Source: Peptostreptococcaceae bacterium
GTDB taxonomy: Bacteria; Bacillota; Clostridia; Peptostreptococcales; BM714
Direction: 5' to 3'
Length of the DNA: 35,897 bases
Assembly (NCBI GenBank): GCA_016649995.1
Contig: JAENWJ010000013.1
Span: 1-35,897 of the forward strand
Shown: positions 1-35,897 of the stretch, one piece after another
Layout of the letters: each line of letters opens with the position of its first letter
Position numbering within the stretch: position 1 is the stretch's first letter
Made by a program: the position numbers and the translations under genes
Notes under the pieces: generated by a model
What the model was told of the DNA's origin: nothing
Seen by the model: the letters and a program-made list of their open reading frames with translations, nothing else
The model's database searches: none

Positions 1-228
1 CCCTCGTGGGTGCGTGGATTGAAATAAAAGGCTTGGGATCAAGGGGCAACAAACGGAAAGGTCGCACCCCTCGTGGGTGCGTGGATTGAAATTGCCATCT
101 CGAGTCCATGCTTTGCGGTGTTCCCTTGGTCGCACCCCTCGTGGGTGCGTGGATTGAAATTGCTTATGACATATACCACACAGTGTCCTTTGTCTTGTCG
201 CACCCCTCGTGGGTGCGTGGATTGAAAT
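1..228 (+). CRISPR. CRISPR array, type I-C-like repeats, trailer end
   Basis: Three complete 32-nt repeats (61-92, 129-160, 197-228) and the last 25 nt of a fourth (1-25) are identical. They start GTCGCACCCC and end GTGGATTGAAAT, with an internal palindrome CACCC/GGGTG. The spacers are 26-60 (35 nt), 93-128 (36 nt) and 161-196 (36 nt), all different. The ATTGAAAT end matches the 5' handle of type I-C crRNAs, so I infer transcription left to right, with leader and older-to-newer polarity such that this right edge is the leader-distal end. The last repeat is not degenerate, and no repeat follows a would-be spacer at 229-264. No cas gene is in the window; the array continues off the left edge. 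Confidence 0.97.
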
Positions 229-247
229 TCTGAATCAGGAAAGGAAA

Positions 248-408
248 GCATGGGGACGGGGTTATTGCTTTAAGGAATAACTGGGAAATGTTCCTTTTGA
301 TTATGATACGGAGAGTCATACCATAAAGGTTGCTATTAAGATAAACATAAGAAGAAAAAGAGATATCCAATCAAGCAAGGAAATGCAAGGGGACTTAGTT
401 ATCGCTTT
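248..408 (+). repeat. two direct copies of a 24-nt GGGGAC motif in the CRISPR-thrS gap
   Basis: Copies at 248-271 (GCATGGGGACGGGG then TTATTGCTTT) and 385-408 (GCAAGGGGACTTAG then TTATCGCTTT) agree at about 19 of 24 positions, and both are preceded by AAGGAAA-like sequence. GGGGAC-rich motifs of this kind are often seen near REP-associated Y1 transposase sequences in clostridial genomes; that link is from memory. The 113 bases between the copies show no convincing gene. No other feature is seen between 229 and 475. Confidence 0.45.
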
Positions 409-475
409 TTCCGCTATACATAAGAGGACATAATCATTTGTGGGTCATAGAATACAGACAATTGTATTTAAGCAG

Positions 476-503
476 TTGACAAAAGGGTATAAAAACTTAT
501 AAT
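476..503 (+). promoter_or_regulatory. thrS promoter
   Basis: A perfect -35 TTGACA (476-481), a 16-nt spacer and a perfect -10 TATAAT (498-503) place the start near 510, just ahead of the T-box leader. This is a vegetative sigma-A type promoter. Confidence 0.85.
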
Positions 504-547
504 AGTAGATAATTACAATTTAATAATCATATGCTATGAAGGGGATT

Positions 548-754
548 TGACATGGGAAACAGTCGTACAGAGAGGGCCGGAGTTGCTGAGACCGTTCCGA
601 AATGGCTCATGCCGTACTACCCCGGAGCATTGGTCCTATTAACATGCAGCGAAAAGGCCGACGCAGCGATGCGATAAAAGTTTGAGGGGTTTCTTACAAT
701 CAGGGTGGAACCGCGGGTATATGCTCGTCCCTTTCAGGGATGAGCTTTTTATTT
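548..754 (+). promoter_or_regulatory. T-box leader of thrS with terminator
   Basis: The T-box core AGGGTGGAACCGCG is at 702-715. It is followed by a terminator hairpin GCTCGTCCC / GGGATGAGC (723-731 / 737-745) and a U tract at 746-754. The Stem I AGAGAG signature is near 572-577. A plausible threonine specifier ACC lies at 619-621, just before CCGGAGC on the 3' side of Stem I. Uncharged tRNA-Thr is expected to stabilise the antiterminator and allow thrS readthrough. The core and terminator are seen directly; the exact specifier is inferred without folding. Confidence 0.93.
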
Positions 755-778
755 TTTGATAAAAAAGGAGGATGTTCT

Positions 779-2701
779 ATGGAAAACATAACAATTACTT
801 TGAAAGATGGAAAAGAAATTAGGGTAAAAAAAGGTACATCGCCCTATGAAATCGCAAAGGAAATAAGCGGAAGGTTGGCCAAAGAAGCAGTAGCCGCTGA
901 GTTTAACAGCAAGACCATAGATTTGAACAAGGAACTTGATTCTGACGGAGAGCTCAGTCTTTTTACATTCGATTCACCCCAAGGCAAGAATGTCTTCAGA
1001 CATACAGGATCACACATATTGGCTGAGGCGGTTCAAAGGCTTTATCCGGGGACCAAGCTTGCAATAGGTCCGGCAATCAAGGACGGCTTTTACTATGACT
1101 TCGAATCGGAGCATATTTTTGTTGCTGAAGATTTCGAGAAGATTGAAGCCGAAATGATGAAGATTGTTAAGGAAGACCAGAAGCTCGAGAGGTTTGAATT
1201 GTCGAGAGCCGAGGCAATCAAATACATGGAAGAAAGAAACGAAGGCTACAAGATCGAACTGATAAACGATTTGCCGGAGGATGTTGTTTTATCGTTCTAT
1301 CGCATGGCTGATTGGGTAGACCTTTGCGCAGGACCCCACCTTCCATCAACCAAATATGTTAAAGCTGTCAAGGTAATGAGTGTAGCGGGTGCTTACTGGA
1401 GAGGCGATGAGAAAAACAAGATGCTTCAGAGAATTTATGCGACGGCGTTCCCGAAAAAGAAATTGCTTGACGAATACCTCGAAAGAATCGAGGAGGCTAA
1501 GAAGAGAGACCACAGAAAACTGGGAAAAGAACTAAAACTCTTCGCAATGATGGAAGAGGGGCCTGGATTTCCATTCTTTCTTCCAAAAGGAACTGTACTG
1601 AAGAATCTGCTTCTTGATTATTGGAGAGAGGTTCACAAGAGATGGGGATATGTTGAAATAGAGACCCCAATCATACTCAATAGATCGCTTTGGGAGACAT
1701 CGGGCCATTGGGAAAATTATAAGGAAAACATGTATTCGCTTAAGATTGACGATGAGGACTATGCAATCAAGCCAATGAATTGTCCCGGTGGAATGCTTGT
1801 ATATGATATGGAGCCTCATTCATATAGAGATTTTCCAATGCGTGTAGGTGAAATAGGAAGGGTCCATAGGCATGAGCTTTCGGGTGCGCTTCACGGACTC
1901 ATGAGAGTCAGGTCGTTTACCCAGGACGATGCACACATCTTCATGCTACCGGAGCAAATAAAAGACGAGATAAAGGGTGTTGCCGCTCTCTTTGACGAGG
2001 TGTATTCAACCTTTGGACTGAAATATTTTGTTGAGCTTTCAACCAAGCCGGAAAAGGCTCTTGGGTCGGATGAAGAATGGAACATGGCTGAAACGGCTCT
2101 CGAGGGTGCCCTTAAGGAAATGGGCCTTTCATATGTAGTCAATGAGGGAGACGGCGCCTTCTATGGCCCTAAAATAGATTTCCATCTTCAGGACAGTCTG
2201 GGAAGGACTTGGCAGTGCGGAACTATACAGCTTGACTTCCAATTGCCGCAGCGCTTTGATTTGACATACATCGGAAAAGATGGCGAAAAGCATAGACCGA
2301 TTGTAATCCACAGGGTTGCATTCGGAAGCATAGAGAGGTTCATAGGAATAATCATCGAGCATTTCGCAGGCAAGTTCCCGCTTTGGATTTCTCCTGAGCA
2401 GGTTAGGGTCTTGACCATTAATGACAAGCATTTAGGTTATGCCGAAGGAATCGTGAAATCGATGTCTGCAAGAGGCATCCGGGTTGAGATGGATGCCAGA
2501 AATGAAAAAATCGGGTACAAAATAAGAGAAGCCCAACTTGAAAAAGTGCCGTACATGGTAATAATCGGTGACAAGGAAGTCGAATCTGAAACTCTTTCGG
2601 TAAGGTCAAGAGACAAGGGTGATCTTGGAAGCGCAAAGATCGAAGACTTCATGGCTGAAATCATTAAAAATGTTGAAGGAAAGATTTTGCCTGAGAGTTG
2701 A
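779..2701 (+). CDS. thrS: threonyl-tRNA synthetase
   Basis: Class II synthetase charging tRNA-Thr, 640 aa, the usual length. In order it shows an N-terminal TGS domain (about 1-62), the editing domain with the HxxxH motif (H75, H79 in HTGSHILAEA), the catalytic core and a C-terminal anticodon-binding domain (about 540-640). The zinc ligands of E. coli ThrRS have clear counterparts: C335 in MNCPGGM, H386 in DDAHIF and H511 in HRVAFG. The start at 779 is chosen because AAAGGAGGA sits 7 nt upstream; an upstream in-frame ATG at 740 lies inside the T-box terminator and is rejected. Expression depends on the T-box leader. The stop codon overlaps the -35 box of the infC promoter. Confidence 0.98.
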   Translation: MENITITLKDGKEIRVKKGTSPYEIAKEISGRLAKEAVAAEFNSKTIDLNKELDSDGELSLFTFDSPQGKNVFRHTGSHILAEAVQRLYPGTKLAIGPAIKDGFYYDFESEHIFVAEDFEKIEAEMMKIVKEDQKLERFELSRAEAIKYMEERNEGYKIELINDLPEDVVLSFYRMADWVDLCAGPHLPSTKYVKAVKVMSVAGAYWRGDEKNKMLQRIYATAFPKKKLLDEYLERIEEAKKRDHRKLGKELKLFAMMEEGPGFPFFLPKGTVLKNLLLDYWREVHKRWGYVEIETPIILNRSLWETSGHWENYKENMYSLKIDDEDYAIKPMNCPGGMLVYDMEPHSYRDFPMRVGEIGRVHRHELSGALHGLMRVRSFTQDDAHIFMLPEQIKDEIKGVAALFDEVYSTFGLKYFVELSTKPEKALGSDEEWNMAETALEGALKEMGLSYVVNEGDGAFYGPKIDFHLQDSLGRTWQCGTIQLDFQLPQRFDLTYIGKDGEKHRPIVIHRVAFGSIERFIGIIIEHFAGKFPLWISPEQVRVLTINDKHLGYAEGIVKSMSARGIRVEMDARNEKIGYKIREAQLEKVPYMVIIGDKEVESETLSVRSRDKGDLGSAKIEDFMAEIIKNVEGKILPES

Positions 2702-2726
2702 CAAAAGAGCAATCAGGTGATAAAAT
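2698..2726 (+). promoter_or_regulatory. infC operon promoter
   Basis: TTGACA (2698-2703), a 17-nt spacer and TAAAAT (2721-2726). The -35 box overlaps the thrS stop codon (TGA 2699-2701), so infC-rpmI-rplT can be transcribed independently of the thrS T-box. Confidence 0.8.
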
Positions 2727-2735
2727 GCTCTAGTA

Positions 2736-2853
2736 AAACAAAGTAGAAGTTATCCGCTTCTCGCCTTGCGGAAAGATCCGTTGGGGCTAATATGGACAGA
2801 TGAAGGATTTTAATTCACATGTCTTTTTTGCGGATGCTTCGGCATCCGCTTTT
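2736..2853 (+). promoter_or_regulatory. infC leader, L20-type attenuator
   Basis: A strong hairpin GCGGATGC-TTCG-GCATCCGC (2830-2849) followed by TTTT lies 43 nt before the infC start and works as a premature terminator. An upstream ATCCGC (2752-2757) repeats part of the 3' arm and could pair with the 5' arm as an antiterminator. Placement and form match the leader of Firmicutes infC operons where ribosomal protein L20 represses its own operon by attenuation. The hairpin is visible; L20 binding is inferred from the family. Confidence 0.7.
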
Positions 2854-2895
2854 ATATTGTTTAGGGAGTATGGAAAATTACACAGGAGGTGGACA

Positions 2896-3408
2896 ATTAT
2901 TAAGAATTTTGAGTTGAACGAATCAATTCGTGACAGAGAAGTTAGGTTGGTCGGTGATGACGGAGAGCAGTTGGGTGTAGTATCCATCAAGCAAGCGATG
3001 GAGTTGGCTGTCGAGAAGAAAATGGATCTCGTAAAGGTAGCTCCAAACGCAAAACCGCCAGTTTGCAGAATCATGGATTACGGTAAGTTCAAGTATGAGC
3101 AGCAAAAGAAAATTAAGGAAGCTAAAAAGAAGCAGAAGCAGATTACGATCAAGGAAATCCGCTTGAGCTTGAACATCGAACAACACGACCTAGAGACAAA
3201 AGCCAAACGCGCGCGTAAATTCCTTGAAGATGGGGATCGGGTCAAGGTTGCTCTAAGATTCAGAGGCAGACAGTTGGGAAATACCCAAATGGGATACGGT
3301 GTAATCGATAATTTTGTTGAGATGGTTGCTGATTACGGCACTATTGATAAAAGAGCAAAAATGGAAGGCCGTAGCATGGTGGCTTTCTTGGCACCGATTG
3401 ATAAATAA
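2896..3408 (+). CDS. infC: translation initiation factor IF-3
   Basis: IF-3, about 170 aa, binds the 30S subunit, blocks premature 50S joining and checks start-codon choice. The N domain carries [21 protein letters not shown] and the signature [21 protein letters not shown] lysine-rich linker follows, then the C domain with RAKMEGR near the end. No ATG fits: homologues begin M-I-x-K/N, and here AGGAGG (2884-2889) is followed 6 nt later by ATT ATT AAG, so ATT at 2896 is the likely start. An AUU start is the known autoregulatory feature of infC. A further upstream ATG at 2800 would begin before the attenuator and is rejected. It is the first gene of infC-rpmI-rplT. Confidence 0.95.
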
Positions 3409-3430
3409 GATTTTGGAAGGAGGAATCGTT

Positions 3431-3628
3431 ATGCCAAAAATGAAGACTCATAGAGGCGCTGCAAAGAGATTCAAGAAAACAGGTACTGGCAAATTGAAGA
3501 GACACAAGGCCTTTACAAGCCATATCTTGAATAAAAAATCGTCAAAGAGAAAGAGAAATCTTAGAAAAGCGGCTACTGTATCAAGTGCTGATTACAAAAG
3601 GATCTTAAAAGTATTGCCATATCTGTAA
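3431..3628 (+). CDS. rpmI: 50S ribosomal protein L35
   Basis: A 65-aa, very basic protein beginning [20 protein letters not shown], the L35 signature, with KRKRNLRKA in the middle. It is a 50S subunit component. The start at 3431 has AAGGAGGA at 3417-3424, 6 nt upstream, directly after infC (22-nt gap). Longer readings from 3314 overlap infC and have no support. Confidence 0.97.
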
Positions 3629-3660
3629 AATAAATTTGGCAGCAAGGGAGGTAGAAAACA

Positions 3661-4017
3661 ATGGCAAGAGTAAAAAAGGCAATTAACGCTAAGAAAAAAC
3701 ATAAAAAAATATTAAAACTCGCCAAGGGTTATTATGGATCGAAGAGCAAGACTTTCAGAGCAGCTAACCCGGCAGTAATGAGAGCTCTTAGATCTGCATA
3801 TACCGGCAGAAAATTGAGGAAGAGAGATTTCCGTAAACTTTGGATTTCAAGAATTAATGCCGGAACAAGACAAAACGGTATGAGCTACAGTAAATTCATG
3901 AACGGACTCAAGCTCGCAGACATCAGCATCAACCGAAAGATGCTTTCGGAAATGGCCATCCATGATGCAGAAGGTTTTGCTAAGATTGTAGAGATTGCAA
4001 AGGAAAAGCTTCAATAA
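3661..4017 (+). CDS. rplT: 50S ribosomal protein L20
   Basis: A 118-aa 23S-binding assembly protein with the typical start [19 protein letters not shown], then [23 protein letters not shown] and a C-terminal globular part ending [11 protein letters not shown]. Ribosome site GGGAGGT lies about 8 nt upstream. In Firmicutes L20 also represses this operon by binding the infC leader, which fits the attenuator seen upstream. It is the last gene of the operon; the terminator follows at 4160-4199. Confidence 0.98.
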
Positions 4018-4030
4018 ACCCAGATAAACA

Positions 4031-4176
4031 ATAAAGCCTCAATTTCATCGTTGTCTGCCAAAAGTCGTTCGGTCGCGTATAAAAAATACGCTAGCCTCTC
4101 AGACTTGTGGCAACGCCTTGAACTTGGGGTTTCTTGTACATCTGGGATTCGCAATAAATCCTCAATTTCATCGTTG
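4031..4176 (+). repeat. 23-nt direct repeats flanking a 100-nt palindromic insert
   Basis: ATAAAGCCTCAATTTCATCG (+TTG) at 4031-4053 recurs at 4154-4176 with one change (G to T). Between them, 4054-4153 (100 nt) carries an imperfect palindrome: GCCAAAAGTC (4057-4066) against GACTTGTGGC (4102-4111), with an inner GCGTAT / ATACGC (4075-4080 / 4086-4091). CCCAGAT (4019-4025) is inverted at 4140-4146. The layout resembles a small non-coding insertion with a long target duplication. Because the repeat is the 5' arm of the rplT terminator, the arm is now present twice. Confidence 0.6.
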
Positions 4177-4199
4177 CACGGTGGAATAGAGGCTTTTTT
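4160..4199 (+). terminator. infC-rpmI-rplT operon terminator
   Basis: CCTC-A-ATTTCATCG (4160-4173) pairs with CGGTGGAAT-A-GAGG (4179-4193), allowing G-U pairs and one A-A mismatch, around a 5-nt loop TTGCA. TTTTTT follows at 4194-4199. The upstream copy of the same arm (4031-4053) could compete for the 3' arm and even extends the pairing (AAAGCCTC against GAGGCTTT). Confidence 0.75.
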
Positions 4200-4238
4200 C
4201 TTGTTCTTTGGTATCTGTCCCATATCATTTAATTGTTT

Positions 4239-4260
4239 ACTGCCCACTGCATGCTACCAG
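4239..4260 (+). repeat. short heptanucleotide-period repeat
   Basis: ACTGCCC-ACTGCAT-GCTACCA reads as three degenerate 7-nt units. It resembles the ACTGCAN array at 30410-30440, so the two may belong to one dispersed family. No gene is seen between 4200 and 4300. Confidence 0.4.
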
Positions 4261-4300
4261 ATGTATTTTGCTCGCTGTTCTTATATTTTGGAGGTATTAG

Positions 4301-4309
4301 TGATATAAT
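4301..4309 (+). promoter_or_regulatory. ktrB promoter, extended -10
   Basis: TGATATAAT gives a TGn extension plus a perfect TATAAT (4304-4309). The -35 position (about 4281-4286, TTATAT) is poor, as is common with extended -10 promoters. It lies 24 nt before the ktrB start. Confidence 0.6.
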
Positions 4310-4333
4310 ATTAAAACCACTTATACTAAGGGG

Positions 4334-5713
4334 GTGGAGGATATCAGCAGAAAAAAAATAAGCGAAAAATACAGCCTGAATCCGGCGCAGATATTGGTTT
4401 TGGGATTTGTGGCCATGATTTTGATAGGGGCGGGGCTTTTAACACTTCCGGCTGCTTCGGCAAATGGGGAAAGTGTGGGGTTTGTAAATGCAATATTTAC
4501 AGCCACCTCGGCTGTTTGTGTCACAGGGCTTGTTGTCGGTGATACTGCGTCGTATTGGACACTCTTCGGAAAGGGTGTAATATTGATTCTTATCCAAGTC
4601 GGAGGGCTCGGCTTCATGACAATGACTACTCTGATAGCATTGGTCGTAGGCAGGAGGATTTCCCTTAAGGAACGCCTTCTTATGCAAGAGGCTTTAAATC
4701 AGGTTACAATATCGGGCGTTGTTAGGCTTACAAAAAATATAATAATTGGCACAATAGCAATAGAGACAATAGGAGCAGCATTTTTATCATTTCGCTTTGT
4801 GCCCATGTATGGATGGGCAAAGGGAATTGGTTTTGCCGTATTCCATTCTGTTTCTGCATTTTGCAATGCGGGATTCGATTTAATGGGGAATTTCGGAAGC
4901 CTTGCTCGTTTTGCCGATGATGCGTTGGTAACCCTTTCAGTGGGTTTTCTTATTATACTCGGCGGATTGGGATTTACGGTTCTGGTTGATCTTTTTGAAT
5001 TCGGAACAGCGAAAAAAAGGATTAACCGAAGGTTTTCCCTTCACTCGAAGCTGACGCTTTACATGACAGGCATTCTTATACTGATTGGCTTCATATCGAT
5101 ATTTGTTTTTGAATTCAATAATCCGCAAACGATGGGGAATCTGTCGGGAAAAGGTAAGATTCTTTCGTCGCTGTTTCATTCGATAACGCCGCGTACTGCT
5201 GGATTCAACACTATTTCTATGGATGGGGCGACTCTTTCAACCAAGATTTTAACTATAATACTTATGTTTGTAGGAGGTGCGCCAGGTTCAACAGCTGGGG
5301 GAATAAAAGTAACGACATTTGGAATCCTTCTTTTTACTATGGCTTCGATGGCGAATGGAAGAGATGAAACTGAAATCTTTAAAAGAAGGATTCCTAGGGA
5401 TATTGTCAACAGGGCGTTGGCTTTAGTGAGTGCCTCTTTTACAATTGTTATAGTAGGTACAATGCTGTTGTCGTTTACGGAAACAGGGGTAGATTTTATG
5501 GACATATTGTTTGAAACGACCTCTGCATTTGGAACCGTTGGTCTAAGTCTTGGAATCACGCCGCACTTAAGCAATTCGGGGAAAATAATAATAGCCTTTG
5601 TAATGTTCATAGGCCGTTTGGGTCCCATGACATTGGCTGTAGCCGTTGCTCACAGGCAGCAGAAGCGGAAGAAACTCATAAAATATCCGGAAGGCAAGGT
5701 AAGTGTAGGATAA
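4334..5713 (+). CDS. ktrB: KtrB/TrkH-family potassium uptake channel subunit
   Basis: A membrane channel subunit of about 459 aa that moves K+ (Na+-coupled in KtrB) and is gated by cytosolic KtrA. Four P-loop repeats are visible, each with its selectivity glycine: SAVCVTGL, SAFCNAGF, TPRTAGF and SAFGTVGL. Hydrophobic helices flank each loop. The N-terminus LNPAQILVLGFVAMILIGA matches KtrB proteins. The listed start is GTG at 4334; AAGGGGG sits too close (4328-4334) for a normal ribosome site and GGAGG lies just inside the frame, so the exact start is uncertain. The partner ktrA follows 15 nt downstream. KtrB (rather than TrkH) is preferred on length and the adjacent single-RCK partner. Confidence 0.93.
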   Translation: MEDISRKKISEKYSLNPAQILVLGFVAMILIGAGLLTLPAASANGESVGFVNAIFTATSAVCVTGLVVGDTASYWTLFGKGVILILIQVGGLGFMTMTTLIALVVGRRISLKERLLMQEALNQVTISGVVRLTKNIIIGTIAIETIGAAFLSFRFVPMYGWAKGIGFAVFHSVSAFCNAGFDLMGNFGSLARFADDALVTLSVGFLIILGGLGFTVLVDLFEFGTAKKRINRRFSLHSKLTLYMTGILILIGFISIFVFEFNNPQTMGNLSGKGKILSSLFHSITPRTAGFNTISMDGATLSTKILTIILMFVGGAPGSTAGGIKVTTFGILLFTMASMANGRDETEIFKRRIPRDIVNRALALVSASFTIVIVGTMLLSFTETGVDFMDILFETTSAFGTVGLSLGITPHLSNSGKIIIAFVMFIGRLGPMTLAVAVAHRQQKRKKLIKYPEGKVSVG

Positions 5714-5728
5714 AGGAGGGGGATTGAC

Positions 5729-6379
5729 ATGAAAAAACAATTTGTAGTTATAGGTCTCGGTCGGTTCGGTTCAAGCCTGGCCAAGACGCTTTATTCTTTG
5801 GGGCATGAGGTGTTGGCGGTAGATGAGAACGAAGAGGCCGTGCAGGGAATAGTAGAGCATGTTACACATGCAGTGCAGGCCGACGCAACGGATGAATCTT
5901 CCTTAAATGCATTGGGCATACGAAACTTTGATGTGGCGGTTATAGCCATAGGAAATGACATGCAGGCATCCATATTAGTGACGCTTATGGTGAAGGAATT
6001 GGGACTGAAATATGTCGTTTCGAAAGCGATGAATGATCTTCATGCGAAGGTCCTTTATAAAACAGGTGCTGACAGGGTTGTCTTCCCCGAGAGGGAAATG
6101 GGAGTGAAAATAGCCAACAACCTTATTTCATCCAACATACTTGATTATATAGAATTGTCGGAGGATTACAGCGTTGTTGAAACCCAGACCCTTCCGAAAT
6201 GGATTGGGAAAAATCTGCTTGAAATCAACATGCGTGCCAAGTTCGGTGTAAATGTAATGGCTATCAAGCGGAATTCCAAGATAAATATTTCCCCAAATGC
6301 TGATGATATATTAGAAGAGGGCGATACCCTTATAGTAGTTGGCAATAACGAAGATCTAAGCAGATTGAGCGAAAGGTAG
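5729..6379 (+). CDS. ktrA: KtrA/TrkA-type regulatory subunit of potassium uptake
   Basis: A cytosolic RCK protein of 216 aa that binds nucleotide and gates KtrB as a ring. RCK_N starts with the Rossmann motif GLGRFGSSLAKTL; the acidic residue after the second strand is in VDENEEAV, and QADATDESSL follows. RCK_C covers about 135-216 (NVMAIKRNSKINISPNADDILEEGDTLIVVG). A strong ribosome site AAAGGAGGGGG precedes the ATG. It is cotranscribed with ktrB and followed 3 nt later by the methyltransferase gene. Confidence 0.95.
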   Translation: MKKQFVVIGLGRFGSSLAKTLYSLGHEVLAVDENEEAVQGIVEHVTHAVQADATDESSLNALGIRNFDVAVIAIGNDMQASILVTLMVKELGLKYVVSKAMNDLHAKVLYKTGADRVVFPEREMGVKIANNLISSNILDYIELSEDYSVVETQTLPKWIGKNLLEINMRAKFGVNVMAIKRNSKINISPNADDILEEGDTLIVVGNNEDLSRLSER

Positions 6380-6382
6380 AAA

Positions 6383-7177
6383 ATGAAGAAAATTATTTCA
6401 AAGCAGAACGAAACAATAAAAAGAATAAAATCCCTTGAAAAGAAAAAATACCGTGAGAAGTACAGTGAAATACTTCTCGAGGGATATAGACTTATAGAGG
6501 ATGCAGCTGATAGCGTCTTGATTATTAAGACTGTTTTGTATGTCGAATCTGTTGACAAGAAGAAGGCTATTCTTGTCGAGAGGCTTTCCGAATCTGGAAC
6601 GGAAGCGATTGAAGCAGACGAAGAAGTGTTCGAATACATATCTGATACAGTCAATTCACAGGGCATTTTAGCAATTGCTAAAATGCCATCGAATGAATTT
6701 GAAGACATCCCTCAAAAGCCCCAAGGATTCATGATTTATCTTGATTGTATGCAAGATCCGGGGAACCTTGGTACGGTTATAAGAACTGCCGATGCCGCCG
6801 GAGCAGAGTGCGTCGCTATTTCCTCCGGCAGCGTAGACGCATACAACGCAAAAGTGCTTAGAAGTGCAATGGGTTCGGTGTTTCATTTGCCGGTAATACA
6901 AAAGGTTCCTGGCAAGCAATTTATTGAAGATTTGAAGCGTGGTGGATACAGGATAATAGCCGCCGATTTGAAGGGAGCAAGGGAATACAGAGAAATGGAC
7001 TATGGCGAAAAGGTTTGCCTTGTCATAGGCAACGAGGGATCAGGTATTCGGGACGAAATACTTGACATTTGTGATGAATCAGTTAAAATACCTATTATAG
7101 GTCGTGCAGAGTCGCTAAATGCTTCGGTGGCAGCTGGAATTTTGCTTTACGACATAGCAATGAAAAGAAATTGTTAG
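6383..7177 (+). CDS. TrmH/SpoU-family RNA 2'-O-methyltransferase (YsgA/RlmB-like)
   Basis: An SPOUT-class methyltransferase, 264 aa, using S-adenosylmethionine to methylate a ribose, most likely in 23S rRNA. The N-terminal substrate-binding domain starts with KKIISKQNETIKRIKSLEKKKYR-like sequence. The trefoil-knot domain carries the three family motifs: DPGNLGTVIRTADAAGA (about 128-144), VIGNEGSGI (about 214-222) and SLNASVAAGILLYD near the C-terminus. In Bacillus the homologue ysgA lies directly upstream of pheST, as here, which argues that the pheS position itself is ancestral. The target nucleotide cannot be told from sequence. The ATG starts 3 nt after the ktrA stop. Confidence 0.92.
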   Translation: MKKIISKQNETIKRIKSLEKKKYREKYSEILLEGYRLIEDAADSVLIIKTVLYVESVDKKKAILVERLSESGTEAIEADEEVFEYISDTVNSQGILAIAKMPSNEFEDIPQKPQGFMIYLDCMQDPGNLGTVIRTADAAGAECVAISSGSVDAYNAKVLRSAMGSVFHLPVIQKVPGKQFIEDLKRGGYRIIAADLKGAREYREMDYGEKVCLVIGNEGSGIRDEILDICDESVKIPIIGRAESLNASVAAGILLYDIAMKRNC

Positions 7178-7214
7178 AAAATTTCAAAATTACAGAATAA
7201 TTGACATAATTTCA

Positions 7215-7243
7215 TTGTAAATATTTGTGCCCTATGATATAAT
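7215..7243 (+). promoter_or_regulatory. promoter of the yqzL-like gene and pheS T-box transcript
   Basis: TTGTAA (7215-7220), a 17-nt spacer, and TATAAT (7238-7243) preceded by TG at 7235-7236 (extended -10). A nearby TTGACA at 7201-7206 is too far from the -10 (31 nt) to be its partner. Confidence 0.7.
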
Positions 7244-7284
7244 CATTTTGATAAAAGTCAGTAATTCAAAGGGGTGCAGCCGTT

Positions 7285-7374
7285 ATGAAGAAAAGTACCA
7301 GATTCTTTTGGAATGTTTTTCTGATTACTGGAAATGTCAATGCATATTTGATTTACAAGGATTTGGCTTCATAG
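7285..7374 (+). CDS. YqzL-like small protein, 29 aa
   Basis: A 29-codon frame reading MKKSTRFFWNVFLITGNVN then AYLIYKDLAS, with AAAGGGG (7268-7274) 10 nt upstream of the ATG. The pattern F-W-N-V-F-x-x-T-G-N-x-x-A-Y-L-x-Y-K matches the small YqzL family of Firmicutes as I remember it; the family's function is unknown to me. It sits between the promoter and the pheS T-box, so its mRNA probably also carries the T-box. It contains three Phe codons (two adjacent), so a role as a leader peptide cannot be fully excluded, though it ends well before the T-box. Confidence 0.6.
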   Translation: MKKSTRFFWNVFLITGNVNAYLIYKDLAS

Positions 7375-7399
7375 TGTTTAAAATACATAGGCTTAGATG

Positions 7400-7616
7400 G
7401 AAAAAAGTAAGCGAATTAATGCCGATAAGAGAGTGGATGCCATAGGCTGGAAGCATCCGCGGGAAAATGGTTCGCCCAAGTTCGTTCCGGAGCTTCCGAC
7501 TTGAACTTTAAGTAGAGTTGGACGTGTTATTGCGTTAAAAATATCGAGTGGCCGAGAAATCGGTTATTAGGGTGGTACCGCGAAAACTTTCGTCCCTTGT
7601 GGAGAAGGTTTTTTTT
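7400..7616 (+). promoter_or_regulatory. T-box leader of the pheS operon
   Basis: The T-box core AGGGTGGTACCGCG is at 7569-7582. It is followed by a terminator AACTTTC...TCC / GGA-GAAGGTT (7585-7610) and a T run (7609-7616). The Stem I AGAGAG signature is near 7425-7433. TTC triplets suitable as phenylalanine specifier occur at 7481-7483 and 7485-7487, the latter just before CGGAGC as in the thrS leader. I judge the start of the element by eye. It lies 230 nt before the present pheS but only 45 nt before the native pheS remnant, for which it evidently evolved. Confidence 0.92.
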
Positions 7617-7660
7617 ATTTTTGTAAAAATGTTCGCAGGCAAAATTGAAAGGAGAAGGAC

Positions 7661-7726
7661 ATGAAGGAAAAACTCCAGCAAATACTGGGAAAAGCCAAAG
7701 GGTGTAGAGCCACCCTCGTTTCATAA
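7661..7726 (+). pseudogene. 5' remnant of the displaced native pheS
   Basis: GAAAGGAGAAGG is followed by an ATG at 7661 and a 21-residue frame beginning MKEKLQQILGKAK, then GCRATLVS and TAA. The first 13 residues match the usual N-terminus of Firmicutes PheS (MKEKL-x-x-I-x-x-A), at the expected distance behind the T-box terminator with its own good ribosome site. The frame then loses resemblance, as if cut. It holds no Phe codon, which argues against an attenuation peptide. I read it as the stump of the native pheS left when the present pheST replaced it. Confidence 0.7.
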
Positions 7727-7846
7727 TCATGAAGTATATGATTTCATAAGAAATGGGTTTAATTCAGGTTTAGTAGTGTGTAATTTGAGTGAATATAACG
7801 TATTATTGTAAAATTTGAAAAAATATTAACAACGGAGGGAAAATTG

Positions 7847-8884
7847 ATGAAAGAAGAATTGAACACTTTGCTCCTCGAAGGGGAGAAAAGGATTGCAATG
7901 GCACAAAATGAAGTTGAATTGCAAGAGGTCAAGGCGTCGATTCTCGGAAAAAAGGGATCACTCACCAAGATATTAAAAGAAATCCCTAAGCTTGATGTTT
8001 CAATTCGTCCAGAAATAGGGAGAGAAGCGAATAAGTTGAAAAAAAGTTTTACAGCTTTGATTGAATCACGCATGGAGGAATTAAAACTAAAGGCCTCGGA
8101 AATTTCTCCTGATTTTGATTGCAGTGTGCCCGGCGTATTGCCGAATAGTGGTGGATTACATCCGATTACTCAGATGTGCTATGATTTGAACGATGCTTTT
8201 CGTTCAATGGGATTTGAAATATTTCAGGAAAAAGATATTACAAGTGAATTATACGCTTTTGACAAATTAAACTTTCCACCTGAACATCCTGCAAGAGAGA
8301 GTATGGATACCTATTGGCTGAACGGTCATGATACAGGGCAGGGTGGTGACAGGCTTTGCCTGCGTCCACATCTAACTGGAGGCAGTGTCCGCTACATGCA
8401 GACACACAAGCCCCCATATCGTTTTGTGTATCCGGGAAGAGTGTACCGTAACGAGACGACCGATGCACGTCACGAGAGGGCATTTTTTCAGTATGAGGCA
8501 TTGATTGTCCAAGAAGATTTCAATTTTTCTTCGGGTAAAATCATGATAAAAAGCATTTTGTCAAAGGTTTTTGGCCGTGAGGTGCCGGTACGGATGCGTT
8601 TGGGATTTTTCCCGTTTGTAGAGCCTGGATTTGAGATCGACATGGGGTGTTTGGTGTGTGGCGGGAAAGGTTGCAGTGTCTGCAAACATGTTGGTTGGAT
8701 AGAAATAATGCCTGGTGGATCACCGCATCCCAATGTTCTTCGTGCTGCTGGAATTGATCCTGACAAGTATACAGGATTTTACGTAAACATCGGTTTGGAC
8801 CGCTTGGTCATGATGCGTTACGGTGTGGATGATGTTCGGCTTTTTCACAGTGCAGACCTTAGATTTCTAAGTCAGTTCAAATAG
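7847..8884 (+). CDS. pheS: phenylalanyl-tRNA synthetase alpha subunit, foreign-type with Cys4 insert
   Basis: Catalytic subunit of the (alpha-beta)2 PheRS, 345 aa. An N-terminal coiled coil (about 1-90) precedes the class II core: HPITQMCYDLNDAFRSMGFEI (motif 1), YRNETTDARHERAFFQYEAL (motif 2) and GLDRLVMMRYGVDDVR (motif 3). Unlike ordinary Firmicutes PheS it has CLVC-GGKG-CSVC (C268, C271, C276, C279) followed by KHVGWIEI, a likely zinc-binding insert that I associate with PheS of candidate-phyla and related bacteria. Arginine codons are about 15 CGN to 7 AGA/AGG, the reverse of thrS nearby. ATG 7847 is preferred over TTG 7844, with GGAGGG 7 nt upstream. pheT follows after 12 nt. Confidence 0.95.
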   Translation: MKEELNTLLLEGEKRIAMAQNEVELQEVKASILGKKGSLTKILKEIPKLDVSIRPEIGREANKLKKSFTALIESRMEELKLKASEISPDFDCSVPGVLPNSGGLHPITQMCYDLNDAFRSMGFEIFQEKDITSELYAFDKLNFPPEHPARESMDTYWLNGHDTGQGGDRLCLRPHLTGGSVRYMQTHKPPYRFVYPGRVYRNETTDARHERAFFQYEALIVQEDFNFSSGKIMIKSILSKVFGREVPVRMRLGFFPFVEPGFEIDMGCLVCGGKGCSVCKHVGWIEIMPGGSPHPNVLRAAGIDPDKYTGFYVNIGLDRLVMMRYGVDDVRLFHSADLRFLSQFK

Positions 8885-8896
8885 GAGGGAAATCAA

Positions 8897-11338
8897 ATGA
8901 AATTATCATTGAATTGGATAAAGGAATATGTAAAGATTCCAAATGATATGGACCTGTCACGTCTCGCCTACGATCTGACGATGTCCACCGTTGAAGTTGA
9001 GGGTGTCCTTGAGTTGGCGAGTAAATTTGACAATATGGTTGTTGGTGTTGTTAAAGAGGTTTTTCCGCATCCCAATGCCGACAGGCTGAAAGTATGCAAG
9101 ACTGATATAGGCAACGATGAAGTGCGTGACATCGTATGTGGCGGAATAAATTTGACCGAGGGCATGAAAGTAGCTGTTGCGCGTCCGGGCGCAAAGGCTA
9201 GATGGCATGGCGCAGGAGAACTTGTTGAAATAGGCAATGTAAAATTACGTGGTGTAGAGAGTTACGGCATGATTTGCGCTGCATCGGAAATAGGGTTGTC
9301 TGAATTATTCCCAAGCACTGAAGAAGCGGAAATATTGGATCTTTCCGCTTTTGGAGCCAAGGCTGGAGAAGGGCTGGCGGATGCTCTGGGCCTTAATGAT
9401 GTTATTCTCGAAATAGATAATAAATCAATATCAAACCGTCCTGACTTGTGGGGACATTACGGCATCGCTCGTGAGGTTGCCGCATTGTATAATCTTCCAC
9501 TTATGGATTTTGAAGCCTTTGTTCCACCAAACACACCCGATTTTACAATCAATGTGGAAGATACTCAGAGATGTCCCAGATATATTGCCGTCAGAATCGA
9601 AGGACTTTCGGTAAAACCATCTCCATTCGAGATGCAAAGTCGTATTTGGCGGGTTGGCATGCGACCGATCAACGCATTGGTGGATATTACAAATTATGTG
9701 ATGTTGGCGACGGGACAACCGACTCACGCTTTTGATGCAGATAACATTGAAGGAAACATAACTGTTAGGCGTGCCAAAGAAGCAGAGGAATTACTGCTTT
9801 TAAATGATCAAACACTGACACTTTCAACGGATGATTTGGTAATAACCGACAACAAGAGTGCCCTTGGTTTGGCCGGGGTCATGGGTGGATCGAAGGACTC
9901 GGTTCTGCCTGAAACTGACAAGGTTATCCTCGAAATTGCCAATTTTAAAGCGACAAATATTAGACGTACTGCTGCCAGGTATGAGACCCGAACGGAAGCG
10001 GCGACGCGTTATGAAAAAGCTTTAGATCCAGAGCGGGCTGATTTTGCATTATCAATGGCTATGGGGCTGTTCACAGAATTATATCCGAATATAGCTGTCA
10101 CTGGGTTTAGAGATATCTATCCTGAGCCTCTCAAGCGGACAGAGATTGATGTTTCACTAAGCTGGTTGGAGAAGAGATTGGGTATACGTATTCCCAATGA
10201 ATATATAACTGACAAGCTTGGTCAACTTGGTTTTGATGTGAGTTATGATAAGGACACCCTGCATGTTGTAAGCCCTACATGGCGTTCAACTGGTGATGTT
10301 TCCATTCCGGATGATATCATGGAAGAAATCGCAAGAATGTATGGTTATGAGAGGTTCGATCCGAAACCCATCACCACTTCATTTGATGGGGCGATCAATC
10401 AGATCAAAATTGATCTTGACAGGAATATCAAGGAATATTTGGCATTCAGATGTGGGATGCAAGAAGTCTTTACGTATCCTTGGATGAGCGATGAATATGT
10501 TGAAGCTGTGATGCAGAGCACAGAAGGGATGCTTTCTCTTTCAACGCCGCCATCACCCAGTGAAAGCCACATACGCTCAACGCTCTTGCCCAACATCTGT
10601 GAGGCAGTCTCAAACAATCTCAGGTACTTCAATGAGTTTATGATATTCGAGACGGCACAAGTGATGCATGACCATAGCTATTCAGCGCCATATGATGCAA
10701 AAGAATCTCTTCCTCTTGAGCTGACAAACACGGCCGGCGCCTTGGTTGGCAATGTTGCGAATGTGAATCAGCTTTTCCGGAGAGCCAAGGGAATAATTGA
10801 GGCCATGCCTGGTTATGTGCACATGGAACCGTTGACTTTTGATAAACTTGAGAAGCCCGTATGGGCAGATGGCGTTGTCTGGCTCAATATCCTGCATCAA
10901 GGGGAAAGGGTGGGAGACCTTGCCTTGCTTTCGAAGAAAGCTTCTCTTGATTGCGGAATTGACAACTCTTCCGTGTTGCTGTTCGAATTCAATATGGACA
11001 CCTTGAAAACACATCCATCAAGAACCAACGAATTCGCTCATCTTCCTGGATATCCTCTGGTAGACTACGATGTTTCAATGTTGTTTGACCAGTCGGTGAA
11101 GTGGGAAGAGATACTGAATGTCATTGTTGGCAAGGTTGGAGCGGATGACTTGATCCAGGATGTATCTTTTGTGGATGAGTATCGAGGAAAGCAGATCCCA
11201 ACCAATAAAAAGTCTGTCACTTTCAGAGTGGTAATAGGGTCGCTCCATAAGACGTTGACATCTGAGGAGATAGACAGTAAGGCAAATGCAATTATCGAGC
11301 GTTTGAAGAAATCTCTTGGTGGCGAACTTAGGAATTAA
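8897..11338 (+). CDS. pheT: phenylalanyl-tRNA synthetase beta subunit, foreign-type
   Basis: Beta subunit of PheRS, 813 aa, for tRNA binding and editing of mischarged Tyr. Domains in order: N-terminal arm (MKLSLNWIKEYVKIP), EMAP/OB tRNA-binding fold (about 40-160, PHPNADRLKVCKTD), B3/B4 (about 220-390), B5 (about 405-480), the inactive synthetase-like core and the C-terminal FDX-ACB domain (about 720-813). The segment EIDNKSISNRPDLWGHYGIARE differs from the usual Firmicutes EITPNRPDCLS form and supports a foreign origin shared with pheS. Arginine codons again include many CGT/CGC. AGGAGGG precedes the ATG. A remnant of a different pheT C-terminus lies at 11560-11718. Confidence 0.96.
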   Translation: MKLSLNWIKEYVKIPNDMDLSRLAYDLTMSTVEVEGVLELASKFDNMVVGVVKEVFPHPNADRLKVCKTDIGNDEVRDIVCGGINLTEGMKVAVARPGAKARWHGAGELVEIGNVKLRGVESYGMICAASEIGLSELFPSTEEAEILDLSAFGAKAGEGLADALGLNDVILEIDNKSISNRPDLWGHYGIAREVAALYNLPLMDFEAFVPPNTPDFTINVEDTQRCPRYIAVRIEGLSVKPSPFEMQSRIWRVGMRPINALVDITNYVMLATGQPTHAFDADNIEGNITVRRAKEAEELLLLNDQTLTLSTDDLVITDNKSALGLAGVMGGSKDSVLPETDKVILEIANFKATNIRRTAARYETRTEAATRYEKALDPERADFALSMAMGLFTELYPNIAVTGFRDIYPEPLKRTEIDVSLSWLEKRLGIRIPNEYITDKLGQLGFDVSYDKDTLHVVSPTWRSTGDVSIPDDIMEEIARMYGYERFDPKPITTSFDGAINQIKIDLDRNIKEYLAFRCGMQEVFTYPWMSDEYVEAVMQSTEGMLSLSTPPSPSESHIRSTLLPNICEAVSNNLRYFNEFMIFETAQVMHDHSYSAPYDAKESLPLELTNTAGALVGNVANVNQLFRRAKGIIEAMPGYVHMEPLTFDKLEKPVWADGVVWLNILHQGERVGDLALLSKKASLDCGIDNSSVLLFEFNMDTLKTHPSRTNEFAHLPGYPLVDYDVSMLFDQSVKWEEILNVIVGKVGADDLIQDVSFVDEYRGKQIPTNKKSVTFRVVIGSLHKTLTSEEIDSKANAIIERLKKSLGGELRN

Positions 11339-11377
11339 TGAGTCTGCAATCAATCATATTGCGATTCGTAATCAATA

Positions 11378-11559
11378 GGGTTCTTCGTCAAATTGTGTTG
11401 GCAGAAAATCATAAGGATAGATAGAGTTGTTTGTAAAAGCAGTTTGAGGAGATGAAAAAATCTCTTTAAGCTGTTTTTGCTTTTGCGACTTGGAAACTGA
11501 TTTAAAATAACGTATAGCAGTTTTTGAAGTTGCGTCAATATCTTATACGCCTGAAGTAG
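11378..11559. mobile_element. truncated IS end, possibly ISL3-like
   Basis: GGGTTCTTCGTCAAATTGTG starts at 11378 and closely resembles the terminal inverted repeats of ISL3-family elements as I remember them. To its right, the minus strand is open from within the pheT remnant down to 11350; its codons include KRFFHLLKLLLQTTLSILMI and then run through the presumed repeat (CQHNLTKNP). This could be the C-terminus of a transposase. No matching second end is seen before the native pheT remnant begins, so the element would be truncated there. It sits exactly at the right junction of the foreign pheST. The IS family is a guess. Confidence 0.45.
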
Positions 11560-11718
11560 CCCCGGGTCAAGCAAATCGAGGCAGGCTGCAAGAACGTAAC
11601 CTATGCCCTCTTGTTCCAATCAACGGAAAGAACACTCAAGGATGAAGAAGTCAATCTTCATTTCGGAGACATTGTAAGGGCTTTGGAGATTGAACTTAAA
11701 GCGGAACTTATGAAATAA
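11560..11718 (+). pseudogene. 3' remnant of the displaced native pheT
   Basis: The frame between the TAG at 11557 and the TAA at 11716-11718 reads VKQIEAGCKNVTYALLFQS, then TERTLKDEEVNLHFGDIVRA and LEIELKAELMK. It aligns along its length with the end of the FDX-ACB domain of PheT: the resident foreign pheT ends RGKQIPTNKKSVTF...HKTLTSEEID...KKSLGGELRN. It is a different, Firmicutes-like version. It has no start codon, no ribosome site and no upstream part. Together with the stub at 7661 it brackets the foreign operon and marks where the native pheST ended. Confidence 0.85.
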
Positions 11719-11783
11719 ATAAAGGATATAGCCTAATTGCATAGAATCTTTAATCATGACAACTATAAAAGGGGCTGTTGCTT

Positions 11784-12344
11784 GTGACAACAAAAAACAA
11801 GGCGATTGTAAAAATATACGGACAGGAATATGCTATAGTAAGCGATAAAGACAGGGAACAAATACAGCGCTTGTCCAACTATGTGGATGACAAGATGAGG
11901 GAAATATCCGGAAAGAATAGGAAGCTGAGTACTGCTATGGTTGCTGTTCTGGCTGCGCTCAACATGTCCGAGGAGCTTTTTGGCGAGAAGGAAAAGATTG
12001 ATGAGCTCGAAGAAACAAACCAGGCTCCAGACAAAGCCATTAAGGAAATGGAAAATGAAATTGCCGACTTGAAGGGGCTGCTTAATGAGAGGGCTTTCGA
12101 TATAGAGCGTCTTGAAAATGCTGTTGAAGAAGAGAAAAAGGCTTCCGAAGCATTCAAAAGAAACGAGGAGCACTTTAAGAAAGCCATAGCCTCAAGAGAA
12201 AAAAATATTGAAGAAAAAGACGAAGGGAATCGCAATCTCGAGAAAAAGATTGATGAGCTTAAGGACAAGCTGGTCGAATGCGAAGTGAAGCTTATTCAGA
12301 GTAAAACGGAACTCGCGGAATTCATGGATGCTTTTGAGAATTAG
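11784..12344 (+). CDS. zapA: ZapA-like cell division protein with long coiled coil
   Basis: About 186 aa. Residues 1-65 form a ZapA domain (KAIVKIYGQEYAIVS, then a basic stretch and a helix with MVAVLAALNMSEELFGEKEK), which bundles FtsZ at midcell. The remaining 120 residues are a charged, heptad-rich coiled coil, longer than in classical ZapA (about 85-110 aa). GTG 11784 is preferred because AAAAGGGG ends 9 nt upstream; TTG 11778 is possible but too close. Its place after pheT and before a U32 peptidase and mutS2 is standard in Clostridia, which shows that the surrounding gene order survived the pheST exchange. Confidence 0.87.
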   Translation: MTTKNKAIVKIYGQEYAIVSDKDREQIQRLSNYVDDKMREISGKNRKLSTAMVAVLAALNMSEELFGEKEKIDELEETNQAPDKAIKEMENEIADLKGLLNERAFDIERLENAVEEEKKASEAFKRNEEHFKKAIASREKNIEEKDEGNRNLEKKIDELKDKLVECEVKLIQSKTELAEFMDAFEN

Positions 12345-12358
12345 AGAGAAGAGTTGTT

Positions 12359-12401
12359 AAAACGATGAAAAAGTGGCAATTAGCCGCTTTTTCATCGTTT
12401 T
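12359..12401 (+). terminator. terminator after zapA
   Basis: AAAACGATGAAAAAG (12359-12373) and CTTTTTCATCGTTTT (12387-12401) are perfect complements; GGC/GCC inside adds more pairs. The A-rich and T-rich ends allow termination in both directions. Confidence 0.9.
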
Positions 12402-12462
12402 AATTATGGTTTTTTTGTAATAGAATAGCAATATAAGAGTATTAAGAAATGAGGGGAAATAT

Positions 12463-14862
12463 ATGAAAGCCGATAAAATTGAACTGCTTTCGCCATCTGG
12501 CGATATGGAATGCGTAATTGCGGCCGTAAAGGCGGGCGCAGATGCTGTATATCTCGGGTGGAAGCTCTTTGGAGCACGAAGCTCGTCAAAGAACTTTACA
12601 ATCGAGGAGCTTAAGGAAGCGATAAGGTATTGCCACATCAGAGGAGTTAAAGTCTATGTGACGGTTAATACCCTCATATTTAATGATGAGATTAAAAAGC
12701 TATTGAAATATATAGAAAAACTTTATGCTATGGATGCAGACGCGTTGATAATTCAAGATTTAGGGGTGCTAGCAATCGTGAAAAAATATTTTGGCGATTT
12801 CGAGTGCCATGCAAGTACACAAATTACTTTGCACAATAGCTTTGGCGCTAAAGCGGCAATGGACATTGGAATTGACAGGGTAGTTGCGGCAAGAGAAATG
12901 GAGCTGCCGGAAATAGAGGCAATGATAAGAAACCAAGGAACTGAGGTAGAGGTTTTCATTCATGGCGCCTTGTGCATAAGTTATTCGGGGCAATGCCTTA
13001 TGAGTAGCGTAATAGGAGGCAGAAGCGGAAACCGGGGCACATGCGCACAGCCATGCAGAAGGCAGTACGAGTTGCTGGAGAAAACATCAGGCCAGGAAGC
13101 TGTTTTGGACAATGGATATCTCCTTAGCACAAAGGACTTGTTTTCAGCGTATGGGCTGAAAGAAATAGTGGCATCGGGAGTCTCTTCCTTGAAGATAGAG
13201 GGAAGGATGAAAAGTCCGGAATATGTATTCTTCGTGACAAGGTTCTATAGGAATGCATTGGCAGCTATGGAAAAAGGCGGCATTCCTCTGTTCGAACCGG
13301 AAGACATGAAGGAACTGGCCCAAATTTTTAACAGGAAATTCACAAAGGGATTTCTTATGTCCGAAGACAAGGGAAGTCTCGTTAACTCAGAGAGCCCGGG
13401 CAACAGAGGTGTCGCACTGGGAACTGCGAAGGCGGAAGCAAACGGAAAGATATATATTTTACTCAAGGAGCCACTTTCACTAGGAGACGGCATTCAATTC
13501 CGAAGGGGAAGCGAGAGTTATGGCTGCCGAATTGACAATAGAAACTGGTATGGAAATGAGCTTGAGGCAAAGGTGCCAGGCGAAACTTTTGAGATAGAGA
13601 ACAGATGGCGAATGAAGGGTGTCTATGAGGCATTTAAGACACACGATTCTAGCATGGAGCGCCGGTTGGCCATAGAAATGAATAAGGCTGACAAAAGGGT
13701 GCCTCTCCGCATGGAGGTGCGGGCTATACTTGGAGAACCATTTCGCATTTCCTTTAAGGATGGAGATGGGCGAAAGGTAGAAGTTTTGTCGGAGTATATC
13801 GTTCAAGAAGCCGCAAAAAGGCCCACAGGACGAGTCGTAATGGAAGAAAAACTTGGAAGGTTGGGTGCTACGGCATACAGTATTGAAGAAAGTGTTTATG
13901 AAATGGATGATGGGATCTATGTGCCGGTATCTATTTTGAATGAAACAAGACGAAAGGCTGCCGATTTTATGGACGATGAAAGAGCGGTCGTTCATACCGA
14001 AAGAAAGCCGGTTGAAATCTTGAAGATAGAGGAAAGAACTGCAAAGCCATACGTAGTGGAAAGAAAAGTTTCGGTTACAGCTAGAACCATTTCACAGGTT
14101 AAGGTCGCGCTCAGCGAAGGCGCTGATAGGATATACTTCAAGGGGGCTGAAAACTTAGATGAGGTGCTCGGATTATCGGATAAGGTTGTATACTCTCCAT
14201 TCAAAATATCGGGAGACAGAGAAATAAAAGAAATGCTCCTTGTTGTCGAGCGGCTTGGTTTAAAAGAAATTCAGGTTGGAAATTTAGGGCAGATGCGTGC
14301 GCTTAGGGATTCCGGTATGCTTATTCATGGAGATTTTTCTCTAAATGTTGCAAATGACTATTCGATTAGACTTTTGGAAGAGACTTTTCCGGAGCTTGAA
14401 ACCGTTTGCCTTTCACCCGAGATGAACTTAAGCCAGATAAAGGGGCTTTCGCAATCTGTTGCAGGCCAAGAAATGATAGTCTACGGAAGGCTGCCTGTGA
14501 TGACACTCAATCACTGCCCTCTGAATAAAAGCTTCGGGGTTTGCTTGGAAAATGATTGTGAAAATAGAAAACTCAGCCTAAGGGATGCGAAGGGTTATGA
14601 ATTCCCGATGAGGCTTAAGAATTGCCACGCAGAAATTTTTAATTCGGTTAGAATCCTGACGGCAGCAAGATTGCTTGAAAGCCCTCCCGAAAATGTGGTT
14701 TATTGGCGAATGGAGCTTCTTGATGAAGATTTCGATACTGCTTGCCGGCTTATACGCTTCCACAAAAGGGCAATTGTGGATGGGGATATCGACTGGCAAT
14801 ACTTGGAAGAATTAAAACAATCGGATTATACACGAGGCCATTTTTTCAAAAGTGGAGTTTAG
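12463..14862 (+). CDS. U32 family peptidase / RNA hydroxylation-type protein
   Basis: 799 aa, the long form of the U32 family with a C-terminal collagenase-like DUF3656 region. The N-terminal TIM-barrel-like part begins KIELLSPSGDMECVIAAVKAGADAVYLG. The family signature is present as EVFIHGALCISYSGQCLMS (C171, C178), followed by GNRGTCAQPCRRQY, giving the four cysteines tied to an iron-sulfur cluster in relatives. Members such as RlhA and TrhP act in hydroxylation of rRNA or tRNA, so RNA modification is as likely as proteolysis. ATG 12463 has GAGGGG 8 nt upstream. It follows the zapA terminator and sits 12 nt before mutS2. Confidence 0.9.
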   Translation: MKADKIELLSPSGDMECVIAAVKAGADAVYLGWKLFGARSSSKNFTIEELKEAIRYCHIRGVKVYVTVNTLIFNDEIKKLLKYIEKLYAMDADALIIQDLGVLAIVKKYFGDFECHASTQITLHNSFGAKAAMDIGIDRVVAAREMELPEIEAMIRNQGTEVEVFIHGALCISYSGQCLMSSVIGGRSGNRGTCAQPCRRQYELLEKTSGQEAVLDNGYLLSTKDLFSAYGLKEIVASGVSSLKIEGRMKSPEYVFFVTRFYRNALAAMEKGGIPLFEPEDMKELAQIFNRKFTKGFLMSEDKGSLVNSESPGNRGVALGTAKAEANGKIYILLKEPLSLGDGIQFRRGSESYGCRIDNRNWYGNELEAKVPGETFEIENRWRMKGVYEAFKTHDSSMERRLAIEMNKADKRVPLRMEVRAILGEPFRISFKDGDGRKVEVLSEYIVQEAAKRPTGRVVMEEKLGRLGATAYSIEESVYEMDDGIYVPVSILNETRRKAADFMDDERAVVHTERKPVEILKIEERTAKPYVVERKVSVTARTISQVKVALSEGADRIYFKGAENLDEVLGLSDKVVYSPFKISGDREIKEMLLVVERLGLKEIQVGNLGQMRALRDSGMLIHGDFSLNVANDYSIRLLEETFPELETVCLSPEMNLSQIKGLSQSVAGQEMIVYGRLPVMTLNHCPLNKSFGVCLENDCENRKLSLRDAKGYEFPMRLKNCHAEIFNSVRILTAARLLESPPENVVYWRMELLDEDFDTACRLIRFHKRAIVDGDIDWQYLEELKQSDYTRGHFFKSGV

Positions 14863-14874
14863 AGGAGGGGCAAT

Positions 14875-17238
14875 GTGAACAAACGCGTTCTTGTTACACT
14901 TGAATACAATAAAATAATTGAACAGATGAAGACATTCTGCTTCTCCGAAATGGGGAGAAACCGATTGGGAGCAATAGAGCCCTGGTCCGATCCGAAAATC
15001 ATAGAAAGCAAGCAGAGGGAAACAGCCGAGGCCTTTTCGATGATTACAAGAAGAGGGCGTATGCCCTTCGGTGCATTCTATGATGTCAACAAGTATATAC
15101 AGACGGCTAGGATTGGATCATATCTTATTCCAAAGCAGCTGCTTGAGGTTTCTGATTCTCTTCGCACAACGAGGCGGGTAAAGCAGTATATACAGGATGA
15201 CGCATTGGATGGCATTCATGAAATACTTGACTCCATAGCATCCGGCATTATGTCAGCAAGACATATTGAAGAAGAAATTGACAGATGCATAGAGGGCGAG
15301 GAAGAAATATCGGACCATGCAAGCCCTAAGCTTGCAAACATAAGAAGAGGAATAGAGGCCAAGAATGCTTCAATAAGGACTAAGCTTCAGGGTATAATCG
15401 CGTCTCCGAGCATACAGAAATATCTTCAGGATGCGCTAATCACAATAAGGGACGATCGCTTTTGCATTCCAGTCAAGCAGGAATACAGAAATCAGGTTCC
15501 GGGAATGATCCACGACAGGTCATCAAGCGGATCGACGCTCTTCATTGAGCCTATGTCCGTAGTTAACATTAATAACGAATTGAAGGAACTCAAGCTAAAG
15601 GAACAGGCTGAAATAGAGCGAATACTTTATGAAATCACGGCGCTTGTAGGTGAATCTGCCGATTCGATAATAAACAATCAATCCCTTATGATTGAACTGG
15701 ACATAATTTTTGCAAAGGCTAGGCATGCCTCTGAAATAAACGGTGTTGAGCCGGTCATATCAACGGATGGTTTTATGCACATAAAACAGGGAAGACACCC
15801 ATTGATACCGGCAAATGAAGTTGTTCCTACAGATGTTTGGATAGGGAAGGACTTTAAAGCGCTCCTCATTACGGGGCCGAATACGGGAGGGAAGACTGTT
15901 ACCCTTAAAACCGTAGGACTATTGACCTTGATGGCGCAGTCCGGATTTCATATACCTTCAAACCATGGGACAAAAATAAATGTATATAGGGAAATATTCG
16001 CAGATATAGGTGATGAGCAGTCAATAGAGCAGAGCCTTAGCACATTCTCATCGCATATGAAAAATTTGATTGGAATACTATCAGATGCCGGTCAAGGAGA
16101 CCTGGTACTTCTCGATGAATTGGGAGCCGGGACGGACCCCACCGAAGGGGCGGCTCTTGCCATAGCAATAATTGAGAATCTCTACGCTAAATCGGTAACT
16201 ATGATAGCCACAACTCATTACAGCGAGCTTAAGCACTATGCACTTACAAAGGACGGGGTCGAAAACGCATCGGTTGAATTTGATATAAAGACACTCAGTC
16301 CTACATATCGCTTGCTGATAGGGATTCCCGGCAAGTCAAACGCCTTTGAAATTTCAAGCAAGCTCGGTCTTACTGATAACATTATTGAAAAGGCCAAGAA
16401 ATATCTAAAGCGTGAGAATATTGAATTTGAGGAGATACTGACAAAAATACAGGAAGACAGGAAGACCGCCGAAGAGGACAGGGACGAGGCCCTGCGAATA
16501 AGGATAGAGGCGGAAAAGATGAAAAAAAGCTACAATGACAAGTATGGACACCTTAAAGAGCAAAGGGAAAAAGAACTCAACAAGGCTAAGGAAGAAGCTA
16601 GGAAGATAATAAAGGAAGCCAAAATTTCGGCTGAGGCGCTCATAAAGGAATTAAGGAATGCGGGAAGTTCAAGCGACAAGGAAGCAAACAGATTGATAGA
16701 CGATACAAGAAAGGCAATTAAAGGTAAGCTTGAGGAGACATACGAGGGCATGGGCGATGTGGCGGTAAATACAGAGATAAAGCCTGAAGACCTAAGGCCT
16801 GGTTTGTCAGTCCTTATATTGAATATCAACCAGGAAGGCACGGTAGTGACGAAGCCTGATAGAAACGGAGACCTGACCGTACAAGCCGGCATAATGAAGA
16901 TAAACGTCAACTACAAAAACCTCACGATTCTCGGAAAAGCCAAGGCAAGGATGGAATCCAGAATCCAGAATCTTACAAAATCAAAGAGCTCCTCAATAAG
17001 CCCCGAGATAGACATACGTGGTACAAATGTGGAAGAGGCCATTTATATCGTCGACAAGTATCTCGACGATGCCTCACTTGCAAGGCTTCAGAATGTGAGA
17101 ATTATACACGGAAAGGGAACAGGCCTATTACGGAAGGGTCTGCATGATCATTTCAGGAAGCATCCGCATGTGAAATCCTTCAAGGTTGGGGAATTCAATG
17201 AAGGCGGGATTGGAGTGACCGTAGTTGAAATCAAATAA
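14875..17238 (+). CDS. mutS2: endonuclease MutS2 / ribosome-rescue ATPase
   Basis: 787 aa. The ATPase core has Walker A GPNTGGKT (334-341), Walker B DELGAGTDPTEGAAL and the ABC signature region SLSTFSSHMKN. A long lysine/glutamate-rich coiled coil follows (about 510-620). The C-terminal Smr domain begins IDIRGTNVEEA and carries IIHGKGTGLLRKG. In other bacteria MutS2 suppresses recombination or, in Bacillus, splits collided ribosomes. The start is GTG at 14875 behind AGAGGAGGGG. Its last bases overlap the broken DUF523 gene. Confidence 0.97.
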   Translation: MNKRVLVTLEYNKIIEQMKTFCFSEMGRNRLGAIEPWSDPKIIESKQRETAEAFSMITRRGRMPFGAFYDVNKYIQTARIGSYLIPKQLLEVSDSLRTTRRVKQYIQDDALDGIHEILDSIASGIMSARHIEEEIDRCIEGEEEISDHASPKLANIRRGIEAKNASIRTKLQGIIASPSIQKYLQDALITIRDDRFCIPVKQEYRNQVPGMIHDRSSSGSTLFIEPMSVVNINNELKELKLKEQAEIERILYEITALVGESADSIINNQSLMIELDIIFAKARHASEINGVEPVISTDGFMHIKQGRHPLIPANEVVPTDVWIGKDFKALLITGPNTGGKTVTLKTVGLLTLMAQSGFHIPSNHGTKINVYREIFADIGDEQSIEQSLSTFSSHMKNLIGILSDAGQGDLVLLDELGAGTDPTEGAALAIAIIENLYAKSVTMIATTHYSELKHYALTKDGVENASVEFDIKTLSPTYRLLIGIPGKSNAFEISSKLGLTDNIIEKAKKYLKRENIEFEEILTKIQEDRKTAEEDRDEALRIRIEAEKMKKSYNDKYGHLKEQREKELNKAKEEARKIIKEAKISAEALIKELRNAGSSSDKEANRLIDDTRKAIKGKLEETYEGMGDVAVNTEIKPEDLRPGLSVLILNINQEGTVVTKPDRNGDLTVQAGIMKINVNYKNLTILGKAKARMESRIQNLTKSKSSSISPEIDIRGTNVEEAIYIVDKYLDDASLARLQNVRIIHGKGTGLLRKGLHDHFRKHPHVKSFKVGEFNEGGIGVTVVEIK

Positions 17239-17561
17239 AAAGAGAATTGCAGTAAGTGCATGTCTTTTGGGAGTGCCTTGCAGATACGATGGAAAAGCGT
17301 TTGGTCAAAACCTTGCAATGATTTTGGATGATTATGAAGTAGTGCCCATCTGCCCGGAACAACTGGGAGGGCTTTCCACCCCAAGAACTCCATGTGAAAT
17401 ACAGGGAGGAGATGGGAATGATTTACGCAGGATCATTTGATGGAAAACTTAAGCCGGGAGATGGAGTTGTTGCTGCTTTGTTTAAAAAAATGGGTATAAA
17501 GATACATAATGAAGATACTTGCCTTAATATAAAGGAGATGGATATCAATGAAGAAGCATAA
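17225..17561 (+). pseudogene. DUF523 protein gene with internal deletion and frameshift
   Basis: The first frame (TTG 17225, 71 codons) reads KRIAVSACLLGVPCRYDGKA... VPICPEQLGGLSTPRTPCEI and then GGDGND, the N-terminal half of DUF523 (YbbK-like, about 150 aa), and stops at 17438. The C-terminal half follows in another frame from about 17412: GMIYAGSFDGKLKPGDGVVA then ALFKKMGIKIHNEDTCL. The middle, which in homologues carries the ERSPSCG cysteine motif (roughly 50-60 codons), is missing. The two halves meet at GGAGATGGGAATGAT, where both readings fit, suggesting a deletion through microhomology. Function of the intact family is unclear. The start overlaps mutS2 by 14 nt. Confidence 0.85.
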
Positions 17562-18129
17562 CAAGTTTATTATTTTAATTTTGATTGTGGCACTTGTGTC
17601 TGTTCTTGCTCTTGGATGCGCGTGCGAGGAAACAATGCCAGCAGAAGAACCCGGTGAAACGGAGGAAACTGGAGAGGAAGCTCCAGTGACTCCCGAAGAA
17701 AGAAAAATTTCATATGTGCTATATCTGAAATATGCAGACAAGCCTTTTCTTTCAGCCGAAAGATTCCAAATGACGCTTAGCCCTGACGATTTAAGGACGC
17801 CGATGGAAGTGGCTCTCGACGAGCTTATGAATTATGAAGGCGACGGAACGTTTGTAAGTCCGATTCCTGAGGGAACAAAGCTTTTGTCCTTGACTGCAGG
17901 TGAAAAAACCGTAGAAGTCGATTTTTCAAAAGAATTTCTGGGAGTCAAAATGCCTAAGGAAGATGCAAAGGTTGTAGTAGCAGCCATAGTAAATACATTG
18001 TTGTTTAACCAGGAAACTGCGGAATCCGTTGAAATCAAAATTGAGGGGACATTGCTTAGGGAGTTTAGCGGCTATTCATACGAACCACCGCTGGGGTTAG
18101 TAGAGGATGGAATTTTTCCAGACAAATAG
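17548..18129 (+). CDS. GerMN-domain lipoprotein
   Basis: 193 aa. A signal peptide MKKHNKFIILILIVALVSV is followed by a lipobox LALGC with the lipidated cysteine at C24. An acidic Glu/Thr/Pro linker (about 26-52) leads to a GerMN (sporulation/spore germination) domain, about 55-180, with ALDELMNYEGDG, SPIPEGTKLLSL and VEVDFSKEF. It is expected on the outer face of the membrane; GerMN proteins take part in spore cortex or cell-envelope remodelling in several Firmicutes. AAGGAGATGG sits upstream. The start overlaps the tail of the DUF523 pseudogene by 14 nt. Confidence 0.88.
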   Translation: MKKHNKFIILILIVALVSVLALGCACEETMPAEEPGETEETGEEAPVTPEERKISYVLYLKYADKPFLSAERFQMTLSPDDLRTPMEVALDELMNYEGDGTFVSPIPEGTKLLSLTAGEKTVEVDFSKEFLGVKMPKEDAKVVVAAIVNTLLFNQETAESVEIKIEGTLLREFSGYSYEPPLGLVEDGIFPDK

Positions 18130-18230
18130 ACTTGAAGACATTTGGAGTATGTGATAAATTTATTAGGTCCGAAGATATAAAGAGAAACTGAAATGCCGGC
18201 CTTTATTCGAGGCCTAAAGGGGAGTGCGGA

Positions 18231-19931
18231 ATGATCGATTTTAAAGGGAAAATAGTGCTTGGTTTAAGCGGATTGATTGAATCCATGGAGCCGAAAGAAA
18301 TAGAAGGAATAATTGAAGTGCCGGCCGATTCCAATATGGGGGACTATGCTTTCCCATGCTTTAAATTGGCCAGGGTTTTCCGCAAAGCCCCGAATTTGAT
18401 TGCGCAGGACATAGCGGGCAGATTCGGAGAACAGGACTATCTTGAGTCCGTTGTTTCCGTAGGAGGATACATTAACTTTAAGATAGATAAAGAACTCTAT
18501 GTTTCAGATGTAGTGGGCGAAGTGCTTAAGGAGAGGGACAAGTACGGTTCTTCGGATGAGGGCGCCGGCAAAAAGGTAATAGTGGAGTTTTCTTCCCCGA
18601 ATATAGCAAAGCCCTTCCATATAGGACACATAAGAACCACGGTTATAGGGAATTCAATAAACAAAATATACAAATTTTTGGGCTATGAGACCATTTCGAT
18701 TAATCATTTGGGAGACTACGGAACCCAGTTCGGAAAGCTTATTGTTGCTTTTTCGGCATGGGGTGAGCGTGAAGTGGTGGAGAAGGATCCAATTAAGGAG
18801 CTGTTAAAGCTTTACATCCGGTTCCATGAAGAAGCGGAAAAGAATCCCGAACTTGAAGACCAAGCAAGGGAATGGTTTAAGAAGCTTGAGAACAATGACC
18901 AGGAAGCATTTGGACTTTGGCAGTGGTTCCGCGAAGTTAGCCTCAAGGAATTTTCAAAGGTATATGATCTTCTTGACATTGAGTTTGATTCCTATGCAGG
19001 AGAAAGCTTTTATTCTGACAAGATGTCGGAAATTGTTGAGACAATGCGCCAAAAGAATCTTCTTAAAATGTCCCAAGGAGCTGAAATCGTCGATCTTGAA
19101 GACTACGGAATGCCGCCTGCTCTTATTACAAAGAGCGACGGATCTACGCTATACATCACTAGAGACATAGCTGCTGCCAAGTATCGCAAGGAAACATACG
19201 ATTTTTTCAGGAATATATATGTGGTGGGGTCTCAGCAAATCCTTCATTTCAATCAGCTTAAAAAAATACTCGAATTGATGGGAGACGAATGGGCTGAGGA
19301 TTGTATACACGTGCCTTTCGGAATGGTGGCGCTTGAAGATGGAACCATGTCTACAAGAAAGGGAAGGGTAGTATTTCTTGAAGACGTGCTTAAAAAAGCC
19401 GTTGAAAGAACGAATGAAATAATTGAAAAAAAGAATCCTAATCTTGAAAATAAATATGAAGTTGCCCGTCAGATAGGAATAGGGGCAGTAATGTTCCAAG
19501 AATTATCCAACAGCAGGGTAAAGGATTATGTTTTCTCTTGGGAAAAGACGCTTAGCTTCGAAGGTGAAACCGGACCTTATGTTCAATATACTCATGCAAG
19601 ATGCGCAAGCCTTCTCAGGAAGGGAGGACCGCTTGAAACGGATTCCTTCGATGCGTCGATTCTGACAGATGATGTTTCAATGGAGATAATTCGGCAACTT
19701 AGCAAATTCAAAGAAACTGTAGCTGAGGCGGGAAGAAAATACGAGCCTGCCGTTGTAAGCAGATTTGTTGTGGACTTGGCTCAATTGTTTAACCGTTTCT
19801 ACCACGATCATTCCATAGTGGTGGACGACCCGAAGATTAGGCAGGCAAGGCTTGCTTTGACCATGTGCGTAAAGCAGACATTGAAAAACGGGTTGGCGCT
19901 GCTAGGGATGCAGGCGCCGGAAAAAATGTAG
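18231..19931 (+). CDS. argS: arginyl-tRNA synthetase
   Basis: Class I synthetase, 566 aa. The N-terminal tRNA-binding domain (about 1-110) is followed by SSPNIAKPFHIGHIRTT with HIGH at 130-133. The KMSKS counterpart is MSTRKG near 373-378. The C-terminal DALR anticodon-binding domain includes YTHARCASLLRK (about 455) and ends in an all-helical region. ATG 18231 follows AGGGGAG. A small hairpin GGCCT/AGGCC (18198-18214) lies just upstream of the ribosome site. There is no T-box here, unlike thrS and pheS. The gene is followed by a terminator at 19973. Confidence 0.97.
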   Translation: MIDFKGKIVLGLSGLIESMEPKEIEGIIEVPADSNMGDYAFPCFKLARVFRKAPNLIAQDIAGRFGEQDYLESVVSVGGYINFKIDKELYVSDVVGEVLKERDKYGSSDEGAGKKVIVEFSSPNIAKPFHIGHIRTTVIGNSINKIYKFLGYETISINHLGDYGTQFGKLIVAFSAWGEREVVEKDPIKELLKLYIRFHEEAEKNPELEDQAREWFKKLENNDQEAFGLWQWFREVSLKEFSKVYDLLDIEFDSYAGESFYSDKMSEIVETMRQKNLLKMSQGAEIVDLEDYGMPPALITKSDGSTLYITRDIAAAKYRKETYDFFRNIYVVGSQQILHFNQLKKILELMGDEWAEDCIHVPFGMVALEDGTMSTRKGRVVFLEDVLKKAVERTNEIIEKKNPNLENKYEVARQIGIGAVMFQELSNSRVKDYVFSWEKTLSFEGETGPYVQYTHARCASLLRKGGPLETDSFDASILTDDVSMEIIRQLSKFKETVAEAGRKYEPAVVSRFVVDLAQLFNRFYHDHSIVVDDPKIRQARLALTMCVKQTLKNGLALLGMQAPEKM

Positions 19932-19972
19932 TTTTTTCATATCGTTAGGAATTTGCCTAGTTATGGAAAATG

Positions 19973-20003
19973 CCCCATGCCGTTTTATTGCGGCATGGGG
20001 TTT
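19973..20003 (+). terminator. terminator after argS
   Basis: CCCCATGCCG (19973-19982) and CGGCATGGGG (19991-20000) are perfect complements around an 8-nt loop, but only TTT follows, so termination may be partial. The right arm also supplies the -35 region of the next promoter. Confidence 0.7.
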
Positions 20004-20005
20004 GA

Positions 20006-20014
20006 TGCTATAAT
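20006..20014 (+). promoter_or_regulatory. promoter of the radical SAM operon, extended -10
   Basis: TGCTATAAT gives TGn plus a perfect TATAAT (20009-20014). A -35-like TTGCGG (19988-19993) falls in the argS terminator hairpin with a short 15-nt spacer. Confidence 0.55.
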
Positions 20015-20052
20015 GTAAAATGGAGAAGTCAAAAGGCCCGAGGAGGCAAAAA

Positions 20053-21768
20053 ATGAAAGTTCTTTTAGTCGCTTTGAACTCACAATTCGTACACTCGTCC
20101 CTTTCGATTCATTCGCTGTATTCGGCTGTAAAGGAAGAACCGGGTTTTGATATTTTAATAAAGGAATATACTATAAACCAGGAAGAGGACCATGTTCTGA
20201 GGGACTTGACCGGAGAAAAGCCCGATTTGATATGCTTTTCGTGTTATATATGGAACATAGAGATAGTTAGGCGCCTGACGCGCAACATAAAGAAAATTGA
20301 TCCATCAATAAATATACTGCTCGGAGGCCCCGAGGTTTCCTATGCGGAGGATTGTGACGGCTATGAATTGCCCGAGGCAGATTATGTTTTGCGTGGTGAG
20401 GGCGAAGGGAAGCTGCTAGATTTTTTGAGAGGAAATAGCGGGGAAGATCGAATTGAAATAATAGAGGATCTGAAATCTCTTTCTTTTCCATACACCGAAG
20501 AGGAACTATACGAATCAAAGGACAAGATCCTTTATTACGAATCGTCCAGGGGCTGTCCCTATCGATGCAGCTACTGTCTTTCATCAATAATAAAAAAGAC
20601 CCGTTACAAAGATATTGACATGGTAAAACATGAAATGGATATATTTCTGTCTCATAACGTGAAGCAGGTTAAGTTCGTAGACAGGACATTCAATGCCGAT
20701 GCGCCAAGGGCTGTTGCAATAATGGAATATCTGACGGAGAAAGACAACGGTCGAACGAATTTTCATTTTGAGATAAGCGGCGATCTTATAGGAAAGGCAT
20801 TCATAGACACCGTTTCCGCTTCTAGAAAGGGACTATTCCAATTCGAAGTAGGCGTTCAAAGCACCAATCAAAATACGCTTCATGCAGTCAATAGAAAAAC
20901 GGATTTCGATAAATTGTCTTATTGGGTTAAGAGATTGATGGGAACAGAAAAAAGCCATGTGCATCTCGATCTTATTGCGGGACTTCCCTTCGAGGACTAC
21001 GCAAGTTTTAAAACATCCTTTAATGATGTTTATTCTGTTGGCGGGCATCATCTTCAGCTTGGATTCCTTAAGCTCTTGCCGGGGACCGATATAAGGAAAA
21101 ACGCAAAAGGCTTCGGGTATGCCTTCAAATCCGAACCGCCATATGAAGTTTTAATGACCAATGTACTTTCACATAGTGATATCTCGAGGCTTAAATGCAT
21201 TGAAGATGTTCTTGAGCGTTACGGAAATTCAGGCGGGTTCTTGCGTTCCATGGAGTATTTCAATAGGCTCTTCAATGGAGATGCATTTGGCTTTTACGAG
21301 GCTTTTTCCGATTATTTGAAGGAAAATGATTTTTTTGAAAGAGCGCATAGCAAGAGAAAGCTCTATGGATACCTATTCGATTATCACGAAACCCTTGAAC
21401 TAGAAAAAGACACGCCCCTTTTTCTAGATATCCTAAAATTTGACTATCTTAGGCAGAAACCACAGACCCTTTTGCCGATTTTCAACATAATTGAGCCTGA
21501 GGGATATAAAAATGCGTGCCATCAATTTTTAAAGGATGCGGCGAAATTAAAAAAAACATTGCCTGCCTATGAGGGATTGCCGGCAAAGAAAATAATCAAC
21601 AAGGTTCATTTCGAACCCTTTGGATACAACGTCGACACATTTAAAAAGGAAAGGACACATGTTCTTTTCGACTATGAAAGCGAAAAAGGATTTATGGGGG
21701 AATCGGAATACCATTTCGTTTCATTAACTGAATCCGGGAAGGAAAAGACAAATGCAAATACTAAATGA
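20053..21768 (+). CDS. B12-binding radical SAM protein (DUF4080 type)
   Basis: 571 aa. An N-terminal cobalamin-binding Rossmann-like domain begins MKVLLVALNSQFVHSSLSIH and continues LICFSCYIWN and ILLGGPEVSYAED. The radical SAM core has the cluster motif C168-x3-C172-x2-C175 (GCPYRCSYC), which holds a 4Fe-4S cluster and cleaves S-adenosylmethionine. The C-terminal region (about 370-570) fits DUF4080. The substrate is unknown. Start 20053 is chosen for GAGGAGGC 6 nt upstream; an in-frame ATG at 20020 is at or next to the transcription start. The 3' end overlaps the next gene by 17 nt, implying coupled translation. Confidence 0.9.
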   Translation: MKVLLVALNSQFVHSSLSIHSLYSAVKEEPGFDILIKEYTINQEEDHVLRDLTGEKPDLICFSCYIWNIEIVRRLTRNIKKIDPSINILLGGPEVSYAEDCDGYELPEADYVLRGEGEGKLLDFLRGNSGEDRIEIIEDLKSLSFPYTEEELYESKDKILYYESSRGCPYRCSYCLSSIIKKTRYKDIDMVKHEMDIFLSHNVKQVKFVDRTFNADAPRAVAIMEYLTEKDNGRTNFHFEISGDLIGKAFIDTVSASRKGLFQFEVGVQSTNQNTLHAVNRKTDFDKLSYWVKRLMGTEKSHVHLDLIAGLPFEDYASFKTSFNDVYSVGGHHLQLGFLKLLPGTDIRKNAKGFGYAFKSEPPYEVLMTNVLSHSDISRLKCIEDVLERYGNSGGFLRSMEYFNRLFNGDAFGFYEAFSDYLKENDFFERAHSKRKLYGYLFDYHETLELEKDTPLFLDILKFDYLRQKPQTLLPIFNIIEPEGYKNACHQFLKDAAKLKKTLPAYEGLPAKKIINKVHFEPFGYNVDTFKKERTHVLFDYESEKGFMGESEYHFVSLTESGKEKTNANTK

Positions 21769-22513
21769 CATCTATTACACAAACAGAGAAGTACTTAAAA
21801 AAACGATAAAGGCAATAACGGCGAATTGGAAAATATTTTTGGTGGGAATGGCATATTTCATATTCTCGTTATTAATCTGGCAGATAGCCGCAAGGGCATG
21901 GATCCTTTCAGGACTCATCATAGCGGTTTTCCAGAGTGCTGTGATATCTGATTTCCTCTATCTTATGGAACAGATAATAAAAAAAGGAAAATTTACAATG
22001 AATGATTTCAAGGAAGGATTCAAGGTATATATTTGGAAGGCATATAGCGTACTCATACTGTTCTGGTTCGTTCGCTATGGTCTAAGCCTTTTCCTTGGAA
22101 GGGTTTTGTCAGCATCCATAGGAGGCATCAGCCTTTGGTTCGTTATCGAAATCGTAATTTTTATGGCGCTCAATCCGTTGCCCGAGGTAATGTATCAGAA
22201 ATACAATCAAGGTTTTGACATGATTTCAGGAGCATTTGACTTTATAAAAGAGAATTGGATTGAGTGGTTTGTTCCAAATGTGCTGATTGCAATAGTGCTT
22301 TACTGGATGTTTGGATTGGCCATGAAGCCGTTCTCTGCAGTGTCCGGTATTTTTATCAGTGGCGCAGGAACTGTTATGCTTATTGCCGTATTGATTACAT
22401 TGCCGCTGGTGTTCTCGTTTTTTATGATATACAGGGGATTTCTATTCAGAATTCTTGATCGTTCAACTAGAAGAAAAAGGCTCTATCAGTACAAGATAGG
22501 CCATGAAGAATAA
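21752..22513 (+). CDS. hypothetical polytopic membrane protein
   Basis: 253 aa with about five or six hydrophobic helices: around 28-45 (IFLVGMAYFIFSLLIWQIA), 50-72, 98-115, 125-142 (SLWFVIEIVIFMALNPLPE), 173-190 and 200-232, and a basic C-terminus (RSTRRKRLYQYK). No catalytic motif or named family is recognised. It overlaps the radical SAM gene by 17 nt and is followed 12 nt later by the TPR gene, so all three are likely made together. A role in membrane handling of the radical SAM product is possible but pure inference. Confidence 0.75.
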   Translation: MQILNDIYYTNREVLKKTIKAITANWKIFLVGMAYFIFSLLIWQIAARAWILSGLIIAVFQSAVISDFLYLMEQIIKKGKFTMNDFKEGFKVYIWKAYSVLILFWFVRYGLSLFLGRVLSASIGGISLWFVIEIVIFMALNPLPEVMYQKYNQGFDMISGAFDFIKENWIEWFVPNVLIAIVLYWMFGLAMKPFSAVSGIFISGAGTVMLIAVLITLPLVFSFFMIYRGFLFRILDRSTRRKRLYQYKIGHEE

Positions 22514-22525
22514 GGAGGCTATCCA

Positions 22526-23650
22526 ATGCAAGAAGCTATAAGAAAACGACTTAGGGGAAAACTTGACGAGGTGGTTTTCATAGAACTTAAAAAGGATATT
22601 CCTATCCCAGGGAAGAAAGCTGTTCTCAAGAAGAATATCCCCATTCCAATTCCAGTAAAACGGCTTGCAAATCGGGTGACACAAAATGATTATGACGACC
22701 TTTCCGTAAAGGAAATGACCGAAGGCATGGTCGCAGTGGTGGCAATAGATCCTGAGTTTATGCACAGAGAATATTACAAAAGCCTTTTGATAGGTATTGA
22801 CGAAGGCATGCCGAGGATTCTTACCGCAACAGCAATCAAGTATGCCGAGGAGAATAGGCTCGAAGACGCGTTTGTTTTTTTTGAAACGGCAATCATTCTG
22901 GATGCATCTAATCTAGATGCTGCATACAATAAGGCCAAGGTATGCGAAGCCCTTTCGAAAGATACGGTCGACCCGGAGATGGCGATGGCTTGGGAGAATG
23001 AAGCCTTTGCTTTAATGGAAAAACTGACGGTTGATTTTGCCGATTTCAATCTACCCTATTACCATCTCGGCTTTCACTACTCCAATAGCGGGCTGCACAA
23101 GAAGGCGGAGCTTGCATGGGAGCACTTTATCGAATGCTCCGATGAAGAGAACAAGATAATGGAAGTACAGGAAATGCTAATTAAGATAAGGGACCGCATA
23201 ATTTTTGATGAGGGATACAATGAAGTCCTTGCAGGAGCCTTTGAAACGGGGCTTGAGAAACTGCTTAAACTTGAGGATGCAAATCCTTCATGGTGGAACC
23301 TTCTGTTCTTCATAGCCTTGGCATACAGAAATCTCGGGAATATAGAAACGGCCGTTGAATATTTCGAGAGGGTCATACGTATAAAACCTGACCAGGCAGA
23401 ATCCCTAAATGAATTGGGTTTGTGTTATTCGATCATCGGCAACAAGAACGAAGCGGCGAGGTATTTCAAGAAGGCGTTAAACATGGATCCTGATAATGCG
23501 GAAATGCTTTGCAACAATGCAATGGCGCAAATGGAAATGGGAAACCTGGATTTGGCTGAAAAATATCTGAATCGTTCAATGGAGATAGATCCGAATGATT
23601 CGGTGACCATTGCGTGCATGGGGGAATTAAATAAATTTAAAAATAATTAA
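22526..23650 (+). CDS. TPR-repeat protein of unknown function
   Basis: 374 aa. The C-terminal third holds at least three tandem TPR units, seen as WNLLFFIALAYRNLGNIETA, then SLNELGLCYSIIGNKNEAAR, then CNNAMAQMEMGNLDLAEKYL. Further degenerate helical repeats lie in 95-240. The N-terminal 90 residues do not look like TPR and contain a doubled IPIP motif (KKDIPIPGKK and KKNIPIPIPVKR). No signal peptide or membrane segment is seen, so it is probably a cytosolic scaffold. AAGGAGG precedes the ATG. It is the last gene of the radical SAM operon. Confidence 0.82.
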   Translation: MQEAIRKRLRGKLDEVVFIELKKDIPIPGKKAVLKKNIPIPIPVKRLANRVTQNDYDDLSVKEMTEGMVAVVAIDPEFMHREYYKSLLIGIDEGMPRILTATAIKYAEENRLEDAFVFFETAIILDASNLDAAYNKAKVCEALSKDTVDPEMAMAWENEAFALMEKLTVDFADFNLPYYHLGFHYSNSGLHKKAELAWEHFIECSDEENKIMEVQEMLIKIRDRIIFDEGYNEVLAGAFETGLEKLLKLEDANPSWWNLLFFIALAYRNLGNIETAVEYFERVIRIKPDQAESLNELGLCYSIIGNKNEAARYFKKALNMDPDNAEMLCNNAMAQMEMGNLDLAEKYLNRSMEIDPNDSVTIACMGELNKFKNN

Positions 23651-23679
23651 CAAAAGGGATTATAAAACACAAAAGATAT

Positions 23680-23748
23680 ATAATAAGTGTTGAGTGGTGT
23701 CAGCGATGGTTTACATAGGTTGCGCCATATAAACACTTATTATTTTTT
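23680..23748 (+). promoter_or_regulatory. long structured hairpin between TPR gene and ptb (terminator or upstream control element)
   Basis: ATAATAAGTGTT (23680-23691) and AACACTTATTAT (23732-23743) are perfect 12-bp complements, and a T run 23743-23748 follows, as in a terminator. The 40-nt interior can pair again: GGT with GCC and GCGAT with GTTGC (one or two G-U), around a loop. The element is 30 nt after the TPR stop and about 55-120 nt upstream of the sigma-54 promoter, the position of an enhancer-binding site. Terminator is the simplest reading; an activator site or structured RNA is the alternative. Confidence 0.6.
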
Positions 23749-23795
23749 GTTGTTGATAAAGTCTTAAGTATGTTGGAAAAGCTAATGCAATTTAT

Positions 23796-23811
23796 TGGCA
23801 TGATATTTGCA
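23796..23811 (+). promoter_or_regulatory. sigma-54 (SigL) promoter of ptb
   Basis: TTGGCATGATATTTGCA contains the invariant -24 GG (23797-23798) and -12 GC (23809-23810) separated by exactly 10 nt, close to the consensus TGGCAC-N5-TTGC. The start would fall near 23822, upstream of the ptb ribosome site. No sigma-A type promoter is evident here. A bEBP activator of the PrpR/BkdR kind would be required; none is encoded in this window. Confidence 0.8.
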
Positions 23812-23854
23812 AAACATGTTAAGTAGAAACTACTATATTTTGAGAGGGGAGCTA

Positions 23855-24763
23855 ATGATTAAAACATTGAACGATTTACTTGAAAAAGCCAAGATGCAAG
23901 ATAAAATGAAACTTTCGGTAGCGGCAGCACAAGACGGAGAGGTGTTGGCGGCGGTTGTCGAGGCTACTGAAATGGGTCTCATAGAGCCCATTCTAGTGGG
24001 AGACGAAAATGCAATAAGAAACATTGCAAAAGAAAAAGGAATAAATCTGAACGGTTATGAAATAATAAACGAGTTGGATCTTGTGGAAATGGCAAGAAAA
24101 GCTGTTGCGCTAGTAAGCAGTGGGAAAGCCGACTTCGTAATGAAGGGACTTATAGATACATCTATTATGCTTAAAGCTGTCCTTGACAAGGAAATCGGCC
24201 TTAGAACAGATAGTCAGCTAAGTCATGTAATGCTTTACGAGGTTCCGGGCTATCATAAGCTTTTGTATTTAACAGATGGCGGAATGAACATGTATCCGGA
24301 TGTGCCCACCAAGGCTAAAATAATAAAGAATGCAATAAAAGTAGCAGAGGCATTGGGGAATAAAAACGTAAAGGTTGCATGCCTTGCTGCGAAAGAAAAG
24401 GTTAATCCTAAGATGCCGGCAACGGTTGATGCGGGCGAATTGAAAAAAATGGGAGAAGAAGGCTTTTTCGGAAAAAATGCAATAGTGGAAGGGCCTATGG
24501 CTCTTGATCTGGCAATATCAAAAGAGTCTGCGGAAATCAAAAAATATGTAAGTCCTGTTGCGGGAGATGCAGATATCCTATTGGTTCCAAACATAGAAAT
24601 GGGTAACGGAATAGGAAAGACACTCAGTTACTTTGCATCGGCAAAGTCGGCTGGAGTCATCATGGGAGCTAGTGCTCCCGTAGTATTGGTTTCTAGAGCC
24701 GATACGCATGAAAATAAGCTTAATTCAATCGCGTTTGGCAGCGTGATTGCGGCATACAAATAG
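23855..24763 (+). CDS. ptb: phosphate butyryltransferase
   Basis: 302 aa, phosphate acetyl/butyryltransferase family. It interconverts an acyl-CoA (butyryl- or branched-chain) and acyl-phosphate, feeding an acyl kinase that makes ATP. Family segments seen are AAAQDGEVLAAVVEA at the N-terminus, KADFVMKGLIDTSIMLKAVL in the middle, YLTDGGMNMYPD and the C-terminal VIMGASAPVVLVSRADTHE. Start 23855 has GAGGGGAG upstream; an upstream in-frame start would lie before the sigma-54 transcription start. No kinase gene (buk) adjoins it; the broken iorAB follows, so this was likely an amino-acid-derived acyl-CoA energy operon. Confidence 0.92.
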   Translation: MIKTLNDLLEKAKMQDKMKLSVAAAQDGEVLAAVVEATEMGLIEPILVGDENAIRNIAKEKGINLNGYEIINELDLVEMARKAVALVSSGKADFVMKGLIDTSIMLKAVLDKEIGLRTDSQLSHVMLYEVPGYHKLLYLTDGGMNMYPDVPTKAKIIKNAIKVAEALGNKNVKVACLAAKEKVNPKMPATVDAGELKKMGEEGFFGKNAIVEGPMALDLAISKESAEIKKYVSPVAGDADILLVPNIEMGNGIGKTLSYFASAKSAGVIMGASAPVVLVSRADTHENKLNSIAFGSVIAAYK

Positions 24764-24783
24764 AAAAAGAGAAGAGTGAAAAG

Positions 24784-25321
24784 ATGAAAGAATTATTAAC
24801 AGGCAACGAAGCGGTTGCAAGAGGGGCCTATTAAGCTGGCATTTCTTATGCGTCAGCCTACCCAGGAACACCGAGCACGGAAATTCTTGAAAACATCGCA
24901 CCCTACAAGGAAGAAATTGTAGCTGAATGGGCGCCAAATGAAAAGGTGGCTTTGGAATCGGCAATAGGTGCATCGATAGCCGGAGCCAGATCATTGGCGG
25001 CAATGAAGCATGTTGGTGTAAACGTGGCTGCCGACCCGATGTTTACATATGGACACAGGTGTTAATGGAGCAATGATTTTAGTTTCTGCGGATGATCCGG
25101 GGCTACATTCATCTCAAAACGAGCAGGATAACAGGAATTATGCAAAATTTGCCAAGTTAGCGATGCTTGAGCCTTCCAATAGCCAGGAAGCCAAGGATAT
25201 GATCAGTTCGGCTATCGAAATAAGCGAAAAGTTCGACACAATGGTTTTCTACAGACTTACAACAAGAATATTCCTAGCAAAAGCCCTTCTTGGTGAAGAG
25301 CGCGAAACGATAGAGCCTTTG
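24784..25321 (+). pseudogene. decayed iorA (indolepyruvate oxidoreductase alpha), truncated
   Basis: From ATG 24784 the frame reads MKELLTGNEAVARGAY, then a TAA stop at 24832-24834 where homologues have GAA (GAYEAG), then [18 protein letters not shown] onwards, the IorA thiamine-enzyme N-terminus. At 25053/25054 two bases (TA) are missing: TATGGA-CACAGG should be TATGGATACACAGG for YGYTGVN. The second frame continues [20 protein letters not shown], then QNEQDNRNYAKFAKLAMLEP up to YRLTTRI and ETIEPL. The rest of IorA, several hundred residues with the TPP and ferredoxin parts, is absent. The intact enzyme oxidises aryl pyruvates to aryl-acetyl-CoA. The 3' boundary is approximate. Confidence 0.9.
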
Positions 25322-25598
25322 CGTAGTGGATCCCGATTCAAATTGGCAAGGCCGAATATCCCGAAGGATACTGGATGTTCTCGGAAAGAAAGCCAAGACT
25401 ACAGCCCTCGATGCAGTGGGAATTGCCAAAGAAATAGGCAATCCTAAAACCATGAATGTAGTTCTTCTTGGAGCACTCGTAAAGGCTATGGGAATTACAG
25501 ACATTGATTGGGAAGAGGCAATAAGAAAAACTGTAAAGGAACGATTCATTGACATCAATATTTTAGCATTTAACAAGGGTATGGAAATGGTAAAGTAG
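25322..25598 (+). pseudogene. decayed iorB, C-terminal remnant
   Basis: Codons from 25333 read PIQIGKAEYPEG, then a one-base loss between 25367 and 25368 shifts the frame to ILDVLGKKAKTTALDAVGIA and onward to AFNKGMEMVK, stop at 25596-25598. This is the C-terminus of the IorB (gamma/beta) subunit of indolepyruvate:ferredoxin oxidoreductase. The N-terminal part is missing: a deletion has fused the front of iorA to the back of iorB. The deletion point, around 25300-25333, cannot be fixed without an intact relative. Confidence 0.87.
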
Positions 25599-25618
25599 GA
25601 CCTGTAAAAAGTCAAAAA

Positions 25619-25647
25619 GGACTGTTCAAAAGAACAGTCTCTTTTTT
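25619..25647 (+). terminator. terminator after iorAB remnant
   Basis: GACTGTTC (25620-25627), loop AAAA, GAACAGTC (25632-25639), then TCTTTTTT (25640-25647). Confidence 0.92.
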
Positions 25648-25659
25648 CGAATAAAACGC

Positions 25660-25687
25660 TTGTAATGATTTTTCAATCTGCTATACT
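25660..25687 (+). promoter_or_regulatory. carAB promoter
   Basis: TTGTAA (25660-25665), a 16-nt spacer and TATACT (25682-25687). The predicted start near 25694 lies just before the ARG box. Confidence 0.65.
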
Positions 25688-25700
25688 TAAAAGAAATAAT

Positions 25701-25718
25701 TATGTATAAAAATGCATA
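25701..25718 (+). promoter_or_regulatory. probable ARG box (ArgR/AhrC operator) of carAB
   Basis: TATGTATAAAAATGCATA is a near-palindrome that agrees at about 13 of 18 positions with the Bacillus ARG box (CATGAATAAAAATKCAAK). A weaker copy may follow at 25721-25738 (CATGCATTGAAATATATA), and paired boxes are usual for ArgR hexamers. Its place just past the transcription start suggests repression by arginine. Confidence 0.6.
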
Positions 25719-25768
25719 AACATGCATTGAAATATATATTTTTTTGTCAAAAAGTTGGAGGGTGCGAA

Positions 25769-26848
25769 ATGAAAGGTTATTTAATTCTTGAAGACGGAAC
25801 AAAATTCGAGGGCAACATTTTCGGTAAAAAGCGTAATTCGGTTGGGGAGGTTGTTTTCAATACCGGCATGACTGGATATCAGGAAACTCTGACGGATTCT
25901 TCATATTATGGGCAGATTGTAATACTCACCTATCCTCTCGTAGGAAATTATGGAATAACTCTTGACGACAACCAGTCGGAAAAACCGAAGGTAAGGGGAT
26001 TCATTGTTAGAGAGGCTTCGGTAAATTATTCTAATTGGAGGGGAATGGAGTCCATTGATGAATACCTCAATAAGAATGATATTGTGGGACTAGAGGGAAT
26101 AGATACAAGGGCGCTCACAAAAATAATTAGAGAAAAAGGTACTATGACAGGAAAGATAGTAGCATATGAAGATGGCGTCGATGTTATGGAAGAGTTGAAA
26201 GCCTTTGACAATTCCGATGCGGTCCATCAAGTGACAACAAAATTCAACTATGATTTGATGCCTATTACGCCTAAGGTGGCTGTAGTCGATTATGGAATAA
26301 AGAGAAATATACTAAACGCCCTGGTGAATAGGAATATACATGTCAGGGTATTTTCATGCCTAAATACTGCTGAAGAAATACTTGATTTCAATCCGGACGG
26401 AATTTTTCTTTCAAATGGACCTGGAGATCCGGCATTTTTGAAGGAGGAAATAGAAACGGTAAAAGAGCTAATAGGAAAGAAACCCATCTTTGGAATCTGC
26501 CTGGGACATCAACTGCTTGCTCATGCTTTTGGAGGAGAAACCAAGAAAATGAAATATGGGCACGGGGGCTGCAACCATCCTGTTAAAGATCTTGCCAAGG
26601 ATAGAGTTTTCATAACATCACAGAATCATGGGTATGAGGTTGTTGCGGAAAGCCTTGACAAGAGCGTATTGGAAATAACACATGTAAACATGAACGATAA
26701 TACGATTGAGGGTGTGAGGCATCTTTCCCTTCCGATATTCAGCGTGCAGTTTCACCCGGAGGCTTCACCCGGCCCGAGCGATTCGGATTATTTGTTCGAC
26801 GAATTCTTAAACATGATTAAAAAGGAGAATAAACATGTCAATATATAA
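25769..26848 (+). CDS. carA: carbamoyl-phosphate synthase small subunit
   Basis: Glutamine-hydrolysing subunit, 359 aa. The N-terminal CPSase small-chain domain (about 1-150) begins [19 protein letters not shown]. The class I amidotransferase domain has LSNGPGDP, the nucleophile C244 in [10 protein letters not shown], and the dyad H329/E331 in [12 protein letters not shown]. It delivers ammonia to CarB for carbamoyl phosphate, used for arginine and pyrimidines. The start at 25769 has GGAGGG 6 nt upstream. It overlaps carB by 14 nt. The ARG box and the nearby arg genes suggest an arginine-dedicated enzyme. Confidence 0.97.
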
Positions 26849-29800
26849 GGGTCTTGAAAAAGTAATGGTGATAGGTTCGGGGCCCATTATAATAGGGCAG
26901 GCGGCGGAATTCGACTACTCAGGCACGCAGGCATGCAAGATTTTAAGGGAACATGGACTTAAAGTTGTATTGGTAAACAGCAATCCTGCTACAATCATGA
27001 CGGACAAGGAAATGGCGGACAGCGTTTACATCGAGCCTCTTACGGTGGAATTTCTTGAGAAGATAATAGCAAAGGAAAGACCTGATGGAGTATTGGTGGG
27101 AATGGGCGGACAGGTTGCCCTAAACCTCGCGATTGAGCTTTGGAAGGCTGGCATACTGGACAAATACAATACTAAGCTTTTAGGGACAAACATAGATGCA
27201 ATAGAAAAATCCGAGGACCGCGAGAAGTTTAAACTAATGATGGAAAGCATAGGGGAGCCTGTAATCGATGGAAGGATTGCATCCTCTCTTCAGGAAGCAT
27301 TTTCGCAGGCCGATGAAATTGGCTATCCTATAGTTGTGCGTCCCGCATACACACTCGGTGGAACCGGCGGAGGGATTGCGGAAAACAGGGAGGAGCTTGA
27401 AAAAATCGTTCCCGTAGGCTTGGCCTATAGTGCAGTCGGCCAGGTTCTTATAGAAAAAAGTGTTAAGGGCTGGAAAGAGATTGAGTACGAGATGATTAGA
27501 GACAACAAGGGCAATTGCATAACCGTTTGCAACATGGAAAACATAGATCCTGTTGGCATCCATACGGGGGACAGCATAGTCATAGCACCGTCTCAAACAC
27601 TTAGCGACAAGGAATACCAGATGCTAAGGAATGCGTCCATAAAGATTGTGACATCCTTGGGTATAAAAGGTGGCTGTAATGTTCAGCTTGCTCTAAATCC
27701 ATACAGCTTTGAGTATAGGGTAATAGAGGTAAACCCGAGGGTTAGCCGTTCATCTGCGCTCGCTTCCAAGGCGACGGGATATCCAATTGCAAAGGTTGCC
27801 GCACAGATAGCAATAGGCCTTAATCTCGACGAGATTCCAAACGACGTTACAGGAAAGACCCTTGCATGCTTCGAACCTACGCTCGACTATTGCGTAATCA
27901 AAATCCCCAAGTGGCCATTCGACAAGTTTGAAACTGGGAACCGCACACTGGGTACCAAGATGATGGCCACGGGCGAAATAATGGCAATAGGAAACAGCTT
28001 CGAAAGTGCACTTCTTAAAGGAATAAGATCCCTTGAGATAGGTGTGTACTCGCTTGAAATCGAAAAGGCCGCCGCATTTAGCGATGACGAGGTTATTCAA
28101 AAGATACTCAAAAGCGACGACGAAAGGCTGTTTTTCTTGGCGGAGCTTCTCAGAAGGGGATACAAGACGGAATACCTATGGGAAATGACGGAGATAGACC
28201 GATTCTATCTCGAAAAAATACATGGAATAGTGAAGTTGGAAGAGGGCTTAAAGAAGAAGCATTTGTCTGAAATAAACGCAGATGAACTGCTTTTCCTAAA
28301 GAAAAAAGGCTTTGCCGATTTGGCGATAGCTTCCTTCACGAAATCGAAGGAGATAGATGTATTTGAAAAACGCAAGAGCCTTGGCGTGATGCCTGTGTTT
28401 AAGATGGTTGACACCTGCGGAGGGGAATTCGAGGCGCAGTCGCCCTATTATTACTCGACATACGATCCATACGATGAGGTAGTGGTAAGCGACCGCAAGA
28501 AAGTTATAGTAATAGGTTCCGGACCGATAAGAATAGGACAAGGAATAGAATTTGACTATTGCTCGGTGCATGGCGTAATATCTCTCAAGAAGATGGGTAT
28601 TGAGTCCATTATAATAAACAACAACCCCGAAACGGTAAGCACCGATTTCGATACATCGGACAAACTCTATTTTGAGCCTTTGACAGAAGAGGACGTAATG
28701 AACATCGTACTCAAAGAAAAACCCGATGGGGTCATTTTGCAATATGGAGGGCAGACAGCAATCAAGCTTGCGGAACATATGGAGAAGATGGGTGTTAAAA
28801 TCCTTGGGAGCGGCTACGATTCCATAGATCGTTCCGAGGACAGGGAAAAATTCGAAGCTGTTCTGGAGAAACTTGACATCAAGAGGCCTCTAGGAAAAGC
28901 CGTAATGAACATAGAGGAAGGACTGGAATTCACGAAGATCTGCGGATTCCCCGTTCTGATTCGCCCAAGCTACGTTTTAGGCGGAATGGGAATGGAAATC
29001 GCCTATGATGAATCCGAATGCGCGGAGTGTTTGGATAATGCATTTAGAAAGGACAATAAAAATCCCGTTCTCATAGACAAATATCTTAATGGAAAAGAAA
29101 TTGAAGTTGATGCAATAGGAGATGGAACGGACATACTCATCCCTGGAATAATGGAGCATCTAGAGAGAGCCGGTGTGCATTCGGGAGACAGCATATCCGT
29201 CTATCCGGCATTCAGCATAAGCGATGAAATTAAAAACAAGATAATAAAGAATACTAAGAAATTAGCCATCGAATTGAATGTGATTGGGCTGGTCAACGTA
29301 CAGTATGTCGTTTACAAAGATGAGGTATATGTTATTGAGGTCAATCCTAGGGCATCTAGAACGGTTCCATATATTAGCAAGGTCACAGGCATTCCTATGA
29401 TTCGTTTGGCTACGGAAATTATGATGGGTGCTAAGCTAAAGGATTTGGGTTTCGGAACAGGACTTTACAAGACAAGCGGATACTACGCGGTTAAAGTGCC
29501 TGTATTCTCGATGGAAAAATTGCCCCAGACCGAAATTGCGCTTGGTCCTGAAATGAAATCAACGGGAGAGGCATTGGGATTGGAAAAAGACCTATACAAG
29601 GCCATATACAAGGGCCTCGTGGGATCAAGGCTTGAGCTTGGCAGCATAGGAAGAGTTTTGGTAAGCATATCCGACAACTACAAGGATGAGTTCGAACCAA
29701 TAGCATTCAAGATGAAAAAACTTGGATTTGAATTCTATGCCACCGAGGGAACCGGTAAATACCTCGGAAAACTCGGAATTGAGCACAAGCATGTAGCCAA

Positions 29801-30041
29801 GATTGGGGAGGGCGAAACAAACGTGCTTTCACTCATACGAAACGAGAAACTTACACTTGTTATAAATATTCCGAGCAAGGGAAGAAGCAGTCTCACCGAG
29901 GGCTTCCACATAAGAAGAACCTCAATAGAGAATAGAGTTCCCTGCATTACATCTCTCGATACCTTGAGTTATGTATTGGACATATGGGAGCGGGACATAA
30001 GCTATAAAGACGTTGAAGTTTACGATATAACGAAGATATAA
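26835..30041 (+). CDS. carB: carbamoyl-phosphate synthase large subunit
   Basis: 1068 aa, the full length. Two homologous ATP-grasp halves are visible: the first starts [20 protein letters not shown] (bicarbonate phosphorylation, about 1-400), and the second [20 protein letters not shown] (carbamate phosphorylation, from about 553). An oligomerisation domain lies between them. The C-terminal MGS-like allosteric domain is about 935-1068 ([20 protein letters not shown]). All expected parts are present with no break. AAGGAGAAT precedes the ATG, which lies inside the carA end. Confidence 0.98.
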
Positions 30042-30142
30042 AAAGTAGAAAGAAAAATGTTGATGAGTTCAGGTCAAGGATTAAATTGCTCACTGCGACC
30101 TGCGGCGAATATTCATAGCGCTTTGTATTGCGGCAAAACCTA

Positions 30143-30188
30143 AAATCCGCAAACTCACTCCGTATCGGGCCAAGGCCAAAGCGGATTT
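30143..30188. repeat. imperfect palindromic intergenic element
   Basis: AAATCCGC (30143-30150) is inverted as GCGGATTT (30181-30188); flanking GGCAAAA and TTTAGCC are also roughly inverted (30132-30138, about 30198-30204). I recall similar AATCCGC...GCGGATT palindromes in clostridial intergenic DNA. No gene or ribosome site is seen in 30042-30338. Confidence 0.45.
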
Positions 30189-30338
30189 ATTGACGATTTA
30201 GCCTTATCCAAAGCTGTGAATACCAAGCCTCGGTTGATGCATCACAATTTGAAACCTCAACCTGGAACAGGATAGAGTAGATTTTCGATTTGAGGGGTGT
30301 ATTAAACAGTATAAGTTTCAAAAACAAAAAAAGATGAC

Positions 30339-30392
30339 AAAGAGCAAAACAACCTGCCTGGAAAATTCCAAAGGCAGGTTGTTTTGCTCTTT
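30339..30392. terminator. 21-bp perfect-stem bidirectional terminator
   Basis: The arm 30339-30359 (AAAGAGCAAAACAACCTGCC+T) is the exact complement of 30372-30392. The 12-nt loop itself contains GGAA/TTCC. T-rich sequence follows on plus and an A-run precedes (T-run on minus), so it can end both carB transcripts and argCJ transcripts. Confidence 0.85.
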
Positions 30393-30409
30393 ATTTGTTT
30401 GTATCATTT

Positions 30410-30440
30410 ACTGCACACTGCAAACTGCATGCTGCAAGCT
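30410..30440 (+). repeat. heptanucleotide tandem repeat (ACTGCAN)
   Basis: ACTGCAC-ACTGCAA-ACTGCAT-GCTGCAA-GCT: four units of 7 nt, varying mainly at the last base. It resembles the shorter array at 4239-4260. Confidence 0.6.
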
Positions 30441-30533
30441 TTCCTTTTCAGTTCAAGGCGACAATGAAAAAAGAGTTGAGATGTTGTTTGAATTGCGTTT
30501 TTAAATATCATGTATTTGTTTTTTTCTTTTTTT

Positions 30534-30559
30534 CCACTTTCCACTTACTACTTTCCACC
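30534..30559 (+). repeat. heptanucleotide tandem repeat (CCACTTT)
   Basis: CCACTTT-CCACTTA-CTACTTT-CCACC, a second 7-nt-period array with a different unit, directly abutting the palindrome at the end of argJ. The gap 30441-30533 is AT-rich, with no other feature seen. Confidence 0.5.
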
Positions 30560-30595
30560 GGAGTTAAAAGATAGCTTTAGCTATCTTTTAACTCC
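30560..30595. repeat. 17-bp perfect palindrome spanning the argJ stop codon
   Basis: GGAGTTAAAAGATAGCT (30560-30576) is the exact complement of 30579-30595, with only TT between. The argJ stop codon (30588-30590) and last codons lie in one arm. No T-run follows on either strand, so it is not a classical terminator; it could be an mRNA 3'-end stabiliser. Confidence 0.75.
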
Positions 30596-31802
30596 TATAG
30601 TCTCCGTTGATCCTAACATAATCATAACTCAAATCGCATCCCCAAGCTTTTGCAGAGAAGGTGCCGTCATTCAGCTTGACATGTATGATTACGGTTTCGT
30701 TCTTCAATATTTCCTCCGCTAGATCCTCGTCGAAAGCAAGGCCTTTACCTTTTTCGACAAGGGGAACCTGTTTACTGCCGCCTTCAAAAATTAAATCAAG
30801 ATTGTCGGCATCGAAGTTTTTTCCCGAGTATCCCATGGCGCAAATAATTCTCCCCCAGTTTGCGTCGTTTCCAAAAAAGGCCGCTTTCACCAAGCTTGAA
30901 GTGATAATCGATTTGGCAAGGCAATTGGCAGCTTCTTGGCTGAAGCCTCCCGTCAAATTTACTTCAATAAGCTTGGTTGCACCTTCTCCATCCTTTGCAA
31001 TCTGCATCGCCAACTCAATGCATACAATCTTAAGGGCTTCCTTAAAAATGTAGTAGTTGGGATCTTCTATGCAGATAGGCTGGTTTCCTGCGCTTCCGTT
31101 TGCAAGAACAATCGCCGTGTCATTGGTGCTTGTGTCTCCGTCGACTGAAATCATGTTAAATGAGGCGCTGGCGCATTCCGATAGCGCTTTCTTGAGCAAA
31201 TCGCTTTCTATAGCTGCATCGGTGAGAATGAAAGAAAGCATTGTGCCCATGTCCGGATGAATCATTCCTGAGCCCTTGGCCATTCCACTTATTACAACCC
31301 TCTTGCCCCCAATCATGAAATCTACCGAAACCTCTTTTTTGAATGTGTCGGTTGTCATTATTGCTTCGGCTACGTCCGAAAAGTTTGAAACCCCTAGACC
31401 CTCGGTCAGCGGTTTAATGTTTGGAACAATCATGTCCATGGGAAGAGGTACCCCTATCACGCCGGTTGAGGCAACAAGAACATCTTCCGAGTTTGTTCCC
31501 ATTGCCTCCGAAACAAGCGAAATCATCTTCTTGGCATCATTCATACCTTGTTTTCCTGTGCATGCGTTTGCGTTTCCGCTGTTTACTAGAATGGAGTGTA
31601 TTTTTCCAGAGGCTATGTTGTCTATGCTTATTAAAACAGTAGCGGCCTTGACGGTGTTCCTAGTAAAAACACCTGCTGCTTGGGCCGGTTCTGCGCTGTG
31701 AATCAAGCACATGTCTTTTTTGCTGCTTCCTTTTTTAATGCCACAGGCAACGGCAGAGGCCGTAAAACCGTTGACTGGAATGAATTCTCTGTATTTTTTC
31801 AT
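30588..31802 (-). CDS. argJ: bifunctional glutamate N-acetyltransferase/ornithine acetyltransferase
   Basis: 404 aa. It transfers acetyl from N-acetylornithine to glutamate (cyclic arginine pathway) and may also use acetyl-CoA. The self-cleavage site is in KGSGMIHPDMGTMLSF: the nucleophile would be T187, preceded by Gly instead of the more common Ala (MATML). Further family segments are FTRNTVKAA, NSGNANACTG, STGVIGVPLPMD and GNDANWGRII, and the C-terminus is short (GDYRS). It lies 11 nt after argC in the same minus-strand operon. The last codons fold into a perfect palindrome. Confidence 0.96.
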   Translation of the reverse strand: MKKYREFIPVNGFTASAVACGIKKGSSKKDMCLIHSAEPAQAAGVFTRNTVKAATVLISIDNIASGKIHSILVNSGNANACTGKQGMNDAKKMISLVSEAMGTNSEDVLVASTGVIGVPLPMDMIVPNIKPLTEGLGVSNFSDVAEAIMTTDTFKKEVSVDFMIGGKRVVISGMAKGSGMIHPDMGTMLSFILTDAAIESDLLKKALSECASASFNMISVDGDTSTNDTAIVLANGSAGNQPICIEDPNYYIFKEALKIVCIELAMQIAKDGEGATKLIEVNLTGGFSQEAANCLAKSIITSSLVKAAFFGNDANWGRIICAMGYSGKNFDADNLDLIFEGGSKQVPLVEKGKGLAFDEDLAEEILKNETVIIHVKLNDGTFSAKAWGCDLSYDYVRINGDYRS

Positions 31803-31813
31803 TGTTTAACCCC

Positions 31814-32860
31814 CTATGGCGCCATTGGAGTGAAATCGAGTCCGGCTTTTTCATCATATCCGCACATCAGATTCATGTTTTGGACAGCCTGGCTCGCTGC
31901 ACCCTTCATGAGATTGTCGATGGCCGAGACTGCGATTAAAGAAGATGAATCTTCATCAACCGCTAAGCCTATGTCGCAGTAGTTTGATTGGCGCACATTC
32001 CTGGTTTGAGGAAGCATGCCGTTTTCCAAAACACGCACGAAGGGTTTGCCTTCATAATAGCTTTTGTATACATCCGTCATTTCTTTTGTGCTTATATTTT
32101 TCTTTAGTCGCGCGTAGCAGGTTGATAGGATGCCGCGGTTCATTGGAACAAGATGCGGTGTGAAGATGACCTTTGCGGGTTTTCCCCCGATCAGGCTAAG
32201 TTCTTGAGCAATCTCCGGAGTGTGTCTGTGGCTGAATAGCCCGTAGGCTTTTACGCTTTCATTGACCTCGCAATAAAGATTTGCTGTATTAGCACTTCTT
32301 CCAGCTCCCGACACCCCGGATTTTGCATCTACAATGACATCGCTTTCTATCAGTCCGGCATTCATAGCCGGTGCCAATGCGAGTATGGAAGCTGTTGGAT
32401 AGCATCCGGGATTTGCCACATATGAGGCCTTTTTAATTGATTTTGCATGAATCTCTGGAAGCCCGAATGCAAAGTCGTTTATGAGATGGCTCATTTCATG
32501 GGGAGTCTTGTACCATTTTTCATATACATTTGGGTCGCTTAATCTGAAATCGGCGCTCAAGTCAATAATTTTGATACCGGGTTTTACGCTTAAAAGTTGC
32601 TTTACCATGCCCATTGAGCTTTTGTGGGGAAGAGCGAGGAAAACAAGGTCCGTATCCATAATAATGGAAGGGTCGATGCTTGAAGTGTCGATACACTCCA
32701 AATCCACCAGACCATTCATATTTGAATATATGTCAGAGTACTTTATTTCATTGAAGCTTCGAGAAGTGACAAAGGATAAATTGACATTCGGATGATGTTT
32801 TATAAGCCAAACAAGGTTTTGACCCGCATAGCCTGTTGCTCCTAAAATTCCTATTCTCAT
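31814..32860 (-). CDS. argC: N-acetyl-gamma-glutamyl-phosphate reductase
   Basis: 348 aa, NADPH-dependent third step of arginine synthesis. The dinucleotide motif GILGATGYAGQNL is at the N-terminus. The catalytic cysteine is C153 in ANPGCYPT, and the active-site histidine is in SHRHTPEI. The start (32858-32860) is chosen because GAGGTG lies 8 nt upstream on the minus strand; an upstream in-frame ATG at 32935 would begin before the promoter. First gene of argCJ, divergent from argBD. Confidence 0.96.
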   Translation of the reverse strand: MRIGILGATGYAGQNLVWLIKHHPNVNLSFVTSRSFNEIKYSDIYSNMNGLVDLECIDTSSIDPSIIMDTDLVFLALPHKSSMGMVKQLLSVKPGIKIIDLSADFRLSDPNVYEKWYKTPHEMSHLINDFAFGLPEIHAKSIKKASYVANPGCYPTASILALAPAMNAGLIESDVIVDAKSGVSGAGRSANTANLYCEVNESVKAYGLFSHRHTPEIAQELSLIGGKPAKVIFTPHLVPMNRGILSTCYARLKKNISTKEMTDVYKSYYEGKPFVRVLENGMLPQTRNVRQSNYCDIGLAVDEDSSSLIAVSAIDNLMKGAASQAVQNMNLMCGYDEKAGLDFTPMAP

Positions 32861-32893
32861 TATATTCACCTCATTTGAATTTGATTTCTTATT

Positions 32894-32922
32894 ATTATAC
32901 AAAATAATGAATAATATTGCAA
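32894..32922 (-). promoter_or_regulatory. argCJ promoter
   Basis: On the minus strand, TTGCAA (32917-32922), a 17-nt spacer and TATAAT (32894-32899). The spacer and -35 are covered by the ARG box. Confidence 0.75.
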
Positions 32923-32948
32923 CGATAATGATCAAAAGTATTGCATAA
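32906..32948. promoter_or_regulatory. ARG boxes between the divergent arg operons
   Basis: AATGAATAATATTGCAAC (32906-32923) agrees at about 14-15 of 18 positions with the Bacillus ARG box. A weaker second site, GATCAAAAGTATTGCATA, lies at 32930-32947. The first covers the argC promoter; the second overlaps the argB -35 box. One ArgR/AhrC hexamer could shut both operons. Confidence 0.65.
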
Positions 32949-32969
32949 ATATAAATATATATGTATAAT
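32941..32969 (+). promoter_or_regulatory. argBD promoter
   Basis: TTGCAT (32941-32946), a 17-nt spacer and a perfect TATAAT (32964-32969), 36 nt before the argB start. Confidence 0.72.
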
Positions 32970-33005
32970 AATAAGAAATATTGAAAGACAAGAGGGTATG
33001 AAAAG

Positions 33006-33890
33006 ATGAAAGCATCTACAGAAAAGGCAAGAATCTTAACTGAAGCCCTGCCTTATATTCAAAAGTTCCATAATAAAACATTTGTAATAAAATTCGGCGG
33101 AAGCATAATGAGAAACCATAAGGCGAAACATGCATTCATAGAAGACATTGTTTTGCTTAACCTGGTAGGAATAAAAATCATAATTGTCCACGGCGGCGGA
33201 CCGGAAATCACTGAGCGCATAGAGAAAATCGGCATCAAGACTGAATTCGTCGACGGCCTTAGAAAAACCAACGGAGAAGTCATAAAGGAAGCTGAAATGA
33301 TTCTTGCCGGATCAATAAACAAGGAAATAGCATATTTGGTTAACAGCATGGGCGGAAGAGGCGTTGGACTTTCAGGTAAAGACGGTAATCTGATAAAAGC
33401 CCGAAAGAAAATCATATACAAGGGTGACAAGAAAATAGATCTCGGATATGTGGGAGACGTCGAGAAAATAGACAAGAAGTTGCTCGAGGACCTGATAGAC
33501 CTGTCATATATACCGATAATAGCCCCCATCGGATTCGGGGATGACGGCGATACCTACAATATAAACGCGGATTTTGTGGCTTCTGCTGTGAGCGCAGAGC
33601 TGAAAGCTGAAAAGTTGCTTCTCATGACTGATGTGGAAGGGCTGTACAAAGACTTTGAGAACAAGAGTGGTTTCATAACAGCTATGACAGCTGTCGAAGC
33701 AAAAAAACTTATTGATTCAAAAGCGATTATTGGAGGCATGCTGCCTAAGCTCTCATGTTCGGTGCAGGCGGTTGAAAACGGCACTAAAAATGTGCATATT
33801 CTTGATGGAAGAGTGGAACATTCACTACTTATAGAAGTGTTGACAGATAAAGGTATTGGGACAATGATACATGGAGGGAAAGTAAAATGA
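33006..33890 (+). CDS. argB: acetylglutamate kinase
   Basis: 294 aa, amino-acid kinase fold; phosphorylates N-acetylglutamate with ATP. Motifs: VIKFGGSIM near the N-terminus, IIIVHGGGPEI (oxyanion/substrate glycines), AGSINKEI, YNINADFVASAVSAEL and LLLMTDVEGLY. The C-terminal IIGGMLPKLSCSVQAVENG is typical of arginine-sensitive forms. The N-terminal helix is present (KASTEKARILTEALPYIQKF), which supports feedback inhibition by arginine. ATG 33006 has GAGGG about 9 nt upstream. It overlaps argD by 4 nt (ATGA). Confidence 0.97.
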   Translation: MKASTEKARILTEALPYIQKFHNKTFVIKFGGSIMRNHKAKHAFIEDIVLLNLVGIKIIIVHGGGPEITERIEKIGIKTEFVDGLRKTNGEVIKEAEMILAGSINKEIAYLVNSMGGRGVGLSGKDGNLIKARKKIIYKGDKKIDLGYVGDVEKIDKKLLEDLIDLSYIPIIAPIGFGDDGDTYNINADFVASAVSAELKAEKLLLMTDVEGLYKDFENKSGFITAMTAVEAKKLIDSKAIIGGMLPKLSCSVQAVENGTKNVHILDGRVEHSLLIEVLTDKGIGTMIHGGKVK

Positions 33891-35059
33891 ACAACGACAA
33901 GCAGATGTACACAGGTAAAAGATTCGACCTTACAATCGAAAAAGGCAAGGGAACATATGTATACGATGTGGACGGAACGGAATATCTTGACTTCACAGCG
34001 GGCTATGCGGTAAATGCTCTCGGCCACTGCAACGAAATAATGATAAACGCAATCAAGGAACAGAGCCAAAAGATTTTCCACATATCCGATATAGTCTGGA
34101 ATCCCATTCAGACTAAACTGGCAAACTTTCTAGTTGAGAAAAGCGGAATGGATTCTGTATTCATAGGGAATAGCGGTTCAGAGGCCATAGATGGGGCCAT
34201 AAAGCTGGCTAAAAAATACGGGAACACGGTTTCAGAAGGCAATGACAAATATGAAATAATATCCATGGTAAACGCATTCCACGGACGGACCGTAGGTGCT
34301 ACATCAATAACAGGGAAAGAAAAATACAAGAAATCGTTTTATCCATTGCTTTCCGGAATGAAGAATGTTCCGATAAACGACATCGAGGCACTCGAAGAGG
34401 CAATGAGCAGCAAGGTCTGCGCGGTGGTAATTGAACCAATCCAAGGAGAGGGTGGAGTTGTTCCGTCGACCATTGAATTCCTTGAGGCGGCCAGATTGCT
34501 ATGTGATAAGTTTGACGCACTTCTCATATTTGACGAAGTGCAGTGTGGAATGGGGAGGATAGGAGAACTCTTTGCATACAACCTCTTCGGGGTAAAACCG
34601 GACATAGTGTGCATAGCCAAGGGATTGGGAGGAGGATTTCCAATAGGGGCACTTCTTTCAAACAAAAGGGCAGACCTCTTTGAGCCGGGAGACCATGGTA
34701 GCACCTTCGGAGGAAATCCTTTGGCCTGTGCGGTTTCATATGCGGTCATGCAGGAGATTTCCAAAGAGAGCTTCCTGAAAGGTGTCAAAGAGAAGGGCGA
34801 GTACTTCAAGAAGAGATTCGCGGAAAAAGCAAAGGAAATGGGTTTTGACTTCGAGCTTAGGGGAGAGGGACTTCTTCTTGGTATAGACCTTGGCAAGAGT
34901 CCGGCTGAGCTTGTAAACCAATGCATAAAGAACGGCCTATTGATAATCGGAGCGGGAGAAACCGTTTTGAGAGTTATACCTCCATTGACAGTCTCGAAAG
35001 AGGAACTGGATAAGGGCATTGATATTATTCTTAAATCAATCGCGGAACTATCCAATTGA
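33887..35059 (+). CDS. argD: acetylornithine aminotransferase
   Basis: 390 aa, class III PLP aminotransferase converting N-acetylglutamate semialdehyde to N-acetylornithine with glutamate. Visible: VYDVDGTEYLDFTAGYAVNA at the N-terminus, NSGSEAIDGAIKLA (phosphate cup), NAFHGRT, LIFDEVQCGMGR and the PLP lysine K245 in CIAKGLGGGFPIGA. STFGGNPLACAV follows. It is translationally coupled to argB by the ATGA overlap and followed 14 nt later by the CarA-like gene. Confidence 0.97.
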   Translation: MNNDKQMYTGKRFDLTIEKGKGTYVYDVDGTEYLDFTAGYAVNALGHCNEIMINAIKEQSQKIFHISDIVWNPIQTKLANFLVEKSGMDSVFIGNSGSEAIDGAIKLAKKYGNTVSEGNDKYEIISMVNAFHGRTVGATSITGKEKYKKSFYPLLSGMKNVPINDIEALEEAMSSKVCAVVIEPIQGEGGVVPSTIEFLEAARLLCDKFDALLIFDEVQCGMGRIGELFAYNLFGVKPDIVCIAKGLGGGFPIGALLSNKRADLFEPGDHGSTFGGNPLACAVSYAVMQEISKESFLKGVKEKGEYFKKRFAEKAKEMGFDFELRGEGLLLGIDLGKSPAELVNQCIKNGLLIIGAGETVLRVIPPLTVSKEELDKGIDIILKSIAELSN

Positions 35060-35073
35060 AAGGAGTGCTTAAG

Positions 35074-35508
35074 ATGATAACAGTATTATCCCAAAAGTGC
35101 ATAGAAAAGGCCGATATTGCTTCATTCCTCAGCTTCAATCCGGATGGGTATGTTCATATAGAGCCCAGCATAAAGAATGTGAACATCATTGATCTGGGAC
35201 TCGGCAAGGATACAGTAAACAAGGTTGCATGCAAAAACTACAGCGTAAACGTATTCAATAAAAGTTTTAATCCAGAACTAATGCTTTCGCTTAAAAGCGA
35301 TTGCATAGTGGTAACCAATGGGATTGTCGATGCTAAAGAATATGAAAAAATAAAGGCAAACCTAATAAAAATGATAGGAAAGAAAAAAATTGTTGGATTT
35401 GGACTCGGGAAAAAAATACTGGCGGATTCAGCAGAACAAATGGATGTAATATTCGATGCATCCTCTAAGCTCTATGGTTCAGAGAACTTTGAAATGGAAA
35501 TGATTTAG
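35074..35508 (+). CDS. CarA-like glutaminase-fold protein lacking the catalytic cysteine
   Basis: 144 aa, start ATG 35074 with AAAGGAG about 8 nt upstream; last gene of argBD. From residue 38 it tracks the start of the CarA amidotransferase domain: NIIDLGLGKDTVNKVACKNY against car[21 protein letters not shown], and MIGKKKIVGFGLGKKILA against [18 protein letters not shown]. The nucleophile is replaced by G110, the neighbouring His by K113, and the GPGDP loop by GIVDA. The chain ends before the His/Glu dyad. It also lacks CarA's N-terminal domain. It cannot be an active glutaminase; it may be a regulator, a structural partner or a late decay product. Function unknown. Confidence 0.8.
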   Translation: MITVLSQKCIEKADIASFLSFNPDGYVHIEPSIKNVNIIDLGLGKDTVNKVACKNYSVNVFNKSFNPELMLSLKSDCIVVTNGIVDAKEYEKIKANLIKMIGKKKIVGFGLGKKILADSAEQMDVIFDASSKLYGSENFEMEMI

Positions 35509-35535
35509 GAAAACAATTAATGCAATTTGTTCAAG

Positions 35536-35565
35536 GCCAAAAAATCTTAAGGTTTTTTGGCTTTT
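35536..35565 (+). terminator. terminator of the argBD operon
   Basis: GCCAAAAAA (35536-35544) and TTTTTTGGC (35553-35561) pair around an 8-nt loop; TTTT follows (35562-35565). Confidence 0.88.
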
Positions 35566-35568
35566 GTC

Positions 35569-35597
35569 TTGACACACAAAGGCAAATGAATTATCAT
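35569..35597 (+). promoter_or_regulatory. rRNA operon promoter P1
   Basis: TTGACA (35569-35574), a 17-nt spacer and TATCAT (35592-35597), directly behind the arg terminator. Confidence 0.65.
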
Positions 35598-35637
35598 AAT
35601 TAATTGTGAGCAACATGCAAATGAACAAAAAAAGAAT

Positions 35638-35666
35638 TTGACACAGTGTTGTTTTCGTGATAGTAT
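35638..35666 (+). promoter_or_regulatory. rRNA operon promoter P2
   Basis: TTGACA (35638-35643), a 17-nt spacer and TAGTAT (35661-35666). Tandem promoters are normal for Firmicutes rrn operons. Confidence 0.7.
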
Positions 35667-35685
35667 TATTAAGCGCTCTTAAAGT

Positions 35686-35805
35686 GGGTTTCTTACTTTA
35701 GGGAAGGCGCAAAGCAAGTGAAATAGCGGTCTTTGAAAACTGAACAGTAAGAGAGCAAAGAATTAAAGCAATAAATAATTGCTAGCGAAACTCGTATTTG
35801 AGATT
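35686..35805 (+). promoter_or_regulatory. rRNA leader with boxA-like site
   Basis: GGTCTTTGAAAAC (35728-35740) resembles the boxA antitermination site of Firmicutes rrn leaders. AGCAAT/ATTGCT (about 35768-35783) forms a small hairpin before the 16S 5' end, a likely processing stalk. Confidence 0.6.

Positions 35806-35897
<92 letters not shown>

Follow-up and report, generated by a model that had tools for sequence, protein, structure and literature searches.

In xenologous gene displacement in situ, as reportedly described by Omelchenko et al. (2003, Genome Biol 4:R55), a foreign ortholog occupies the place of the native gene within a conserved gene order. When an essential gene has been displaced in place, trees are usually the only evidence for it. 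Replacement of PheRS by horizontal gene transfer is known from spirochaetes, which carry an archaeal-type PheRS, and belongs to the wider subject of homeoallelic synthetases (Andam and Gogarten 2011, PMC3191353). Here we describe a pheST locus on one whole contig of a Peptostreptococcaceae bacterium (C13; 35,897 nucleotides, hereafter the window) from a draft genome of 1.84 Mb in 103 contigs that was scored 100% complete. Very probably, the native pheST operon was displaced in place by a foreign pheST, with the ends of the native operon and its Phe-specific T-box left behind and with the foreign PheRS now serving as the sole PheRS.

The locus resembles xenologous displacement in situ in that a foreign ortholog stands in the native slot and gene order is conserved, but it differs in that both ends of the displaced operon and the T-box are still visible. 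Among the papers searched, none described a case that retained all three. The spirochaete replacement resembles it in that a functionally equivalent but divergent PheRS supplanted both subunits at once. That replacement is ancient, however; here the old and the new form are both bacterial, and scars mark an exchange made in place. With the Phe-specific pheST T-box of Firmicutes (RF00230) the locus shares its leader structure, its UUC specifier and its location upstream of pheS, except that the genes downstream are xenologs and that about 13 codons of the original gene are left. The process is a known one, of which the locus is a new example in an unusually good state of preservation. A single locus here displays the two breakpoints, the native sensor that was kept and what is left of the decaying old genes, and so opens the individual steps of a synthetase swap to testing.

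Native genes flank the pheST operon

From rlmB to mutS2, the annotated features of the locus lie on the + strand. To the left of pheST is rlmB, encoding a SpoU-type rRNA methyltransferase (6383–7177), which occupies the same place in relatives of the order. To the right are zapA (11784–12344), found after pheT in those relatives, a U32-family peptidase gene (12463–14862) in the order seen in relatives, and mutS2 (14875–17238), which is 86% identical to that of the sister genome G001. The first-pass annotation had called the flanking gene order ordinary, and ktrB-ktrA-rlmB on one side and zapA-U32-mutS2 on the other is indeed the usual arrangement of relatives. In a joint tree of KtrA, KtrB, RlmB and MutS2 the host paired with G001 (100/100), and the two grouped with family f6 and with G002. 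The families represented by f6 and G002 keep the order ktrB-ktrA-rlmB-[T-box]-pheS-pheT-zapA-U32/mutS2 with native PheST. The unreplaced form that the annotation expected in sister genomes was found in these nearest families, where f6 genomes (L139, L142 and L145) carry native pheST in the same slot with the same T-box; there is one sister species, G001, and its assembly is without the region from rlmB to the end of the U32 gene. The flanks are native, and the genes that they enclose are foreign to the host.

The resident PheRS is foreign to the host order

Resident pheS (7847–8884) and pheT (8897–11338) are each present as a single full copy, and no native pheS or pheT was found elsewhere in the genome. 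PheS contains the class II core (PF01409, E 1.9e-73) and the N-terminal domain (PF02912, E 4.4e-16), and its TIGR00468 score of 227.6 bits lies just below the equivalog cut-off of 237.45. PheT scored 613.7 bits against TIGR00472, above the cut-off of 402.65 bits, and has the full set of B3_4, B5, FDX-ACB and tRNA_bind domains. These matches suggest that the resident PheS represents a divergent subfamily, and its presence as a single copy argues that it functions in the only PheRS of the cell. A hairpin followed by a U-rich stretch (11433–11480) constitutes the terminator of the resident operon (66-nt fold of −32.9 kcal/mol, z −8.1). The codon fit of pheS is the lowest among the 19 genes of the window and that of pheT is among the four lowest, but the base composition of pheST is ordinary, with a G+C content near that of the neighbouring genes, which argues that the swap is not very fresh. 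We also considered insertion mediated by an IS element and rejected it, as a genome-wide comparison gave no significant further copy of the spacer at 11330–11570.

A branch with a support of 100 and a length of 1.89 separated the two types in the PheS tree. Constraining the window PheS to group with PheS of the host order cost 280 log-likelihood units (p-AU 5.6e-45), and the PheT tree agreed on the foreign placement. Members of the foreign type are 60–93% identical to one another and about 40% identical to the host order's own type. When PheS from 394 genomes of the order was compared with the resident protein, identity was bimodal, at 59–100% in 48 genomes (window included) and at most 42% in the others listed. 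Beyond the order but within the class the resident type occurred in 8 of about 370 genomes, and in Synergistota in 9 of 61; it was the sole PheS match in 18 of the 20 named genomes checked. The genome of Candidatus Paralachnospira sangeri (L088) has a foreign-type PheS together with a second PheS (32% identical), and possibly holds both forms.

Both trees and the AU test place the resident proteins away from the host's relatives, as expected from the proposal in the first-pass annotation. Its description of pheST as foreign holds with respect to the host order but does not extend to an origin outside Firmicutes, since gut Lachnospiraceae and Oscillospiraceae commonly carry the type and the subclade that contains the window includes Bacillota. 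Resident PheS fell in a 12-row starred set (96) and PheT in an 11-row starred set (99). Both sets include L031, L033 and L035 as well as MAGs of Synergistota (Synergistaceae) and Fibrobacterota (Fibrimonadaceae), and the rows nearest to the resident proteins were L031/L183 (Nt197P3bin80), L033 and L035. Identity to a bacterium of another family was 85% for PheS and 71% for PheT, with the whole foreign-type signature in common. Nt197P3 denotes the P3 gut section of the termite Neocapritermes taracua (PMC7024585), and the termite sample that gave L031 also yielded the Synergistaceae MAG L038; to judge from their names, MAGs coded Mx356, Nc350, Nx346 and Po218 also come from termite samples. The nearest kin of the resident PheST are MAGs derived at least partly from termite guts and belonging to three phyla, Bacillota, Synergistota and Fibrobacterota. 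A strict termite-only clade was neither demonstrated nor rejected (p-AU 0.104). The patchy occurrence of the type in the host's order, its class and Synergistota, together with the termite-associated subclade that the window joins, points to transfer by shared habitat. A donor with matching flanking DNA was not found among the nearest relatives, so the joints can be placed only to within tens of bases. In L038 we also observed, in tandem ahead of the foreign pheS, a second copy of roughly the first 100 codons of that gene with an internal deletion (4319–4882 and 5965–7038).

Remnants of native pheS and pheT bracket the resident operon

The first-pass annotation had described a stub of a different pheS start at 7661–7726 and a remnant of a different pheT C-terminus at 11560–11718. 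Both coordinates hold, and both remnants align with native PheS and PheT of relatives, although only about the first 13 codons of the stub are native. The native-matching part of the stub is MKEKLQQILGKAK, whereas the full open reading frame reads MKEKLQQILGKAKGCRATLVS before its stop codon, the last 8 codons running into other sequence. This 21-codon frame comes with a ribosome-binding site. Against profiles of the PheS N-terminus the stub scored 20.6 bits with the native-order profile versus 12.7 bits with the foreign-type profile, and resident PheS gave the reverse result (12.1 versus 18.7 bits). Only one of 2,289 start-initiated 13-mers in the window reached 20.6 bits, namely the stub itself; in related loci 11 of 33,354 did so, and all 11 were genuine native pheS starts. 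Thus, the left scar is not a chance match. The stub is short, and its assignment draws its strength from the profile score together with its position.

Between the stub and resident pheS lies a spacer (7727–7846) that includes the resident ribosome-binding site, GGAGGG, and that is probably 5′ sequence of the donor. When the spacers were compared by eye with upstream and downstream DNA of the nearest relatives, no clear similarity was apparent. Direct repeats at the left junction (7634–7657 and 7833–7856; 75% over 24 nt) were judged to be a chance similarity of AT-rich and SD sequences.

The right scar consists of about the last 50 codons of native pheT, encoding part of the FDX-ACB domain (PF03147, E 1.1e-9). 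It is an open stretch of 52 codons with recognizable homology from position 11569 (KQIEAG...), and it matches positions 751–797 of the 798 in pheT_bact (E 1.4e-6). Models of the PheT C-terminus gave 41.4 bits for the native type versus 27.7 bits for the foreign type, and a whole-genome search with the native-type profile recovered the scar with an E of 2.3e-9. Relative to live genes of f6, codon positions 1 and 2 are better kept than position 3, as expected of former coding sequence. Four of the eight positions that are invariant in 18 native PheT proteins are changed (G to V at the joint, A to T, R to Q and R to M). Given displacement of the native operon, what remains on the left is a dead mini-ORF, and the right scar is a relic that decays without being translated. 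When 60 genomes with the foreign type were searched by profile, a native pheT scar was kept only in the window's genome. A second candidate in G300 (E 1.1e-4) proved to be a chance match inside an ABC-F-like gene, away from rlmB and zapA.

A Phe-specific T-box precedes the foreign genes

A T-box in the leader adds to what the first-pass annotation had noted, as do the terminator hairpin and the recurrence of this pheST type elsewhere. The leader RNA (7385–7600) scored 122.1 bits against RF00230 (E 8.5e-27), exceeding the gathering score of 93 bits, and the same element precedes native pheS in genomes of f6 and f3. The specifier codon is UUC (Phe; 7481–7483), which is invariant in 8 aligned leaders. 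Upstream, a putative native promoter, TTGTAA-17-TATAAT (7215–7243), with a TG before the second hexamer, was recognized from 10 of 12 matches to the consensus. The interval between this promoter and the T-box contains an ORF of 29 amino acids (7285–7374) that resembles YqzL (PF14006, E 3e-7, 31 bits, cut-off 27) and is possibly a conserved small gene linked to the operon.

Sixty bases separate the T-box from the start of the left-scar ORF. In the f6 genome G006 the native pheS start lies at about the same distance after the T-box, with the SD sequence and ATG placed alike. The host promoter and the Phe-specific T-box are intact ahead of the left scar, and no terminator-like site was found on the + strand between the T-box and resident pheS (7601–7846), so that read-through from the host's tRNA-Phe sensor into the foreign operon is expected. 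From the leader sequence we would predict that uncharged tRNA-Phe induces the foreign genes through the T-box. A possible promoter within the foreign spacer (TTGAGT-18-TAAAAT, 7785–7814) was too weak to support a claim.

Probable replacement of the native operon and alternative explanations

The ancestral host operon would have consisted of the promoter, the Phe T-box, pheS and pheT, followed by zapA-U32-mutS2. Into this operon would have come a donor segment of a gut-associated divergent PheRS type, made up of a leader of ~120 bp, pheS, pheT and the terminator. The left junction would lie around codon 13 of native pheS and the right one some 50 codons short of the native pheT stop, and the ~3.2 kb of native sequence between them would have been lost. 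Because the joints fall inside coding sequence and the two versions share only ~40% protein identity, we favour a history in which the foreign segment first inserted into the native operon and the rest of that operon was later deleted or decayed, over one double-crossover. Classical homologous exchange through the genes or the flanks is unlikely. The foreign PheRS would now charge host tRNA-Phe as the only PheRS, and the foreign operon's own terminator would now separate resident pheST from zapA.

The draft state of the genome, with its 103 contigs, and the strong dissimilarity of the resident genes from those of the host raise the question of an assembly artefact, in which sequence from a different gut bacterium was wrongly assembled between the two native operon ends. 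We regard this as very improbable. Two separate misjoins inside one operon would be needed, no native pheS or pheT was found elsewhere in a genome scored 100% complete, and the G+C content of the resident genes is close to that of their neighbours. Moreover, a fresh misjoin would leave unexplained why the right scar has lost half of its invariant residues. Still less credible, to the point of being negligible, is that host-type pheST diverged very fast in place and that the scars are products of local duplication. The unchanged operon position would fit such a history, but the identity of both subunits to those of a bacterium of another family, with the entire foreign-type signature common to both, does not, and the trees refute it (AU test, p 5.6e-45).

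Displacement of the native operon by a foreign one leaves room for two routes. The foreign genes may have landed inside or next to the native operon, part of which continued to function for a while before its genes were deleted, a variant to which we give slightly less than an even chance. The decay of the right scar speaks for it, as do the coexisting forms of SerRS in Methanosarcina barkeri, which are described as such a transitional state (PMC3191353), and the two PheS proteins of Paralachnospira sangeri. On the other hand, no half-decayed intermediate was seen, and the position of the foreign operon between both native ends means that its insertion probably broke at least one native gene.

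The foreign type occupies the native slot in other lineages

Outside the window, at least two other lineages of the order (f2 g20 and f11 g147) also carry pheST of the resident type at the native position. In f2 g20 (L127 9117–13300, G024; L189, G145) the order is T-box, foreign pheST, a ZapA-like ORF and mutS2, and in L127 the foreign pheST begins 33 nt behind the T-box. The genes belong to another subclade than those of the window; this is a second, scarless in-place replacement. In f11 g147 (L183 7561–19998, G343; L202, G385) the foreign pheST lies directly behind rlmB, and ~6 kb with gltP-, phoU- and pst-like genes separates it from zapA-mutS2. These loci are a third in-place case, with an added insertion. 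Most of the other foreign-type pheST loci that were fetched lie away from the native slot.

The foreign type carries Tyr at a conserved Phe-pocket position

The Ala at the position of E. coli PheS A294 is reported to be under stringent conservation, and the enzyme accepts p-chlorophenylalanine once this residue is Gly (PMC5440470). In our alignment the corresponding residue was Tyr in 71 of 72 foreign-type PheS proteins and Phe in the remaining one, versus Ala in all 69 others. The resident PheS has Tyr312 at this position, with GFYVNIG in place of GFAFGMG. More generally, in the foreign type GFY[V/I/T]NIG replaces GFAxGxG and RPHLTG replaces RTxTSP. The pocket Tyr gives a concrete reason to ask what selects for the foreign type. 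One speculative answer, which we consider rather unlikely, is that a mobile PheRS subfamily with a rebuilt Phe pocket moves repeatedly between phyla in gut communities because it tolerates a Phe analogue or PheRS inhibitor that the usual enzyme cannot, and that it repeatedly displaces native pheST, in some lineages within the native slot.

Other features of the window

A search for defence systems with PADLOC gave no match. An L20 ribosomal protein leader, an ordinary autoregulatory element, extends from 2735 to 2863 and overlaps the listed start of the infC ORF, at 2800; the true infC start probably lies later. The contig ends with the first 91 bases of a 16S rRNA gene (35806–35897), a usual place for an assembly to break at the repeated rRNA operon.
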